The notes under the pieces are model-generated. The model worked only from the letters and a program-made list of their open reading frames with translations, was not told the origin of the DNA and did no database searches. Positions 1-64,000 of a stretch of 64,000 nt of DNA are shown here, piece after piece; the first letter of the stretch is position 1; the number at the start of each line of letters is the position of its first letter. Location: NCBI RefSeq assembly GCF_039542385.1, contig NZ_BAABIA010000008.1, positions 248,001-312,000 of the forward strand. The letters are read 5' to 3'. Origin of the DNA: Prosthecobacter algae (GTDB taxonomy: Bacteria; Verrucomicrobiota; Verrucomicrobiia; Verrucomicrobiales; Verrucomicrobiaceae). The translations under genes and the position numbers were made by a program.

Positions 1-3000
1 CAGCAGACCGTGGATAACGCCCTCATCTTCGGTGCGCTCCAGGTGGTCAACTCCGGTTCCGTCCTTTCCCCGGAGATTAAGCCCGCGGTTCTGGAGAGCT
101 TCGAGCGGCGACGGGCCGCCCTGCCTGCATCACCGCCCAACAGCTATCTGGTGGACGTTGCGGCGACTCTTGGCTTCACCGAGCAACTGGAGCTGCTGAC
201 AAAAGCTGCCGCCACTCGGCAGCCCTCTGCACAGGTATCCCGCAGCAGCAGCAGCAATCCGTACTCGCGCCGTCAAAGCCAGACCCAGCAGGGCCCCTAT
301 GGCAAGCTGGACAAGCTGCTGGCCGATCAAAACCAGGCCGCCGTTTTTGCTGAATTCCAGCAGCAGGTGGGGCGCATCGGCGACCTGTGGTTTGGAGTGA
401 ACTGGGGCAATGCCGACAATGAACTGCAGGCCCTGCGCGGCGTACTGGATAAACGCCAGGCCACGGGCCGGCTGATGGAAGAGCTGAAGGCCGCGCCGAA
501 AACCGGCTGGCAAAACCTACAACGGGAAGCGGCCTTTTTTGAACTCATGGGCCATGACCAGACAGCGGTGGAAACCTATGAGGCCGCGCTGGCCCTGAGA
601 CCCCGGAATTGGGAAGTGCGTAGCAGGCTGGCACTGCTCCTGGCCCGCAAGGATGTGGAAAAGGCCCTGCCCCATCTGGCGGCCATTCCGCGCCTGGAGC
701 TGCGGCAGGCGCTGCAGCGGATCTGCCAGGAAATCAGCCCCCGGTCCTATTCCGGCCGGGTCTTCGAGCACCGTCTGGCGGTGATCCGACTGATGACAGC
801 CTATGTGGAGAAACATCTGGACCCCAAACGACGGCTGGATCCGGCCCTGATCAGCCAGTTCTCCCAGATGCCCAACTACATCCAGCAGGGTGAGTACAAT
901 GACCTCTCATTCCCCGCTTTGTATGAAACGAATCCGCCTCGCGAAGCCCTTTCCGATGCGGCCACAAAAGTCCGGGATCAACTGCGCAGCGCCCATGATG
1001 CCTTCTGCCTGGCGCTGATGAAGATTCCGATGCTGGCCCAAAGCGGATTTGGCCCCTACGCCGGCCTTGCGGAGAAAGACGGTCAACCGCCGGAAAAGCT
1101 GGAAACCCTGGCCCAGGAAATCCTGAACCGCCAGATCCTGGCGCGCCGCTATGCGCCAAACCTGGGCTACTGGTTTGGCCGGTCACCCTCTCGCTACGGC
1201 GGCCAGAGCAATCAAATCTCCATGCCCCAGCCAGAGGACATCCTGCTGCGAGTGCTTGTGGCCCGTAAGGAAGAGGCCAAGATCGAAACCGAACTCCTGC
1301 CACTGATCCGGAAAGCCAGCGGCCCAGCGGCTGAGAAGCAGATGAGGGCCTACACCCGCCTGCTGACCTGCCCTGAAGTCGAGTTTCTGGCCGCCGCCCG
1401 GATATGGAACCGCAGTCAGGAGGAAATTGGCTCAGTCAGCGGGTACCAGGAGATCACCCGTATCTGGGCAGAACGCCGCTTCAGCGCCCCTATTCATGAC
1501 ATCTACCTGGAGAAGCTGAAGAGCCGCAACTTCAACGTGAATATGCAGCAAATAGCCGGCTACATGCAGATTCTGGCCAAAGCCGGAAAGATGGACGCCG
1601 CCGCCACCTTCCTGAATCAAACACGCAACATCCTGTTAGGCAAAGAAGAGGAAGAGCGAAGGAAATCACTGGCCGAATTTGTGAGCATGCAGGATTCTCC
1701 CAACCGCCGGTACGGGATGTACAATCCCAACGCCGCAGCCACACGCTGGCAGATTTACCTCTCGCTGCTGAGCGAGGTGATCCGCCAGGGCCCCGCGCAT
1801 GTGGGCATCCGTCTCGCCAGGGAGGATGGCATGCTGGATGAACCTGGACTGTTTTCCCAGATCTGTGGCAATCTCTTTGATCAGGGCATCGTCCAAGGCC
1901 CGACCGCAGACCTCATCGCCGTACTGGACGATTTTCGGCTGCTGGCTCCCGCAAAAGATTTCAGACTCTGGTTCAGCCAAAAAGGGCAGAACTACACCGT
2001 CTTTCAGACCTTTCTCGGGCGAATGGACGACAACAGCTCCAATATCAAAAAAGCCAGAGATCTCCTCATCGAGGCCCTGCAAAAACGCCAGCCGCAGACC
2101 TTTGGCACGGATCTGGTGGTGACCCTGCTTTCCAATCAATCCAGCGCCATGGGCCCGCCCTTCAGTGAGTTCCTGAAACGGCGAGGCAAGGAACTGCCCA
2201 GCCTGTCCTCAACGGCCAAGCATGAGATGTCGGTCCTGATCAACCGAAACGGATACAACCTGATGCAGGCTCTGGACGCGGAGGCCCTGACGATGCTGGA
2301 ACCTCTGACCCAGGCCCAGCGGGAGCGGTCTGCGCAGATGGCGGAGGTGATCCTTGCCGCAACCACCTGGGAACAGGCCAAACTGGAGGAATACAACACG
2401 GATGAAAGGCTGGTTCAAATCATCCGCGATGTGGCTGCAACGGATCCAGACAAGGCCGCACGGGTGCTGAAACACTCCGTGGGCCTGCTAAAACAAACTC
2501 CCGCGCAGTTGCAGAGCAACTCAGCGAACGGCGGCCCCGTCTTTGATCTGCTGGTCCAGATGGGCCAGGTGCCAAAGCTGATGAACATCACGCTGGAGCT
2601 GGCGCAGAAGGAGGGGCTGAGCTCCACCTGGACGAGCCGTTACACATACGGCATGGAAGAGGGCAACGCCCTCAACCAGCCGCAGCATGTGCTGGCCATG
2701 TTCCAGGACACTCCCTTTGTGGCGGAGGCGAAGGACTTCCGCGGCCTCATCATTCCAGGGCGTTCGGAGGGTTCCGCGCTGGTGCGCATGTGCGGCATCT
2801 TGCGCAGCAGCAGCTACCGGCTCTCGGCCGCCGCCCTGACGAAGGACCTGCAAGACCGCAACCCGAAAACCTTCGGCGTGCGGCTGACGCTGGCGTTGCT
2901 CGACAACGCTCCCAAAGCCCTTGAAACATTCCTGATCTCCGAAACCGAAGCCCTGGGCCAACTCCCCGGGGCTGAAGCCAGCGGCCTGCTGGTGGCCCTG

Positions 3001-6000
3001 GGTGCGCGCGACAGCATGTATCGTATGCCGCACCGGTTGACAGAGTCTTTGCAAATGGCGCTGGCACCGCTATTCGAAGCCCAGGCGGAGGATGACAAGG
3101 CCGTGATGGAAGCCTTCCTCGAAGTCCCCTCGTTGCAGGCAGGTGGCCGTGCTCACGGTGAAAGTGAAGAGCTTGCTGCGAAGCTCCGCCGTTACGTTCG
3201 CCGCCACCCCAAGGAGGCGCTGCCGATCTTCGAAAAACTGACGCTCCTGTTTGCGGCTGAGTCACGCAGCCAGCACAGCCTCGCCCACACACCGCTGGCC
3301 TACTGGCTGCGCCAGTGCGCCCAGATCCCGGAGCTGTTCGGGACGGCCATGCAGCGGGCGGAAACCGAGGGGCTGACGGAAGAACGCGACTGGTTGAACA
3401 GCCTCTACGGCGGCCTGAATGAAGGCCAGCAGTTGCAGGATGCGGCCAGCCTGGTCACCCTGTTGAAAGGCTCGCCATTCCTGGGCCAGTCGAAGGACTT
3501 CCGGGCCTACCCCATGACCGGCTCCAGCGAGGGTTCCATCCTTGGCTATGTCGTGGCACAAGTGCAGAGGAAAAAGGAGCTCCGCGAGGCTGTGCTGAAG
3601 GGCCTGCAGGACTTCCCGGACACCTTTGGCCATGCTCTCCTACGCAGCCTGCTGCATGAGCAGCCACGCGTGGCCCTGCTGGAATTTTTGAAGGAACACC
3701 AAGAGGACGTTGCAGGGATGACCCCTGAAACCCGTCAGGGCTTTGACATGCTGATCGAGACAGAGATGAGTCCCCTCATTGTCTATGACCAAGACATCCC
3801 GATCCTGAAGGAACTGCTGAAAAAGCAAAAACAAAAGGCGGAGGATACCCGCAAGACTCTGCTGACCCTCACGGACGGTCAGGCCATCCAGGACAGAAGT
3901 GGCAACAATCTGTTGGCCATGGATCTAGCCCTAGTGGCCCAGCATGATCCCAAAGGTGCCCAGGAGGTTTTCCAACATGTGGTTAGCGTCATTGCCACGA
4001 CGGAACCTGATGTGCGGCACCTAATGGACGCTCGCTACTCCAAAATGGGCGCTTTTCTCCAGAGTCTCAAACTCGATCCAGGGCTGTGGCCGATGATGTC
4101 CAAAGAGGCCCGGTCGCGGCGCTACCGTAACCAGCCCGAGTGGAGCCAGTGGGCCTACTGCGGCAGCTACATGGATAAGCACGAAACGGATACAGCCAGC
4201 CTCAAGGATGCCTTCATCCGCTCCGGTCTGCTGAATGAAGCGAGTTCGTTTGATCCTTTGCCTGGGCTAGGCGGGCCTACTTATTCCAGCCTTCTGCACT
4301 ACCTGTCCGCGAGGCTCTACCAGTTCAAAACAAGAGCAGAATTGGAGAACCTCCTGAAATCGGAAAAGCAGCGTACCTTTGGCGTAGATTTACTGAGCAC
4401 GCTGGTGGCTCTGAACCGCGACCAGGCCCTGAATGACTTTGCCATCCGGCGTGGTGCGGAACTGGCCCAGATGCCGGAAGAAACGCAGGCCCTGATCCTG
4501 GCTGCCGTGGAAAACCACTGGACGTCGCTGAAGTATCCAGAAGAACTACCCGGTGAATTGCAGAAGGTGCTGCAGCGCATCCAAGAGAGCCGACGGAAAG
4601 AAGAGGATGTTTTCATGGAGTCCCTGCTGAAGGCCACCTCCCTGCGAGATCTGAAACTGTCAGATTCCAACCTCACGGACCCCAGCAAGAAGCTGATCCT
4701 AAAGCTGCTGAAAGAGAAGAACCTGACGCAGGCAGTCCGGGTGTTTGAAAAGACCTGCCAGCTCATCGAGACATGGAAGGATGGCGACGCACCCGAGTCC
4801 TACCAACAGAGGTCTAGACGATTGGCACGGCCGATGTCCAGATCCGCCTTTTTGTTAGACTGTGTCAACGCAAGAGAGTCGTCAGCCGTTGCCTTTGCCA
4901 TCAGGATTCTCAACGCAGACCAGACCGGCCAGTTCCATGGCGATGCATGGATCTATGACTACGGCTGGGGCCAACAGATGCTACAGTCCTGGCATGAACT
5001 CGGCGGCAGGGCAGCCCCTGTCAGCAGTCTAGAGGCCCTGATGGAAGAACTGAATGAGCAGTTAAAAGGCGAGCCCCTGGCCCTGATGACCTTGGTCTTT
5101 CACAACTGGATGCCACGCCTGGGAAGACCAGACATCCAGGCCTTTCTGCAATGGACGGAAAAGCTGCCCAAAGACCATCCCTGCCATGTCTTGGCAAAGG
5201 AACTACAAACGGCCGCCCGGCTGTATCTGGAAGCATTCCCGGAGGGCGTGGGTCCCTCCGGAACCTGTGCCATTCGCGGCCATGCTTCTCATGCCCAGCT
5301 CTGGCAACACTACGTGGCAACCCTGACAAATGAGAAGCTGAATCCCCGACTGCGCCTGGCCCTGGGTAACCATCTTTGCTACAAATATCCGTGGGCCGTC
5401 CCGGCAGATATTGTGATGCCCTTGACAAGGCTGGCAGCAGTGGAGAATCGCGACCAAAACATCGTCAAAGCCTTCACCCTGGCCACGGTGATGCGCTGCT
5501 TCAACCAACTGCCGATGACTCCGGAATGGCGGTCCACGGCTGAGATCCTGTGGGAAGGCTGGATGAAAAGACAAGGTAAACGTCAGGTGTCTCTGTACGA
5601 CAATGAGACATCCAACCCTGTCCTGGGCCACACCTTTGCCCTGCTGCAACTGGCAGGCAGGCTGAAGAAGGATGAGTGGATTGACACCCTGCTGAACGTA
5701 CAGGCCCCCGGCCTACAGCAGTATCGTTCCATCGTGGCCATTCTGGTGGATGCGGGCCACCCGGAAAAGGCCGCTTCATTGCTGAAGGCCAATCATGCCC
5801 GCATGTATGCCTGGCAGTCGGGCATTTACACCTGGCACCCGGACATGCGCAAAAACCTGCCCGCCTTTCAAAAGGCCTGCGCGGACCCTGGGCTGGCACT
5901 GCTGGGCGAGATGATCGTCCTGCAGGCCAGCGATCCGCACCCCGCCTTGCTGCGTGCCTTTAAGAACAAAGAAACACTGTCCCAGCGCATCGCTACGCTA

Positions 6001-7059
6001 GCACCAAAGATCCTGAAAACGACTTTCTCCGATGAGTCCACGCGGATGCATGCCGTCAGCATCGTCGCGAACTATGCGCCTCTGGCCGCACTGGACCTGC
6101 TGGGAGACTATTGCGACCAAGAGGCCCAGAAGATCTCCATCGACAACCTCATCTCGATGCAGGATTCAGGCGAGCGGGCGATGAAGGAATACATCCTCTC
6201 GGTCCACTTCATCAAGCAGGCGCTGGCAGGCAAGACGGAGAGGTGGCTGAAGGCCATCGAGACACTGGCACACCCCAGCACAATCGGAGATTACACCCCC
6301 CGTAGCTGCCTCGCGGACCTGATACGGTACCCCGCTGACATGATCACAGCCCTGTGGGAACGAGGTGAAGCCAGGGAGGCGAAAACGTGGCTGCCGATCC
6401 TGGAAAAAATCATCGCCCTCTGCGAATCCCATGCTGGCCGGCATACGACTGTGGCGGTGAGCCATGCCTATGTGCTGGCCACCCAGACTGAAGGTGGGCT
6501 GGAAGCCTGGAAAAAGAAACGATCCCCGGCGGAGCTGAAGCTCTGTGAACGGAGCCTTGAATACCTGGACATTGTCTATGAAACGGCAGCCACATTTGTG
6601 GGTGCCCCCGACAGCAAAAAGAGAATGACCGACGAGCAGCGCCTGCGCATCGTCCTGGATCTGCTGGCCGATAACCGCAGAGGCAACTCGTATGCCATTT
6701 TCTCAAAGCTGAAGGACAAGCATCGGCTGCTGACGATGGAGGAAATGCTGGCCAAAGCCGAGATGATCCAAACTTTCGACAACCCCAATGGGGCGAGGAC
6801 TTTCCAGATTATCGAATGCGCCGTGAATGAAGGTCTGGGTGCCCACGCGCTGCCTTTATTTGACCTCATGCTGACCAAAAAAGACCCGAAGGGCATGGAC
6901 AAATATGTCGTCGGTCTTCGCAAGGCCGCCCTGCTGATCAGGCTCGGCAAAAAGGCCGAAGCGGCCTCCGTGCTGGCGGAAATCAGTCAGACGAAGCCAA
7001 AGCCCTACCTGCAAAAGGAACTGGACAACCTGAACAAGATTCTCGAGACCGCCCAATGA
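1..7059 (+). CDS. giant TPR/helical-repeat protein, 5' end outside window
   Basis: The frame is open from base 1. A GTG at 10 would give 2349 residues, but nothing marks it as a start, so the gene probably begins before the window. The protein is almost wholly helical. A TPR-like motif lies near residues 185-215 (numbered from the GTG), and the last 60 residues again look like TPR helices. Four successive blocks carry a T-F-G motif at about residues 697, 954, 1205 and 1456, a period of about 251 residues. The flanking text is similar: a K-D-F/S-F stretch upstream and an acidic 'lxxLPxxxxxxL' helix downstream. No catalytic motif or clear membrane segment is visible. Its stop lies 8 bp from the stop of the convergent DUF3686 ATPase. 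A scaffold or protein-binding role is inferred from the repeats; no specific function is recognised. Confidence 0.85.
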   Translation, partial: QQTVDNALIFGALQVVNSGSVLSPEIKPAVLESFERRRAALPASPPNSYLVDVAATLGFTEQLELLTKAAATRQPSAQVSRSSSSNPYSRRQSQTQQGPYGKLDKLLADQNQAAVFAEFQQQVGRIGDLWFGVNWGNADNELQALRGVLDKRQATGRLMEELKAAPKTGWQNLQREAAFFELMGHDQTAVETYEAALALRPRNWEVRSRLALLLARKDVEKALPHLAAIPRLELRQALQRICQEISPRSYSGRVFEHRLAVIRLMTAYVEKHLDPKRRLDPALISQFSQMPNYIQQGEYNDLSFPALYETNPPREALSDAATKVRDQLRSAHDAFCLALMKIPMLAQSGFGPYAGLAEKDGQPPEKLETLAQEILNRQILARRYAPNLGYWFGRSPSRYGGQSNQISMPQPEDILLRVLVARKEEAKIETELLPLIRKASGPAAEKQMRAYTRLLTCPEVEFLAAARIWNRSQEEIGSVSGYQEITRIWAERRFSAPIHDIYLEKLKSRNFNVNMQQIAGYMQILAKAGKMDAAATFLNQTRNILLGKEEEERRKSLAEFVSMQDSPNRRYGMYNPNAAATRWQIYLSLLSEVIRQGPAHVGIRLAREDGMLDEPGLFSQICGNLFDQGIVQGPTADLIAVLDDFRLLAPAKDFRLWFSQKGQNYTVFQTFLGRMDDNSSNIKKARDLLIEALQKRQPQTFGTDLVVTLLSNQSSAMGPPFSEFLKRRGKELPSLSSTAKHEMSVLINRNGYNLMQALDAEALTMLEPLTQAQRERSAQMAEVILAATTWEQAKLEEYNTDERLVQIIRDVAATDPDKAARVLKHSVGLLKQTPAQLQSNSANGGPVFDLLVQMGQVPKLMNITLELAQKEGLSSTWTSRYTYGMEEGNALNQPQHVLAMFQDTPFVAEAKDFRGLIIPGRSEGSALVRMCGILRSSSYRLSAAALTKDLQDRNPKTFGVRLTLALLDNAPKALETFLISETEALGQLPGAEASGLLVALGARDSMYRMPHRLTESLQMALAPLFEAQAEDDKAVMEAFLEVPSLQAGGRAHGESEELAAKLRRYVRRHPKEALPIFEKLTLLFAAESRSQHSLAHTPLAYWLRQCAQIPELFGTAMQRAETEGLTEERDWLNSLYGGLNEGQQLQDAASLVTLLKGSPFLGQSKDFRAYPMTGSSEGSILGYVVAQVQRKKELREAVLKGLQDFPDTFGHALLRSLLHEQPRVALLEFLKEHQEDVAGMTPETRQGFDMLIETEMSPLIVYDQDIPILKELLKKQKQKAEDTRKTLLTLTDGQAIQDRSGNNLLAMDLALVAQHDPKGAQEVFQHVVSVIATTEPDVRHLMDARYSKMGAFLQSLKLDPGLWPMMSKEARSRRYRNQPEWSQWAYCGSYMDKHETDTASLKDAFIRSGLLNEASSFDPLPGLGGPTYSSLLHYLSARLYQFKTRAELENLLKSEKQRTFGVDLLSTLVALNRDQALNDFAIRRGAELAQMPEETQALILAAVENHWTSLKYPEELPGELQKVLQRIQESRRKEEDVFMESLLKATSLRDLKLSDSNLTDPSKKLILKLLKEKNLTQAVRVFEKTCQLIETWKDGDAPESYQQRSRRLARPMSRSAFLLDCVNARESSAVAFAIRILNADQTGQFHGDAWIYDYGWGQQMLQSWHELGGRAAPVSSLEALMEELNEQLKGEPLALMTLVFHNWMPRLGRPDIQAFLQWTEKLPKDHPCHVLAKELQTAARLYLEAFPEGVGPSGTCAIRGHASHAQLWQHYVATLTNEKLNPRLRLALGNHLCYKYPWAVPADIVMPLTRLAAVENRDQNIVKAFTLATVMRCFNQLPMTPEWRSTAEILWEGWMKRQGKRQVSLYDNETSNPVLGHTFALLQLAGRLKKDEWIDTLLNVQAPGLQQYRSIVAILVDAGHPEKAASLLKANHARMYAWQSGIYTWHPDMRKNLPAFQKACADPGLALLGEMIVLQASDPHPALLRAFKNKETLSQRIATLAPKILKTTFSDESTRMHAVSIVANYAPLAALDLLGDYCDQEAQKISIDNLISMQDSGERAMKEYILSVHFIKQALAGKTERWLKAIETLAHPSTIGDYTPRSCLADLIRYPADMITALWERGEAREAKTWLPILEKIIALCESHAGRHTTVAVSHAYVLATQTEGGLEAWKKKRSPAELKLCERSLEYLDIVYETAATFVGAPDSKKRMTDEQRLRIVLDLLADNRRGNSYAIFSKLKDKHRLLTMEEMLAKAEMIQTFDNPNGARTFQIIECAVNEGLGAHALPLFDLMLTKKDPKGMDKYVVGLRKAALLIRLGKKAEAASVLAEISQTKPKPYLQKELDNLNKILETAQ

Positions 7060-7067
7060 CCTCGTGA

Positions 7068-10000
7068 TTATTCTTCTTGTGTGACACGGCTCTGTACATC
7101 CACGGGGGAGTCTTGTTCATCCTGTTTTTCGACAGGCTGAACTTTGATCTCCACGGTGACGGGCACGGCCCGCAGGCCTTCGATGATCCTTTGCAGACGC
7201 TCGATGGAGATGTCTGAAAGCGTGGGATTTACCACTGCCTGCTCGATCTTTTCCAACCCGGCCGTGAAAGCTCTCATCTGCCCCGTGATGCGGCTAACGG
7301 GATCGTTTTCCCCGCCGCCACCCGCCAGGAGATTGCGGCCAAAGGTGCGCTTGATCTCGGTCCAGCGCGCTTGGTCGGCCTCGCTGGCCAGGGCGTTGAT
7401 TTCTCGCCATTTCAGCAGGTTCGCCTCGGCGGACTGGCTAAGCGTTTGGGACTCACCGCGGTAGTGATCTTCGATGAGAGACTGAACCTCAGCCGATGTC
7501 ATGAGGGGTTGGATCTTCTCGGAGATCTTGTTCATGTTGCGGTAGCTGCCCTGGAGCTTGAAGGGCGGCTCCGTGCGGTAGGCATCTTCCATGGCGGCAC
7601 TGCGGATGTACTCCTGATTCACGCGCAGGATGACCTCGCGGACCTTCAGCAGCTTTTCCATGACCGCCACACAGTCATTGATGTCTTCGGCGCTTTGATT
7701 GCCCTCAAACTCGATGCCCTCACGATTGCCCGTCATGGCGATCTTCAGCACCGCCAGCGCATCCTTGTGGCTGCGGGCCGCCACGCGTGCCAGGGCCGGA
7801 TTGCTGGTGAGTGAGTTCTCAATGTAGCTGTCTTTAAAGGCCGCTTCATGACCGCCGAGGATGTCGCCCAGATTGTAGGTATCGGCACGGTTGGCCAGCA
7901 TGTCAGGCACTTGAAATTTACCGCCGACTTCGGTGTAGGGATTCCCAGCCATGACGACGGCCACCTTGCGACCACGCAGATCGTAGGTCTTGGCCTGGCC
8001 CTGGAAGACGCCTTCGATCTTGCGCGTGCCATCGCAGAGCGAGATGAACTTTTGCAGGAACTCGGGGTTCGTGTGCTGGATGTCATCCAGGTAGATCATC
8101 ACGTTGTCCCCCATCTCAAGAGAGAGGTTCAGCTTCTCAACCTCCTCACGGGCACTGGCATTCGGAGCTTCCGCAGGGTCCAGAGAAGTCACCTTGTGAC
8201 CGATGGCAGGACCATTGATTTTGACCAAGGTGATGCCCAGTCGGCTAGCCACATACTCCATGAGGGTGGTCTTGCCATAACCCGGTGGTGAGATGAGCAG
8301 CAGCAGGCCCATGCGGTCTGTGCGCGTATCATTCCCCACGGCCCCAATCTGCTTGGCCAAGTTCGCCCCAATGATGGGGAGGTAAACCTGATCAATGAGG
8401 CGGTTGCGCACAAAGGAACTGAGCACCCCGGCCTTGAACTGATCCAGCCGCAGCTCGTTGCGGCGTTGCTGGGCGAGATCGTGCTTCAGCTTTTGAAAGC
8501 GCTCGTAGTCTGGAACGATGCTTTGATCATAACGCTGAAGGCGGGCGATGAATTCGTGGTAGTCGAGCTCCAACTTCGCCTCCTGGATGCGTGGATGCGT
8601 GCCGGTAAAACCGGTGAGCGTGGCGCGTGAAGCCGCTGAGGCAGGCAGGGCGGCGGGAGGCTGATCCTTCAGCACCAGCAGCGCAGCGGCCTCCACCAAC
8701 AGACCAAAGTCCGTGGTGGAATGCAGCGCGCGCAGCCAGTCGAGTGCGATCTCAAAGGCCAGCCACGGCTGGGCGGTCAACGCTTCCAAACTGGCGTCAA
8801 AGTCATGAGCTGCGCGTTTGACCGTGAGCTCTTTGCGGAAGGAACGCATGAGCTCCACCGCAGTACTGGAGCGTGTGACCGGCAGCGCGGGATGTTTGCT
8901 GGAAAGATGCTGCAGCTCATCCGTGAGGCAGGCAGCGACAGCCGTGTGGAGAGATGGTGAGGAAGTATCGCCAAGCTCATGGATGCCCGTGAGGCGATTG
9001 CACTCCGTGGCGACACGGGCCGCGAGGGCCTCATTCACCTCCACCGTTGCATGGCCTAACAAATCACGCATTCTCCCCTTTGCCATCATGCGGGCAGCCA
9101 GGGCCTGTTTTTCAGCAGAGTCTTCCCAGCCATGCCAGACCAGCAGGGCCAGCCCTCTCACCTGAGGGGAATGTTTTAGCAAACCCAGAGCAGCCTGCAT
9201 TTCTAAGAGAGGCTGTAGGATCAGCGCTGCATCATGGTCATGTACGCCTTTGGTGTAACCTTCATGGTAACGCGGGGCCATGAAGTCAGGCACCGCCTGG
9301 GGTGAAAAGGGAGTGCCGGATTGCAGGAACTTCCAGGCTAGATATTCCGCCCGGTAAACAGAATCGTTTTCAGAAACCACCGCCTGGTTCCACACATGCC
9401 GCAGCGCCTCCAATTCAGGATGCGTGACAGCTTCAAAATACCGGGTGCCTGTGAGGTGGAAGACCAGGCCTTCCTCACGCGGCAAAATCGTAAGCTCTAG
9501 CGGCTGGCGATTGACGCTGAACTTGTGCTTGCCGAGCTGGATCAAATCACCGCCATCCACAAACAGCTCCGCCTTGTCGCGGATCTGTTTCAGCGAGTCT
9601 TGCTGGAGGGTTTTAAGCTTCGTCTGAAGTTCGTCTGCGCGAACGCTATCGCCCATCTTGCGCAGGTCTTCGATGAGGTCGCGCAGCTTGGCCACCATGG
9701 CATCGCCCGCGATCCAGGAATGCACTTCCTCCGGCTTGGCAAAGGCAGCCAGACGATTGCGCACGCTGGTAAGGATGCGATCTGCTGACTGGCCTAACGA
9801 CTGCGCACGGCGGTTGCGTGCCTCCACCAAAGACAAGCGGCGAGACTCGAAGGCGCTGTTGATCTCATCACGCTTGGTGGTGAGCTCGGCTGCGTATTCA
9901 TCGAAGTCCGAAAAGCGGCTTTCCAACTCCTCAATCTGAACCATCACACGGGTCAGAGATTCATCGCACTTCTCCGGCGTGGTTGCGACTTCGAGGAAGT

Positions 10001-12110
10001 TCAGAACGCTCTGATTCAGCAGGCTGAGCTGGGCCTGGAACTGCGCGGCTCCTTCCACCTTGGCCAGATCGTTCCGGCGATTTTTCAGCACGGAGCGCAC
10101 CTGATTGAGCTGAGCAAATAGGGTGGAGATGGCTTCAATGATGCGCGTGGTCTCGGTCGCATCCTTGATCTTTAAACTGCTGACAATGCCGGTGAGCATT
10201 TCCAGCTCACTGCTGGATTTCGCCAGGGCTTCTTCGACCTCTTGAGCCTCCGTGACTTTATGCAGCGTCGGCACGCGCGTCTGCTGCTCGGTGATCTGCT
10301 GGCGATAGGGGTCCAGTGCCTCCGGCTTCAGCAGGAAGGCCACACATTTTTCAGAGAGCTTATCCGCCGCCTCCGCCACGCCCGTGTCCATGCGGGCGAT
10401 GGTCTCCAGGTCAACATAGCGCACATCGCGCAGGGCGATGATCTGGCCGCGCAGTTCGCGCAGGGTGGCCAGCAGGTGTACATACGCCAGGATGTTGTCG
10501 GGATCGCTCCCGCCAGCAGCGCTCAGGCTTTTATTGACCTGCGTTTGCAGGGCCTCCGTTTGATCTGCCGCCGCTTTGCGCATGCGGCGCACTTTTTCAA
10601 ACTCACCCAGAGCAGCCTCTGCGGTGGTCTTGATCTCCAGGAGAGATTCCTTGAGCTTCTGCGCCTCTTCACGATCCACCCAAAAGTAGCTGTCGGCGAT
10701 GTCTCCCGCGCTGCGGGCCAGCTCGACATACAGACCGGAGAAGGAATCGTCCTTCGCCAGCAGGGTCAGCACGCCATTGCACTCGGCCATGCAGCGGACG
10801 ATTTCGGCATTGCCGATCTTGCTGAGAAAGGTCTGCGACTTCGCATGCGGGCTGTCCTGCTGCGTCACAAAAGGCGTGCGCCAGGACTGCACCACGTGGT
10901 GCTTGCGCGGCTCTTCATCGCCTTGGAAGAGGATGAGTTCACCCGAAGGAAAGAGGCTGTAGCCGTGGCAGATGATGGGCGTGGCAACGCTCTGCGTGAT
11001 GAGGTTGTAACTCAGCAGCAGGTAGGAGCCGCTCTCCAGATGACTGAAGACAAAGAGCGTGTCTTCGCCATTCGCGGCGGCGATGCGGCGCTCGAAACGC
11101 ATGGGCGGCAGGCCAGTTTCAAAGCGCTTCACCTCACCGGTTTGCAGCACATAACCATGGGGGAAAACGAGGCCGTGACCATCGGGCAGCAGCACGCAGG
11201 ATTCGGCGATGCTGTCAATGCGATGCGCCTCGCGAGTGCGTTCGTTGAAGACCAGGTAACGCCAGTTTTTCTCCTGATAAGGCAGCACCTTCATCAGGAT
11301 GAGATTGCCCACGATGGCGTAGTGGATCTCGGCATCGTCCAGGGTCTGGTCCGCATTGTCCACGGGCTCATTGTAGATGCCGCGTCCCGTCTCGGTATTG
11401 TTCTCGACCTTGACGGTGAGATCCCCGCCGATGGTCTCGACAAACACCCGGTCCTCAATGCTGATGTGCGGATGCAGGCCGTGGCGATACATCTCACGCC
11501 GCGCCCGTTTCCACTCAAACTCCTGATGCGTGGGAAAGACGAATTCGTGGTCGAAGCGGTTGCCCAGATACTTGAGCGTGCCTGCCTCGTCATCAATCAG
11601 CCACTTGAAGGTCTTCACCTCCGTGGCCCCGCGCCCCACTTGCATGCCCATGTAGAGATGCGGGCCGATGCGGTGGAACTTCAGGAAGGACGCGCTCTTG
11701 TAATAACGATAAAGGTAATCGAAGTCCTCAGCGAAAGCCTTGTCCGCCAGCAGATCGTCCTTGTTGGGATGAAAGCTGTGGTCATCCACCTGGAAGTCAT
11801 AGACGGCAAAAACATCCGTCACATGCATTTGCGTGCGCAGGCCCAGGTGGACATTGTAGCCGAACAAAAAGCGTTTCGGCCCGATGGCCACCATGTCACG
11901 CGGGACACAGTTGTTCTCCGTCGTCAGGCGGGTCGTCGCCAGTAGCGCGGTGTCAATGCCGCCGAACTCCGCCTTGCGATCCGCGTTCAGCAGGTCCAGG
12001 CGACGCTGCAGTTCCGCACCATGCTTGTCCAGACGCTGACGAATGACTTCGTAAGCGCCCGCTTCAAGCTTGGCGGCAGGAGCCTGAGGTGTGGGGGCAG
12101 GATCGGACAT
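7068..12110 (-). CDS. DUF3686-family AAA+ ATPase ('DNA repair ATPase')
   Basis: This 1680-residue protein starts at an ATG without a Shine-Dalgarno sequence. The N-terminal ~450 residues match the DUF3686 pattern, including the T-T-E-N-N-C and F-G-Y-N-V signatures near residues 65-95, and read as beta-rich repeats. A long coiled-coil section follows at about 480-900. The C-terminal third is an AAA+ module with Walker A PPGYGKTT at about 1275-1282 and Walker B IYLDD near 1336-1340, followed by an A-G-N-P sensor-like motif. Databases often call this family a DNA repair ATPase, but I know of no firm biochemical proof. It lies downstream of the flotillin and YqiJ-like genes on the same strand, about 67 bp after the flotillin stop, with a terminator-like hairpin between them. 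The neighbourhood suggests remodelling of membrane-associated complexes under stress (inference). Confidence 0.9.
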   Translation of the reverse strand: MSDPAPTPQAPAAKLEAGAYEVIRQRLDKHGAELQRRLDLLNADRKAEFGGIDTALLATTRLTTENNCVPRDMVAIGPKRFLFGYNVHLGLRTQMHVTDVFAVYDFQVDDHSFHPNKDDLLADKAFAEDFDYLYRYYKSASFLKFHRIGPHLYMGMQVGRGATEVKTFKWLIDDEAGTLKYLGNRFDHEFVFPTHQEFEWKRARREMYRHGLHPHISIEDRVFVETIGGDLTVKVENNTETGRGIYNEPVDNADQTLDDAEIHYAIVGNLILMKVLPYQEKNWRYLVFNERTREAHRIDSIAESCVLLPDGHGLVFPHGYVLQTGEVKRFETGLPPMRFERRIAAANGEDTLFVFSHLESGSYLLLSYNLITQSVATPIICHGYSLFPSGELILFQGDEEPRKHHVVQSWRTPFVTQQDSPHAKSQTFLSKIGNAEIVRCMAECNGVLTLLAKDDSFSGLYVELARSAGDIADSYFWVDREEAQKLKESLLEIKTTAEAALGEFEKVRRMRKAAADQTEALQTQVNKSLSAAGGSDPDNILAYVHLLATLRELRGQIIALRDVRYVDLETIARMDTGVAEAADKLSEKCVAFLLKPEALDPYRQQITEQQTRVPTLHKVTEAQEVEEALAKSSSELEMLTGIVSSLKIKDATETTRIIEAISTLFAQLNQVRSVLKNRRNDLAKVEGAAQFQAQLSLLNQSVLNFLEVATTPEKCDESLTRVMVQIEELESRFSDFDEYAAELTTKRDEINSAFESRRLSLVEARNRRAQSLGQSADRILTSVRNRLAAFAKPEEVHSWIAGDAMVAKLRDLIEDLRKMGDSVRADELQTKLKTLQQDSLKQIRDKAELFVDGGDLIQLGKHKFSVNRQPLELTILPREEGLVFHLTGTRYFEAVTHPELEALRHVWNQAVVSENDSVYRAEYLAWKFLQSGTPFSPQAVPDFMAPRYHEGYTKGVHDHDAALILQPLLEMQAALGLLKHSPQVRGLALLVWHGWEDSAEKQALAARMMAKGRMRDLLGHATVEVNEALAARVATECNRLTGIHELGDTSSPSLHTAVAACLTDELQHLSSKHPALPVTRSSTAVELMRSFRKELTVKRAAHDFDASLEALTAQPWLAFEIALDWLRALHSTTDFGLLVEAAALLVLKDQPPAALPASAASRATLTGFTGTHPRIQEAKLELDYHEFIARLQRYDQSIVPDYERFQKLKHDLAQQRRNELRLDQFKAGVLSSFVRNRLIDQVYLPIIGANLAKQIGAVGNDTRTDRMGLLLLISPPGYGKTTLMEYVASRLGITLVKINGPAIGHKVTSLDPAEAPNASAREEVEKLNLSLEMGDNVMIYLDDIQHTNPEFLQKFISLCDGTRKIEGVFQGQAKTYDLRGRKVAVVMAGNPYTEVGGKFQVPDMLANRADTYNLGDILGGHEAAFKDSYIENSLTSNPALARVAARSHKDALAVLKIAMTGNREGIEFEGNQSAEDINDCVAVMEKLLKVREVILRVNQEYIRSAAMEDAYRTEPPFKLQGSYRNMNKISEKIQPLMTSAEVQSLIEDHYRGESQTLSQSAEANLLKWREINALASEADQARWTEIKRTFGRNLLAGGGGENDPVSRITGQMRAFTAGLEKIEQAVVNPTLSDISIERLQRIIEGLRAVPVTVEIKVQPVEKQDEQDSPVDVQSRVTQEE

Positions 12111-12149
12111 AGGACGGGCCGATGACTGGCGGTCTTAAAAGAGGAAGCG

Positions 12150-12169
12150 GCTCCCGCAGGTGCGGGAGC
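12150..12169 (-). terminator. hairpin after flotillin gene
   Basis: A perfect 9-bp inverted repeat (GCTCCCGCA / TGCGGGAGC) with a 2-base loop lies just past the flotillin stop. On the minus strand it is followed by a T-rich stretch (CGCTTCCTCTTTT). It could end or attenuate transcription before the DUF3686 ATPase gene, whose start is about 40 bp further on. The T-tract is imperfect, so read-through is likely. Confidence 0.5.
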
Positions 12170-12177
12170 GCATCCGG

Positions 12178-14268
12178 TTACTTCTTCTTGGAGGCCAGCA
12201 GACCACTCACGGTCTGCTCGGCCAGACCAAAGCGAGAGGCCGCGCCAAACATGCCGGTGAGCTTGTTCAGGGTGGCTTCATCGGGGTTCAGGCCAATGAG
12301 CTTGGCAAAGAGAGCGCTGAGGGTGAGGTTCTTGGTATCTTCGCTGGTTAGGCCAAACTGGTCCACGAGGGTCTTGAGTTGGGCCTTGAAGTACTCAGGG
12401 TCGCCATTGAAGAAGGTCTCCTTCACATCGGTGAGCGTGCGGCTGCCTTCGACGAAGCGGTCCACCGCCCGGGCATTGCCGATGGCGTTGGTGATCTTGT
12501 CGAAGAACTGGGTTTCGCCGCCGACGATCTCGATCTTCGCGGACTTCATCGCCTCGCCCAGCACGATGGCCTGCTGCTGAGCGATGTCCTTCTGGATGTT
12601 GATGTGGGCCAGCTCGACCGCCTTGTCTTTTTCCAGGGTAAGCTTGAACTCTTCGTGCTCGCGTCCGGCATCTTCCAGCAGCTTCATGGCCTGAGCTTTC
12701 TTGGTGATGCCATCGGCCTCTGCAGCCAGTTTGAGCTGAGTGACCTCGGCATCCACCGTGCCCTGCTTCTGAGAGGCTTCGGCTTTGGCCATGAGGACCT
12801 GGGCTTCGCCCAATCCCTGGGCAGCAGCCTGCGCGGCCTTGCCTTCCGCCAGGGCCTTTTCAGCCGTGGCTTCACGCGTGGCAGATTCCTGCCGGGCCTC
12901 GGCCAGGGTGAGCATTTCCTGGGCGCGGAGCTGGGCAGATTCCTTGGAGGCATCGGCTGCCTTGATGGAGGTGTAGGCTTCCTGATCGGCGACCAGCCGA
13001 GCGGCTTCCTTCGCGGCTTCGGCTTCCTTGATCTTCTGGATCAACTGTTCCTGGGCGTTCTTTTCTGCATTGGTAAGGGCTACCTGCTTCTCGCGGTCCG
13101 CCGTGGCGAAGGCCTCGGTGTCCTTGATCTTCTGCTGCTCGACGACGACGGTTTTTTCCAGCACCACGCGGTCTTTGATGACCTCCTGGATGTTCTTCTT
13201 CTCCACTTCCACGGCCTTCTCTTTCTCGATGGTCTTCAGCGTGGTGATGCGCTCGCGCTCGATGACTTCGAGGTCGCGGTCGCGAGTGACACGTTCGATC
13301 TCGACAGCATCCGTGCGCTCCTTGTTGCGCTGGGCCACCAGGACCTGGCGGTCTTTGTTCTCCGTAGCGATGGCGATCTCTTCATCGGTGGCGATCTTCG
13401 CACGCTCGGACTTCAGGCGTTCTTCAGACTGCACCTTCAGCGTCTCCGCCTCTTCGCGGGCCTTCACGCTTTCGACATCGCGCTTCTGCTTGGCCTCCGT
13501 TTCAGCAAGCTGACGCTCCAGTTCCAGGATGGCCTCGCGGGCCTTCACGTCCTGTTGCTTGATGATCTGCTCCTTGTCGCGCTGGATGTGGTTGGCCAGC
13601 TTTGCCTGGGTGGCGGTGAGCTCGGTGATCTTCTTGATGCCCTCGGCATCGAGGATGTTTTGCGGATCCAGGTTTTCGAGCTGGGTCTGCTCCAGGAAAT
13701 CAATGGCGCAGTCGTCCAGGGTAAAGCCGTTCAGATCGGTGCCGATGACCTTGAGGATCTCGGTTTTGAAATGGTCGCGCTCGTTGTAAAGCTGCACAAA
13801 GTCAAAGCGCTTGCCGACGGTCTTCAGCGCCTCGGAAAACTTGGCGTCAAAGAGAGTGCGCAGGGTGTCAATGGCGGAGGCACGCACGCAGCCGATGGAC
13901 TGGGCCACACGCTTCACGTCCTCATCAATCTTGTTGATCCTAACAAAGAATGCGACCTTGATGTCCGCACGGATGTTGTCCTTACAGATGAGGCCTTCCG
14001 TGGCTTTGCGCTCAATCTCGATGCGCTTCACGGAGATGTCCATGTACTCGGCCTGATGAGCGATGGGGATGATCATCATGCCATTGAAGGACACCTTCGT
14101 GCCCCCAATGCCGTTGCGCACGATGGCCTGGCCCTGCTGCACTTTTCGAAAGAAACGCGAGATGAGGATCAGGATCCCAAAGACGATGAAAAGACCGACC
14201 AATGCCGCAAAGGCAAAAGCGGTGATCTCCAGACCAAAGAAGGCGAGAGGCGGGTGGGTAGCATTCAT
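12178..14268 (-). CDS. flotillin-family SPFH protein (YqiK-like)
   Basis: The product has 696 residues. A hydrophobic N-terminal segment (about residues 12-36) is followed by basic residues. Next come an SPFH/band-7 domain (about 40-220), a long Ala/Glu/Lys-rich coiled coil typical of flotillins (about 220-560) and a compact C-terminal region ending in lysines. Flotillins form membrane-bound oligomers that organise membrane microdomains. The ATG overlaps the stop of the upstream YqiJ-like gene as ATGA, so the two are translationally coupled and presumably equimolar. This mirrors the yqiJ-yqiK pair of Escherichia coli and other NfeD/flotillin pairs. Coupling to a DUF3686 ATPase downstream adds an energy-using partner (inference). 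Confidence 0.92.
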   Translation of the reverse strand: MNATHPPLAFFGLEITAFAFAALVGLFIVFGILILISRFFRKVQQGQAIVRNGIGGTKVSFNGMMIIPIAHQAEYMDISVKRIEIERKATEGLICKDNIRADIKVAFFVRINKIDEDVKRVAQSIGCVRASAIDTLRTLFDAKFSEALKTVGKRFDFVQLYNERDHFKTEILKVIGTDLNGFTLDDCAIDFLEQTQLENLDPQNILDAEGIKKITELTATQAKLANHIQRDKEQIIKQQDVKAREAILELERQLAETEAKQKRDVESVKAREEAETLKVQSEERLKSERAKIATDEEIAIATENKDRQVLVAQRNKERTDAVEIERVTRDRDLEVIERERITTLKTIEKEKAVEVEKKNIQEVIKDRVVLEKTVVVEQQKIKDTEAFATADREKQVALTNAEKNAQEQLIQKIKEAEAAKEAARLVADQEAYTSIKAADASKESAQLRAQEMLTLAEARQESATREATAEKALAEGKAAQAAAQGLGEAQVLMAKAEASQKQGTVDAEVTQLKLAAEADGITKKAQAMKLLEDAGREHEEFKLTLEKDKAVELAHINIQKDIAQQQAIVLGEAMKSAKIEIVGGETQFFDKITNAIGNARAVDRFVEGSRTLTDVKETFFNGDPEYFKAQLKTLVDQFGLTSEDTKNLTLSALFAKLIGLNPDEATLNKLTGMFGAASRFGLAEQTVSGLLASKKK

Positions 14269-14930
14269 GGGAGTGTGTGAGGTTGAGTGGATTCGACGTA
14301 ATAAAAGGAGCCTTCGGGAGACGCCTCAAGGACACGGATGCGGTCCCCTTTCTGCAAAGGAGACTGGCCTGGATGGAGCCGGGCATTGAGGAGGGCGGGT
14401 GCGCCATCCTGCTGCACCTGCACCTGACCAAACTGGTGATCCAGGGCCGTGGTGGTGACCACACCATCCTGGCCAACGATGGCGAGGCTTTCGGTGGCCA
14501 CATCCGTCATGGCCGCGAAGAGCTTGGCCACAGGGTACGTGATCAGCTTGGTCGCAGCCAGGCTCAGGATTCCGCCCGGAATGAGCAACAAAGCAGCCGT
14601 GGCCAGGCTGCGATCACCCGCATCACCATTGAAGCGGTAATTCAGGATGAGGCCTGCCAGCCAGAGGAAGAGGATGAAGAAGCTGCCCCAGATGGCGATG
14701 GGCACCTGCGAGAAGCCGAGGAACTTCCCCGCCGTGAGCATGGCCCCACCGAGAGAACCACCACCATGGTCCGCTGAAAGGTCAGGCACTTCCGAGCCGC
14801 CCTCAAAAAGATCGAGATCAAAATCCAGCGCGCCCACCATCACCATCAACCAGTAAAAAACCACCATGCCCAGCAACGCGGTGAGCGGCAGGTTATAGAT
14901 GGCTAGGGCTTCCTGAAAGAGTTCGATCAC
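14265..14930 (-). CDS. YqiJ/NfeD-like OB-fold membrane protein
   Basis: The 221-residue product starts at GTG (14930) with no clear ribosome-binding site. It has about three membrane spans (near residues 14-36, 75-96 and 112-140). A soluble C-terminal segment (about 150-215) follows, with the G-x-D/G-x-V pattern and beta content of an OB-fold, as in NfeD and YqiJ proteins. Proteins of this kind are encoded beside flotillins and are thought to anchor or regulate them. The stop overlaps the flotillin start by 4 bp (ATGA). It is the first gene of the set; a TATAAT lies 44 bp upstream. The OB-fold assignment rests on pattern and context rather than on a strong motif. Confidence 0.82.
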   Translation of the reverse strand: MIELFQEALAIYNLPLTALLGMVVFYWLMVMVGALDFDLDLFEGGSEVPDLSADHGGGSLGGAMLTAGKFLGFSQVPIAIWGSFFILFLWLAGLILNYRFNGDAGDRSLATAALLLIPGGILSLAATKLITYPVAKLFAAMTDVATESLAIVGQDGVVTTTALDHQFGQVQVQQDGAPALLNARLHPGQSPLQKGDRIRVLEASPEGSFYYVESTQPHTLP

Positions 14931-14973
14931 AGCTTGAATGGCCGTGATTTAAGCAGGGCGACTCAAAAGGTGC

Positions 14974-14979
14974 ATTATA
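14974..14979 (-). promoter_or_regulatory. candidate -10 box for the YqiJ-flotillin operon
   Basis: A perfect TATAAT on the minus strand lies 44 bp ahead of the GTG of the YqiJ-like gene, in an AT-richer gap of about 100 bp after the M64 peptidase gene. No convincing -35 hexamer lies at 16-18 bp, so activator help or a different sigma factor is possible. Confidence 0.35.
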
Positions 14980-15031
14980 AATTCACCGCATCTTTCTCTG
15001 AGCACAGCGGACGGTAAGAAGTTCAGTCCGC

Positions 15032-18000
15032 TTAAGGAAGTTTAGCCCATTCCACCAGCCTCACCTCGCCCGACTGGATGGGGCTGGTGGTCGGTGTGTC
15101 CTGCTTGGAGATGGACGGCAGATCTGGCAAAAGGAAGTAGCCATGCCCGCGCAGACCACTGTCCGTTTTCACGATGATGCCCTGATAGGTCACCGCGCGT
15201 GGCACCTGCAAAGGGGCGATCTCCCGAGGGTTTGCATCCAACAGGGAAAACTTGCCCGTGAAGGTGCCCAGCTTGGCATTGAGCGTGAGGGTGGTTTTGG
15301 CGGCGAGTGGGGCAGAAGGCTGGGCTTTGTTTCCAGCCAGGATATCCACCAAGGTACCGGGAGGCTGGGAGGCTGCGTCAACACTGGCACCGGTGAGCAC
15401 CAGCAGCGCATTCGAGGCCCCTGCATCCATGTCCAAAACCACCTCGGGTGAGACAGGGGCATTGTAGCGCCCACCCACGGCAATCAGGTCCACCGGACCC
15501 ACGCCGTCTTTATAGATTCGGGCTTTGGGATCGGTGCTTTCAGGCTTCCACCAACTGAGCTGTTCTGGATTGCTCACGATGACGTTGTTTGCATCGTCTT
15601 CATCGCCCTGCGAATTGAGACGAAATTCACCCACGACTGAGCCCTGGGGTTTCCCCTTTTGCAGGGAATAGAGCATCAACTGGCCACCTTGGCTCAGGTG
15701 GCTGGCACTGGTAAAGGTCTCGCCATCCGCCGTCCTGCCGGAGATGATGGTCTTGCCATCGGTAGCCACGGTGAAGGAGCCAAAACCTTTGCCCACAGGT
15801 GCGCCGACGGGGGGATTGTGCAGGTCTAGGCGGAAGGTGTGGTAACCATCATAGGCCCCCGCAGCATTCGCCTTGTTCCAGGGATTCAGCCAACCGCTGA
15901 AGCTGAACGCATCTTCACCAACGCCCAGGCTGCCATTCAACAACTGCGGGGGGCCGACGAGGGTAAACGAAAGCTCCAGGGGTGCAGGGGTGGGTTTACC
16001 CGCACGCGGTAGGTTGACGGAACCCGTCACCAGCGGGACGCCCACCGTAGAGGTAAGCAGCCCTTTGAAACTATACGTTAGGCTGCCCATCACCACTTTG
16101 CCGCTGTAGGTGCCTGCGGCCGTGGTCACCAGATCCATCCTGCCACCCAGGCCACCATTCAGACCATGGCGGGGCAAGGCGACGACAAAGGTCCCCACGG
16201 TGTTTTGCGGCAGGGGCGAGATGAGCAGGTTCACGGCGACCTTCGTCGTCCCTTTGCCATTGCCCGCACTGAGGGTGACGGCGTAGGGGATGACGTTGCC
16301 TGCTTTATCTACCTTGAAAGCTGTGGGTCGGCCTGTGATGCGGCCCGTTTTGGCATCCACCTTAAGCCCAGGGGGCAAACCCGTAGCCCCATACGTGGAG
16401 GCAGGCCTGCCTGGGATAGGAAACACATCAATCTGCGCGCCATTGCCACCATTACCATAGGCGGCACCTACCTGGCCTGTAGGCAAGGAAGCCCCCGCAC
16501 TGAGGGCAAGCTGCGGCGGTTGATCAAAGATCTGTAGCAAATGCGTGATGTAGGTCTCCACACGCGCGGCCGTGGTGAGCTTCACACTGTAGAATCCGTT
16601 ATGTCCGTTAACAGTGAGGGGTGAGATGCTTAACTTCGCCGTGCCCAGACCGCTGAAACCTGCCGTGCCATTCCCGATGACGCCTTCATTCCGCAGCCAT
16701 TCATAGCCCAGCACTGGACCGCTCACCAGAGGAGTCAGTGTGGCTGCCTTGCCCTCAGCAAGGACAAGCGTCTGCACGCGTGGATCCACCACGACGAGAT
16801 CCGCCGAAGCCTCGGAGAAAGCTCCATCACCCATCACCCGCACCGTGTACATGGCCCCATCGGACAGCAGCGCACTCGGCACGGAAAACGAGGCCGTCTT
16901 TGCATTGGCGATAGCCTTGCCGTTTTTGTACCATTGATAAGTCAGCGCACCAGGGCCAGCGGCGGTGGCCTCCACATTGAAGTTGGCGGCATCTCCCACT
17001 TCCACCAGCAGGGAGGCCGGGCCGTCATTGATGACGGGGGGCTCGCCCTGATTGGTCAGCGTCACCGTCCAGGTCCGTGTTTCTTCCACCAGACCTGTGG
17101 GGTCGCGACGCACCCACTCAGTAGGGTCCGTGATCACCGCCGTCACCGTGTGGGTGCCCTCGCCCAAGTTTTGGCTAGGGATATTAAAAGTAGGGCTGGA
17201 GGCAACATCCTGAAGCGAGTTATCTATCTTCCATCTCACGGTCAAGGCTGGCCCGGCGGTGGGGACCTTTGGCACGACGGAAAACGTGAGCGGCATGCGC
17301 TGCGTGACGGTCTGTTTCAAAGCCACGGGGGAATGAGAATCCACAGGGGAGACGCGGCTATAATAGTTCAGCACAAAGGCCTCGCGTGTGACAGCTCCTG
17401 GGGCGGCCCCGAGGAAGCGCATGAGGGCGGCATCATGCGGCCTGAAATAGCCGACCGAACGGTAGTGCGCCCCTTCAAAATGCCCCACCTTGTCGGTATA
17501 ACGCTCATCATACTCTGGGGTGAACAGGGGCGTGCCCGGATCAATCCACATGTTCCAGCGGATCTGCGAGAGCACGGTCTTCCTCGTGGCATTGGGAAAC
17601 TCGCCATCGGGATAACCAGGAGTATCGAAATCGTACTCATCCGCCAGCTTGGCAAAGGAATGCCCCACCTCGTGCTCCACCAGCTCGGCCCCAAAGGAAT
17701 CGAGAGACGCCACAGCAATGGGCCCGCCGGAGCCGCCGTAGGTTTCGTCATTCACGATGACGATGGGGATGTCATACTCGGGCACGTGTTTATTGAGCAA
17801 TGAGTAGGCGCGGCTGGTGCCTGCGGAGGACAGCACCAACAGGCGCTCAATCTGCGGATGGAAGCCAGTGCCAAAGTACGTGTCGCGGCTGTAGGCAGGA
17901 TTGCCATACGGATTGTCCGTGCCAGACTGGTTGGAGGCGATCTCGATGAGGTAAACATTGAAGTAAGAGCGATAGCGGCTCCAGGGCTCCTGGGCAAAAA

Positions 18001-18208
18001 GGTAGGCCAGCACTCCATCCACATGCGTGGAGAATTTGCCTGACGCCAGCTCTGCCTCAGTAAAACCCTCCGACAGGAAGACCATGTTCAGCCGCTGGCT
18101 GCGCGGGCCCTCTGCCCCCACAACCTTCAAAGTAGAAGTCTGTGCCTGTGCCATCCCCAGGGTGAGGAAGAGCAGCGCGAAGCCTAACAATGAATGCAAT
18201 GTTTTCAT
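15032..18208 (-). CDS. secreted M64-family metallopeptidase with Ig-like domains
   Basis: The start at 18208 is chosen because its ATG overlaps the stop of the upstream gene (ATGA) and opens a clear signal peptide (residues 1 to about 23, ending A-Q-A-Q); the longer frame has no such support. The product is 1058 residues. The peptidase domain (about 25-310) carries H-E-V-G-H at 179-183 followed by an A-D-E-Y motif, the zinc site of the M64 IgA-peptidase family. Downstream are Ig-like beta domains (about 325-550), a putative-Ig (He-PIG-like) segment with G-L-P-P-G-L (about 590-650), and two beta-rich C-terminal segments that look like repeated lipocalin-like or barrel sheets. It is expected to cleave extracellular proteins; the substrate is unknown. 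The gene ends about 100 bp before the YqiJ-like gene. Confidence 0.9.
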   Translation of the reverse strand: MKTLHSLLGFALLFLTLGMAQAQTSTLKVVGAEGPRSQRLNMVFLSEGFTEAELASGKFSTHVDGVLAYLFAQEPWSRYRSYFNVYLIEIASNQSGTDNPYGNPAYSRDTYFGTGFHPQIERLLVLSSAGTSRAYSLLNKHVPEYDIPIVIVNDETYGGSGGPIAVASLDSFGAELVEHEVGHSFAKLADEYDFDTPGYPDGEFPNATRKTVLSQIRWNMWIDPGTPLFTPEYDERYTDKVGHFEGAHYRSVGYFRPHDAALMRFLGAAPGAVTREAFVLNYYSRVSPVDSHSPVALKQTVTQRMPLTFSVVPKVPTAGPALTVRWKIDNSLQDVASSPTFNIPSQNLGEGTHTVTAVITDPTEWVRRDPTGLVEETRTWTVTLTNQGEPPVINDGPASLLVEVGDAANFNVEATAAGPGALTYQWYKNGKAIANAKTASFSVPSALLSDGAMYTVRVMGDGAFSEASADLVVVDPRVQTLVLAEGKAATLTPLVSGPVLGYEWLRNEGVIGNGTAGFSGLGTAKLSISPLTVNGHNGFYSVKLTTAARVETYITHLLQIFDQPPQLALSAGASLPTGQVGAAYGNGGNGAQIDVFPIPGRPASTYGATGLPPGLKVDAKTGRITGRPTAFKVDKAGNVIPYAVTLSAGNGKGTTKVAVNLLISPLPQNTVGTFVVALPRHGLNGGLGGRMDLVTTAAGTYSGKVVMGSLTYSFKGLLTSTVGVPLVTGSVNLPRAGKPTPAPLELSFTLVGPPQLLNGSLGVGEDAFSFSGWLNPWNKANAAGAYDGYHTFRLDLHNPPVGAPVGKGFGSFTVATDGKTIISGRTADGETFTSASHLSQGGQLMLYSLQKGKPQGSVVGEFRLNSQGDEDDANNVIVSNPEQLSWWKPESTDPKARIYKDGVGPVDLIAVGGRYNAPVSPEVVLDMDAGASNALLVLTGASVDAASQPPGTLVDILAGNKAQPSAPLAAKTTLTLNAKLGTFTGKFSLLDANPREIAPLQVPRAVTYQGIIVKTDSGLRGHGYFLLPDLPSISKQDTPTTSPIQSGEVRLVEWAKLP

Positions 18209-18798
18209 GGAGGGAGAAGGGAAAGGGAACCGATGGGCAGATCCCGTGCCAAGGCACCGGGGCCGGTGATGCGGGCGATATCCAGCCGGGTGGCATCGGC
18301 ACGGCGAGGAAGCCGCAACTGAAACAGGACCGGGCCGGGCGGGGTGTAAGTCACCGGTTTGGGCGTGCCATCGCGCGCATCCAGCACGGTGCAGAGGTGG
18401 TCTGGCGCGGGCAGCAGCTCCTCGGCCAGGACCTTGCCCTCGGCGGAGATCAGGCGGCAGCGCAGCATCCCGGTCCACTCTTCCTGGCGACGACGCGGGG
18501 AGGCAAAGTCCCCCTCGATGTCCTCGGCATTCTCCAGGCCCAGTTTGGCCCCATCCAGAGAAAGCAGGTAGGCACGGCGGAAACGGGCGGGATCTGGCGG
18601 CGGTGAGGAAGGCGGAGCTGACACAGCAGAGATGGGTCCTGCCTGAACCTGGGCCGCCTGTTCCGCCACAGGGGCCTCGGGCCTAACGGGTTTTGTGGAA
18701 ACTCCCTCCCCTGCCGGGCCGGGCTGCTGCCACACCATGCAGGCCACGCCTGCCAGCAGAAGCAGGAGCACCAAAAGGGGCAGAGTGTGGCGACGCAT
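18205..18798 (-). CDS. small exported protein coupled to the M64 peptidase
   Basis: The 197-residue product has a strong hydrophobic N-terminus (about residues 6-23) with a Cys at its end but no perfect lipobox, then a Pro/Ala-rich linker to about 70. A compact beta-rich domain (about 73-195) follows. The gene overlaps the M64 start by 4 bp, so the two are made together. In many M64 enzymes a beta-sandwich domain (M64_N) precedes the catalytic domain in one chain. Here the catalytic protein lacks it, and this protein has a similar layout (strand, G-x-L, W-T, alternating strands, P-R-R). I infer a split-off partner; sequence identity is too weak to be certain. Confidence 0.72.
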   Translation of the reverse strand: MRRHTLPLLVLLLLLAGVACMVWQQPGPAGEGVSTKPVRPEAPVAEQAAQVQAGPISAVSAPPSSPPPDPARFRRAYLLSLDGAKLGLENAEDIEGDFASPRRRQEEWTGMLRCRLISAEGKVLAEELLPAPDHLCTVLDARDGTPKPVTYTPPGPVLFQLRLPRRADATRLDIARITGPGALARDLPIGSLSLLPP

Positions 18799-18905
18799 GA
18801 GGAAAGAGCCTAACCGATGGAAGCCCCCATGTCACCTCCCGCCTTTCCGGGCTGGAGACGGACAAAGAGCCATTCCCTGCCTACTACCCCTTTTCCGGCC
18901 CGCAG

Positions 18906-20264
18906 TTACTCCATTTGTTGGCGAAGCTCCTTCACGGTGGTGATGATGTGGTCCTCCACCGCCGGGCTCCACCGGGTGGGGTGGGTGCCCCATTTCATGG
19001 CGTCGCCGCCTTCATAGCCGCCCTCCTTCCACACGCGCAGGCTGGGGATGTAAGTGGGCACATCGTTGGTGTAGGCGCTGACCCAGACGATGGGGTCCTT
19101 GAGCTCCTTTTTCAGCCGCAAGGAGTAGTCCACCACCACCTCGCCACCCAGAGTTACCCAGGTGAGATCCGGCCCCAGGCGCAGCACCTGCACGGGATAC
19201 GGGTAGGTCTGCGGCAGGCTGCCATCGGTCTCCAGGCGGGCCAGCACGCGCTTCGCGTGGTCGGCATCCAGGCGGGTTTTGGACTGCATCTTCTCCTGCA
19301 ACTGCGCCCGGTCTGGCAGGGTGTCATAGGCCAGCGGGATCTCCTTGTAAGCAGCGCGGATGTCGCCGGAGAGAGGCTTCATGCGCGTGGTCAGGGCCGT
19401 CTCCACCGCCGTGGCCAGGGTGCGGCCATGCGTCTGCGCCAGCTCCATGGTGCGGCGCGGGTAGGGATTTTGGTCGCCGCTGCAGCCATTCATAAACAGA
19501 GCCGTCACGCCGGGGTGCGCCTGCTCCAGCGCTTGCTGGGCATAGCCCGCGTAGTCACCGCTGAATTTCTGGTGGCCCAGGGTGGTGCAGTGGCAGGCAT
19601 AACCAAAAACGTAGGCGAGATCCTTCCCCTGCGCATCCGCCGCCTTCAGCACGGGCACGGCGTGGTCCACAGGGCCGTCGGGATTCGGGAAGTTGTCGTA
19701 GCCGCCCTTGGCATTGGGCATGCGGCGGTTCATGGCAAAGCCGCATTTGGCTTGGCTGAAGTGCAACGTGGCCGGCACCGCCTTTTTCAGCGCCTCCCCC
19801 ACCAGGGCCACCAGACGGGCTTGCAACTGCGCCGTGTAGGCCGCCGCCTCCTTTTCCCGCTGCGCCGGGTCATCCGTCCCGTGCGTGCTCGTCGTCCGCA
19901 GTTCAGGGCCGCTGTGGGTGTGGCTGGCATTGATGGCCAGGCGCGCCGGGGCGATGCCGTACTGCTTTTCCACCTCCGCCGCCACAAACAGGCGCACATT
20001 TCGCGGCACGCCGATGAGATCCATCGTGATGAGGGCAAACTTGCCGCCCTGGCCGTCTTCAAGCACCAGCGCCTTGGCAAAAAGGTCCAGCTCCACCCCC
20101 TCCGCCGGTTTGGTCCGCCCGGCATAGCCCGCCATCCACATGAGGGTGTCCGGGGTGATTTTGACCGAGGCCACCCCCACCTTCCAGGCCGGGGCAGGCA
20201 CCGGAGCCTGGGCAACGATGAAGGCGGTGACGACGAGCAGCAGGACCGGGAGGAGCCATTTCAT
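18906..20264 (-). CDS. neutral ceramidase-family exported hydrolase
   Basis: The start at 20264 gives a proper signal peptide (residues 1 to about 20) and 452 residues in total; earlier in-frame starts encode only low-complexity Arg/Pro sequence. The motif N-A-S-H-T-H-S-G-P (about residues 122-130) is the hallmark zinc-binding segment of neutral/alkaline ceramidases, and a later G-Y-A-C-H motif supplies another His. The block where the family carries its catalytic Ser (G-D-x-S-P-N) reads G-D-Q-N-P here, so the Ser appears to be Asn, and the protein is shorter than true ceramidases. The substrate may therefore not be ceramide. It is transcribed divergently from lpdA and lies 107 bp upstream of the M64 partner gene. 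Confidence 0.85.
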   Translation of the reverse strand: MKWLLPVLLLVVTAFIVAQAPVPAPAWKVGVASVKITPDTLMWMAGYAGRTKPAEGVELDLFAKALVLEDGQGGKFALITMDLIGVPRNVRLFVAAEVEKQYGIAPARLAINASHTHSGPELRTTSTHGTDDPAQREKEAAAYTAQLQARLVALVGEALKKAVPATLHFSQAKCGFAMNRRMPNAKGGYDNFPNPDGPVDHAVPVLKAADAQGKDLAYVFGYACHCTTLGHQKFSGDYAGYAQQALEQAHPGVTALFMNGCSGDQNPYPRRTMELAQTHGRTLATAVETALTTRMKPLSGDIRAAYKEIPLAYDTLPDRAQLQEKMQSKTRLDADHAKRVLARLETDGSLPQTYPYPVQVLRLGPDLTWVTLGGEVVVDYSLRLKKELKDPIVWVSAYTNDVPTYIPSLRVWKEGGYEGGDAMKWGTHPTRWSPAVEDHIITTVKELRQQME

Positions 20265-20458
20265 GGGTGCAGGAGAGATCGCCACCGCCCGCCTTTTCCT
20301 TGCAGCCGGAGGCGGAATCCCGCCACCCCACGCCCGCCCGGCCCGCCTTTCGGCCAGGGAATCCCCCTCTTTCACCCGGCGCGGGGGCAGTCTCTTGTTG
20401 AACTCACCCACCCCCTGCGCTTTTCTGCGCGTATCACCACTCCCCCTCTCTCACACAC

Positions 20459-21835
20459 ATGAACTACGACCTCATCGTCATCGGCGGCGGGCCTGCGGGC
20501 TACGTCGGAGCCATCCGCGCAGCGCAACTCGGCAAAAAAGTGGCCTGTGTGGAAAATGACCGCGCTGGGGGCACCTGCCTGAACTGGGGCTGTATCCCCA
20601 CCAAAGCTCTGCTGAAAAACGCCGAGCTCTACCACACCCTCACCCATCGCGCCGAAGAGTTCGGCCTGAAGATCGGCAGCGTGGAGTATGACTGGTCCAA
20701 GGTCATCGGCCGTAGCCGTGGCGTGTCTGACAAGCTGAACAAGGGCATCGAGTTCCTCTTCAAAAAGAACAAGGTGGACTACCTCAAAGGCACCGCCAGC
20801 ATCCCTGCAGAAGGCAAGGTGGAAGTCACCGCCGCCGATGGCAGCAAGACCACCCACGAGGCCGCCAACATCCTCATCGCCACCGGGGCCAAGACCCGTG
20901 ACATGCCCGGCTTCCCCTTCAACGGCACCACCGTCATCGGCAGCAAGGAAGCCATGACCATGGCCACCCAGCCGAAGAGCATCGTCATCATCGGCGCAGG
21001 CGCCATCGGCATCGAGTTCGCCTACTTCTTCAACGCCTACGGCACCAAGGTGACCGTGGTGGAAATGCTGCCTGACGTGCTTCCCGTGGAAGACACCGAA
21101 GTCTCCAAAGTGGTGGAAAAGAGCCTGGCCAAGTCCGGCATTCGCATCCTGACCAACACGAAAGTCACCGGCACCTCCGAAGACGGCAAGGGCGTGAAGA
21201 TCACCGTCGAAGGCGCTGCCAATGAGACCCTGGAAGCCGATGTCTGCCTCGTCGCCATCGGCGTGAAGCCCGTGCTGCCAGGCGGTATCGAGCTGAAGCT
21301 GACCGACCGCGGCTGGCTGCAGACGGACGACCGCTACCAGACCAGCGTGAAAAACATTTACGCCGCAGGCGACATCATCGGGCCACCGTGGCTCGCCCAC
21401 GTGGCCAGCTATGAGGCTGTGCAGTGCGTGGAAGGTCTCTTCGCCAAGCACAAGCCGAAGAAAGTCACCGTCTTCCCAGGCTGCACCTACTGCAACCCCC
21501 AGGTGGCCAGCATCGGCCTCACCGAGCGCGCGGCCAAGGAAAAAGGCCTCAAGTTCAAGGTGGGCAAGTTCCCCTACGTCGCCAGTGGCAAGGCCCTCGC
21601 CGCCGCTGAGTCCGAAGGCTTTGTCAAAATCCTCTACGGTGAGCCGCACGGCGAAATCATCGGCGCGCACATCGTCGGCAGCGAAAGCACCGAGATGATC
21701 GCCGAGATCGGCCTGGCTATGAACCTGGAAGCCACCTGGGACGAAATCGAAGCCACCATCCACGCCCACCCGACCCTGAGCGAGATGGTGAAAGAAGCGA
21801 CCGAAGTGGCCAAGGGCCACCCGATCCACGTTTAA
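20459..21835 (+). CDS. lpdA: dihydrolipoyl dehydrogenase (E3)
   Basis: This 458-residue flavoprotein re-oxidises dihydrolipoamide of 2-oxoacid dehydrogenase or glycine-cleavage complexes, passing electrons to NAD+. Visible features in order: N-terminal FAD-binding G-G-G-P-A-G-Y; the redox disulphide in GGTCLNWGCIPTK (about residues 38-50); an NAD-binding G-A-G-A-I-G near 180; the second FAD motif A-A-G-D near 302; and the C-terminal dimer-interface active-site segment with H-A-H-P-T-L-S-E near 435-442. All expected catalytic residues are present. The leader is CTCTCTCACACAC with no Shine-Dalgarno. No E1 or E2 genes are adjacent; a small membrane protein gene follows after 15 bp. Confidence 0.97.
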   Translation: MNYDLIVIGGGPAGYVGAIRAAQLGKKVACVENDRAGGTCLNWGCIPTKALLKNAELYHTLTHRAEEFGLKIGSVEYDWSKVIGRSRGVSDKLNKGIEFLFKKNKVDYLKGTASIPAEGKVEVTAADGSKTTHEAANILIATGAKTRDMPGFPFNGTTVIGSKEAMTMATQPKSIVIIGAGAIGIEFAYFFNAYGTKVTVVEMLPDVLPVEDTEVSKVVEKSLAKSGIRILTNTKVTGTSEDGKGVKITVEGAANETLEADVCLVAIGVKPVLPGGIELKLTDRGWLQTDDRYQTSVKNIYAAGDIIGPPWLAHVASYEAVQCVEGLFAKHKPKKVTVFPGCTYCNPQVASIGLTERAAKEKGLKFKVGKFPYVASGKALAAAESEGFVKILYGEPHGEIIGAHIVGSESTEMIAEIGLAMNLEATWDEIEATIHAHPTLSEMVKEATEVAKGHPIHV

Positions 21836-21850
21836 CCCATCCAATCAACG

Positions 21851-22207
21851 ATGAACCTTTTGGGCAGCACGACGGAAGTGATTCTATCGGCTGCCCAAAC
21901 TGTTTTAGGGCGGCTGGTCTGTTGTTATGGGGCCTGCTGGCTAGGGATGCTGATACCCGCCATTCCTCAGGCCATTCATGAGGGCGACCCCGACATGCTC
22001 CTCGCCGTCCTGCTCAAACCTTGGATCATCGTCCCCGTGGCCTTCCTCAGCCTGTTTTCAGCCACCGGCCTCCTCGTGTATCCGCTTTGCATTGCCTTCA
22101 CGATCTATTTTGTCCGTGAAGAGCTTTCGTTCAAATGGCTGCTGGTCCCCATGGTTCTCATCGCCTTGGATACCGCTCTCATCGGCTATCGCTGGGGGAT
22201 TCTGTGA
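21851..22207 (+). CDS. small integral membrane protein, unknown
   Basis: The 118-residue protein is mostly hydrophobic, with three to four predicted spans (about residues 20-38, 50-70, 74-90 and 94-114) and short polar loops. It starts 15 bp after lpdA on the same strand, so it is probably co-transcribed. I recognise no family or motif. Confidence 0.65.
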   Translation: MNLLGSTTEVILSAAQTVLGRLVCCYGACWLGMLIPAIPQAIHEGDPDMLLAVLLKPWIIVPVAFLSLFSATGLLVYPLCIAFTIYFVREELSFKWLLVPMVLIALDTALIGYRWGIL

Positions 22208-22354
22208 CCCATGCACGCTCCTAGACAGGCAGCGATGAAAACGGAAAACCTCTGCGCAACATGATCCGCATTAACTCCAGCGGCTACAGTGGCAGGCAGA
22301 TGGCGCAGTCATTGCGGTGCTGGACCGCACCAAGTGGCATTTGTGATGCCTAGC

Positions 22355-22954
22355 TCACTGGCTGGGCGGCGGCGGCAGTTTAAAATCTGATGCGCGCATG
22401 GCCGCCATCTTGACACGCCTCTTTTCTCTGGCGGCAGGATCAGAAAGGAAAGTAAAACGTGCGCCTTGAGGCAGACGCGACGGGTAGAGGTAGCCAGCCT
22501 GTAGCAGTCTCAACCGCGTTTCAGCCCCGGCTTCATCTTCAAGATGGTTGTCATATCCATAACCCGGCAGGCCCGCGATGATGATGGGCTTTCGCAACTG
22601 CTGTGCGCGGGCTACCGTCATTTCCAGAAGCCAAAAAAAGTGATGTGCGTGAATGTTCTCGATCGTCAGGTCTTTGTCAGCAACGACCCGTTCAAAAGCG
22701 CGCACTTCTCCTCCGAATTGCATGCTCACGACTTCTCCCGCCCTGAGTTTCGGCTCAAACACCGCATAAGCAGAGGCATAACAATCCTCCGTTTTTCCAT
22801 GCTGGATCAAACTTGGAAGTACGCTGGCAGCAAGGGGAAAGGGACTCCATGAAGGTGCCATGGTAAGCGGTGCTGTAGGCTTCACGTAACTGCGAGTGAG
22901 CGGGCAGCGCCGTTTCGTCTGCCACACCGTGTCAGCCTGATCTTCGACTGTCAT
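22355..22954 (-). CDS. hypothetical protein, start uncertain
   Basis: The frame is open from 23089, but the first ~45 codons lie in AT-rich DNA that looks intergenic; I prefer the ATG at 22954 (199 residues), with another at about 22860. The middle and C-terminal parts look like a folded protein: F-E-P-K-L-R-A-G-E-V-V strands, H-H-F-F-W helix, P-I-I-I-A-G-L-P-G-Y-G-Y-D, then a basic Pro-rich tail. No family is recognised. It lies downstream of the Cys phosphatase gene on the same strand. Confidence 0.5.
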   Translation of the reverse strand: MTVEDQADTVWQTKRRCPLTRSYVKPTAPLTMAPSWSPFPLAASVLPSLIQHGKTEDCYASAYAVFEPKLRAGEVVSMQFGGEVRAFERVVADKDLTIENIHAHHFFWLLEMTVARAQQLRKPIIIAGLPGYGYDNHLEDEAGAETRLRLLQAGYLYPSRLPQGARFTFLSDPAAREKRRVKMAAMRASDFKLPPPPSQ

Positions 22955-23152
22955 CAGACGACCGAACTGGCTGGTAAAAAAATCAGCCGAAAGATGGCTT
23001 TTTGACGGCCACTTTTTCAAAACACCGATCAGATAGCAAAAGGGATATTCTGCTGTTGGGCACAGGTCTTGAAAGGAATACATCCTCAATGCTGCGGAAA
23101 TCCGGCGCTCCTATCAAGAGCAAACCCATAAGTTGATCGCCACAAATCCCCC

Positions 23153-23680
23153 TCACCCGAAATTCTTCCGGATGCGGGGCTCGCGCATGAGGGCTTTGCT
23201 GAGGGTCTCGCCTAGAGGGGCGGGAAAAAACTGCTCCAGGCCCAGACGCAGCACGAGGGCATTGGGCAGGGCCTGGGGGCGGAGGGTGAGCAGGATATCC
23301 ACCGCAGCCTGCACCAGCTCTGCACCTTCCAGCCCGGCCTCGGACAGTTCCTTGACGATCACCACCAGCGCCACCGCCGTGCTGCGGGAGCGGCCCGCCC
23401 AGCATTGCAGCACCAGCGGCTCCCGCCCGGTCCCCGCCACATAGGCCAAAAAGGCCGCCAAATGCGCCGCCGTGGGCCCCCGACCCAGTTCATCCTGCGT
23501 GGTCAGCACATCCTCAAACACCATGGGGTGAAGGCTGCGCGCGTGGGCCAGATCGGCCTCGGTCTGGATGGGCTCTCGAATGCTGACCACATGCCAGCGC
23601 CCCGGCTCCTTCGCCAAAAACGGAGTGATCTGGGTGGCCGAGCAGATGGCGAGGTCGCGCTCTAGGCGCTGGATGAACAT
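23153..23680 (-). CDS. tyrosine/dual-specificity phosphatase-like protein
   Basis: This 175-residue cytoplasmic protein carries the Cys-phosphatase loop C-W-A-G-R-S-R-S-T with the nucleophile Cys93 and phosphate-binding Arg99 (C-x5-R), preceded by the usual hydrophobic strand L-V-L-Q and followed by a helix. Family members dephosphorylate phosphotyrosine, phosphoserine or small phosphorylated molecules. A conserved Asp general acid would lie N-terminal to the loop; D57 and D63 are candidates. It resembles the small bacterial annotation 'protein tyrosine phosphatase' found next to unknown genes. The substrate cannot be inferred. Confidence 0.78.
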   Translation of the reverse strand: MFIQRLERDLAICSATQITPFLAKEPGRWHVVSIREPIQTEADLAHARSLHPMVFEDVLTTQDELGRGPTAAHLAAFLAYVAGTGREPLVLQCWAGRSRSTAVALVVIVKELSEAGLEGAELVQAAVDILLTLRPQALPNALVLRLGLEQFFPAPLGETLSKALMREPRIRKNFG

Positions 23681-23776
23681 CCGCCATCTTAGTGGCCACC
23701 GGGGTCGAAGGCTAGGAGAGTCTTAGAGAGCGAGACCTGGTGGGCAATGAGAGTCCAGTGACCCTGTTTCGTTGCC

Positions 23777-23806
23777 TTGACGCTGGCCCCAGGGTCGGCT
23801 AATACT
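23777..23806 (+). promoter_or_regulatory. candidate sigma-70 promoter of nuoA
   Basis: TTGACG at 23777-23782 is followed after 17-18 bp by TAATACT at 23800-23806. The start codon lies about 25 bp further on, so the leader would be short. Confidence 0.4.
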
Positions 23807-23830
23807 CTTCGCTCCTTTCCCTTTTTTGTC

Positions 23831-24205
23831 ATGATCGAGAACTATCTCCCCGTCCTTCTGCAAGTCGTCCTCGCTGGCGGTTTTGCCGGTGTCACGCTGC
23901 TGATTTCTGTGCTGCTGGGCAAGTCTGCCAAGCGCAACGCCATGAAGGACAGCGCCTACGAGTGCGGCATGCTCCCCCTCAGCGAAGGCCAGCCCCGCTT
24001 CAGCGTGAAGTTCTACGTCGTGGCCATGCTCTTTGTGCTATTCGACATCGAGGTCGTCTTCCTCTACCCCGGTGCCATCATTTACCGCGACTACCTTTCC
24101 GTCTTTGGCCTGGGCATCGCCTGGGCGGCCTTGGGCTTCGTCAGCATCCTCGGCGTGGCCTTCCTTTATGCCTGGCGCAAAGGGGCGCTGGATTGGAAAA
24201 ACTGA
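23831..24205 (+). CDS. nuoA: NADH-quinone oxidoreductase subunit A
   Basis: The ATG at 23831 gives the standard 124-residue protein; an upstream TTG in frame would place a promoter-like element inside the coding region. NuoA is a small membrane-arm subunit of complex I. Three membrane spans are visible (about residues 8-28, 60-80 and 90-115). The invariant loop Y-E-C-G and the second-helix segment with F-D-I-E-V-V-F match the family. The next gene on the strand encodes a Dabb protein, and no other nuo gene occurs within the window, so nuoA is detached from its usual nuoBCD neighbours, at least over this distance. Confidence 0.95.
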   Translation: MIENYLPVLLQVVLAGGFAGVTLLISVLLGKSAKRNAMKDSAYECGMLPLSEGQPRFSVKFYVVAMLFVLFDIEVVFLYPGAIIYRDYLSVFGLGIAWAALGFVSILGVAFLYAWRKGALDWKN

Positions 24206-24217
24206 TCCCCTCCCTTG

Positions 24218-24535
24218 ATGATCGCCTACCTCAGCCTCTACAAGCTGCGCCCTGAGGTGACCGAAGAAAAGCTGGAGGACATGATGTCCCGCGCCCGCAT
24301 GGCCCTGCTGCGCGTGCCCGAGGTGCTGACCGTGAAAACCGGCAAGCGCGTGAACCCTAACGACCCCTACCCATGGTTCGTTTACCTGGAAGTGGAGAGC
24401 ATGGACAAGCTGGCCATCTGCCAGGACGACCCCCACTACATCAAGTTCCGCGAAGACGTGCTGAAGCCCAACGTCGCCGAGCAGGAGGCTACCGCATTTG
24501 AGATGGAGCCGCGCAAGGACGTAAAGTACTCCTAG
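24218..24535 (+). CDS. Dabb (dimeric alpha-beta barrel) domain protein
   Basis: The 105-residue protein fits the stress-responsive A/B-barrel pattern: a first strand I-A-Y-L-S-L-Y-K-L, a helix with paired acidic/basic residues, the strand V-L-T-V-K-T-G, W-F-V-Y-L-E-V-E, and the D-D-P-H-Y-I-K-F-R-E-D helix that replaces the usual H-P-x-H motif. The gene starts 12 bp after the nuoA stop and is likely co-transcribed. The ATG at 24218 is preferred over the preceding TTG. Small proteins of this kind act as enzymes or dimeric stress proteins; no substrate can be assigned. Confidence 0.75.
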   Translation: MIAYLSLYKLRPEVTEEKLEDMMSRARMALLRVPEVLTVKTGKRVNPNDPYPWFVYLEVESMDKLAICQDDPHYIKFREDVLKPNVAEQEATAFEMEPRKDVKYS

Positions 24536-24566
24536 AGCTCTGCTGAAAGGCAGCTTGCACCGAAAA

Positions 24567-24704
24567 GTAGCCTGCACAGTCCCTGTGCAGATAGCACCCC
24601 GAAGCCCCAGCCATGGCCCTGAATCAGCCCACGCGCCGATTTCCACTCCGGGTATCTCTGACTGCCTTGAACTTGCCCACCGCAGAGGGACTGTGCGGGC
24701 TACC
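24567..24704. repeat. REP/MITE-like inverted-repeat unit, copy 1
   Basis: The unit has near-matching 24-bp ends in inverted orientation (24567-24590 and 24681-24704). Each end is itself a hairpin (TGCACAG-TCC-CTGTGCA on the left). The middle is non-coding. It is followed by a tandem, diverged copy after about 176 bp, so the whole gap of about 490 bp between the Dabb gene and the next gene is repeat DNA with no supported gene. Confidence 0.8.
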
Positions 24705-24742
24705 TTTGGCATCCACCCAAACGCAGCCTGCACAGCTTAAAA

Positions 24743-24879
24743 GTAGCCTGCACAGTCCCTGTGCAGATAGCGCCCCGAAGCCCCGGCCCGGCCCCAAATC
24801 AGCCCACGTGCCGATTACCACTCCGGGTATCTCAACTCGCCTCGACCTTGCCCACCGCACAGGGACTGTGCGGGCTACC
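24743..24879. repeat. REP/MITE-like inverted-repeat unit, copy 2
   Basis: The second unit has the same ends (24743-24766 and 24856-24879) and a related core (shared CACTCCGGGTATCT and CTTGCCCACCGCA segments). It is offset 175-176 bp from copy 1. Confidence 0.8.
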
Positions 24880-24910
24880 TTAACCTCTGCACTGCCTCGA
24901 CCTTGCTCAC

Positions 24911-24935
24911 CGCACAAGGGACTGTGCGGGCTACC
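24911..24935. repeat. solitary right end of the same repeat family
   Basis: A third copy of the right-hand end, with one inserted A, follows a repeated CCTCGACCTTGC flank 55 bp after the previous one. No matching left end is seen. Confidence 0.7.
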
Positions 24936-24969
24936 TGTTACCCTTGCCAACTACATTTGAAACACCAAA

Positions 24970-24997
24970 CCCCGCGCACAGCATCCTGCACGCGGGG
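24970..24997 (-). terminator. weak terminator after the first paralogue
   Basis: On the minus strand CCCCGCG pairs with CGCGGGG across a 14-base loop, followed by TTTGGTGTTT, just downstream of the stop of the gene at 25027. The loop is long and the T-tract is broken. Confidence 0.4.
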
Positions 24998-25026
24998 CGG
25001 GTGATTTTCGATCCTTCGCGGAGCAC

Positions 25027-26136
25027 TCAGTTCGCCCGGCGCACCAGCATGGGGCTAGGCTGCAGGTCATCGGCGCTCGGTGGCACCGCACCGATGTTGG
25101 GACTCACCACGGGGGGCAGCTCATCTTCCATGTTCCAGGGGCCCAGCTTGGTGGCGGCAAAGGTGTTGAAGGGCGCATACAGCGTGATCACTTCGCCGGA
25201 GCGGCGGTTGCCCTGCTTCAGCGAAAAGCGAATCCGGGTCTGGGAAAACTCCGCGTTGGCTTCATCAATGGTGAGGTTGATCGGGGCCACGCTGTTGTTG
25301 ATCGGAAAGGCAAACTGGGTCAGCACCACACCCCCATCGGGCGTCACCTCCATCGTGCGGTCCAGGCGGCGCTGCAGGACCTTCCAGCGGGCATTGCCCG
25401 TGGTGGCACCCATGCGCAGGATCTCCGCCACCGTGAAGGGCTCCAGCGTCAGTTCCGTATACGTCACCAGCGTCAGCCCGGAGGTGGTGCCACGGACGGC
25501 CACGCTCTCCGCCACGGAGAACAGGGGAGCGGATGGGATCGCGGTGGTGGGCTGGTTTTTAAAGGTCACGCTCAGCGGCAGCGGGCGGTTGGCCGTGAGG
25601 ATGCGGGGGAAGAAATGAGCCGCACCCGTGCGCAGGGTGGTGTTCGCGGCCATCAGCTCCGTGGTGCCCGTTTTCACACTGCTCACATCCCACTGGGCCG
25701 TGTTGATGATCGTGAATCCGCGTGGCCGCTGGGCAAAGGCCACCACTGAAAAGCTGGGCTGCGTGCGGCTGTTAAAAAGGCTGCCATTCACCAGCGTTGT
25801 AGGCCCCGTGATGGCCGTCGAAGGAATGGTGAAGCGGATCAGCTTGGGCGATACATAGGTCACCGGTGCCGACACCCCCAAACCCTGGGACGTGCGGAAT
25901 TGGATGTGCGACACCGTCCGCACCTCCCCGATCACCGCCCCGCCAAAGGTGGTGCTATCGGCTTCGAGGTTCGCCAGCACCGAGTGGCCCGCAGGAGCAC
26001 CCGAAGGCACATAGGAGGTGATGACCGGGATGCCCTTGGGCGAGGCCCCACTTTGGGCAGACAGTTGGTTAGCCATGCCCAGAGACAGGGCCAGAAGAGT
26101 CCCGAGATGGAGGAGGAAGGAGCGTTTCGTTTTCAT
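25027..26136 (-). CDS. secreted IPT/TIG-like paralogue A
   Basis: The 369-residue product has a signal peptide (1 to about 28, ending L-S-A-Q). The first mature domain (about 35-135) has an IPT/TIG-like layout: P-V-I-T-S-Y-V-P-S-G-A-P-A-G, later Y-V-S-P-K-L-I-R-F-T-I-P and I-T-G-P. The middle section mentions N-T-A-Q-W, where the sister proteins have N-S-Q-Y-N, and the C-terminal half is beta-rich. It is the last of three tandem paralogues of similar size and plan. Function is unknown; a surface or periplasmic structural role is likely. It has the same upstream element as the other two. Confidence 0.85.
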   Translation of the reverse strand: MKTKRSFLLHLGTLLALSLGMANQLSAQSGASPKGIPVITSYVPSGAPAGHSVLANLEADSTTFGGAVIGEVRTVSHIQFRTSQGLGVSAPVTYVSPKLIRFTIPSTAITGPTTLVNGSLFNSRTQPSFSVVAFAQRPRGFTIINTAQWDVSSVKTGTTELMAANTTLRTGAAHFFPRILTANRPLPLSVTFKNQPTTAIPSAPLFSVAESVAVRGTTSGLTLVTYTELTLEPFTVAEILRMGATTGNARWKVLQRRLDRTMEVTPDGGVVLTQFAFPINNSVAPINLTIDEANAEFSQTRIRFSLKQGNRRSGEVITLYAPFNTFAATKLGPWNMEDELPPVVSPNIGAVPPSADDLQPSPMLVRRAN

Positions 26137-26195
26137 GAGCGTGTGTGTGTGAAGCTGGATTTTGCAGAGTTTTCCGGCCCGCCATCGGGCCTTCG

Positions 26196-26236
26196 TTCAC
26201 AGCGCAGATGCAGGCCGCCGGGAGAACTTGCGCAGA
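26196..26236 (-). promoter_or_regulatory. conserved 41-bp upstream element, copy A
   Basis: On the minus strand TCTGCGCAAGTTC, 10 variable bases, then CTGCATCTGCGCTGTGAA. Its near edge lies 60 bp ahead of the ATG at 26136. The same bipartite element, with identical internal spacing, precedes the two sister genes. It could be a promoter, operator or leader RNA. Confidence 0.7.
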
Positions 26237-26330
26237 TTCATGAAAAAAGATTCGCAGGGCCTTTTGCACCTCCATCCCCCGCCTCGCGCCGGAACGCGCC
26301 GAGGGCTTGTTCGCCACCGCATTATCACGC

Positions 26331-26358
26331 AAAAACTCCGCCGGTTTCGCGGCGGAGT
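26331..26358 (-). terminator. intrinsic terminator of paralogue B
   Basis: On the minus strand ACTCCGCC, an 8-base loop, GGCGGAGT, then TTTT. It lies about 35 bp after the stop of the 26392 gene and nearly repeats the terminator of paralogue C. Confidence 0.75.
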
Positions 26359-26391
26359 CTCGGTGCTGAACTTCCATCCTAACCTAGGGCT

Positions 26392-27462
26392 TCAGAAGGG
26401 TTCATAGGTCAGGCCGTCGCCGGTGATGAAGCTGGGCAGGAAACCGGGGTTCGTCAGCGTGATGGCCATGTTGGCGTGCAGGCTGTTGTTCTGGTTGCGC
26501 AGCGGCACGGCGATCTGGCTCACCAGGTTGGCCCAGCTCGAAGGCTCGTTCACCGGACCGCTGGCGATGATGTTGGCGGGATCACCCTGCCACTTGCGGA
26601 AGCTCATCGCACCGGTGGTGGTGTCAGAGATGAAGTCATACCCGTCGAAGAAGCCCGTGAGGACATTGAAGCCCATCCAGCGGGAGGTCATGAGGTTGCC
26701 ATTCAAGGTGAAGCTCGGGGTGGAGCGCAGCATCTCACGGGCCGTCAGGCGCTCAGCCGTGACAGCGATGGGGAAACCGCCTTCGGCAGCGCTGAAGGGG
26801 CGGGCGGTGACGGTGCCGCCATCGCGGGTCAGGATCGGGCGGTTGCGGTCAATGCCGATGCTGTAGATCACGCGGTAGTTGCTGCCCGCAGGCAGGCCCA
26901 GATCCCCAAAGCCCCCGGGTACCACCACCTGGTTGCCGGTCAGTTGCTCAACACCATTCACCTTGATGCTCACCATGTTATACTGGCTGTTGTTAAAGAA
27001 GGCGATGCCCAGGTTGCTCACGGTGAAGGTGCCGGTGGAAAGGCTGGAGGGGGCCTGGCTGCCCGTGCCATTTACCAATTTCAGGCGGCCGGTGCGCGCG
27101 CCCTGCGGCACCACCACGGAGTAGCGGTTGTTGCCCAGGGAGGTCAGGTTTTGGCCCTCCACAAAGGTGCTGCCAGGGCCGGTGAAAAACACCTTGTAGT
27201 TAGGCGTGAACCGGCTGGACAGGTTGCTGGGAAAACGGGTGGCGAGATCGATGAACCTGTTTTTGTTGATCTGTATCAGCTTGGCGATGGCGGGGTCCAG
27301 CTCCGGACGAGTGACGATGACCTCAATCACTTGGCCCACGCTGGCCTGTGCAGGGGTGATGCTGCCGATGCGGTTGATCAGGACGGGGGCGGCCTGGACG
27401 GAGGTAGCCATGGAGGCCAGCAGGCTGGCGGCGATGGCGAGGAGGGTGGTGCGACGTTTCAT
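26392..27462 (-). CDS. secreted IPT/TIG-like paralogue B
   Basis: The 356-residue product has a signal peptide (1 to about 24, ending V-Q-A). The mature N-terminus has R-I-G-S-I-T-P-A-Q-A-S-V-G-Q-V-I-E-V, an IPT/TIG-type start, and continues to about 150. A central block reads S-Q-Y-N-M-V-S-I-K-V-N-G-V-E-Q-L (about 157-172), almost the same as in paralogue C (V-S-I-K-V-N-N-V-E-Q-L). A G-x-D-R-N strand region and a C-terminal beta domain follow. It starts at a leader CTCACTGACACCC with no Shine-Dalgarno. A role in carrying or displaying something at the cell surface is only a guess. Confidence 0.85.
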   Translation of the reverse strand: MKRRTTLLAIAASLLASMATSVQAAPVLINRIGSITPAQASVGQVIEVIVTRPELDPAIAKLIQINKNRFIDLATRFPSNLSSRFTPNYKVFFTGPGSTFVEGQNLTSLGNNRYSVVVPQGARTGRLKLVNGTGSQAPSSLSTGTFTVSNLGIAFFNNSQYNMVSIKVNGVEQLTGNQVVVPGGFGDLGLPAGSNYRVIYSIGIDRNRPILTRDGGTVTARPFSAAEGGFPIAVTAERLTAREMLRSTPSFTLNGNLMTSRWMGFNVLTGFFDGYDFISDTTTGAMSFRKWQGDPANIIASGPVNEPSSWANLVSQIAVPLRNQNNSLHANMAITLTNPGFLPSFITGDGLTYEPF

Positions 27463-27515
27463 GGGTGTCAGTGAGTTAGCTTCTGTAGATTCGGCGGGCG
27501 GCGTTGTTGCTGCCC

Positions 27516-27556
27516 TTCACAGCCCAGATGCAGGTCACTCCGCGAACTTGCGCAGA
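27516..27556 (-). promoter_or_regulatory. conserved 41-bp upstream element, copy B
   Basis: On the minus strand TCTGCGCAAGTTC, 10 variable bases, then CTGCATCTGGGCTGTGAA, with its near edge 54 bp ahead of the ATG at 27462. Confidence 0.75.
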
Positions 27557-27615
27557 ATCTGAAAAGATTTTTTCGACCCGATTTTCATTGCTGTATCTGC
27601 TGTTAGACCAGACGC

Positions 27616-27646
27616 AAAAAGACTCCGCCAGTTTCCCGGCGGAGTC
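27616..27646 (-). terminator. intrinsic terminator of paralogue C
   Basis: On the minus strand GACTCCGCC, an 8-base loop, GGCGGAGTC, then TTTTT, about 25 bp past the stop of the 27672 gene. This is the best terminator in the window. Confidence 0.85.
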
Positions 27647-27671
27647 TTCGCGTCCTCAGAGTACGCGGTGC

Positions 27672-28652
27672 TTATTGGCGGGTCACTACGATGGACTGGC
27701 CATTGCGACCGACGGTGGAGATGAAGCTGGCAAAGGGGAGAAAGAGATTCACCTGGCGCTGGCCGAGGCGGAAGGAGAGGCTGCGGCTGTTGTCTGGCCA
27801 GGAGGTTTCCGCATAGGTGCTGGACTCCACCACCGTGGTGCGGCCGCTGCGGGTCTCGCGGATCTGGTAGTTGCCATTGTTCAGCATGCGGACGGTGCGG
27901 AGGTAAGGGGTCAGATTGGCATCAAAGAGAATGTCGGAGGCCCAGTCGCCGCTGGTGCGGAAATTCGTCATCAGCTGGCGCAGCGTCACGCGGGGCACAT
28001 TGTAGGTGGAGGTGCGGCCACGGGTGATGGTGAAACGCTGGGTGAAGAAAAACATGGCGCCTTCATTGGGGGTGATGCCCAGACTGACTTGGACATTGTA
28101 GCTGCCGGGATTGAGATCCAGCGTCCCCGTCTGGCGCACGGGCAGGATGAATCCGGCCTGCAGTTGCTCCACATTGTTCACCTTGATGCTCACCAGGTTA
28201 TACTGGCTGCCGTTCACGATGTTCAGGCGGCCTTTGCCAGCAGGTGGCGGTGGCGCAGTCACCACAAAGTCCGTGAGCGTGGAGGAAACATATGGGGACT
28301 GCGACAGGCGAATGCGGCCCGTGATGGCCGCCGCAGGCACCGTGACACGGAGCTGGGCCGGGGAGACATACGTGAAGGTGGCATTCACAAACTGGCCCGT
28401 GCTGGTGCGAAACTGGATGACGTAGGGAGGCGTGACGGTGGGAGTGGTGGCCCACACATTGCCCAGGCGGTCGCGGTTGAGATTGCGCCCGTTAATCGTG
28501 ATCACCGCGCCTGGGGCACCCGTGGCAGGGCTGGCGGAGGTGATCTGCGGCGGTGGCGGTGGCAGGCCCATCTGGGCGGAGGCCTGCTGGCCCACGGTGA
28601 CGGCGAGCAAGGTGACAAGGGTGAGGAAGAGGCGGCGGCTGAATGTTTTCAT
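27672..28652 (-). CDS. secreted IPT/TIG-like paralogue C
   Basis: The start is placed at 28652 because the signal peptide (M-K-T-F-S-R-R, hydrophobic to about residue 26, A-S-A-Q) begins there; 10 extra upstream codons are possible but unlikely. The product is 326 residues. A Pro-rich linker leads into an IPT/TIG domain (about 35-130: P-Q-I-T-S-A-S-P-A-T-G-A-P-G-A-V-I-T-I-N-G) with Y-V-S-P-A-Q-L-R-V-T-V-P. The shared central block S-Q-Y-N-L-V-S-I-K-V-N-N-V-E-Q-L follows at about 150-166, then a beta-rich C-terminus. It is the first gene of the tandem set; each member has its own upstream element and terminator, so they are probably separate transcripts. Confidence 0.85.
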   Translation of the reverse strand: MKTFSRRLFLTLVTLLAVTVGQQASAQMGLPPPPPQITSASPATGAPGAVITINGRNLNRDRLGNVWATTPTVTPPYVIQFRTSTGQFVNATFTYVSPAQLRVTVPAAAITGRIRLSQSPYVSSTLTDFVVTAPPPPAGKGRLNIVNGSQYNLVSIKVNNVEQLQAGFILPVRQTGTLDLNPGSYNVQVSLGITPNEGAMFFFTQRFTITRGRTSTYNVPRVTLRQLMTNFRTSGDWASDILFDANLTPYLRTVRMLNNGNYQIRETRSGRTTVVESSTYAETSWPDNSRSLSFRLGQRQVNLFLPFASFISTVGRNGQSIVVTRQ

Positions 28653-28706
28653 GGGATGGAGGACGGTGAAGGATTTCGACATGGGGCGGGCAGCTCAGTG
28701 CCGCCC

Positions 28707-28747
28707 TTCACAGCCCAGATGCAGCTCACCGCCAGGACTTGCGCAAA
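28707..28747 (-). promoter_or_regulatory. conserved 41-bp upstream element, copy C
   Basis: On the minus strand TTTGCGCAAGTCC, 10 variable bases, then CTGCATCTGGGCTGTGAA, with its near edge 55 bp ahead of the ATG at 28652. Confidence 0.75.
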
Positions 28748-28872
28748 ATGGGCCAAGTTTTTCCTGGCCCGTTTTGCCTGGTAAAACCGCCACTCCACGG
28801 ACCCGGCACACCCTGGAAAAAAATCTGGTTAATGGAACAGCCCCAGCTTTCACGTTTGGTTATGCTAACCCT

Positions 28873-29184
28873 ATGAACGCGCTCCCACATCCCGTCGGCC
28901 AAAAGGTCGTCTGCATTCATGCCCACTTTCCAGAGGCAGCCCTGGAAGCCTTCGACCACCTGCCGCAGCAAGACGGCGTTTACACCATCCGCGAAGTCTT
29001 CTGGGCCAACGAGCACGGCACAGAGCGCCCCATGCTGAGCGTGCGCCTCACCGAACTGCCCCCCATCCGCCAAGGCTGGGGCGGCTTTTCCCTGTGGCGC
29101 TTCCGCCTGCTGGAGGACGAGAAGGAAGTGCGCCGCCGCGAGCGCGTGAAGGAAAAGCAAAAGTCTTCCGAACCCTGGGAGTAG
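28873..29184 (+). CDS. small hypothetical protein of a type seen in phages
   Basis: The ATG at 28873 gives 103 residues; the same frame is open further upstream but that part runs through the promoter region of the divergent gene. The sequence has K-V-V-C-I-H, then G-V-Y-T-I-R-E-V-F, R-P-M-L-S-V-R-L-T-E-L, then G-F-S-L-W-R-F-R and a charged C-terminal helix. This 'G-x-x-Y-T-(I/V)-R' small-barrel layout is common in small phage and bacterial proteins of unknown function. No phage genes are nearby. It is preceded by the palindrome GGTTA-TGC-TAACC directly at the start codon. Confidence 0.65.
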   Translation: MNALPHPVGQKVVCIHAHFPEAALEAFDHLPQQDGVYTIREVFWANEHGTERPMLSVRLTELPPIRQGWGGFSLWRFRLLEDEKEVRRRERVKEKQKSSEPWE

Positions 29185-29206
29185 CCCCACCGACTGGAAG
29201 CTTCCG

Positions 29207-30475
29207 TCAGAACTTCAGAGTGATCTGCCCGGCCACCAGATGGTGGCCTTCGCGGCCCGCGCCCTGCCGTCCGGCCATGCTGTATTGCAGCTTCGCCTGG
29301 AGGTGGCGACTGAAGCGATAGCCCACCGAAACATCCGCCCGCCAGCCATCATTGTCCCAGGCGGTGTCAGTGCCTGGCAGATCGCCGAACCAACTTTGAT
29401 TCCACCTTGTGGCCACCCACCATTGGGGCCCGAGCTTGCGCTTCACCTCCACAAAGCCGCTCACGACGCGGACGGTCCCGGCATTGGCTTCCAGAAAAGG
29501 CGGAACAAGGTGGTTGCCACCTAGATTAGGCACTTCAAAGCGGCTGTTCATCAGCTCTCCCCACACCTGCCAGGGACCGTGGGTCCAGGAGGCATCCACC
29601 CCGTAAGTGGTCTGGTAATAGTCCTCCCGTTTGGTGAAAGGATTGCCGCCCGGGACGACCATAATGCGCTGCCTGGGGGATCGCGCATCCACCAGGTAGG
29701 CCCCACGGCTGTAGGAGATGCCCATGTCCCATTCCGGTGCAGGCCGCCATCCGATGCGCCCTGTATAAGTGGTGGCATCCCACCCGTTTTCCACCCCGTC
29801 CCAGGATCGGGGGGCAGAGGCCAGCGCGGCATTTTTAGCTTCAAAGGCATAGTCAAACAGACCGATTTGGCCAAAGACCGAGGCCCCAGTGGCATAGGAC
29901 GGACCCCAGATGATGGGCTGCCAGGTCTGGCGGTTGTCCGGCAGGTTGCGTCGGTTTTGGAAGGCGGCAAAAGGCACCGCTCCATCATCGCTCACCGGCA
30001 GCATATCGCTGTAGGCCATGGGCGCGGTGATGAAGGGATTGTCCCAGGACAGGCGGCGCTGGGTCCAGGCGCCAAAGGCCGTGGCAAACTTGCCTAACCG
30101 GAAGTTGATCCAGCTTTTCTCCAGGGGTTTCCATTCGAGAAAGTATTCGTCCAGCCGCGTCTGGCCATCCGGGGCAAAGCCGGGATCAAAGCCCCGGTCC
30201 ACCCGCATCTGCACATGGCCACGCAGATGCTCCGTCGCCTGGAGATCCAGAAACAGCGTCAGGCGCGGATTGAAAAACAAATCGTCATCCGTATTCAGCA
30301 GGCCCATGGCCGGCGTGTCGGGCGCATACAGCTCCAGATCAATCAAGCCCGATAGGTCCGCACGAAACATCTGGTTAGGCGTGGACACCGTCAGCGCTTC
30401 GTCCACCGTTTCCAGCACCGACTGGGCACTGGCGGAGACCGCGCTAAAAAGCAAAAGAGAGACAAGAAATTTCAT
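29207..30475 (-). CDS. outer-membrane porin-like beta-barrel
   Basis: The 422-residue product has a signal peptide (1 to about 18, A-S-A-Q). The mature part alternates short strands with W, Y and F girdle residues and G-R-I-G-W-type turns, and it ends in Phe (T-L-K-F), the outer-membrane assembly signal. R-L-G-K-F near residue 130 and the Y-Q-T-T-Y-G-V-D-A-S-W segment are typical of porins for phosphate, alginate or general solutes. The specific substrate is not visible. It is the last gene of an operon-like run; its ATG overlaps the cyclase stop by one base (TGATG). Confidence 0.82.
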   Translation of the reverse strand: MKFLVSLLLFSAVSASAQSVLETVDEALTVSTPNQMFRADLSGLIDLELYAPDTPAMGLLNTDDDLFFNPRLTLFLDLQATEHLRGHVQMRVDRGFDPGFAPDGQTRLDEYFLEWKPLEKSWINFRLGKFATAFGAWTQRRLSWDNPFITAPMAYSDMLPVSDDGAVPFAAFQNRRNLPDNRQTWQPIIWGPSYATGASVFGQIGLFDYAFEAKNAALASAPRSWDGVENGWDATTYTGRIGWRPAPEWDMGISYSRGAYLVDARSPRQRIMVVPGGNPFTKREDYYQTTYGVDASWTHGPWQVWGELMNSRFEVPNLGGNHLVPPFLEANAGTVRVVSGFVEVKRKLGPQWWVATRWNQSWFGDLPGTDTAWDNDGWRADVSVGYRFSRHLQAKLQYSMAGRQGAGREGHHLVAGQITLKF

Positions 30476-32178
30476 CAGTCGGGGGAGGGGTCAGTGACGA
30501 TGCGGAAAGCGGTGACAGCATCCGCGAAGCCTTTCAACCTCAAAGGTTCCAGCGGCACGGCAGGGATTTCGGAAGGCAGCAGCCTCTGCGTGGCAGCATC
30601 CACCACGATCTCTCCCGCCGCCGCGCTGCTGCACAGGCGGGCCGCCAAGTTCACACGCTCACCCACCACAGTGTAATCCGCCCGATTTTCTGCCCCGATG
30701 CAGCCCGCCACCACCGTGCCCGTGGCGATGCCAATGCCGATGCCCATCGGCTCCTTGCTTAGCGCATTCAGCCGCTGGCGCTCAGCGATCATCTCCAGGG
30801 CGCAGTTCACTGCATTCTGCGCATCCTCGCCATGGCTCGCAGGTGCCCCAAACAGGATCATGATGGCATCTCCGGCGAACTGGTTGATCACCCCATGCCA
30901 GCGATAAACCACCCGCGTCAGTGCCCCCATGTGATTGTTCAGCAGGGCGATGACCTCGCGCGGATCCCGCCCCGCGCTCAGGGCGGTATAACCACGGATG
31001 TCGCAAAACACCACCGTCACCTGGCGCAGCTCCCCGCCCAGCTGGATGCTGCCCGCCATGAGCTGCTCCGCCACGCGTGCATCCGCCACCATGTTCAGCA
31101 CCGAGTGGTAGCGCTCCTTCAGCTCCAGGCCCGCCGTCATGTCGTTGAAGGATTCCGTCAGCGCCGCCAGCTCATCCGTCCGTCCTTTCTCCAGCCGCAC
31201 CTTCAGATTCCCCCCGCGCACCTCATGGGTGGCCGCTACCAGTTCGCGGATGGGCTGCGCCAGCTGCGCGGCAAACAGCCAGCCCGCCACTGAGGCCAGC
31301 AGCAGCGCCAGCGCGCCGATGCCGATGACGCGCCATTGCAACGCTTTTTGTTGGGCCTGCAGCTCCGCCAGGGAAAACACGCTCACCAGCCAGGCCGGAG
31401 GAAAGCGGGACCCGGCATTCAGCAGGTGCGCATGGGCCAGGTACTCCGTGCCCTCCTGGCGGAAGGAAAACTCCGTCTGCTCCGTCGTCGTTTGCAGCGC
31501 CTTCAGAGCTGCGGCAGCGGCCTGGGGCAGGCTGGCCCCGAGAAGCTGCCCCTGAGTCCAAAAGGCCGCCTGCAAAGGCTGGTTCCCCTGCCCGCCCAGC
31601 ACAGGCATCAGCCGTCGTACACTCTGCCCCAGGAACAGCGTGCCCACCGTCTGGTCAAAGTTCCGAATGTGCATGGCCAGCACCCGATGCAGATCCTGCC
31701 CGCCCTCCGCCCCAGGCAGCAGGGCAAAGCCCACCTCCGCCTGCACCTGCTCCTCCGGCAGCGTTTTCGCCACGGCCTCCAGTTGCAGCGTCAGCGCCTT
31801 TTCAGCCGCCTCTTGAAAGCGACCCGAACGGCTGCCCTCCGGCGGCGGCATCATGCCCGTCTGGGCACTGGCCAGGCGGAAGAAATCAAACTCCGCCAGC
31901 CGCAGTTCATCCGCCGCCACCTGGTATGTTTCCGGGTCGCCTTCCTCCAGGGCCGCAAACAACCGCACCGATTCCGCCAGTCGCGCCGCCTGCTTCCGGG
32001 CCAGTTGCAGTTGCGCCTCCTGCTCCAGGCGAAAGGCCGCCATCTGCTGGCTGAAAAGCGTGTCCACCATGCGCCGGTACGATGCGCTGTTCTGGGTCTG
32101 TGCCACCATCAGCACCGCCGCCGTCGTGCCCGCCACCACTCCCAGAATGGCCTGCTGAAGCTTGGCGCGAAAGGTCAT
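30475..32178 (-). CDS. transmembrane class III adenylate/guanylate cyclase with HAMP
   Basis: This 567-residue sensor enzyme makes a cyclic nucleotide. In order: a first membrane helix (about 9-28); an extracytoplasmic sensor region (about 30-283) of helices with a beta segment, no named family; a second membrane helix (284-308); HAMP (about 305-360); a short linker; and the cyclase domain (about 384-555). The first metal-binding Asp is D393 in F-C-D-I-R-G, and the second lies in F-A-G-D-A-I-M-I-L-F-G. A V-G-E-R-V-N-L-A-A-R motif completes the active site. Substrate choice (ATP or GTP) is not certain from sequence. The gene lies 14 bp after the cupredoxin gene and overlaps the porin start, so they are co-expressed. 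Confidence 0.9.
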   Translation of the reverse strand: MTFRAKLQQAILGVVAGTTAAVLMVAQTQNSASYRRMVDTLFSQQMAAFRLEQEAQLQLARKQAARLAESVRLFAALEEGDPETYQVAADELRLAEFDFFRLASAQTGMMPPPEGSRSGRFQEAAEKALTLQLEAVAKTLPEEQVQAEVGFALLPGAEGGQDLHRVLAMHIRNFDQTVGTLFLGQSVRRLMPVLGGQGNQPLQAAFWTQGQLLGASLPQAAAAALKALQTTTEQTEFSFRQEGTEYLAHAHLLNAGSRFPPAWLVSVFSLAELQAQQKALQWRVIGIGALALLLASVAGWLFAAQLAQPIRELVAATHEVRGGNLKVRLEKGRTDELAALTESFNDMTAGLELKERYHSVLNMVADARVAEQLMAGSIQLGGELRQVTVVFCDIRGYTALSAGRDPREVIALLNNHMGALTRVVYRWHGVINQFAGDAIMILFGAPASHGEDAQNAVNCALEMIAERQRLNALSKEPMGIGIGIATGTVVAGCIGAENRADYTVVGERVNLAARLCSSAAAGEIVVDAATQRLLPSEIPAVPLEPLRLKGFADAVTAFRIVTDPSPD

Positions 32179-32192
32179 GGGCGCAGGTTCGA

Positions 32193-32837
32193 TTAACGCG
32201 AGAGTTGCACGGAGGCCGTCTTGCCATCCGTCACCGTCACTTGGCCCTGCACCGTTTTTTCGGAGGGCAGCAGCGCCTTGATCTGGTAGCTGCCCGCAGG
32301 CACACCGCTGATCTTGAAACGTCCCTGCGCATCCGTCACGGCAAACCAGGGCGTGTCCAGCACCAGCACCCGGCAGCGCATGTGCTGGTGGATCTCGCAG
32401 TAGATTTTGACGAGGCCCGCCTTGTCAAAGTTGATGCGCGGGCTGGGCTCATTCTTGCGAAATCGGCCCAGGTCAAAACGGCGCAGTTTGGAATAACTAA
32501 AAACGTTGTGAAATTCGTCATCGTTATTGGGGAACTCCGCGCTCGCACCCTTTTGCAAAGCCACCAGCGAAGGGCGAAACTGATACCCACGCTGCTGGAT
32601 CTTCACCACCTCTCCCGTGCGGGTCTGCGGATAGGTGCCGCCGCTCATCTCCAGCCACACAATGGCCACCCCAGGCTCTTCCCCTTCGATGGGTTTCACC
32701 GTCTTCGGTTTGTAGCCCGCATCCACCGCTGGCGGGCGCTGGCTGTCCAGCACCACCGTCCCCTGCACGCCTCCTGCGGCAAAGGCAGGCAGGCTCCAGG
32801 AAAGAACAATCAGAGGAATGAGAAGCAGGCCTTTCAT
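32193..32837 (-). CDS. exported cupredoxin/methylamine-utilisation-type copper protein
   Basis: The 214-residue product has a signal peptide (1 to about 20). A plastocyanin-like domain (about 55-160) carries the expected type 1 copper ligands: H110 in D-E-F-H-N, then C147, H150 and M153 in Y-C-E-I-H-Q-H-M. A C-terminal carboxypeptidase-regulatory-like beta domain follows (about 164-205: D-A-Q-G-R-F-K-I-S-G-V-P-A-G). The same two-part architecture is annotated as a methylamine utilisation protein in other bacteria, but no mau dehydrogenase genes are present here. It sits between an outer-membrane protein gene (46 bp upstream) and the cyclase gene (14 bp downstream). I infer electron or copper sensing for that cyclase. 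Confidence 0.85.
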   Translation of the reverse strand: MKGLLLIPLIVLSWSLPAFAAGGVQGTVVLDSQRPPAVDAGYKPKTVKPIEGEEPGVAIVWLEMSGGTYPQTRTGEVVKIQQRGYQFRPSLVALQKGASAEFPNNDDEFHNVFSYSKLRRFDLGRFRKNEPSPRINFDKAGLVKIYCEIHQHMRCRVLVLDTPWFAVTDAQGRFKISGVPAGSYQIKALLPSEKTVQGQVTVTDGKTASVQLSR

Positions 32838-32883
32838 CGCGGCCTATGAAAGCCGCATTTCCAGCCGCTGCCAACAGCGAAGG

Positions 32884-33759
32884 TCAAAACGCCCAACGCA
32901 CATTCAGCGCCCCGAACGGTGCGGGGTCCAGATTTTCATCCACCCGCACACGCTCTTGCTCATCACGGATTTCAAACTCGCCGCCGAAATTGATCCCGCC
33001 CCGCAGCGACACCGTCAGTTTGTCCGTCGCCTTCCAGATGATGGAGGCCGCGCCCTGCCAGCCGGAGACATCCAGGGTATTGGCTCCATCATTGCGGTCC
33101 AGGTCCCAGGACCCACCGCTGGGGTAAAGGCTGAGGCTCAGCGTCAGCGGCTCGCTTACCTTATAACCCAGCACCATGAAGGGCGGCGTCACCTGCACGA
33201 TCCAGTCACCCGGCCTCCAGATGAAACCCAGCGCTGGCAGCAGCGTGCCGTCCTCATTCGCATAGCTGGCAAAGACGCCGCCCGCGATGGTGAAGGTCTC
33301 TGTGAATTCATAGCCGATCAGGCCCAGGGCCGAGATCTGGAAATCATCCAGCGAGATGCCGTTGAAGTCCGTGCCCAGACCTGGTGTCACGAAGCCCAAG
33401 CCCCACCAGTTGCTGGTGGGCGAATTCCAAAAGTAGCCCACCTGCGCCTCCAGCGTGTGAAGGTCCATCGTTTCACCGGGATCAAAATTGAGCTGCGTGA
33501 GGTTGTAGCCCAGGGAGGTGCTCAGGCGGCCTCCTTCACCCACCTTCGTGCTCCACACCGGGATGATGGTGCGGACTTCGAACATCTCCAAACTGCCCTT
33601 CAAGCTGCCATCGAAATCCTGCTCTCCGATGAAGGTGGTATCCACCATGTAACCGGGGCGGCCAAAGCCGAAAGCAGCCGGGTCAATCAGTTCAGCCGCA
33701 GGCAGAGAAGCCGCCAAGGAGAAGGCGGCACAGAGGGGAAGCGTGAATTTGAGGGGCAT
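32884..33759 (-). CDS. outer-membrane beta-barrel protein (DUF6268-like)
   Basis: The 291-residue product has a signal peptide (1 to about 22, P-A-A). Most of the chain is amphipathic strands with Y, W and F at the ends, and the C-terminus is N-V-R-W-A-F, again an outer-membrane targeting signal. The layout (a metal- or solute-independent barrel, G-L-G-F-V-T-P-G-L-G, P-G-D-W-I-V-Q) resembles the family often labelled DUF6268. It is the first gene of the run that continues with cupredoxin, cyclase and porin. Its own role is unknown. Confidence 0.78.
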   Translation of the reverse strand: MPLKFTLPLCAAFSLAASLPAAELIDPAAFGFGRPGYMVDTTFIGEQDFDGSLKGSLEMFEVRTIIPVWSTKVGEGGRLSTSLGYNLTQLNFDPGETMDLHTLEAQVGYFWNSPTSNWWGLGFVTPGLGTDFNGISLDDFQISALGLIGYEFTETFTIAGGVFASYANEDGTLLPALGFIWRPGDWIVQVTPPFMVLGYKVSEPLTLSLSLYPSGGSWDLDRNDGANTLDVSGWQGAASIIWKATDKLTVSLRGGINFGGEFEIRDEQERVRVDENLDPAPFGALNVRWAF

Positions 33760-33824
33760 GGCATTTGAGCAACGCCAGCCCCTCTCTGATGGATGCAGAG
33801 GATTGTCTTTAGGCCACGTCAGTC

Positions 33825-35711
33825 TTACACCCGACTCCAGCGCTGAAAGGTCTCGATAGCCTCATACTCGGCCAGCCCCAGGGCATCGTAGTTTCGGGCA
33901 TTCTGCCGGTTCGATTCAGGCGAGCCCAGCTCCAGGCTGGAAAGGGAACCGTAGCGGGAAAGCGCGCGGCCTTTGCGCCCGAGCTGCATCGGGCTCAGCG
34001 GCACCGCCATGTCGATCTCATGCGCCGCCAGCGGCTTCTCCTTGCCGCGATACAGCCACAGGCTGGCACTGCCTGCCCAGTCTTCTTTCTTGCAGGCCTT
34101 CAGCGCACTTTCCAGCACGCGGAAGCAGATGCCGGAGACGCTGCTCGGATCCGCCGCATCCCCGGTGGTGTAGATCTGGTGTGGGCGATGCTCGCGCAGC
34201 AGGGCTGCCAGAGCCTCCACGTCCGCCTCCGTGCTTTTGAAGCGGCGGTAACGACCCTGCTCATAGAAGGGCAGGTCCAGGAAGGTCACATGGTCCGTTC
34301 CCACATTGCAGGCATGGGCCGCATCGCGCAGTTCCCCACGCAGGATCAGGCCCTTCAGCTGGCGCAGCACGGGAGTGTCTTCGCCGAATTCACCCTTCTC
34401 CTCCAGCAGGCGCAGCACCTCGCGGGCATAGGCCGTCTGGTTTTGCCAGGCCGGACTGTCTTCCACGATGCCTGCCAGCTCCAGCAAGGTGCCGGCAAAC
34501 TTGTCCGCCTCGCTGTCGGCAATGCGCAGGCTGCCGCTCGTCAGCGCGACGATGCGCACATCATGCCCCTGCTCGACGAGTCGCTCGATCGTGCTGCCCA
34601 TGGCCACGATGGCATCCTGCGGCTCCGGACTGAAAACGAGCACGCGCTTCGGATACGGCGTGGCCCGTTCTGGACGGTAGGTGTCGTCCTCGTTCGGCTT
34701 GCCGCCGGGCCAGCCCGTGATGGTGTGCTGCAGCTGGTTGAAGATGCGGATGTTGAGCTGATAAGCCGGACCTTGTTCCGAAAGGAGATCGCTCAGGCCA
34801 TGCTCATTGTAGTGCTCATCCGTCAGCTTCAGCACCGGGCGCTTCGTTTTAAAGGCCTGCCAGGTCACCGCACGGCGGGTCTCCCGCGGGGTCCAGGACA
34901 CTGGGCCCACGAGCCACGGCAGCTTCACCCGCGTCAGCTCGCGCGAGGCCCCAGCATCAATGAAGAAACGGGCATCTGGATGATCCTGAAGGAAGGAGGC
35001 GGAGATGGCCTCCGTCACTTCGCCTTCCACGGCCTTGGCCACCATCTCGGCCTTGTTTTCACCCCAGGCCATCAGCACCAGTTTCTTGCCGCGCAGGATG
35101 GTGCCCACCCCCATGGTGATGGCAAAGTGCGGCACGTTTTCCTCCCCACGGAAGTCGGCGGCGGCATCCTGGCGCGTCACGCGGTCCAGCGTGATGCGGC
35201 GTGTCAGGGAGTCGCGGCTGGAGCCCGGTTCGTTGAAACCGATGTGGCCCGTGCGCCCGATCCCCAGGATCTGGAAATCAATGCCGCCTGCCGCATCCAT
35301 CTTCTCTTCATACTCGCGGCAATGAGCGAACACCTGGTCTCCGGGAACAAGACCGCTGGGGATGTTGATGTTCGCCTTCGGGATGTCGATGTGATCGAAA
35401 ATCTGCTCCCGCATGAAGCAGGCGTAGCTCTCAGGATGGTCACCGCTGAGGCCGTAGTATTCGTCGAGGTTGAAGGTGATGACGTTCTTGAAGCTCAGCC
35501 CTTCTTCCTTATGCAGGCGGATCAGTTCTCGGTAAAAAGGCACCGGGGTGGAACCTGTGGCCATGCCAAGCACGACATTTTTCCCCTGCATGGCGCGCTC
35601 CTCGATCAGCGCCTTCACCTCAGCCGCGAGGGCCTTTGCCGCCGCTCCAGAGTTGGGGAAAATATGGGTGGGAATGTGCTCGTAGGACTCAGCAAGGGTG
35701 CGGCGGGACAT
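33825..35711 (-). CDS. nagB: glucosamine-6-phosphate deaminase fused to degenerate PIG-L domain
   Basis: The 628-residue protein has an N-terminal NagB domain (about 10-275) with N-L-D-E-Y-Y (active-site Asp) and G-I-G-R-T-G-H-I-G-F-N-E-P (catalytic His and Glu), which converts glucosamine-6-phosphate to fructose-6-phosphate and ammonia. The C-terminal half (about 350-628) is a PIG-L/LmbE-type domain, a fusion also known in Bacteroidetes. Its zinc motif, normally H-P-D-D, reads S361-P-E-P-Q-D366, and the later H-x-x-H region reads S523-S-V-S526, so all zinc ligands are gone. I expect the deaminase to work and the PIG-L part to be structural or regulatory. It follows a KDPG-aldolase-like gene after 177 bp, in which I see no convincing promoter. 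Confidence 0.9.
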   Translation of the reverse strand: MSRRTLAESYEHIPTHIFPNSGAAAKALAAEVKALIEERAMQGKNVVLGMATGSTPVPFYRELIRLHKEEGLSFKNVITFNLDEYYGLSGDHPESYACFMREQIFDHIDIPKANINIPSGLVPGDQVFAHCREYEEKMDAAGGIDFQILGIGRTGHIGFNEPGSSRDSLTRRITLDRVTRQDAAADFRGEENVPHFAITMGVGTILRGKKLVLMAWGENKAEMVAKAVEGEVTEAISASFLQDHPDARFFIDAGASRELTRVKLPWLVGPVSWTPRETRRAVTWQAFKTKRPVLKLTDEHYNEHGLSDLLSEQGPAYQLNIRIFNQLQHTITGWPGGKPNEDDTYRPERATPYPKRVLVFSPEPQDAIVAMGSTIERLVEQGHDVRIVALTSGSLRIADSEADKFAGTLLELAGIVEDSPAWQNQTAYAREVLRLLEEKGEFGEDTPVLRQLKGLILRGELRDAAHACNVGTDHVTFLDLPFYEQGRYRRFKSTEADVEALAALLREHRPHQIYTTGDAADPSSVSGICFRVLESALKACKKEDWAGSASLWLYRGKEKPLAAHEIDMAVPLSPMQLGRKGRALSRYGSLSSLELGSPESNRQNARNYDALGLAEYEAIETFQRWSRV

Positions 35712-35888
35712 GGTCTGGGGGCGGTGGTTGGGGAGGAAAGTCCGTCGTCTGATTCAAACGGCAAGCCAATCCATACGCGGATTCTGGCGTTGTTTCATCA
35801 GCACTCAACCCCGAACCTGCACCGCCTGCGATATCCGCGTGTGCGGCTCGCGTATTCCTGTGACCGGGAAGTCCCCACCCTGCCTCCC

Positions 35889-36521
35889 TCAGTTCGGATT
35901 GCGCACCACAGCCACCGTTTTGCCGCAAGCCTCCCGAACCTTCTCCCACTCCCCCTTCTGGATCCACTCGCGCCGCGCCATCCAAGTACCGCCACAGGCC
36001 ACCACATTTGGGTTTTTAATGTAGCCGGCCAAGTTTTCCAAATTCACCCCGCCTGTAGCCAGAAACTGCATTTTCGGAAACGGGCCTGCCAGCGCCTCAA
36101 TGGCCGTCAGGCCGCCAAAGGCCTGGCTGGGAAAAAAGTTCACCAGGCTCGCCCCTAGATTCTGCGCCTGCATGATCTCCGTCGGCGTCACCGCGCCTGG
36201 GATCACCAGCAAATCCCGCCGTCGACCATGCCGCAAAATGTTCTCATCAAACCCCGGCGTGACGATGAACCGCACCCCCAGACGCCACGCCGCATCAAAC
36301 TGCGCCAGCGTCGTCACCGTCCCTGCCCCCACGATCATGTCCCGCCGATCCAGGAGGCGCTCCAGCGCTGCCAGAGAATCCTGCGTACGCAAGGCCACTT
36401 CCACCACTGGCAGCCCCCCGGCCACCAGGGCATCGGAAAGAGGCTTGACCGATCTTAAGTCGTCAATAATCACGTTAGGGATGATGCGGTGATGAGCCAA
36501 AAGTTCGATGATCTCTTTCAT
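35889..36521 (-). CDS. KDPG/KHG aldolase-like protein lacking the Schiff-base lysine
   Basis: The 210-residue protein fits the 2-dehydro-3-deoxyphosphogluconate aldolase family across its length. It has V-E-V-A-L-R-T (general base Glu and substrate Arg, near 40-47), V-G-A-G-T-V, T-P-G, I-P-G-A-V-T-P-T-E, P-F-P-x-x-x-F-x-A-T-G-G-V and C-G-G-T-W-M. The site of the catalytic lysine, normally K-F-F-P, reads N128-F-F-P. Normal Schiff-base aldol chemistry should therefore be lost, unless another lysine has taken over. It could be a sugar-phosphate binding or differently acting relative. It is transcribed divergently from the strand-repeat protein gene and lies upstream of nagB. Confidence 0.82.
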   Translation of the reverse strand: MKEIIELLAHHRIIPNVIIDDLRSVKPLSDALVAGGLPVVEVALRTQDSLAALERLLDRRDMIVGAGTVTTLAQFDAAWRLGVRFIVTPGFDENILRHGRRRDLLVIPGAVTPTEIMQAQNLGASLVNFFPSQAFGGLTAIEALAGPFPKMQFLATGGVNLENLAGYIKNPNVVACGGTWMARREWIQKGEWEKVREACGKTVAVVRNPN

Positions 36522-36817
36522 AAGGAGCCTGGGTGATCCGTCACCCCCAGTACCACGTTGCGCATTGCAAGTTACACGATTTCTTCACCAAAGTTCAAAT
36601 CTTCTGGGCATCCAAGCAGCATTCACCATGGGGACAGGTTCCAGTCTATCCTCTTTATACAGCTAACTGACCCTATTTCCGGCCAGATAGGTGCATGCCC
36701 ATTGCATGCGGACCGGCTGCAATGGCCGGAAAAGCCCGCTGTACAAAAACGCTGGAATATACCCCACCCCGGCGTAGTTCTTACGCCCTCCCCCAACCCC
36801 CGCCCCCCGCAACCGCT
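36522..36817. other. 296-bp divergent intergenic region
   Basis: No gene is seen here. It separates the aldolase-like gene from the strand-repeat gene and should hold both promoters. The only structure I can support is a nested inverted repeat at 36679-36729; the last 40 bp before the ATG are strongly C-rich. Confidence 0.6.
36679..36729. repeat. nested inverted repeat upstream of strand-repeat gene
   Basis: CCGGCCA at 36679-36685 pairs with TGGCCGG at 36723-36729. Inside lie two copies of the palindrome GCATGC (36693-36698 and 36704-36709). It may be an operator or mRNA leader hairpin for the gene at 36818. Confidence 0.5.
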
Positions 36818-39800
36818 ATGCGTCAACTGCTCTGCAGCCTGATTGGTCTTTTCGTCGTCTCATCTCTTCCTGCCCAAACCCGCACCTGGACGGGTGCCGG
36901 AGCGGATGACAACTGGGGTACCGCCGCCAACTGGGGAGGCACTGCCCCAGTCGCCACCAATAGCATTGGCTTCGCAGGCACCACCCGCCTGAACACGATC
37001 AACAACCTGACGCCCGACATCGCCATCGCCGGCATCAGCTTTGCCGGCGGCTCGGGGGCCTTTGTCCTCAGTGGCAACCGCATCACCCTTACAGGCAACA
37101 TCACCCAGAACGATGACACCCTGCAGACGATCAATCTGGACATGATCCTCAGTGCCACGCGCACCTTTACCCAGGGCACCGCAGGCACGGCCACCGCAGG
37201 CAGCATCACCCTCGGTGGCATCCTCAGTGGCAGCGGCGGCATTATCAAAACAGCCGCTAACACCTCCACCGCCGCCAACTACAACACTCTGACCCTCCTG
37301 GGCACAAATACCTACACGGGCAGCACCACCGTGAGCTCCGGCACCCTCCTCGTCAGCGGTCTCACCGGTTCCATCGCCACCAGCAGTGCCATCATAGTGG
37401 ACAACGGTTCCAGCTTAGGCTCCGCCGTTTCCATCGGTGCCCGCCTGTGGCTGGACAATACGGCAGGCAACCTGAACCGCCTGGGCGACACCTCCGGCAT
37501 CACCCTCCGGGGCTTTGGCCAGTTGCAGCTCACCGGCAATGCCACCACCAGCACCACCGAAACCGTCGGCCAGATCACCCTGGGCGGCGGCATCGCAGGC
37601 TCGCGCGGCGTCATCACCCTGGATGGCACTGGCACCGGTCTGCTTAACACCCTGGCAGCCTCCGGCTTGGCCCGCAGCAATACCAGCACCGGCCTCATCC
37701 GTGGCACCAACCTCGGCCAGGCCGATACCAATGCCACCCGCATCACCCTTGCCTCCACCGCAGGCCTGACCTTCGTCGGCACCTCCACCGCCAGCGGCAG
37801 CACCCCCGGCACCGCCAAAGACCTCCGCATCGTCCCTTACCTCCTCGGCGACACCTCCGCGACAGGCAATGGAACCAGCTTTGTCACCTACGATTCCGTC
37901 GGCGGCCTGCGCCCCCTGGCGACCAGCGAATACACCGTCCTCACCGCTGGTTACACCAGTGCCCTCAATCCCGAAAACGTCACCGGCTTCAACGGCACCC
38001 TCACGAACGCCAGCCCCACGGTGAACTCCCTCCGCTTCATCGCAGGCTCAACCCTCAGCGGCACAGGCACTCTCACTGTGGCCAGCGGTGCCATCGCCAA
38101 TCTCACCGGTGGTGCCACCACCATCAGCGGCTTCAGCGGCATCACCCTCGGCAACGGCATCTGGAATGAAGGTATCCTCACTGCCCAGGGCAACACCCTC
38201 ACTATCAGTGTCCCCATCAACGTAACGGGCGGCGGTGGTATCACCAAGGCAGGTGCCAATGAAGTCATCCTTTCCGCAGCCAACACCTACACCGGCGAAA
38301 CTCACATCCACCAGGGAACGCTTACTGCCTCTCACAACAACGCGCTGGGCAGCACCAGTAGTCGCACAGTAGTCAACGCAGTCGAAGGCGGCATCCTCGG
38401 CCTCCGTGGCGACATCACCACCGCCGAACCCATCACCCTCATTGGTGAAGGCGTGAACTTCGCCGCTGCTCTCCGAAACCTTTCTGGCAACAACACCCTC
38501 ACAGGTCTCATCACTGTCACAGGCAGTTCCCGCATTGCCACCAGCGCGGGCATCATGAACGTCACCGGCGGCGTCAACGCCTTGGCCACGTCCCAGCTCG
38601 TCATCAACTCCAGCTCGACCATCAACTTCTCCGGCCAGTCCGTCATCCTCGGCGCGGGCGGCAGCTTTTACGCCGACTCCGGCGGCCTCACCACACTTTC
38701 CTCCACAGGCAACTACTGGGGCAGCACCCGCATCGGATCGAGCGCTACCACACCCACCCTGCGTTTGGGCGCAGAAAACGTTCTGCCCGAATTCAGCCAG
38801 CTCCAGCTCGGCTTCAGCTATGCCGTCAGCGGTGGGGTGGACCTCAATGGCTTCAACCAGACCGTCGGCTCCCTCTCCACGGGCACCTCTCTGGCGGGCA
38901 CTCGCGTCATCACCAGCGCCACCCCCGCCACATTGACGGTGAACCAATACACACCCACCAGCTATGATGCAGGCTTTGGCGGGGCCGTTTCCTTCGTCAA
39001 AGGCGGCACCGCCGCACTCACCCTCCAGGGCACACACACTGGCACTGGCACCACCTCCGTGAACAACGGCACCCTCATCCTGGACTACACCGCCAGCAAC
39101 ACCACCAAACTGGCCGATGGTGCCGCCCTCATTCTCGGCACCGCCACCCTCCAGCTCGACCGCTCCACCACCCCCACCGGTTCCCATGTGGAAATCGTCG
39201 GCTCCACCACCGTTCGTGGCTCGGCCAACATCACCCGCCCCGGCGGCACCTCCACCCTCCAGCTCAATGAAATCACCCGTGAAGGCGGCACCCTGAACAT
39301 CGCCACCGCTGGCATCGCCACCACCGACACCCTGAACAATGCCGCAGGCATGCTCGGCACCTGGGCCACCGTCGGCGGCACCGACTGGGCCGTGAACTCC
39401 ACCAATGCGGCCGATGGGGCCATCACCGCCTTCACTGGTTACAGCGACATCACCCGCGTCGGCGTCAGCGCAGTGCCCAATTCCCCTGGGGCCAACATCC
39501 GCATCATCAATGGCGGCACCAGTGGCAACATTACCCTCGCCGCCACAACGACCGACATCCACAGCCTGAACATGACTGCCAATGGCGGCACCACCACGAT
39601 CGACCCTGGCACCGGTGAAACCCTGCGCCTGGGCGCCCAAGGCGGCATCCTCCACGCCGCCGGGGCCAGCGCCCTCCTCATCGGCACCGCCGCCAATGAC
39701 GGCCCCCTCACCGCAGGTGGTGCACCGGACACCACAGGCGAAATCCTCATTCAGCGCTGGTCCACGAATGATCTCACCGTCAACTCCACCATCGCCAATA

Positions 39801-42151
39801 ACGGCACAGGCATTGTCTCCGTTACCCTCGGTGGCAGCACCGGCACCACCCGCTTCACCGGCACCAACACCTACACCGGCCGCACCACCCTCAATGCAGG
39901 CCGTCTCATCATTGATGCCGAAACCGCGCTGGGGGCCAATCCCACAGCCTTTGCTTCCGACCAGCTCACCCTCAATGGCGGCACCCTTTCCACCGGCACC
40001 GCCTTCACCCTCGATGATGCGAATCGCGGCATCACCCTCGGCGCTTCTGGTGGCACCCTTGAAGCCACCTCCGCAGCCAATGTCCTGGCCCTTACCGTCG
40101 CCGTCCCCGTTGCGGGCAATGGCCCCTTGAACAAGACCGGGGCCGGAGATGCCCAGCTCAGCGTCGCCAACAGCTACACCGGCCACACCTATGTGAATGC
40201 AGGCCGCCTGCGCATCAGCCACGGCTCGGCCCTGGGGACTACCGCCAGCGGTACCACCGTGGCCAACAACGCTGCCCTGCGCCTGGAAGGTGCCGGGTTC
40301 ACCCTGGCCGAGCCTCTCTTCCTCATCGGTCAGGGCATCAGCAGCGCCGGGGCTCTGCAGAGCAACACAACGACCGACAGCACCGTCTCTGGCCTCATCA
40401 CCATGCCCTCCTCCGGCAGCTCGCGCATCAACGTCAGCAGCACCGGCAGGCTCATCGTCAGCGGCGGCGTCCGCAGTTCAGGCGTCTCTTCTACGGACAC
40501 CCTCGTTGTCGTCGGCGGGGTGACCTTCACCGACAACCCGGTCAATATGTACACCGGTCGCCTGGAACTCGTCTCCGGTGCCACCCAGCCCATCATCGCC
40601 GTCGCAGGCAACAGCTACGGCGTGCTGAATTCCGGCTGGGGAGCCCTCTCCCAGGTCACCGTCAGCAATGCCCTCAGCCCCATCGGCGTCCTTGAGCTGG
40701 GTTACCACGCCACCTTCAGTGGCAGTTCGCCCAACACGACTTTCAATCTCAATGGCACCCAGCAGACCGCTGCCGAGCTCCGCACCGGGGCCATCTCCAT
40801 CGGTTCAGGCGGCTACACCAGCCCCACCCGCATCCTCACTGGCACCATTGGCTCCTACCTCACCCTCAACCAGGCCACCAACAGCCTCTTCGATGGCAGC
40901 CTGCAAGGCGCAGTCTCCCTGGTGAAAAACGGCAATGGCATCCTCAGCCTGCAAGGCAACAGCACCACCACCGGCGACACCGTGCTGGTGGCCGGTGGCA
41001 TCGAGCTACGCAATGCGCCAGGCTCCATCCAGTCCGGCACCCTCGCTGCCAGCACTGGCAGCAGCAGCAACTTCACCACCGTCATCACCGGCCTCACCAA
41101 TGCCACCACCACCCTTTTGGTGGGGCAGCCCATCACGGGCGCTGGCATCCCCGCAGGCTCCTTCATCGCCTCCATTGACAGCAATTCCCAGGTCACCATC
41201 CGCTCCACCGTCGCCGCCACCGCAGGCAGCACCACCGCCACCTTCGGCGCAGTCACAGGCGCACTCACCAACAGCACCCTCGAATACCAGGGCGGCAACT
41301 TCAGCTTTGGCGTCACCACCGCCGCCACCACCCTCGGCGGCATCAAGGGTTCCCAAAATCTGAGCCTCACCAATGCCGGCAACAACCCCGTGGCACTCAC
41401 CGTCGGCGGCAATGACCAATCCACCCTTTACAGCGGGGCCATCAGCGGCAGCGGCTCCGTCATCAAAACCGGCACCGGCACCCTGGAACTCACCGCCACC
41501 AGCACCCACACCGGCGGCATCGCCGTGAATGGCGGCGTGCTGCTGGTAAACAACACCGCTGGCTCAGGCACGGGCCTGGGCCCCGTCTCCGTCCTCACCG
41601 GGGCCACCCTCGGCGGCACAGGCAGCATCGGGTCCGCCAGCTCCACCGCCAACATTCTAGTGAACAGCGGTGGCAGGCTGCGCATCGGCAGCACCCACGG
41701 CATCCAGGAAGGCATCCCTGCCGATCTCGACCTCGCCACCAGCGGCCTCGGCACCATCACCCTCAGCGGCATCGTCCAGTTCGATCTCTTCGCCCGCAGC
41801 GCCGGCATCAACAGCACGGAAAACAATGACATCCTCCGACTCACCTCCGATACGGCGGTCATCATCGGCGGCACCTTGGAAGTCACCAACAGCACCCTGG
41901 ATGACACCTCCACCTGGGTCTATGGCGATTCCTGGCAGCTCTTTGACTGGAGCGGTCTCAGCCCCGACCCTCATCACACCGGCGGCTTTGCCAGCTTTAA
42001 CCTGCCCACCCTCAGCCCCGGCCTCATCTGGGATACCAGCGCCCTCTACACCACCGGCTTCATCACCATCGCTCCAGAGCCCGGTCGCGCCTTCCTCCTC
42101 GCCCTCGGCGGCTTCAGCCTTTTGCTCCGCCGCCGTCGTCGGGTGGGTTGA
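36818..42151 (+). CDS. PEP-CTERM protein of autotransporter-associated strand repeats
   Basis: The start at 36818 opens a signal peptide (1 to about 20, L-P-A-Q). The mature protein of about 1757 residues is a beta-helix-like stack rich in Gly, Thr, Ser and Asn. At least seven autotransporter-associated strand repeats of the type N-T-Y-T-G-x-T-x-V-x-x-G-T-L are visible across its length. No C-terminal membrane barrel is present; instead the protein ends with a PEP-CTERM sorting signal (P-E-P-G-R, hydrophobic segment, then R-R-R-R-R), so an exosortase elsewhere in the genome should process it. It is likely a large surface or matrix adhesin-like protein. The last 38 bp overlap a convergent DUF3820 gene. 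Confidence 0.9.
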   Translation: MRQLLCSLIGLFVVSSLPAQTRTWTGAGADDNWGTAANWGGTAPVATNSIGFAGTTRLNTINNLTPDIAIAGISFAGGSGAFVLSGNRITLTGNITQNDDTLQTINLDMILSATRTFTQGTAGTATAGSITLGGILSGSGGIIKTAANTSTAANYNTLTLLGTNTYTGSTTVSSGTLLVSGLTGSIATSSAIIVDNGSSLGSAVSIGARLWLDNTAGNLNRLGDTSGITLRGFGQLQLTGNATTSTTETVGQITLGGGIAGSRGVITLDGTGTGLLNTLAASGLARSNTSTGLIRGTNLGQADTNATRITLASTAGLTFVGTSTASGSTPGTAKDLRIVPYLLGDTSATGNGTSFVTYDSVGGLRPLATSEYTVLTAGYTSALNPENVTGFNGTLTNASPTVNSLRFIAGSTLSGTGTLTVASGAIANLTGGATTISGFSGITLGNGIWNEGILTAQGNTLTISVPINVTGGGGITKAGANEVILSAANTYTGETHIHQGTLTASHNNALGSTSSRTVVNAVEGGILGLRGDITTAEPITLIGEGVNFAAALRNLSGNNTLTGLITVTGSSRIATSAGIMNVTGGVNALATSQLVINSSSTINFSGQSVILGAGGSFYADSGGLTTLSSTGNYWGSTRIGSSATTPTLRLGAENVLPEFSQLQLGFSYAVSGGVDLNGFNQTVGSLSTGTSLAGTRVITSATPATLTVNQYTPTSYDAGFGGAVSFVKGGTAALTLQGTHTGTGTTSVNNGTLILDYTASNTTKLADGAALILGTATLQLDRSTTPTGSHVEIVGSTTVRGSANITRPGGTSTLQLNEITREGGTLNIATAGIATTDTLNNAAGMLGTWATVGGTDWAVNSTNAADGAITAFTGYSDITRVGVSAVPNSPGANIRIINGGTSGNITLAATTTDIHSLNMTANGGTTTIDPGTGETLRLGAQGGILHAAGASALLIGTAANDGPLTAGGAPDTTGEILIQRWSTNDLTVNSTIANNGTGIVSVTLGGSTGTTRFTGTNTYTGRTTLNAGRLIIDAETALGANPTAFASDQLTLNGGTLSTGTAFTLDDANRGITLGASGGTLEATSAANVLALTVAVPVAGNGPLNKTGAGDAQLSVANSYTGHTYVNAGRLRISHGSALGTTASGTTVANNAALRLEGAGFTLAEPLFLIGQGISSAGALQSNTTTDSTVSGLITMPSSGSSRINVSSTGRLIVSGGVRSSGVSSTDTLVVVGGVTFTDNPVNMYTGRLELVSGATQPIIAVAGNSYGVLNSGWGALSQVTVSNALSPIGVLELGYHATFSGSSPNTTFNLNGTQQTAAELRTGAISIGSGGYTSPTRILTGTIGSYLTLNQATNSLFDGSLQGAVSLVKNGNGILSLQGNSTTTGDTVLVAGGIELRNAPGSIQSGTLAASTGSSSNFTTVITGLTNATTTLLVGQPITGAGIPAGSFIASIDSNSQVTIRSTVAATAGSTTATFGAVTGALTNSTLEYQGGNFSFGVTTAATTLGGIKGSQNLSLTNAGNNPVALTVGGNDQSTLYSGAISGSGSVIKTGTGTLELTATSTHTGGIAVNGGVLLVNNTAGSGTGLGPVSVLTGATLGGTGSIGSASSTANILVNSGGRLRIGSTHGIQEGIPADLDLATSGLGTITLSGIVQFDLFARSAGINSTENNDILRLTSDTAVIIGGTLEVTNSTLDDTSTWVYGDSWQLFDWSGLSPDPHHTGGFASFNLPTLSPGLIWDTSALYTTGFITIAPEPGRAFLLALGGFSLLLRRRRRVG

Positions 42152-42455
42152 GCCCCTCCCACACACGCCGTTTTTTCGGCCGCAAGCGCGTGGGGCCACC
42201 CCGTTGCTTGCGGAAGATGTCAAAGACCACGTCCGATCCGTCCACCTTCATCTGGTGGACCATCTTCAGCAGCGTGCCCAGCCGTCCCTTCGGAAATCCG
42301 GCCTTGTTGGCAAACCAGCCCAGGTACTCCGCCGGGATGTCATAAATGGGCACTCCATAAGGCGGGTGATTCTGCGGCCCGTACTTACCAAACGGCATGT
42401 GCGTCCGCCCGATCTCCTCAAGATCGTGCTTCATCTGGGCGGCCAGGTCATCCAT
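42114..42455 (-). CDS. DUF3820 family protein
   Basis: The 113-residue protein matches the short family also called putative quorum-sensing-regulated virulence factor: M-P-F-G-K-Y near residue 20, then P-I-Y-D-I-P-A-E-Y-L-G-W-F and G-F-P-K-G-R-L-G-x-L-L. The C-terminal tail is basic. No catalytic motif is known for the family. It overlaps the end of the convergent strand-repeat gene by 38 bp and is divergent from the protease gene. Confidence 0.8.
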   Translation of the reverse strand: MDDLAAQMKHDLEEIGRTHMPFGKYGPQNHPPYGVPIYDIPAEYLGWFANKAGFPKGRLGTLLKMVHQMKVDGSDVVFDIFRKQRGGPTRLRPKKRRVWEGLNPPDDGGGAKG

Positions 42456-42561
42456 ACCTCATCAAGGGCTGGGCCGTCCCTTTTGTCCAGCCAGGAAAGA
42501 ATCGTCTCCCAACTACACAAAATCCTCGTATCCTGGCGGGCGCTTGCTAGTTTCCCGACCC

Positions 42562-43554
42562 GTGATCAAAAAAAGCACCAGGGGCATTTGGGGCGCGCTT
42601 GCTTTCAGCGTGGCAGGCACAGCTATTTCTTCGGCAGAGCCCGTGAAAGTCACCCTCAAAAACGGAGCCCAAGTCCAGGGCGACATTCTCCGCGAACGCG
42701 ATGACGTCCTCATGCTCGATCTCGGCTTCACCGTCCTGAACGTGCCCCGCACCGAGATCGCCTCCCAGGAAAAGACCAGCGCCCAAAAGCTCATCGGCCC
42801 CAGCATCGCCGAAAGCGAGGACATGTACTTCGTCGAGCCTGGCCGCGAGCCTCTTGCCGTGGACAAAAACGTGCTGCGCGTAGGCGAGGCCGTCGTCCAG
42901 ATCCAGACTTCCTCCGGCCTCGGTTCCGGCTTCATCATCAATAAGCTCGGCCACGTCATCACCAACCAGCACGTCATCGCCGGCGAGCGCGAAATCTCCG
43001 TCGTCGTCTATCGCAAAAAGAACGGCGGCCTGGAAAAGGAAGTCTTCCCCAAGATCAAGATCATCGCCATGAACGGCTTCCTCGATCTCGCCATCCTGCA
43101 GATTGACGATCCCGCCGCCAGCAAGCTGCCCTTTGCCCCCCTGGGCGATTCAGACCTCCTCATCCAGGGCCAGCCCGTCTTTGCCATCGGCAGCCCCCTC
43201 GGGCTTGAGCGCTCCGTCTCCCAGGGCATCGTCAGCGTCCGCGCCCGCGAGACCCGTGGGGCCTGGTCCATCCAGAGCACCACCCAGATCAACCCCGGCA
43301 ATTCCGGCGGCCCCCTCTTCAATGCCCGCGGCGAAGTGGTGGGAGTGAACAACATGAAGCTCGCCGGTGTCGGTGTGGAGGGCCTCGGCTTCTCCATCCC
43401 GGCCAATCTGCTCAAGCTCTTCCTCAAAAACCGCGACGCCTTCGCCTTCGATCCCCGCAATCCCAACAGCGGCTTCCGTTACCTCTCTCCCCCTGCCCCG
43501 GCCACTCCGGCCGCCCCTGCACCTTCCTCCAAAACCCCAGAGACTCAGCCATGA
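42562..43554 (+). CDS. exported trypsin-like serine protease (S1C)
   Basis: A GTG at 42562 begins a signal peptide (1 to about 25, I-S-S-A); the frame is open further upstream without support. The product is 330 residues. After a short beta domain (about 27-60) comes a chymotrypsin-fold protease with the full triad H137 (T-N-Q-H-V-I-A-G), D175 (L-D-L-A-I-L) and S248 (N-P-G-N-S-G-G-P). The C-terminus is Pro/Ala-rich and there is no PDZ domain, unlike HtrA/DegP. It probably cleaves periplasmic or envelope proteins. The stop overlaps the next ATG as ATGA, so the next gene is coupled. Confidence 0.9.
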   Translation: MIKKSTRGIWGALAFSVAGTAISSAEPVKVTLKNGAQVQGDILRERDDVLMLDLGFTVLNVPRTEIASQEKTSAQKLIGPSIAESEDMYFVEPGREPLAVDKNVLRVGEAVVQIQTSSGLGSGFIINKLGHVITNQHVIAGEREISVVVYRKKNGGLEKEVFPKIKIIAMNGFLDLAILQIDDPAASKLPFAPLGDSDLLIQGQPVFAIGSPLGLERSVSQGIVSVRARETRGAWSIQSTTQINPGNSGGPLFNARGEVVGVNNMKLAGVGVEGLGFSIPANLLKLFLKNRDAFAFDPRNPNSGFRYLSPPAPATPAAPAPSSKTPETQP

Positions 43555-45383
43555 AACCTCCCCGTTTTCTTTCCCTTTTCACCCTGCTCAGCCTCCTGGG
43601 TAGCGTGTCCGCCCGCGCAGACAAGCTCGACGAATGGTACAAGCTCCTGCCCAAAAACACCGTCGGTGTCATCGCCATCAAGAACACGCCCGAGTTGCTG
43701 GCCGATTGGGACAAGAGCAGCTTCGCCAAACTGATGCAGGATGAGGAGTTCAAAAAATGGACCGCCCCCATGATCAAGGACGGCGAAACTCCCTGGGACA
43801 AGGCCCTAAAGGAAGAAACCGGCGAAGGCCTTTATGACAGCCTCAAGCGCTACCCTGGCGCCAGCATGGCCATCTTCGTGGGCGACAGCCCGGAAGATTT
43901 CTCCGGCGACTCGCCCCCCGTCTGCGCCCTAAGCGACGCCACCGGCCAGGAAAAAGCCCTCGAAGAAATGAAGGCCAAAGAGGCCGAGCTCTCCATCAAA
44001 AAAGACGAGACCCTCAAGCAGCGCACCCAGGACGTCGCCGGTGTCACCGTCCACATCCTCTCGGACTCTGAAGATGCCGATGAAGGCTGGGAAGACGGTC
44101 ACGCCTTCGTGGATAGCACCCTTGTGGAGGCCACCTCCCTAAAGGACATGCAATACCTCATCACCGCTCTGAAAAGCGGTGCCGGGGAAGGCTCCGACGT
44201 CGTCGGCGGCCACCTCACCCGTCTCTCCAAACTGACCGACGGCAACACCGACGTCCTCATCTACCTCAATGGCGAAACCCTCGTCCAGTGGGGTCTCGAT
44301 GCCGCTCTCGCCTCCGCCGGTGAAGGTGCCGCCCAGATGCCCGTCTCCCCAGAGACCATCATCGAAGCCCTCGGCCCCAAGGAACTCCAGTCCATCGCCC
44401 TCACCCTCGATCTCTCCGATGCGGAGTCCCGCATCGAGATGGCCATCCTCCATCCTGAAAAACCCACCGGCTTCGTCAATCTCCTGCGCAGCTCCCAGGG
44501 CGAGATCACTCTCCCATCCTTCGTCCCTGCAGACGTCCTCAGCAGCACCGTCACCCGTTACAGCCTCCTCGGCCTTTGGGACAATCTCCTCGCCATGGTC
44601 AACAAGCTCGGCCCCATGGCCGCCATGGCCACCATGCAGCTCGGCGGCGTGGAAGCCCAGGCCGGGGTGAAAATCCGCGAAGACATCTTCGCTAGCCTCG
44701 ATGACGAATACATCGAAATTACCGATGGCACCCTCGAAGACCAGAGCCAGGTCCTCGCCATCAAGGTCAAGGACCGCGAACGTTTCGGTGGTGCCGTCGA
44801 TGGCGTGAAGCGTTTTGCTGGTTCCGGTTTTGCCGCCTTTGAGGAGACCGAGTACCTCGGCTACCAAATCAATGTCATCAAGGCCGCCCAGCCTAGCGGC
44901 ACCGAGCTCGCCTTCTGCCTCACCGATGGTTACTTCCTCTTCAGCACCGGCCCCCAGGCCCTACTGAAAAAAGTCCTCGCCCGCATGAAGGAGCCCACCG
45001 GCCCCAGCATCTGGGATGACGCCCGCGTGCAGGATCTCATCGCCCGCCTGCCCAAGGGCTACGGCGGCGTCGGCGTCGCCGATGGCGGCAAGATGATGAA
45101 GGTCGTCGTGGATGCCATGTCCATGGTCCAGGGCAAAGTCGGCCAGGGTTCCAAGAAAAAAGGCAAGGGCAAGAAGGGCAAAGGCAAAAAAGCCGTCGAT
45201 CCTGACGACACCGATGCTGCCCTCGAGGCCATCGCAGGTGGCCAGGACTCCTGGTTCGACCCCGCCGCCGCCCCCTCCGACGCCATGTGGAAGCGCTACT
45301 TCGGCACCAGCATTAGCGGCTACTACTCCCCTGCCGATGCCATCCACTACCGCGCCATCTCCACCCCTGTCGAGGCCCAGTAA
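43551..45383 (+). CDS. exported protein, unknown, coupled to protease
   Basis: The 610-residue product has a signal peptide (1 to about 23, A-R-A). The N-terminal part (D-E-W-Y-K-L-L-P-K-N-T-V-G-V-I-A-I-K-N-T) recalls secreted proteins with DUF3352-like layout. The rest alternates helices and strands without recognisable catalytic residues. A short Lys/Gly-rich patch (about residues 531-546) precedes the C-terminal domain. It is translationally coupled to the serine protease gene and followed after 15 bp by a VCBS-repeat gene. It might be the protease's substrate, inhibitor or partner (inference). Confidence 0.78.
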   Translation: MKPPRFLSLFTLLSLLGSVSARADKLDEWYKLLPKNTVGVIAIKNTPELLADWDKSSFAKLMQDEEFKKWTAPMIKDGETPWDKALKEETGEGLYDSLKRYPGASMAIFVGDSPEDFSGDSPPVCALSDATGQEKALEEMKAKEAELSIKKDETLKQRTQDVAGVTVHILSDSEDADEGWEDGHAFVDSTLVEATSLKDMQYLITALKSGAGEGSDVVGGHLTRLSKLTDGNTDVLIYLNGETLVQWGLDAALASAGEGAAQMPVSPETIIEALGPKELQSIALTLDLSDAESRIEMAILHPEKPTGFVNLLRSSQGEITLPSFVPADVLSSTVTRYSLLGLWDNLLAMVNKLGPMAAMATMQLGGVEAQAGVKIREDIFASLDDEYIEITDGTLEDQSQVLAIKVKDRERFGGAVDGVKRFAGSGFAAFEETEYLGYQINVIKAAQPSGTELAFCLTDGYFLFSTGPQALLKKVLARMKEPTGPSIWDDARVQDLIARLPKGYGGVGVADGGKMMKVVVDAMSMVQGKVGQGSKKKGKGKKGKGKKAVDPDDTDAALEAIAGGQDSWFDPAAAPSDAMWKRYFGTSISGYYSPADAIHYRAISTPVEAQ

Positions 45384-45398
45384 ATCGCCGCCCTGCTC

Positions 45399-47666
45399 AT
45401 GCGCGCCCTCCTTTTCCTCGCCGCCCTCACCGCCCAGGCTGCCGATACCCCCGGCCTCTACTTTGATGGGCCGGAAGTCGTCAAGCTGGACTGGAACACC
45501 TCCAGCCCCCGCTCCGGCGACTTCAATGGCGACGGGCTGCAGGACCTCGTGGTCTTGAATCAGGATCGCGCGCGCATCGAGTTCCTTCTCCAGCGCAAGG
45601 CGGGTGCCCAGCCTGGCGAGCCGGAGCGCACCTCCCGGGGAGATCGCTGGAACCCCATCCTCGAAGTCTCACGGCTGGAAAAGCAGCCACTCATTATCGG
45701 CCAGAGCGCCTGGTCGCTAGCCGTCGGCGACTGGAACGGCGACAACCGCCCCGATATCGCCTACACTAACGACGATGACAAACTCGTCCTCCGCACCCAG
45801 GGCAAGCCCGGCGACTGGAGCCAGAAAAAAGAGTTCACCCTCGATTCCACCGCCGAGGATGGCACCGTCCTCATCGCCACGGACCTCAACGGCGATAAAC
45901 GCCACGACCTAGCCCTCCTCACCTCCACCCGCCTCATGGTCTGGCTGCAAAGCGCCCCCGGCACCTGGGCCGAGCCCAAGACCTACGTCCTCGGCCAGAC
46001 CGAGTGCGGCGGCCTGCGCAGTGGCGACCTCAACGGCGACGGCCTCACAGACCTGTTTTACACCGCGCCTGATTCTGATGCACTTCTGGTTAGGCTACAA
46101 AAGGAAGGCGCCAGCTTTGGCGAAGAATGGCGTCTCGAGATGCCCGAAAGCCGCTGCTGGGTCCACCCCGTGAAACTCGGCAAGGACACCGGCCTCGCCT
46201 GGATCCGCAGCGACACTGGCATGGTCGAAATCGCCCGCCTCACCAGCACCGCCGCCAAGCCCGATTCCGACCGCGCCGTCACCATCCGCCACGCCATGCC
46301 CACCACGGAGAGCAAGGGCGGCGGCACCGCCTATGGCGACCTCAATGGCGACAAAGTCGCTGACATCGTCCTCGCCGAGCCCAAGAACGCCCGCCTCTGG
46401 TTCTTCGCCGGCCTCGCCACCGGCGGCTTTGCCGAAGGCCGTGAATTCCCCGCCCTCAGCGGCATCGAAAGCATCGCCATTGCCGATGTCGATGGTGACA
46501 GCAAACCCGAGCTCCTCCTCCTCAGTCCCGCCGAAAAAAGCCTCGGCCTCTCCCGCTGGGCCAAGGACCGCCTCACCTACCCGGAGGTCATCCATCAGAC
46601 CACTGACACCCTGCTCACCCTTCAGACCGGCCGCCTCGGCGATTCCAAGGAAACCTCCGTCCTCGTCCTCACCGAGGCCAAAAGCAAAGTCTCCCTCCTC
46701 TCCCTGAAGTGGGCCTCCGCCGACAAGAAATTCCAGGCCTCCAGCCAGGAGCTGCCCAGCAGCCCCACCAAGCCCAATGCCCTCCGCTTAGTTGACGCCA
46801 ACCAGGATGGCCGCGGCGATCTCGCCATCTTCTCCAGCATCGCCTCCATGCAGATCCTCCTCAGCCAGAAGGACGAAAAAATCCCCTTCAAGCGCGCCGA
46901 AGGCCTGCCGGACAACCTGCTCAACAAGCTCTCCGCCACCGCCATGACCACCGCCGACCTCGATGGCGACGGCAAAGCCGAAATCATCGTTGCCAAGGAT
47001 CAGATCGCTCGTGCCCTCCGCATCGGTGCCGATGGCAAAGCTGTCACGGTCGAGCAGTTCAACGCTCCCGAATCCACCGCCCAGATCAGCGCCGTCATCG
47101 TCGTCCCTGGCAAAGACAAGCCCGATGTCCTGCTGGCCGATACCGCCAACGGCCAGCTCTACGAAATGGTGCCAGGCAAGGACGGCGTCTATCGCTCCGC
47201 CCACACCCACGCCCTCTCCAGCCTCACCCCGGACGAATGCCACCTCATCCCCACCGGCAAAGGCAACGGCCTCCTCCTCATTGGCAAGACCAGCTTCGAA
47301 ATCAGCCCCCTCACCGGCGACATCCTCGCACTGGAAACCGTCACCACCTTTGACAGCGAACTCAAGGACACCTCCGCTACCGACCTCATCGTCGCCCCCT
47401 TCACCCAGGGTGCCAACGACGATCTCGTCATGATCGATTCCGGCAAAAGCCGCGTGCTGGAACTCTTCCAGGCCCAGGCCGAAACTCCTCCCACCTGGAT
47501 CAGCGCCCTCCACTTCCGCATCTTCGAAATCGACCCCCAGTACCGTGGCAAAACCGGCCTCGCCAGCGAACCCCACGACTACACCTCCGTGGATCTCAAT
47601 GGCGACGGCAAACTCGACCTCGCCCTCCTCGTCCACGATCGCCTCCTCCTCTACGTGAGGAAATAA
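45399..47666 (+). CDS. exported FG-GAP/VCBS repeat beta-propeller protein
   Basis: The 755-residue product has a short signal peptide (1 to about 15). It has repeated Ca2+-binding D-x-N-G-D-G motifs: D-F-N-G-D-G-L-Q-D-L, D-W-N-G-D-N-R-P-D-I, D-L-N-G-D-K, D-L-N-G-D-G-L-T-D-L, D-V-D-G-D-S, D-A-N-Q-D-G, D-L-D-G-D-G and D-L-N-G-D-G-K-L-D-L. The repeats are spaced as in integrin-like FG-GAP/VCBS propellers and likely form one or two blades-rich domains. Such proteins bind calcium and ligands at the cell surface. It is the third gene of the operon with the protease and the unknown exported protein. Confidence 0.85.
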   Translation: MRALLFLAALTAQAADTPGLYFDGPEVVKLDWNTSSPRSGDFNGDGLQDLVVLNQDRARIEFLLQRKAGAQPGEPERTSRGDRWNPILEVSRLEKQPLIIGQSAWSLAVGDWNGDNRPDIAYTNDDDKLVLRTQGKPGDWSQKKEFTLDSTAEDGTVLIATDLNGDKRHDLALLTSTRLMVWLQSAPGTWAEPKTYVLGQTECGGLRSGDLNGDGLTDLFYTAPDSDALLVRLQKEGASFGEEWRLEMPESRCWVHPVKLGKDTGLAWIRSDTGMVEIARLTSTAAKPDSDRAVTIRHAMPTTESKGGGTAYGDLNGDKVADIVLAEPKNARLWFFAGLATGGFAEGREFPALSGIESIAIADVDGDSKPELLLLSPAEKSLGLSRWAKDRLTYPEVIHQTTDTLLTLQTGRLGDSKETSVLVLTEAKSKVSLLSLKWASADKKFQASSQELPSSPTKPNALRLVDANQDGRGDLAIFSSIASMQILLSQKDEKIPFKRAEGLPDNLLNKLSATAMTTADLDGDGKAEIIVAKDQIARALRIGADGKAVTVEQFNAPESTAQISAVIVVPGKDKPDVLLADTANGQLYEMVPGKDGVYRSAHTHALSSLTPDECHLIPTGKGNGLLLIGKTSFEISPLTGDILALETVTTFDSELKDTSATDLIVAPFTQGANDDLVMIDSGKSRVLELFQAQAETPPTWISALHFRIFEIDPQYRGKTGLASEPHDYTSVDLNGDGKLDLALLVHDRLLLYVRK

Positions 47667-47915
47667 GGGGCTGAAATGACCGAGCCGAGAAGCCGCCTGC
47701 GCCAAAGTACTCCAGAGCTTTAGCTCGCCCAAATCCCACCCCGGTTCCGGTCGGAAGCTCAGTCGTAGGGCGGGTGTGTCCGGGGCAAAAAAAGCTCGCA
47801 ACTCAATACGTCCCATCGCCGGATTACCCGCCTGTCTGGGAGCCTTCGCAGCCCCTGCATTCCCACCCCGCCACCTCTCTTGCTTCAGACCGGGCTCACA
47901 GGAGCACCCCTAACC

Positions 47916-49361
47916 TCAACTCCACGTGCCGTTCTTCAAAAACCCGATCGGCAGCGAACTCGAGTTCACGTTATAAAAATTCGCGATGTTCGGCAGCACA
48001 TAATCCATGTCCGCCGCCGACACGCCAAACCAGCGAAGCATCTCGGCAAAGAGTGAGTCCACCGAAGTCGTAGGAATCGTCCGGCCACCGTAGCCCGTGT
48101 CATCGTTGCTTTCCAGAGTCAGGTCCGGGAATGTCCCATAGATGCGCCCGCCGCGTATCGGCCCGCCCATCACCAGCGCATTCGCCCCCCAGGCATGGTC
48201 TGTGCCTCGGCCGTTGCTCCGCAGCGTCCGGCCAAAGTCCGAGGCCGTGTACGTGATCACACTGTCCTGTAGGCTCAGTTGGTCCAGCGCCCGTTGAAAA
48301 GCCGTCAGGGCCTCGTCCATCATCGTCAGCATCTCGGCCTGCGTCTCCAGCAGTTCACCATGATGGTCCCAACCGCCAAAGCTCAGGTACAAGGTCTGCC
48401 GATGCAGCCCAAGGCTATCGCGCAGCGCGATCATCTTAGCCGCCGCACGAAACTGCTGCGCCACCCAGTTGCCCGAGGGAAACAGGCCGCTGATGGCGCT
48501 GTCATCATAGCCGTTGAACTGCTGCAAAAAGAACTCCTGGAGCTCGATGCTCGTCTTGGTCAGCCGGGCATAGGACTGCTGCATCAGGTTCGAGTAAGAC
48601 TGCTCGATCATGCTCCGGTGCGCCGCATTCTTCAGCCGCATCGGATGCAGCGCCTCCCCGATGTCACTGCCCGTGAAAGTCAGCGCCCCGCTGTCAGTCA
48701 CCACAAACTGCGTGGTGCTGTTGCCCACCTGCCAGAGGCTGTTGCCCGCCAGCGAAATGTTCATCGAGATGCTGTCCGCATTCACCACACTGTGCAGCAC
48801 ATCCGCCGCCCGCCCGGCCCAGCCCGCTAGCTGCGTCATGCCCTGCGGCACGGACGTCTGCCATTGGTCGATCTGGTCGCTGTGCGAATACAGGGCACGT
48901 GGCAGCGGCATGGTCTCGGCCAGGTATTGCGCCTTTGTCACCGGCTGGATCAAAGTGCCCACATTGGAAATGAAGGCCGCACGCCGCTTCGCCGTATCCC
49001 CGCCCAGACCATTGAACAGCTCCTGCAGGCCAGGGCAGCTCGGATGGATGCCATAGAGCTGCCCGTCCCCGCCATCCTGGTTCAGAGGCCGCAGCTCCGC
49101 AGTGCCCAGTGCCAGATGATCCCGCGTCTCCGCATAGACCGCGTGCCGTGCACTGTCCCGAGGGACTAACCAATTGTAGGAATCATTCCCCCCATGCAAA
49201 AACAGGCACACCAGCGTCCGGTGATCCGTCGGTGCCCCCTGCGCGGCTGCATTCCCCGCCAGCTTCAGGTTCAGCAGCGTGTTCAGCACCGAGACGCTGC
49301 CCAGCGCCGAACAGGCAGATTGTCCGATGAAACGGCGGCGGGTGGAGGTTGAAGGCTTCAT
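47916..49361 (-). CDS. Tat-exported DUF1501 protein
   Basis: The 481-residue product begins with a twin-arginine signal (T-R-R-R-F-I-G, about residues 7-13), so it is exported folded. The DUF1501 family has a metal-enzyme fold related to alkaline phosphatase and sulphatases. Here F-L-H-G-G-N-D-S, G-W-D-H-H-G (about 340-345), S-D-F-G-R-T and D-H-A-W-G are the expected conserved sites. DUF1501 genes regularly follow DUF1800 genes in Planctomycetes, Verrucomicrobia and Bacteroidetes. The enzymatic reaction is unknown. The start lies 12 bp after the DUF1800 stop, so they form an operon. Confidence 0.92.
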   Translation of the reverse strand: MKPSTSTRRRFIGQSACSALGSVSVLNTLLNLKLAGNAAAQGAPTDHRTLVCLFLHGGNDSYNWLVPRDSARHAVYAETRDHLALGTAELRPLNQDGGDGQLYGIHPSCPGLQELFNGLGGDTAKRRAAFISNVGTLIQPVTKAQYLAETMPLPRALYSHSDQIDQWQTSVPQGMTQLAGWAGRAADVLHSVVNADSISMNISLAGNSLWQVGNSTTQFVVTDSGALTFTGSDIGEALHPMRLKNAAHRSMIEQSYSNLMQQSYARLTKTSIELQEFFLQQFNGYDDSAISGLFPSGNWVAQQFRAAAKMIALRDSLGLHRQTLYLSFGGWDHHGELLETQAEMLTMMDEALTAFQRALDQLSLQDSVITYTASDFGRTLRSNGRGTDHAWGANALVMGGPIRGGRIYGTFPDLTLESNDDTGYGGRTIPTTSVDSLFAEMLRWFGVSAADMDYVLPNIANFYNVNSSSLPIGFLKNGTWS

Positions 49362-49373
49362 AGGGAACTAAGC

Positions 49374-52300
49374 TTACTTCATCACCGCACCTTCCGGGCA
49401 GACGATGGCCAGATAGGCTGCCACCTGCGCACGGGCATCGGCCTGTTCAGCGGGAATCTGGTTGATGGCTCCCAGGATGAGCATCCGGGTGGCGGGCCGC
49501 ATCTGCCCGGCGCAGAACAGCAGGTTCAGATGATCCACCAGGTGCGCCGGAGTCGCGGCCAGAGCTTTTTCACGGGAGAGATCCAGAGGAAACCGGTAGG
49601 TCTCCCACTGGGAAAAACCCTGCACCATGATCTGCCACAGCCGATTCGGAAAGGAGATGGAGCTGAAGCTGTCGGTGATCTGAAACACGGGGCCTGCCAG
49701 ATTGTTTTGCGTGAGCAATCCTGGCGCACGGTAGTCAGGCCGGTAGAAGTTAAAGACACTCGGCGAGTAGGTGGGTTCCTGGCGGCTGGCATTGAAGAAA
49801 TCACCCCAGTCCCACCACAGCAGATCCGGCACCTCTTTCAGGCCAAAGGCGCGGGCCAGCGCCATGGTGCGGATCACCGGCTCCTTCAGCCGACCGTAGG
49901 AAGCTCGCCCCGTGATGCGAGGATCACGGGGCTCTTCATCCAGAAGGATCGCCTTCACCACCGCCTTCAGATCTCCCCGCACGCCCTCGCCATTGTCGGT
50001 AAACACAGCCGCAATCCGTTGCACATAGGCCGGGCTGGGATTGTCCATGACCAGAAACTGGATGAGCTGTCGCCCGATGAAGACCGGCGTGTTCGGATGC
50101 TCAAACAAATGCCGCACCGCATCCCGCACATCGCGCTCCGCATTCTCGTCCGTTGCCGCCCGTGCCGGGATGACGTAGCCGCCTAACAAAGTTTTCTTGC
50201 CAAAGTCATGGTATTCGCCACGCAGGGTCATCGGCGTGGCCAGGTCCTGCTCCGTCCATCCGCCGCCGCCCCAGTTGTGCCCGCCGAACCAAAAGCCTGT
50301 CATCACACGGGCGAGCTGGGTGATCTCCGCATTGCTGTACGTGGGGATCGGCTGCCCTTGCCCGTTCAGCTTCTGCGTGCCGTCAGGGTTCAGCTCCCAC
50401 AGCCCGATGGTGAAGAGCTGCATGATCTCACGCGCATAGTTCTCATCCGGGTAACGGTTGATGGAAGGGTCCGCCTTTTGGTTGCCCACATGGCTCAGGT
50501 ACCGGCCCATCACCGGGTGCATCGTCACCTCCATCAGCAGGTCGTGGTAGTTGCCAAAGGCATGCCGCACCAGGAGATCGTAGTAGTCAGCCATGCCCAG
50601 GCAACGGCTTTCTAGATTCGCATCCCGGCGGGAGGTGACCAGGATCTGACTGAGGGCAAAGGCCACGCGCTGGCGCAACTGGTCCTCCCCCTGGATGCTC
50701 GCCCGGGCAAAGGCCGTCATCATGTTGTTGCCGAAGAGGAAAGGCGCTTCGATCTCCCCTCCACGGTTGAAGTTGCTCTGCGAACGCTGCCCCAGCATGT
50801 CGTCGTAGATGCCCTTGATGTAAGTGGCGTGCAGGGTGGATGGCTTGGCCACCTGCTCCTCGATCCAGCCAGCATAACCAAGAGTTTGCACACGCTGAAT
50901 GTCTTCAAGGGTCGGGCCAAAGGCCGCCTGCATGAGGAAGCGCGAGGCCTGGGATCTCATGATGGCCGGATTGCCTCCATTCGCACTGCCGCTGCCCTGG
51001 CCAAACTGCTCAAGGAGGCTCACCAGATCTCCCCCCACCTCCGCATCGGGCACACCGTCGGCATTGAGGTCCGTATAGACGGGTGGCCGCACACTGCTGG
51101 CCACCATCGGGTCAGAGCCCAGCACGTTCACCTCCGTCCAATCGCTGACGCCATCCCCATCCCTGTCCACATCCTCCAAGGCCAGCCGGTAGAAGGTGTT
51201 GACCGGATTTTGCAGCACGTTGGCAAAGGTCTGCTGAAAGGCACCCCCATCCGGCACCGGCGCACCGGCCGCAGCCGCCCAGTCGGCCAGGTTGTTCGAC
51301 TGCCAGACACGGCCCGTTTTATGAAGCAGCGCTGGCCAGCGGACCGTTACATCCGCACCCACATGATCCACAGCGGACCAGAAGCGCGAGTTCGCATCGA
51401 AAGGATCCGTACCCGCCGCAGCTTCATCACCATTGGTTAGGCCATCCTGGTCCGCATCCAGATGCCGGGGCAGAATTCCGCCGCCGGCCCAGTGCTCCCA
51501 GGGATCTGACATGCCATTGCCATTAAAATCTTCCATGGCTGGCAAACCCGGAGCGCCGTGGTAGAAGGGCGGCAGGCTGCCCGCTTGGAGAGGATGGCTG
51601 CCGCCCTGCACTTCCAGTCCATCGGGTGCGCCATCGTCATCGCTGTCGCGATCCCGGGGCATTGTACCCACCAGATATTCACGGAGATTGGTCAGGCCAT
51701 CCAGATCGCTGTCCACCCCGGCATCGGCGGCATTGTTTTTATTCAGCGTGTGCAGGTCCTCCCACCCATCCGGCATACCATCTTCATCGCTATCCTTGTA
51801 GACGGCAAAGGCTGGCGTGTCCTCCAGCGGCGTGCTTTGGAAAAACATCTGCACCCCGTCGTGGCGGGTGATTTCCAGCCGGTTGGCATTCGGCGGATCG
51901 CGGAAGTCCTGCCAGTTCACCGCATTGTTATGCACGTTCGTGGCGAGGCGGCAACCTGTGAAGCTGCGGCTGATCACCGTGGCGCCCGTGTCCTGATTGA
52001 TCAGGCTGAAGGTGAAGGACCAATTCGTCTGCGAACCCGTGCTGTTGCCGAGGATCTGAAAACGCAGCCTATCAGAGATGTCCACACTACCATGCCCGCT
52101 GAACCCTAGCGCGGCTTTGTGATCCGTCGGTGTCTCAGTCCAGTCCGCGTCCCAGATGTCCCAGCCATCGTTGTCAGGGTGGCTGAAGCCGTTCTCAAAA
52201 CTGGAATACAGAAAATAGGAAACCCGGCCGCCCTTCACCCGCAGCGCCACCTGGAAGGCATCACGGCCCGGATTGGCAGCATTGGCCAGCCGGAAATTCA

Positions 52301-54407
52301 TGAGCTGGTTGTCCCCCCAGGGCATGTCCGCCAGATGCCCCCGGGTGTGATCCCAGAGGAGCTGCACATTGTCCACCACCCAGATGAAATTACGGGGCGA
52401 GGTGGTGACGATGGGCATCTGCCCATTGGCGGCATCGGCCTCCAGCGGATGCGTGCCTTGGCGGATCTCTTCCGGGTCGCTGCGCCCATCGTAATCGCTG
52501 TCGGCCAAATTCGGATTGGTAGGCCATGGCAGGTTTTGCACCTCCGCTCCATCAGCCAGCCCGTCGCCATCCGTATCCGCGATCAGCGGGTTCGATCCCG
52601 TATCCGTCGCATTCACCCACAGGCCTGTGCCCGTTTCCACCTTGTCCGTGAGCCCATCCCCGTCCGTGTCTGCCACATGTGGGTCCGTCTGCCGGGTCCA
52701 TTCGCCCAGATTGTCCAGGTCATCGCCATCCAGATCCCCACCCGCATCGTTGAGCACCGGGTTCAGCCGGTTCGCCAGCTCCCACCACGTGGGCAGACCA
52801 TCGTTGTCGGCATTCGCAGTTGCGTCCACGATCTGCACGCCATGAATGCCTACCTCATACCAGCTAGTGCGGAAGAGTTTCAGGTTAAAAACGCTGCCAG
52901 TGACGTTGCGAAACCGGATCGTATTGCCTCGCCACGGAACACTCTCACTGGAAACCAGCGGCTGGATAAAACGCGTCTCCGGGGCCGTGCTGGAGGTGAC
53001 AAACCAGCGGTCGCTGCCTGCACTGTCATTCAGCCGCAGCCGCCCTTTGGCACCATCATACACGGAACCCACATAGACGATCACGTCATAAGTGGCATAG
53101 GGCACGTGGCCAAAAGTGAGGGTGCCGCCAGTGTCATTGTTCACGCTTAAAAAGCCGTCGAACAGCTTGCCCGTGGAACTGCCACCCTGGCCGCTGGCCC
53201 AAAAACTGGAGCTCGAGCTCCAGCTCATCGTCGTGCCAGTGGGAGCGCCTGCACTGTTCACCAGCACCCCGGCCACAGGGCTCGCCACGGCCTCCTGGTT
53301 GCCCGTAGAGGAGTTCCAACTGGTGAGCGGAATCGTGCTGTTCCAGTTCATCTGCGGGGCAAAACCAGTGACGGCCAGCGCCGCGAGGGCATTCTCTGGA
53401 TTCAGCTCGGAAACAAAATTCAGTCCGATGCTACCACTCCAGGCCGGTGGGGTGCTGCTCGCCAGGGCGGGATTGAACCCGGTCCTCACCTCCCACGCAT
53501 CAGGCGCACCATCATTGTCCGTATCGGCCAGCAGGGGATTCGTGGGCGGGGTAGCGGAGGTTTCTTCGCCATCGCTCAGGGTATCACCATCCGTATCTGC
53601 CCGCAGGGGGTGGCTGCCCAGTTCCACCTCACGGCCATCCTTCAGCCCATCGCCATCCGTATCGGCCACACGCGGGTCCGTTTTCAGGGCAAACTCTTGC
53701 AGGTTGCTCAGGCCATCCCCATCCGGATTTCCGGCAGCGTCCGCAGCCAGCGCATCGCTGAGCCCATGATCTTCCTCCCACCAGCGTGGCAGATCATCGT
53801 CATCCTCATCCACCAGCGCGGTGGGGTGGATCTCCAGCCTCAGCGCATCAAACTGCACCCAGCCGTCTGCCGCACCACCGATGCGGGCCACTTGCAGGAT
53901 GTTCTCGCCAACAACTGGGGTAAAGCTGCCCGCATCCACCTCCACCACCACGGTGCCGCTGGCGGTCACCATCTCCGTTTTCAGCACGGTGCCATTCAGC
54001 CGCACCTCCAGTTCATGGGCCCCGTAGCCGGGCTCCTCCCAGTATCCCCAGACATGGTGGAAAACAAAACGCAGCCGCAGTGTTGGCGTGGCTTGGTTGG
54101 CCCCGAGGTTAAAATGAATCCGGGTGAGCGGATTGCCCGGACCGAGGGAACGCTCCAGATTCGTCCATGGCTCCGAAGAGGCAACCGTGCCGATGGGCGC
54201 GGGATAAGTCCCCGCAAAGTAAAAATCATTGTCCAAGGCAACCGCACTGCCCGGGGCCGCATTGGTTCCCCAGATGCGATCGCCAAACTCCTCCGGATTG
54301 CCATCCTGGTTTCCCAACACTCCCAGAGAAGTGAACTCACCCTGCAAAGCAGGCACCCCGAAGAGCAGGCCCAGGGCGATAGCAGGGAGAGTCAAACGAC
54401 CTTTCAT
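49374..54407 (-). CDS. DUF1800 protein with calcium-binding repeats
   Basis: The 1677-residue product has a signal peptide (1 to about 24). Parts in order: an N-terminal galactose-binding-like beta domain (about 45-195); thrombospondin type-3-like D-x-D-G-D-G repeats in three clusters (about 200-320, 555-680 and 900-1040); beta domains between them; and a C-terminal DUF1800 domain (about 1180-1660) with A-S-R-F-L-M-Q-A-A-F-G-P-T near its start and P-x-V-F-N-F-Y-R near the end. DUF1800 is a helical domain of unknown function that is nearly always encoded just ahead of DUF1501. The long calcium-repeat stalk suggests surface display. A rather AT-rich, palindrome-bearing gap separates it from the divergent GT2 gene. 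Confidence 0.92.
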   Translation of the reverse strand: MKGRLTLPAIALGLLFGVPALQGEFTSLGVLGNQDGNPEEFGDRIWGTNAAPGSAVALDNDFYFAGTYPAPIGTVASSEPWTNLERSLGPGNPLTRIHFNLGANQATPTLRLRFVFHHVWGYWEEPGYGAHELEVRLNGTVLKTEMVTASGTVVVEVDAGSFTPVVGENILQVARIGGAADGWVQFDALRLEIHPTALVDEDDDDLPRWWEEDHGLSDALAADAAGNPDGDGLSNLQEFALKTDPRVADTDGDGLKDGREVELGSHPLRADTDGDTLSDGEETSATPPTNPLLADTDNDGAPDAWEVRTGFNPALASSTPPAWSGSIGLNFVSELNPENALAALAVTGFAPQMNWNSTIPLTSWNSSTGNQEAVASPVAGVLVNSAGAPTGTTMSWSSSSSFWASGQGGSSTGKLFDGFLSVNNDTGGTLTFGHVPYATYDVIVYVGSVYDGAKGRLRLNDSAGSDRWFVTSSTAPETRFIQPLVSSESVPWRGNTIRFRNVTGSVFNLKLFRTSWYEVGIHGVQIVDATANADNDGLPTWWELANRLNPVLNDAGGDLDGDDLDNLGEWTRQTDPHVADTDGDGLTDKVETGTGLWVNATDTGSNPLIADTDGDGLADGAEVQNLPWPTNPNLADSDYDGRSDPEEIRQGTHPLEADAANGQMPIVTTSPRNFIWVVDNVQLLWDHTRGHLADMPWGDNQLMNFRLANAANPGRDAFQVALRVKGGRVSYFLYSSFENGFSHPDNDGWDIWDADWTETPTDHKAALGFSGHGSVDISDRLRFQILGNSTGSQTNWSFTFSLINQDTGATVISRSFTGCRLATNVHNNAVNWQDFRDPPNANRLEITRHDGVQMFFQSTPLEDTPAFAVYKDSDEDGMPDGWEDLHTLNKNNAADAGVDSDLDGLTNLREYLVGTMPRDRDSDDDGAPDGLEVQGGSHPLQAGSLPPFYHGAPGLPAMEDFNGNGMSDPWEHWAGGGILPRHLDADQDGLTNGDEAAAGTDPFDANSRFWSAVDHVGADVTVRWPALLHKTGRVWQSNNLADWAAAAGAPVPDGGAFQQTFANVLQNPVNTFYRLALEDVDRDGDGVSDWTEVNVLGSDPMVASSVRPPVYTDLNADGVPDAEVGGDLVSLLEQFGQGSGSANGGNPAIMRSQASRFLMQAAFGPTLEDIQRVQTLGYAGWIEEQVAKPSTLHATYIKGIYDDMLGQRSQSNFNRGGEIEAPFLFGNNMMTAFARASIQGEDQLRQRVAFALSQILVTSRRDANLESRCLGMADYYDLLVRHAFGNYHDLLMEVTMHPVMGRYLSHVGNQKADPSINRYPDENYAREIMQLFTIGLWELNPDGTQKLNGQGQPIPTYSNAEITQLARVMTGFWFGGHNWGGGGWTEQDLATPMTLRGEYHDFGKKTLLGGYVIPARAATDENAERDVRDAVRHLFEHPNTPVFIGRQLIQFLVMDNPSPAYVQRIAAVFTDNGEGVRGDLKAVVKAILLDEEPRDPRITGRASYGRLKEPVIRTMALARAFGLKEVPDLLWWDWGDFFNASRQEPTYSPSVFNFYRPDYRAPGLLTQNNLAGPVFQITDSFSSISFPNRLWQIMVQGFSQWETYRFPLDLSREKALAATPAHLVDHLNLLFCAGQMRPATRMLILGAINQIPAEQADARAQVAAYLAIVCPEGAVMK

Positions 54408-54634
54408 GACGGGAGAACTTGGAAAACAAACAGAGGAAGATTAACCCCAGCGACTGGTTCCCGCAATCACAGCGCAAAGTTTCACCCTCGTGAACCAAAA
54501 ACACCCTTTCTCCCCTTCTCAAAAATGAAGATTTCACCGCTGCCAAGGGAAAAGAGAAGATTTTGGCCCCTGGATTGCTGCTTGACGGAAGTGAACCGGC
54601 AGTGATTGGTTGCCCCCCGACATCCGGGCTCCCT

Positions 54635-56176
54635 ATGATCGAGTGGGAAAAGCTTCTCTGGTTAACCAGCTACATCATTGTTTCCGCCGGACTGTCCGCC
54701 TTTGGGGCGCACAAGGTTAAGGTTCTGTACACCTATTGGAAACATCGCAAAAACCCGCCCAAGGCTCTGGAGGAGTTCGCCGAACTGCCCGTGGTGACCA
54801 TCCAGCTCCCCATCTTTAATGAGGCGGATGTCTTGGGCCAGCTCGTGGCCTCCATCAGCGCCCTGGATTATCCGAAAGACCGGCTGCAGATCCAGTTTCT
54901 CGACGACTCCACTGACGAAACGTCCCAAGCCTGCGAGCAATACGCTCAGGCCATGCGGCAGCAGGGCTTCGACGTGGAATACCGCCACCGCAGCAACCGC
55001 CAGGGCTTCAAAGCCGGAGCGCTGGATGCCGCCATGGCGACGGTCAAAGGCGAGTTCATCTGCATCTTCGATGCCGACTTTGAGCCGGAACCTGACTACC
55101 TGAAGCAGACCATCCACCACTTCACCGATCCCCAGGTGGGCATCGTACAGGCGCGATGGGGCCACAAAAACCTGGACTTCTCCCTGCTCACCCGCCTTCA
55201 GGGCATCCTGCTGGATGGACACCTGATGATGGAGCAGACCTCCCGCAGCCGGCAGGGTGAGTTTTGCAACTTCAACGGCACCGCCGGGCTCTGGCGCCGC
55301 TGCGTGATTGATGAAGCAGGCGGTTGGAAGCATGACACGCTGACGGAGGATCTGGACCTCAGCTACCGCGCGCAAATGCTCGGCTGGCGCTTCATTTACC
55401 TGAATGACATCATCGTCCCTGCGGAGTTGCCGCCGGACATGGATGGCTTCAAATCCCAGCAGCATCGCTGGACCAAGGGCTCCGTCCAAGTCTGCAAAAA
55501 GGTGCTGGGCAAGGTCTGGCGCAGCGATGAGCCCTTCATGAAAAAGGTGGAGGCCACCGCCCACCTGACCTCGAACTTCGCGAACTTGCTCACCCTCTGC
55601 ACCCTGGTGCTGCTGTACCCAGTGGACTTTCTGCCGGTGAATTCCTGGCAGAAGGCGGTCTTTGTGGACCTGCCCGTGTTCCTCTTTGCCACGGTGGCTG
55701 TGATCGCCTTTTACCTCACTGCCCAGGGCGCACAGCGGCGTTTGGGCTGGCTACAGACCATCCCCTACATCCCGCTTTTCATGGCGCTAGGCATCGGGAT
55801 GTCCATCAACAATGGCAAGGCTGTCATTGAGGCCCTGCTCGGCCAGGAGTCCGACTTTGTTCGCACACCGAAGTATGGGGTGAACAGCCGAGCCCAGGCG
55901 CAGGCCTCGAAGAAATCCTTCCGCTACAAGGCGGGCAAGTCCCTCTGCCTGTGGATCGAACTCGCACTGGTCGGATACTTTGGCCACCTTTTTTGGATGG
56001 CGGTGCAGAAGGAGCAGTGGGGTTCCCTGCCCTTCCTCGCCCTGTTCCTCGGCGGCTTCCTCTACGTTTCCCTCAGCTCCCTGATGAAGCGCTTTTCCAT
56101 GGCCACCTTCACCCCGCCCGAGCCCCCCTCCAAAGGCCCAAGCGAGAGCGAAGAGACCGAAGTGGTGGTGGCCTAA
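54635..56176 (+). CDS. membrane GT2 processive glycosyltransferase
   Basis: The ATG at 54635 opens a first membrane helix (about 8-25) and is preferred over an upstream TTG. The 513-residue protein has a GT2 domain (about 50-290) with L-D-D (D90, D91), D146-x-D148 for metal and sugar nucleotide, T-E-D (237-239) and the Q-Q-H-R-W motif (275-279) of processive beta-glycosyltransferases such as cellulose or glucomannan synthases. Four to five membrane helices follow (about 310-490), and a Pro/Glu tail ends the chain. It likely makes a cell-surface polysaccharide from a nucleotide sugar. No PilZ domain or BcsB partner is nearby, so it may act alone or with distant genes. Confidence 0.9.
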   Translation: MIEWEKLLWLTSYIIVSAGLSAFGAHKVKVLYTYWKHRKNPPKALEEFAELPVVTIQLPIFNEADVLGQLVASISALDYPKDRLQIQFLDDSTDETSQACEQYAQAMRQQGFDVEYRHRSNRQGFKAGALDAAMATVKGEFICIFDADFEPEPDYLKQTIHHFTDPQVGIVQARWGHKNLDFSLLTRLQGILLDGHLMMEQTSRSRQGEFCNFNGTAGLWRRCVIDEAGGWKHDTLTEDLDLSYRAQMLGWRFIYLNDIIVPAELPPDMDGFKSQQHRWTKGSVQVCKKVLGKVWRSDEPFMKKVEATAHLTSNFANLLTLCTLVLLYPVDFLPVNSWQKAVFVDLPVFLFATVAVIAFYLTAQGAQRRLGWLQTIPYIPLFMALGIGMSINNGKAVIEALLGQESDFVRTPKYGVNSRAQAQASKKSFRYKAGKSLCLWIELALVGYFGHLFWMAVQKEQWGSLPFLALFLGGFLYVSLSSLMKRFSMATFTPPEPPSKGPSESEETEVVVA

Positions 56177-56291
56177 TGGGCTTTAATTATTTTAGGTCTT
56201 CCAAGGGTGCACCTCAAGAGACTCGCTCATCGCCTCTAAATTTCAGTTGGTAGTCGAGGCAACACTTCCCAAACAGAGGAGGGTGCACGCG

Positions 56292-56325
56292 CGAAGCTGG
56301 AGAGCTTCGACTATGGACGCCATAG
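56292..56325. repeat. two adjacent hairpins between convergent genes
   Basis: CGAAGCT-GGAG-AGCTTCG (56292-56309) is followed directly by CTATGG-ACG-CCATAG (56311-56325). They lie between the stops of the GT2 gene and the large repeat protein gene. Without a T-tract they are poor intrinsic terminators but could block transcription from both sides or be a REP-like element. Confidence 0.5.
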
Positions 56326-56374
56326 CTGCCCCTCTGGTCAAGCCTGTGATTTCGATTCTTGATTCAGTCAGGGG

Positions 56375-59300
56375 TTATGGCTTAGCCACTAGACGGAACT
56401 GCCATTCTGTCCTCGCCGTAGCCTGGATTGACAATTCAACGCGCTCCTGAGTGTTACCGGGGGAGGGGGAAACCTGAATCACTTTATAGTCCACGTCCGG
56501 AGTCAAGGTGAGCCAGGCGTCGCCGTCCTGGGTGGCCTGGAGGAGATAGTTGGCAGGATTTGCACCCAGAGGGCGAACATACACAGCAGTGTAATGGCGC
56601 GTGCTATCCTGCGCTGGGGCGGAAGCGGTAACATTCAGGCTGCTGGTCTCGGCCACGCCGTCCCCGTTCACATCCATCGCGGCGGTCGGTTCCTCCGCAT
56701 TCACGCTGAGTGGGGCGCTTGGCTGCACGGAGACTTCAGGCACCACTTCCAGCCTCAGATCATCCAGGCTACAGCCGCTGTTCATCGCCAGTTCCACATC
56801 CAGGCTGACTAAATTGTGGAAGGTTGCAGGAAAGGAGAAGGTTTCAAAATCCACCGCTGACCCTGCACCATCCATAACCCCGTCCAGCGTAAAGGTGACC
56901 TGGGTGGTTTCGCCTCCGTCTAGGCCTCCTCGGAAAGTGACCTGGGCCGAGCCATTGAGATGACTGCCATACTCGGCCAGGCTCACGGAATGAGGAGTAA
57001 AGAGCCCTCCGTTTTGCCTGACCACCCGCATGACATGGGGACGATTATGAGTTGTTGACAGAGCAATAAACGGGCTGCCATTGCTCGGACGTCCCACGAC
57101 GTTTGAACCCAACTGGTTGAAGATGTTGTACCCCCCTGTGCCATAGCGGTGCCCGGTGACACTGAAGCCGGACTCCAGGTAGGTGCCCAGACCTTTAATC
57201 CCCGCCGCCGAAGGTGCGCCTACGCCAAAGTCGAGCCGAGTGGTGGTGGCCTGCAAAACGGCTGTTCCACTGACTGGCACGGCACGTGTCAGCAGGGCCT
57301 GACCGGGCACGGCGAAAGTGAGCGTGGCTTGGTTAAGGCCTGTCTCTGTTGGAGTGAAGTGCACGGTGACCTGGGCAGATCCTTTGGCATTCAGAGTGAT
57401 CGGAGTGAGCGGTCCGATGAAAGCCGGATGGGTGGACGTCATCACCACCGTGACATCCTGGGCCGAATAATTGGTGAGCTCAAAGACGCGGCTGGACGTG
57501 CTGCCGGGGGGAATCTGGCCGAAATCCGCAGATTTCGGAGTCGCCAGCAGCGCGGTGAGCGAGGTCGCTTTCAATTTCCCCGCGACGGCATCAAACTGCA
57601 CCGCGCTAAGGCCATCTGGCGCCACGGCGGAGATGGTGGATCCAGTGCTGAGATCCAGCAGGTGCGCACGAGTCGCCGTTTGATAAACGCCCCGGGAGCC
57701 CAGCGCCAAATCACCAGAAGAAGAAGTCGCCACGATTTCTTCTGGGTAGTCACTGCCTAGTATCTCCAGGTCACGCGTGCGGATGGCCGTGCGTCTGTAA
57801 AACAAGCCGGCCCCATCGGCTGAGCCGACGACCCGGGAGGGGAGATTTCCTGGCAGAAGGTTGAAGAGAATTCGCTGCTCAATGAAGCTCAGATCAGGCT
57901 GCCAACGGCTGGTTTCGAGAGTGCAGTAGTTGTATTCTTTTTTGGCGATGTAGCTGTCCCCCGTGATAGGGTGCATCATGATGGCCTTATCTTGTGAAGA
58001 AGAATCGGACCATAGATACACACCCCTAGGTCCTGCAGCATGGATGGACAAGGTGGAGTGCCAAATGGCCTCAGCCGCTGGTGAGGTCTGCAGCCGGCGC
58101 AGGCCTTGTCGTTCGACTTGGTGTAGCAACGTGACCGGAGTTTCATAAATCGAAGGAGTGTGGCTCGCCGTGTAAACATAGATCCGGTCTTCTCCTTCGT
58201 GCACCGTCATATCTCTCATGACTCCTGAAGGCATGGACGAGACGAATTCGATCTCGGCGGTAGCGGGATTGATCCAGAGAATGTGGCCTGCGTAAGTCTG
58301 ATTCAGCCCGTAGATCCACGGCAGTTTGGGATCAGGCACCATCTTCTTGATATTGAGTGAAGTCAGCATCCGGCCTTGAACGGGAATGTTCTGTAATTGC
58401 TGCCCCGATAGGAGGCGGAGAGTGGAATTTGGTGAATGCTCCGGATACCAGGTGCTCATTTTAAGCAGCACGGTCACGGTGGCGGGCCCTGTGCCGGATG
58501 ATGGGGAACAAGTGATCCACGATGCGTCGGACTCCAGAGTCCAGGGCGTGTCTGGGCTCGCGGAGGTGAGTGTGAGAGTGACCGTCTTGTCAGTTCGGTC
58601 ATTGCTGTAAACGGATGCTCGGGCAATCTCCTCAGGCTGGGCCAGCACGTCAGGCGTGCGGAAGCTCCATACGGGCCCAGGAATCCGCACACCGTCTGCC
58701 CCCAGGCGGTCCACCCGCCAATAATACATCTGCCCCAGGACCAGCCTACCTTGTGCCAGGGCCAGTGAAACGGCCGAGGTGCTGCCCAGATAAAACTCGG
58801 ATGCTTCCGGACCTGCCGCCGCCACCGCGCCAGCATCGTTCCCCAAATAAACTTGGTATTCGGAACTCTGCGGATCACCGCGCCAGCTCAGTTCCTGAGG
58901 CAAATTTTTTGCCACGGCTGCGTCGGGAATGTGTGGCGAGAGGCCTGCTGGTGGCAGTACGGACTCCAGGCCAGGAAGCAACTGGAATTCAGCCCGACGG
59001 CTGGTTTCGTTGAAGTAGATAAAGCGCGTCTGATCGGCGGTGAAGGCTCCCACCTGTGTTTGGGGTAAGAGCAGGGTATCCACTTTCTGCCAGGGACGGG
59101 TGCGGTAAAAAGCGCTGCCTGAAACCATGATGTCGCCATAAGCCGAGACGGCGATCGGGGCATAGGTATTGTCGGCCTGGATCCGTGCCCGTGTTGTCAG
59201 GTCTGAGGAAGCAAAACGAGTTTTCTGGTAAATGAGTTCCTGCCCGTCTGCGAGGAGAGTGAGGCGCTCAGAATTCGCAGGCGTGTAGTAGCCGAGCCCG

Positions 59301-62300
59301 AGCCAAGAATTCGCCAGCAGCTCAAAGGTGGACGTAGAAACGTCCAGTTTGAGGAGACCTCCATACCCACTCTTGGGATCCACCGCCAGGTACAGAGTTT
59401 TGTCGTCTGGAGCTGCGACCACTTCCCTGACGGCTTCAATGTTCGGATGTGAAAACACCGCGGTATCCACACCTGCCACATAGTCAAACTGATGCAGCCT
59501 CGGCTTCTCCAAGGCATCAATGTAATATACGATCCCTGGCCTGCCCGCTTGAACATAATAGCGCGCATAGGAATCCGTTTTTTCTCCCGTGATGGGTGGC
59601 AGCGGTCGCTGGTCTATGATCGTCAGCGTGTCCAGATTGATCCGGGTAAGGCTGCGCGCGCGAAAGCTGATGGCGTATAAAGTGCTGCCATCGCTGCTGA
59701 TGTCGGCGTCCATAATGTCCGTCGGGAGAATGACCGCATTCGTGATCTGCGCGGTGTTTGAAAGGGTCGTCAAAAAGGAGGGCCGGAAGCTGTCGGTGCC
59801 GCGCTGAATACCCAGTACGCGCCCCCCGTGGTGGTCCGTCAGCATCTGGGTGAAAGCCTGGGGGTGCACAGTTACAAACACCTTCACCCTCTGCACCAAG
59901 CCACCTGAAGTGATGATTACGTGCCCCCAATGATGGCCCGAGGCTAGCTGGGCATAACCGAGAGTTAGTACTGACGAACCTGAGCCGGATCGCTCAGATA
60001 CCGTCAGCCAGGGTACGTCCGTATCCACCACCCAGGATGCCGTTTCGCCGTCGCGGACCTGGAGGGATAAGGTGCGGGGTTGGGTGGGTGCGCCTTCCAG
60101 GAAGTCTTCCCGCACCAAGCGTGGGGAGGCCTCTAGAACTCGGGGCTGAACGGTCAGCGTGACAGGTACCTCTAGCACCCCTTGATTGACTGGGGCGTTG
60201 CTCGTCAGACGCAGAGTCAAGGGATGCACCCCCACCTCTAAATCCGGTCGTGCATGCAGGCGCAGGGTGAGTGGAGACGAAGCCCCAGCAGGGGTGCTCC
60301 CAGAAACGGGGGATACGGTGGCCCACGGCTGATGATCATCCTTGGCGACGCGTTCCACGAATGTCTTCATCAACTGGTCCAGCGCGGAGGCGGGCAGCAT
60401 GCCTGTGCCACTTGGCGTGGAGAATAGCAGGTAATAGACGCGGGAGCGCCCAGACAAACCGGTGATCTCATGGTTATCATAGGTCGCATTGTCAGGGTAG
60501 TTCCGGGTCAGGCCGGGCCTCTCTTCGGTGATGATAAGATGATTGACCGAACTTTGCAGGAGTCCGAACACCTGCTTGAAAAAACCCGTGAACCGTACGC
60601 CCTTGGCTTCGCGGTGGATCACGCTCCCGTGGAGGCTCCGTTGCTCGTTGCCGTAGGAGCTACCGAGTGACCCAGTGATGTGAAACCGCTGGAGGCCGTC
60701 CAAGTCGGCGGCCATGAAAAAGACGCCATCTTTATACTGGGTGAAGTACCTGCCATGTGGGCCGACTTGTGGATGATCATGGATCTGGCCGTCCGTGTAA
60801 GGGACACCGCTTGATCCCCAAGTATTTTCAGGCCGAAGGATGTGATTGCCTCCCTCATAATAGCCGTAGAGAGGGTCACCAGACAGGTAGGTGGTGCGAA
60901 AAAGCTTCGTGAGATCCACAAGCGGGGGCAATGCATCCGCCAGTCCCTCAACGGCAGAATCAAAACGATTCACCACCTCCTCGAGTTCTGGATGCACCAC
61001 GGCAGGCTGCTCCACCGTCACCAGTTCCGCCCTCCATTCCAGGGCGTGTCCATTCCCAGGATTGGCCACCGTCAAGCTATGCTCACTGGACTTCCCAGGC
61101 AGTAGCGTGGCATCAATTCGCCCCGGGTTCACTTGCAGGCGTGGCTCCGACAATCCACGGCCCCGGATGGGTACTGAAATGACCGGTGTGCCTGGCATAT
61201 TGGTTGCAATGTCCAGCCTCCCTGAATAATCCCCCACCTGCTGCGGCGCGAACTTGACCACGAATGTCCGCGACGGAGGAGCATAGGTATTGGGGTCAAA
61301 CATGACCATGGGGAAAGAATCACCTGTATAAGTGAACTCCGGGAGGGTGGAGGTCATGCCTACAACGCTGTATTTCGCGTTACCAGCATTTTGCAACTTC
61401 AACTGCAAGGTGGCCTGCCCATCCACAAAGGTGTCTGGAAAGACGAGCTCATTCGGAACGATGGAGAGTTTCGGCGCGGCCTGGCTTGTGATCGTGACAT
61501 TGGCGATCAGGAGCGGATTTAGCCGATCATTGGTGGTGAGACGAACGTTGGCAGTATAGGTTCCCGGGCTATGCGCGGCACTGGGATGAATGGCGAGCTT
61601 TAGGTCCGTCGTCTGACCGGGTGCAGTAGTGCCTGAAGCTGGGGCTAAGATCTCAATCAAGCCACCAATCGAATACGGGGAGGTTAACGCGGTGCTCCAC
61701 ACGAGGTCTGCAGAGCCGGTGTTGGTGATGGTCATCGTCGCCGTTTGAGTCGTGCCCGATGGAAGGGTGCGTGAGAGGTTAGGTCCGAGTCCGGCTGCGG
61801 GTCCTCGCATGCCCAAGCCGGAGAAGGGGATTTCCAAAAAAGCTCCATTGGCCGCATCGCTAGCGATGGTCAGTTGACCATTCATCTGACCCGCAACTGT
61901 GGGGGCGAAACGGACCGAAACGGCACGCGTGCCGCCCGCCTGAATCGTGATGGGGAAAGTGAGACCCGGGGCACTCAAAGCATCGTGGCTGGAAGTGATG
62001 TTTGTGATCGTCAAAGGCCGATTTCCGGAATTGCGCAGGATGCAGGCAAGAGACGAATTGGAAGAGATCAGCGTCTCGGGAAAGGTCTGCGCCGCATCTG
62101 CTACCAAGATGGGAGCCGCTGAGATCGTCAGCCGAATGGGGACATCGATCTTGGGAAGATCCGGGGCATCCGTGACGAGCTGAAGCGTGGCAGGCACCAA
62201 GCCGGCGTATCGGTTCTGACTATTGAAGGTGATCTGCATCTGCCCACTGCCGCCTGCCGCCACTGTGCCATTCGCCGGAGTCAGCACCAGGGAGGGGTTG

Positions 62301-64000
62301 TCAGAGATCTCACCCCACCACTGTAAGAGGTCTCCGCCCGGGTTATGCACAGTCACCGTCTGGGTGAAGGTGCTGTCTGGCAGCATGGTGGCCGTAACGG
62401 CTACCGGATTCACCTCCACCTGGGGTTTAGCTCGCACGGTGGCGGTGACAGGCACGATGAGGCTGGGGGTGCGGGAGGCGTTGGTGACGATTTGCAGCTC
62501 GGATTCGAAGTCCCCTGCCGCGTCGGCTAGCAACCGTAATTGGATCGTTTGCGCTGCCCCTGCCGCCATTGTGGCGGAAAAGGGAGCGACCACTGAAAGT
62601 TGTGGGTTGTCGGTGGTGATGGAGCGGATCTTGATGGCTTGGCTGCCTGTATTTCGCAACAGAAGTGCGGCCTCGATAGGTTGCCCGGTCCACACCTGAG
62701 GGAGGGTAAGTGCCTCCGGCAAGCAGGCCAGCACAGGGGCGGCTTTCACGCGAACGGTGACGGGAATTTTCACGCTGGCTTTCTGCGGGTCATTGCTGGT
62801 CAAAAACAGATTCGCGGTATAGTTGCCAGCCGCCAGCTCTGCACTGTCCACACGTAGTCGTAGATCTTCCTTTTCTTCAGGCTCCAGAGTCCCTGTCACA
62901 GGCTGCAATTTCAGCCAGGGGGCGGGGGATTCTGCCACGTCCACGTAAGCCTCCAGGATTTGCTGCAAGGAGTGATCCTGGAGCCTTTCGCCCCCGGCTG
63001 TCATGAACATTAAGTAATGCACCCGCGCTTTGGGTGGCAAGTTCCACAAGGTATGATGATCGAACCGAGGATGGTTCTCGTAATGATGAAGGGCACTCTC
63101 CGCCTCGGTAATGAAGACATGATTCAGTGAATCCATGTGGCCACCGTGAACCTGCTTGATCCAGGCACGGAAAGTGCGGCCCTCACGCTGGTAAACCAAG
63201 CCGCTGGAATCCACCTTGCGCCCGGTGGTGGAGTTTAGGGAACCGCTCACCCGGAATTCCCACATTTCAGTTAAGCTGGCATCCGCCACGGAGACAAAAA
63301 GCCCGGGGTGGTACTTGCGTGTGAAATAGCGCCCCCCACGGCCCAGAGTCTGCGGGTGCCCGGCGATGCGCCCCAGGGTGTAGGGTCGGCCAAGGTTATT
63401 GGCTTCATACATGAAATCACTGGTCACGGAGCTGCCCTTATCTCCACCGTTCAGCTTCACGAGGGATGGGATGAGATCCGTCACCCGGCTGATGCCCTTG
63501 TTCAGACTGTTCAGCGTCACGCTCAAAGAGGGTGAGCTGGTGCCCAGAGAAGGCTTCCAGTTTAAAGTCGCCGAGCCCGTATTTTGCACCTGCAACGTCT
63601 GTTCCCCGACGCTGTCCGCTTCCAGAGAGAGTGTGGGAAATTTCCCGGGGGTCACGCTGAGCACGGGCCCTTCAGGCGCTGTGCCAGAAACCGTAACTGT
63701 GTGGGTGGAGGTGACGGCATTGGTCTTGATCTGAATCTGGTCTTGAAAAGAGCCCGCCGCGGTGGGCTTGAACGCCAGCGACAACTCGCGAGAGCCGCCA
63801 GGCGGCACCACCAAGGGCAGTGCCTGACCGGCCACAAACAGGGAGCTGGTGGATTTGACCGAACTGATGGTTAGGTTGGCGCCGCCTGGATTGGATATAC
63901 CCAGACGCATGATTGAGCTGCCTTTGGCAAAGGTATCAGGGAAAACCAGGCTTGTCTCCGCCAGTGTCACCAAAGGGGCAGGCAAGACCTTCAAGACCAC
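56375..64000 (-). CDS. giant multi-domain exported protein, 5' end beyond window
   Basis: The frame is open to base 64000, so the N-terminus and any signal peptide lie outside. Within about 2540 residues I see many choice-of-anchor D/ASH-type beta domains of about 100 residues (G-x-x-x-x-x-x-L-x-N-x-G and V-x-F-x-P motifs). There are BACON-like segments (W-L-x-V-S-x-x-S-G), a fibronectin-like domain near 1690-1770, two beta-propeller-like stretches (about 1350-1660 and 1870-2130), and a C-terminal galactose-binding-like region. A 170-residue domain of unknown family occurs twice (about 185-375 and 1040-1240), each time after an ASH domain. No PEP-CTERM or barrel ends the protein. It is probably a long surface or secreted adhesin-like protein. 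Confidence 0.85.
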   Translation of the reverse strand: MVLKVLPAPLVTLAETSLVFPDTFAKGSSIMRLGISNPGGANLTISSVKSTSSLFVAGQALPLVVPPGGSRELSLAFKPTAAGSFQDQIQIKTNAVTSTHTVTVSGTAPEGPVLSVTPGKFPTLSLEADSVGEQTLQVQNTGSATLNWKPSLGTSSPSLSVTLNSLNKGISRVTDLIPSLVKLNGGDKGSSVTSDFMYEANNLGRPYTLGRIAGHPQTLGRGGRYFTRKYHPGLFVSVADASLTEMWEFRVSGSLNSTTGRKVDSSGLVYQREGRTFRAWIKQVHGGHMDSLNHVFITEAESALHHYENHPRFDHHTLWNLPPKARVHYLMFMTAGGERLQDHSLQQILEAYVDVAESPAPWLKLQPVTGTLEPEEKEDLRLRVDSAELAAGNYTANLFLTSNDPQKASVKIPVTVRVKAAPVLACLPEALTLPQVWTGQPIEAALLLRNTGSQAIKIRSITTDNPQLSVVAPFSATMAAGAAQTIQLRLLADAAGDFESELQIVTNASRTPSLIVPVTATVRAKPQVEVNPVAVTATMLPDSTFTQTVTVHNPGGDLLQWWGEISDNPSLVLTPANGTVAAGGSGQMQITFNSQNRYAGLVPATLQLVTDAPDLPKIDVPIRLTISAAPILVADAAQTFPETLISSNSSLACILRNSGNRPLTITNITSSHDALSAPGLTFPITIQAGGTRAVSVRFAPTVAGQMNGQLTIASDAANGAFLEIPFSGLGMRGPAAGLGPNLSRTLPSGTTQTATMTITNTGSADLVWSTALTSPYSIGGLIEILAPASGTTAPGQTTDLKLAIHPSAAHSPGTYTANVRLTTNDRLNPLLIANVTITSQAAPKLSIVPNELVFPDTFVDGQATLQLKLQNAGNAKYSVVGMTSTLPEFTYTGDSFPMVMFDPNTYAPPSRTFVVKFAPQQVGDYSGRLDIATNMPGTPVISVPIRGRGLSEPRLQVNPGRIDATLLPGKSSEHSLTVANPGNGHALEWRAELVTVEQPAVVHPELEEVVNRFDSAVEGLADALPPLVDLTKLFRTTYLSGDPLYGYYEGGNHILRPENTWGSSGVPYTDGQIHDHPQVGPHGRYFTQYKDGVFFMAADLDGLQRFHITGSLGSSYGNEQRSLHGSVIHREAKGVRFTGFFKQVFGLLQSSVNHLIITEERPGLTRNYPDNATYDNHEITGLSGRSRVYYLLFSTPSGTGMLPASALDQLMKTFVERVAKDDHQPWATVSPVSGSTPAGASSPLTLRLHARPDLEVGVHPLTLRLTSNAPVNQGVLEVPVTLTVQPRVLEASPRLVREDFLEGAPTQPRTLSLQVRDGETASWVVDTDVPWLTVSERSGSGSSVLTLGYAQLASGHHWGHVIITSGGLVQRVKVFVTVHPQAFTQMLTDHHGGRVLGIQRGTDSFRPSFLTTLSNTAQITNAVILPTDIMDADISSDGSTLYAISFRARSLTRINLDTLTIIDQRPLPPITGEKTDSYARYYVQAGRPGIVYYIDALEKPRLHQFDYVAGVDTAVFSHPNIEAVREVVAAPDDKTLYLAVDPKSGYGGLLKLDVSTSTFELLANSWLGLGYYTPANSERLTLLADGQELIYQKTRFASSDLTTRARIQADNTYAPIAVSAYGDIMVSGSAFYRTRPWQKVDTLLLPQTQVGAFTADQTRFIYFNETSRRAEFQLLPGLESVLPPAGLSPHIPDAAVAKNLPQELSWRGDPQSSEYQVYLGNDAGAVAAAGPEASEFYLGSTSAVSLALAQGRLVLGQMYYWRVDRLGADGVRIPGPVWSFRTPDVLAQPEEIARASVYSNDRTDKTVTLTLTSASPDTPWTLESDASWITCSPSSGTGPATVTVLLKMSTWYPEHSPNSTLRLLSGQQLQNIPVQGRMLTSLNIKKMVPDPKLPWIYGLNQTYAGHILWINPATAEIEFVSSMPSGVMRDMTVHEGEDRIYVYTASHTPSIYETPVTLLHQVERQGLRRLQTSPAAEAIWHSTLSIHAAGPRGVYLWSDSSSQDKAIMMHPITGDSYIAKKEYNYCTLETSRWQPDLSFIEQRILFNLLPGNLPSRVVGSADGAGLFYRRTAIRTRDLEILGSDYPEEIVATSSSGDLALGSRGVYQTATRAHLLDLSTGSTISAVAPDGLSAVQFDAVAGKLKATSLTALLATPKSADFGQIPPGSTSSRVFELTNYSAQDVTVVMTSTHPAFIGPLTPITLNAKGSAQVTVHFTPTETGLNQATLTFAVPGQALLTRAVPVSGTAVLQATTTRLDFGVGAPSAAGIKGLGTYLESGFSVTGHRYGTGGYNIFNQLGSNVVGRPSNGSPFIALSTTHNRPHVMRVVRQNGGLFTPHSVSLAEYGSHLNGSAQVTFRGGLDGGETTQVTFTLDGVMDGAGSAVDFETFSFPATFHNLVSLDVELAMNSGCSLDDLRLEVVPEVSVQPSAPLSVNAEEPTAAMDVNGDGVAETSSLNVTASAPAQDSTRHYTAVYVRPLGANPANYLLQATQDGDAWLTLTPDVDYKVIQVSPSPGNTQERVELSIQATARTEWQFRLVAKP

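Follow-up and report, generated by a model that had tools for sequence, protein, structure and literature searches.

Cupredoxins are textbook electron carriers. Several bacterial systems are known whose membrane sensor receives its input from an accessory protein in the periplasm, among them SenC/PrrC with RegB/PrrB, NspS-MbaA, LuxP-LuxQ and TorT-TorS; the accessory proteins SenC/PrrC, NspS, LuxP and TorT have Sco-like or solute-binding folds, and each system has one output type. By its description, HmsC-HmsD resembles the locus reported here in that a soluble periplasmic redox-responsive protein controls a membrane diguanylate cyclase, but it works via cysteine pairs and protein abundance (PMC8846402), whereas our cupredoxins mostly contain one cysteine, which is a copper ligand. 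In Pseudomonas putida, the copper-inducible cinAQ genes encode the azurin-like CinA and have the regulatory system CinRS adjacent to them (PMC3056050). The likeness, as described, is that a cupredoxin gene adjoins a two-component system; however, CinA is not presented as an input in that description (PMC3056050), and here the cupredoxin is the proposed input. The sCache_heme domains show that a Cache domain can sense through a metal cofactor (a c-type heme; NO), although there the cofactor lies within the Cache domain (PMC12889525), whereas in our proposal a separate protein carries the metal. A census of c-di-GMP inputs from 2022 uses neither "copper" nor "cupredoxin" in its main text (PMC8846402), and no description of a cupredoxin-sensor pair was found among the matches listed in the open-licence literature. 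On a Caballeronia plasmid, a cupredoxin of the same family is followed by a dCache_3-HAMP-GGDEF-EAL receptor, the two being annotated as a "methylamine utilization protein" and an EAL domain protein; this arrangement differs from ours in that a c-di-GMP enzyme replaces the cyclase, and DUF3034 plus a truncated globin replace the porin.

We analyzed a 64,000-nucleotide stretch of the Prosthecobacter algae genome (the window). An earlier note on this DNA had described an operon of four minus-strand genes with gaps of 46, 14 and -1 bases, and the four open reading frames lie exactly there. Genes at the fetched loci were predicted with a codon-usage caller.

32884-33759, minus strand: DUF6268 barrel-like protein, 291 aa (Pfam DUF6268); local, not kept with the pair
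32193-32837, minus strand: exported cupredoxin with a CarboxypepD_reg tail, 214 aa; core gene, putative input subunit
32508-32510, minus strand: codon of copper ligand His110 (alignment)
32397-32399, minus strand: codon of copper ligand Cys147, in the C-x2-H-x2-M loop (alignment)
32388-32390, minus strand: codon of copper ligand His150 (alignment)
32379-32381, minus strand: codon of copper ligand Met153 (alignment)
30475-32178, minus strand: two-TM receptor, 567 aa, with a Cache-type extracytoplasmic domain, HAMP and class III nucleotidyl cyclase; core gene
31330-32088, minus strand: family-B sensor domain on the extracytoplasmic side, residues ~31-283 (hhalign to dCache_3-type family A)
31123-31275, minus strand: HAMP domain, residues 302-352 (PF00672)
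30529-31026, minus strand: class III cyclase domain, residues 385-550 (Pfam Guanylate_cyc)
29207-30475, minus strand: porin-like protein, 422 aa; within the phylum of the window, kept as third gene by the sensor-B lineage

A promoter and terminator scan gave no signal exceeding that of shuffled controls.

Cupredoxins coupled to transmembrane sensors whose output is a nucleotide recur across phyla, a result that the earlier note had named as support for its reading. With "next" defined as the following same-strand gene no more than 250 bases away, the receptor was the next gene after the cupredoxin in 26/36 fetched loci of the window's phylum, 76/80 of the best genome_contigs loci and 46/60 loci of an even Pseudomonadota draw, against a background of 3/238, 7/287 and 4/202 (1-2%) for other gene pairs in the same loci, all counts being taken over related genomes and thus not independent. 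The 36 loci derive from 47 matches after the window and 10 low-scoring matches (one inside L053) were left out, and the draw used 60 of 88 matches, the other 28 being short, partial or weaker. A sensor neighbor was missing by this definition in 10/36 loci of the window's phylum and 14/60 in Pseudomonadota; L129, in which the cyclase is split in two, and L145, in which it lies upstream, were excluded from the positive counts, and at L293 (G500) the sensor was seen in the genome search but is absent from the locus gene calls. The pair was also present in Methylomirabilota/Rokubacteria, Desulfuromonadaceae and Nitrospinota, where we inspected 64 loci (all listed places for two of the searches and 30 from a longer third list). 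Among the matches listed for the Methylomirabilota group, 10/10 high-scoring cupredoxins and 0/20 lower-scoring paralogues had a sensor within 1.5 kb, with a score cut chosen after inspection of the data; the sensor was upstream in 6 of the 10 cases, some of them divergent. High-scoring cupredoxins had a sensor in 3/7 cases in the phylum group of the Desulfuromonadaceae and 3/6 in Nitrospinota. Cupredoxin matches occurred in 52 plasmid records, of which three regions were inspected.

The association was also visible from the side of the sensor. Out of 58 places with a family-A sensor in 398 Pseudomonadota genomes, 46 were directly behind a cupredoxin gene, 3 more were no more than two genes off, and 9 had no cupredoxin linkage; among family-B sensor genes, 7/19 were without linkage. 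Most unlinked sensors (8/9 family-A, 5/7 family-B) nevertheless belonged to genomes that still have the cupredoxin. Fifty of 51 sensor-bearing genomes had a long cupredoxin match, and the 2x2 table for Pseudomonadota read 50/5/1/342 (both, cupredoxin only, sensor only, neither), with 21 genomes that had short or weak cupredoxin matches alone scored as without. In five genomes whose cupredoxin has no sensor neighbor, the sensor is located elsewhere (G308, G419, G435, G451 and G668). The sensor was present and the cupredoxin absent in G412, and G199 and G277 have a B sensor and gave no match in the cupredoxin search. Same-operon co-occurrence of cupredoxin and sensor is strong, not absolute.

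In the cupredoxin of the window, Pfam matched CarboxypepD_reg barely over its cut-off, and Copper-bind stayed below threshold (17.1 bits, cut-off 21.2). Its fold was predicted with a mean AF2 pLDDT of 83.9 and a pTM of 0.78, and Foldseek with this model returned amicyanin 1id2 (E 4.5e-7), NirK, pseudoazurin and plastocyanin. The ligands assigned previously, H110, C147, H150 and M153, are present at those residues, in a C-x2-H-x2-M loop that we take to be amicyanin-like. The His-Cys-His-Met set was kept in 149/149 cupredoxins with an adjacent sensor, window included, and in 36/37 aligned sequences of the window's phylum, again with the window, L068 being without the first His. In 138/149 paired cupredoxins there was a lone Cys past residue 25. 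Judged from these sequences, the small exported protein probably binds copper outside the inner membrane. Paired cupredoxins are frequently annotated as "methylamine utilization protein"; PF02975 had no match in the window's genome, in a search whose control likewise matched nowhere, and no methylamine dehydrogenase family was among the 25 most frequent of 79 families of Pseudomonadota neighbors (112 of 116 listed neighbors surveyed). Sensor-less cupredoxins of the wider family lie near respiration genes; at L072, for example, these encode a cbb3 oxidase subunit and an SCO protein.

In the receptor of the window, the Pfam scan detected HAMP, placed after TM2 (PF00672, E 1.4e-12), and Guanylate_cyc, with no dCache_3 match; dCache_3 itself was matched in the receptors of L048, L065, L226, L227 and L070. 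By profile comparison, the paired sensor domains are one remote-homology family. Aligned with hhalign as full-set profiles, families B and A gave a probability of 97.2 (E 3e-11, 253 columns), with 0.1 for shuffled and reversed controls; the link was strong with these profiles only, sub-profiles giving 0.1 to 60.7% and family A sub-profiles against a three-row B-cyclase profile only 0.1-13.3%. Weak matches of the sensor domain include those of KinD and CzcS, and the AF2 model of the window's sensor, confident in part only, was poor over residues 84-199. In family A no Cys, His or Met column exceeded 61%, which favors protein contact over copper transfer; transfer of copper onto sensor ligands was rejected on this lack of a conserved pattern, family B having one Cys column (67% of 12 rows).

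Behind this sensor the output varies: GGDEF-EAL, class III cyclase, histidine kinase, hybrid kinase and Ser/Thr kinase were all found, and a further output is probably a chemoreceptor. The cyclase domain of the window carries the metal Asp pair, Asn and Arg; of the adenine-specifying Lys and Asp/Thr pair, the Lys is replaced by Gln in the cyclases of the window and L034, with the Asp kept, so that the product may be cAMP or cGMP.

The remaining genes of the operon are less constant. The set is not confined to this genome, and uniqueness, which the earlier note had named as refuting its reading, does not hold. Its core is the cupredoxin-receptor pair; the exact four genes were rejected as the unit. 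The cyclase is one of several outputs, and the DUF6268 barrel is a local addition: the same-genus locus L034 lacks it, and it had no phmmer match among the called neighborhood proteins of three locus sets. Cupredoxin, sensor and porin genes were strictly consecutive in 10 relatives and the window. The earlier designation "porin" stands as far as an apparent signal peptide, the length and a C-terminal Phe go, but not by family: the protein had no Pfam match, and NCBIfam LbtU porin was far sub-threshold (16.2 bits, cut-off 90). Judged by sequence profiles, the outer-membrane-type third partner belongs to different families. We rejected a single conserved partner: seven profile comparisons among porin-B, DUF3034, DUF6268 and a ~285-aa family that has no annotation gave no convincing match, the best reaching a probability of 9.5 (porin-B against the ~285-aa family).

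The recurrent neighbors in the survey were a mostly exported globin (23/112) and DUF3034 (28/112); no copper-homeostasis family was among the 25 most frequent of the 79. Truncated globins adjoined 75/148 pairs, all 75 of the GGDEF-EAL type, and none was found beside those of the 148 with other outputs, window's phylum included. A hydrophobic N-terminus was present in 67/78 of these globins, which have two near-invariant Cys and one His column in 78/78, taken as the proximal His. At L237 a MauG-type peroxidase gene separates the cupredoxin gene from that of the sensor; at L069 such a gene immediately precedes the cupredoxin gene, and a cytochrome P460 gene is also next to the pair.

Cupredoxin and sensor are co-inherited in the main lineages. 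Trees of the cupredoxin and of the sensor domain contained the same three supported clades of 12, 10 and 4 rows, and no between-clade crossing occurred in five genomes with two pairs. Of the sensor rows listed, 38 of 44 were used, plus the window; in a further sequence set, 28 of 30 listed rows were used, plus L070. Within the 10-row clade two supported forks conflict, L061+L062 and L057+L060 being recovered in the cupredoxin tree only. Cupredoxin distances correlated at 0.92 with those of the sensor domain and at 0.94 with those of the output domain of the same gene, so the mirror-tree comparison does not single out the sensor domain, and we did not accept it as demonstrating that the cupredoxin touches this domain.

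We consider it fairly probable that the cupredoxin is a periplasmic input subunit whose copper or redox state is read by the Cache domain of the receptor. Under this proposal the soluble cupredoxin and the cyclase would form one receptor system. Periplasmic conditions would shift the redox state or the loading of the copper center, one form of the cupredoxin would act on the Cache-type domain, and TM2 and HAMP would carry the resulting change to the output domain in the cytoplasm, which in the window is a class III cyclase. Other lineages would use this sensor domain with the cupredoxin to drive c-di-GMP enzymes or histidine, hybrid or Ser/Thr kinases, and an outer-membrane-type protein of variable family would often complete the operon. 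We infer direct contact between cupredoxin and sensor, the direction of signaling, and redox as the signal in preference to copper supply.

It could instead be that the receptor senses copper supply, with apo versus copper-loaded cupredoxin as the signal and the output adjusting copper use or uptake. The ligands kept in 149/149 agree with this, and there is a precedent, by its description, in the azurin-like protein beside a two-component system in cinAQ-cinRS (PMC3056050). The recurrent neighbors are, however, a globin and a barrel-like family, and the lack of copper-homeostasis families among the 25 most frequent of 79 (112 neighbors) makes a reading of redox or oxidant state fit somewhat better; we regard copper-supply sensing as unlikely. 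A sensor that monitors an envelope electron-transfer chain would be a special case of the input-subunit reading, and a possible one, if short of an even chance. The cupredoxin would shuttle electrons among envelope proteins (the globin, a peroxidase of the MauG type or some other oxidase), and its redox poise, read by the sensor, would stand in for oxidant, O2 or NO. The globins beside 75/148 pairs, with their conserved His and two near-invariant Cys, point this way, as do the peroxidases at L069 and L237 and the cytochrome P460 at L069, but peroxidases occur in two loci only, and globins were not found beside pairs with outputs other than GGDEF-EAL, the window's phylum among them.

Cache domains are generally ligand-binding modules (PMC12889525), and the Cache domain here could have its own small ligand, with the cupredoxin carrying electrons downstream or in parallel and tied to the sensor only by shared regulation within the operon. 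The KinD and CzcS sensor domains among the weak matches, the sensors without a linked cupredoxin and the sensor-less cupredoxins of the wider family near respiration genes, e.g. L072, are in keeping with such an arrangement. Against it, the pairing outlasts changes of output and of third gene, the unlinked sensors mostly sit in cupredoxin-bearing genomes (8/9 and 5/7, as above), and a single sensor family joined to several outputs is not what co-regulation by itself would predict; we think it unlikely. That this is an ordinary operon of unrelated envelope genes, kept by chance or descent, is very improbable. Related genomes do tend to retain gene neighbors, and our counts include them, but pairing at 72-95% over a background of 1-2%, unlinked yet co-occurring cases, and paralogous cupredoxins that have no sensor neighbor all speak against it.

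Returning to the input-subunit reading, the pairing points to an undescribed mode of copper or redox reading at the cell surface. More tentatively, and at a little under even chances, we suggest a general class of receptors with a blue-copper input subunit and an exchangeable output, in which cupredoxins act in signaling as well as in electron transport. If this is true, the periplasmic copper redox state would be converted, depending on the lineage, into cAMP or cGMP, c-di-GMP, a phosphorelay, Ser/Thr phosphorylation or chemotaxis. The pairing would correct the misleading label "methylamine utilization protein", would make cupredoxins signal inputs too, and would provide a periplasmic signal, redox or copper, that can be tested for the many GGDEF-EAL proteins and cyclases that are orphans.

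The earlier note had described four minus-strand genes with intergenic gaps of 46, 14 and -1, and this arrangement was borne out. The first gene encodes a DUF6268 protein. The product of the second is exported and combines a cupredoxin domain with a CarboxypepD_reg tail. The third gene encodes a membrane protein containing HAMP and class III cyclase domains, with a second hydrophobic segment at about residue 283, and the fourth product is porin-like and falls in no curated family. The cupredoxin was modeled with AlphaFold2 from 45 sequences (mean pLDDT 83.9, pTM 0.78), and the model matched amicyanin, NirK, pseudoazurin and plastocyanin in Foldseek. Its C-x2-H-x2-M loop, read from the sequence, has what we take to be amicyanin-like spacing, and sequence comparison showed that the copper ligands are conserved among the cupredoxins. 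The cyclase and the genes flanking the set were as follows.

30475-32178, minus strand: class III cyclase receptor of the set.
33825-36521: fusion of a glucosamine-6-phosphate deaminase-like protein with a PIG-L deacetylase domain, adjoining a KDPG aldolase; the fusion and aldolase genes also precede the cupredoxin in locus L034.
25027-28682, minus strand: three successive exported-looking proteins, the second and third with a common motif around SQYN-VSIKVN-VEQL.
27672-28682, minus strand: the third of these, with a TIG domain.

The conserved unit is the pair formed by the exported cupredoxin and the adjoining Cache-type, HAMP-linked receptor, here called the sensor. We scored a sensor as next to a cupredoxin when the next gene on the same strand lay within 250 bases and coded for a membrane sensor bearing a recognised output domain. 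Cupredoxin matches, some to the tail only, occurred in 36 of 288 genomes of the window's phylum, which gene content suggests is Verrucomicrobiota; 36 places were fetched and their genes called, and a sensor was next in 26, against a background of 3/238 among other same-strand pairs in the same loci. A scan of genome contigs confirmed 410 relatives, and the sensor was next in 76 of the best 80 (background 7/287); this set is enriched in close Burkholderiales relatives, having a Caballeronia protein as its first row. In the fairer sample, 398 Pseudomonadota genomes drawn evenly, the sensor was next in 46 of 60 fetched places (background 4/202).

We also searched these 398 genomes with a profile made from cupredoxin-linked sensors of family A, the larger of two groups of sensor domains. 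It found 58 places in 51 genomes: by coordinates and gene maps, 46 immediately follow a cupredoxin, a further 3 are no more than two genes away and 9 are unlinked. A long cupredoxin match was present in 50 of the 51 genomes, so that 50 genomes had both proteins, 5 the cupredoxin only, 1 (G412) the sensor only and 342 neither, with 21 genomes that had only short or weak cupredoxin matches scored as lacking it. Five genomes (G308, G419, G435, G451 and G668) have an unlinked sensor and a cupredoxin of their own without a sensor neighbour, and the unlinked sensor of G419 (locus L289) still lies beside DUF3034 and globin genes. An apparent pair of TonB-dependent receptor and PKHD-type hydroxylase, recognised by eye (L206 1297-4356, L207, L292 5053-8047), adjoins the unlinked cupredoxins of G308 and G668 and the unlinked sensor of G412. 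Reciprocity is weaker for family B, to which the window's receptor belongs: its profile picked up 19 genes (21 rows) across 14 of the 288 genomes, 12 cupredoxin-linked and 7 not, one of the unlinked genes (L270) being in the window's own genome. The window's genome and two further genomes of its genus each have a second cyclase whose sensor domain is of family B and which has no adjoining cupredoxin (L270 4135-6027, L271 4543-6429 and L272 5563-7458); in L270 and L271 a small lipoprotein-like gene lies upstream of it.

Conservation of the pairing across phyla, proposed as a check in the earlier note, was found by neighbourhood analysis in several named records.

Chthoniobacterales MAG (L105): pair
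Rokubacteria (L112): pair
Methylomirabilota (L145): cyclase upstream
Nitrospinota (L129): cyclase in two pieces
Desulfuromonadaceae (L147): pair

Mis-binning is possible for MAG contigs; among the Pseudomonadota cases are complete plasmid records. The phyla of such genomes were then searched. With a cut at E 1e-42, chosen after the scores were seen, a sensor match lay within 1.5 kb of 10/10 high-scoring cupredoxins of the Methylomirabilota group (4 of the matches directly downstream and 6 upstream, some divergent), 3/7 in the phylum group of the Desulfuromonadaceae and 3/6 in Nitrospinota, versus 0/20, 0/12 and 0/9, respectively, of lower-scoring paralogues. It is therefore mainly this cupredoxin subfamily, not cupredoxins generally, that is associated with the sensor. 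On a Sinorhizobium plasmid, a cupredoxin of the wider family has no sensor and is located close to an SCO protein and a subunit of a cbb3 oxidase, and those of L055 and L063, also without a sensor, lie beside many-TM genes resembling cytochrome oxidase subunits.

Trees were built for 27 cupredoxins of the window's phylum and for the 27 sensor domains paired with them; both contained three supported clades with identical 12, 10 and 4 rows, and five genomes (G169, G099, G122, G181 and G060) carry two pairs each, from different clades, none of them crossed; the main lineages are co-inherited. Within the 10-row clade, the supported cupredoxin forks L061+L062 and L057+L060 clash with forks that are supported among the sensor domains; this may reflect exchange within the clade or tree error. 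For 75 GGDEF-EAL pairs with a globin gene, distance correlations were 0.92 for cupredoxin and sensor, 0.94 for cupredoxin and output, and 0.85 for cupredoxin and globin, which shows joint descent and does not single out the sensor domain.

The outputs behind the sensor have been exchanged. By best match, the 148 pairs and the window comprised 114 GGDEF-EAL proteins, 20 class III cyclases (window included), 8 histidine kinases, 5 hybrid kinases and 2 Ser/Thr kinases, with examples of every class confirmed by Pfam. In the 12-row clade a single sensor type bears both kinases and cyclases, the latter in the window, L034 and L035. BLAST placed 137 sensors in family A (GGDEF-EAL, cyclase, hybrid kinase and Ser/Thr kinase) and 12, the window's among them, in family B (kinase, cyclase and hybrid kinase). 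Full-set profiles of A and B matched over 253 columns at 97.2% (E 3e-11), versus 0.1% for shuffled and reversed controls; sub-profiles were weaker, at 1.4 to 60.7% for A subsets against B-kinases and 0.1 to 13.3% against the three B-cyclases. Pfam called dCache_3 in several family-A members and not in the window's receptor. A partial AF2 model of the window's sensor (mean pLDDT 68.0) gave three Foldseek matches at E 0.001 or better, in every case to a model of WalK or McpB, followed by the sensor domains of KinD, CzcS and PhoQ. In L069 the second gene downstream of the cupredoxin encodes a CHASE4-HAMP-MCP receptor, and a MauG-type peroxidase and a cytochrome P460 belong to the same run; in L237 the gene of a MauG-type peroxidase separates the cupredoxin from a PAS-containing hybrid kinase. 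Chemoreceptor-like genes occur upstream of the cupredoxin on the opposite strand in L199, L204, L218 and L225, and 3/112 scanned neighbours matched MCPsignal.

Third partners vary. In the window's lineage the sensor is followed by the porin-like gene in 10 relatives and the window. Recurrent among 112 Pseudomonadota neighbour proteins were DUF3034 (28/112) and a bacterial globin (23/112). In a set of 78 truncated globins, 67 have a hydrophobic N-terminus and 18 a lipobox-like motif, two Cys columns are conserved at 100% and 99%, and one His, taken as the proximal ligand, is present in all 78 (examples are L070 5447-5878, L190 5182-5634 and L289 1623-2045, with others in further Pseudomonadota loci). 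They are apparently an exported family adjoining DUF3034 and the cupredoxin. Cyclase-type loci of several phyla have a common, unannotated upstream family of about 285 aa, for which hhalign gave 99.9% between the set from the window's phylum and that from the other named records; two members had no Pfam match.

Upstream genes of the ~285-aa family: L105, L112, L131, L143, L147, L052, L054, L056, L058-L062 and L064

Profile comparison of the outer-membrane-type families gave no convincing mutual relation. We infer that both DUF3034 and the ~285-aa family form barrels in the outer membrane, and that some outer-membrane route matters while its identity is free.

The cupredoxin would dock on the Cache domain in a manner dependent on redox state or copper loading, and TM2-HAMP would relay docking to the output. 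Redox is favoured over copper supply because 138 of 149 cupredoxins have a single Cys, because part of the loci have heme-protein neighbours, and because none of the 25 neighbour families listed is a copper-homeostasis family. As to the product in the window, class III cyclases use metal, Asn and Arg residues and an adenine-specifying Lys. The window's cyclase keeps the first three, and the nearest relatives of solved structure carry adenylate cyclase annotations (2w01, 6fht and 3r5g). Among 25 aligned cyclases the Lys position holds Gln in the window and L034 only, Arg in L112 and Lys in the other 22; cAMP is therefore not assured.

Membrane sensors with a periplasmic accessory protein are a known kind of system. 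In open-licence papers we found no description of a cross-phylum system with a blue-copper accessory and exchangeable outputs. Relative to known accessory-plus-sensor systems, what appears to be new is a putative blue-copper accessory, spread over several phyla and coupled to exchangeable outputs.
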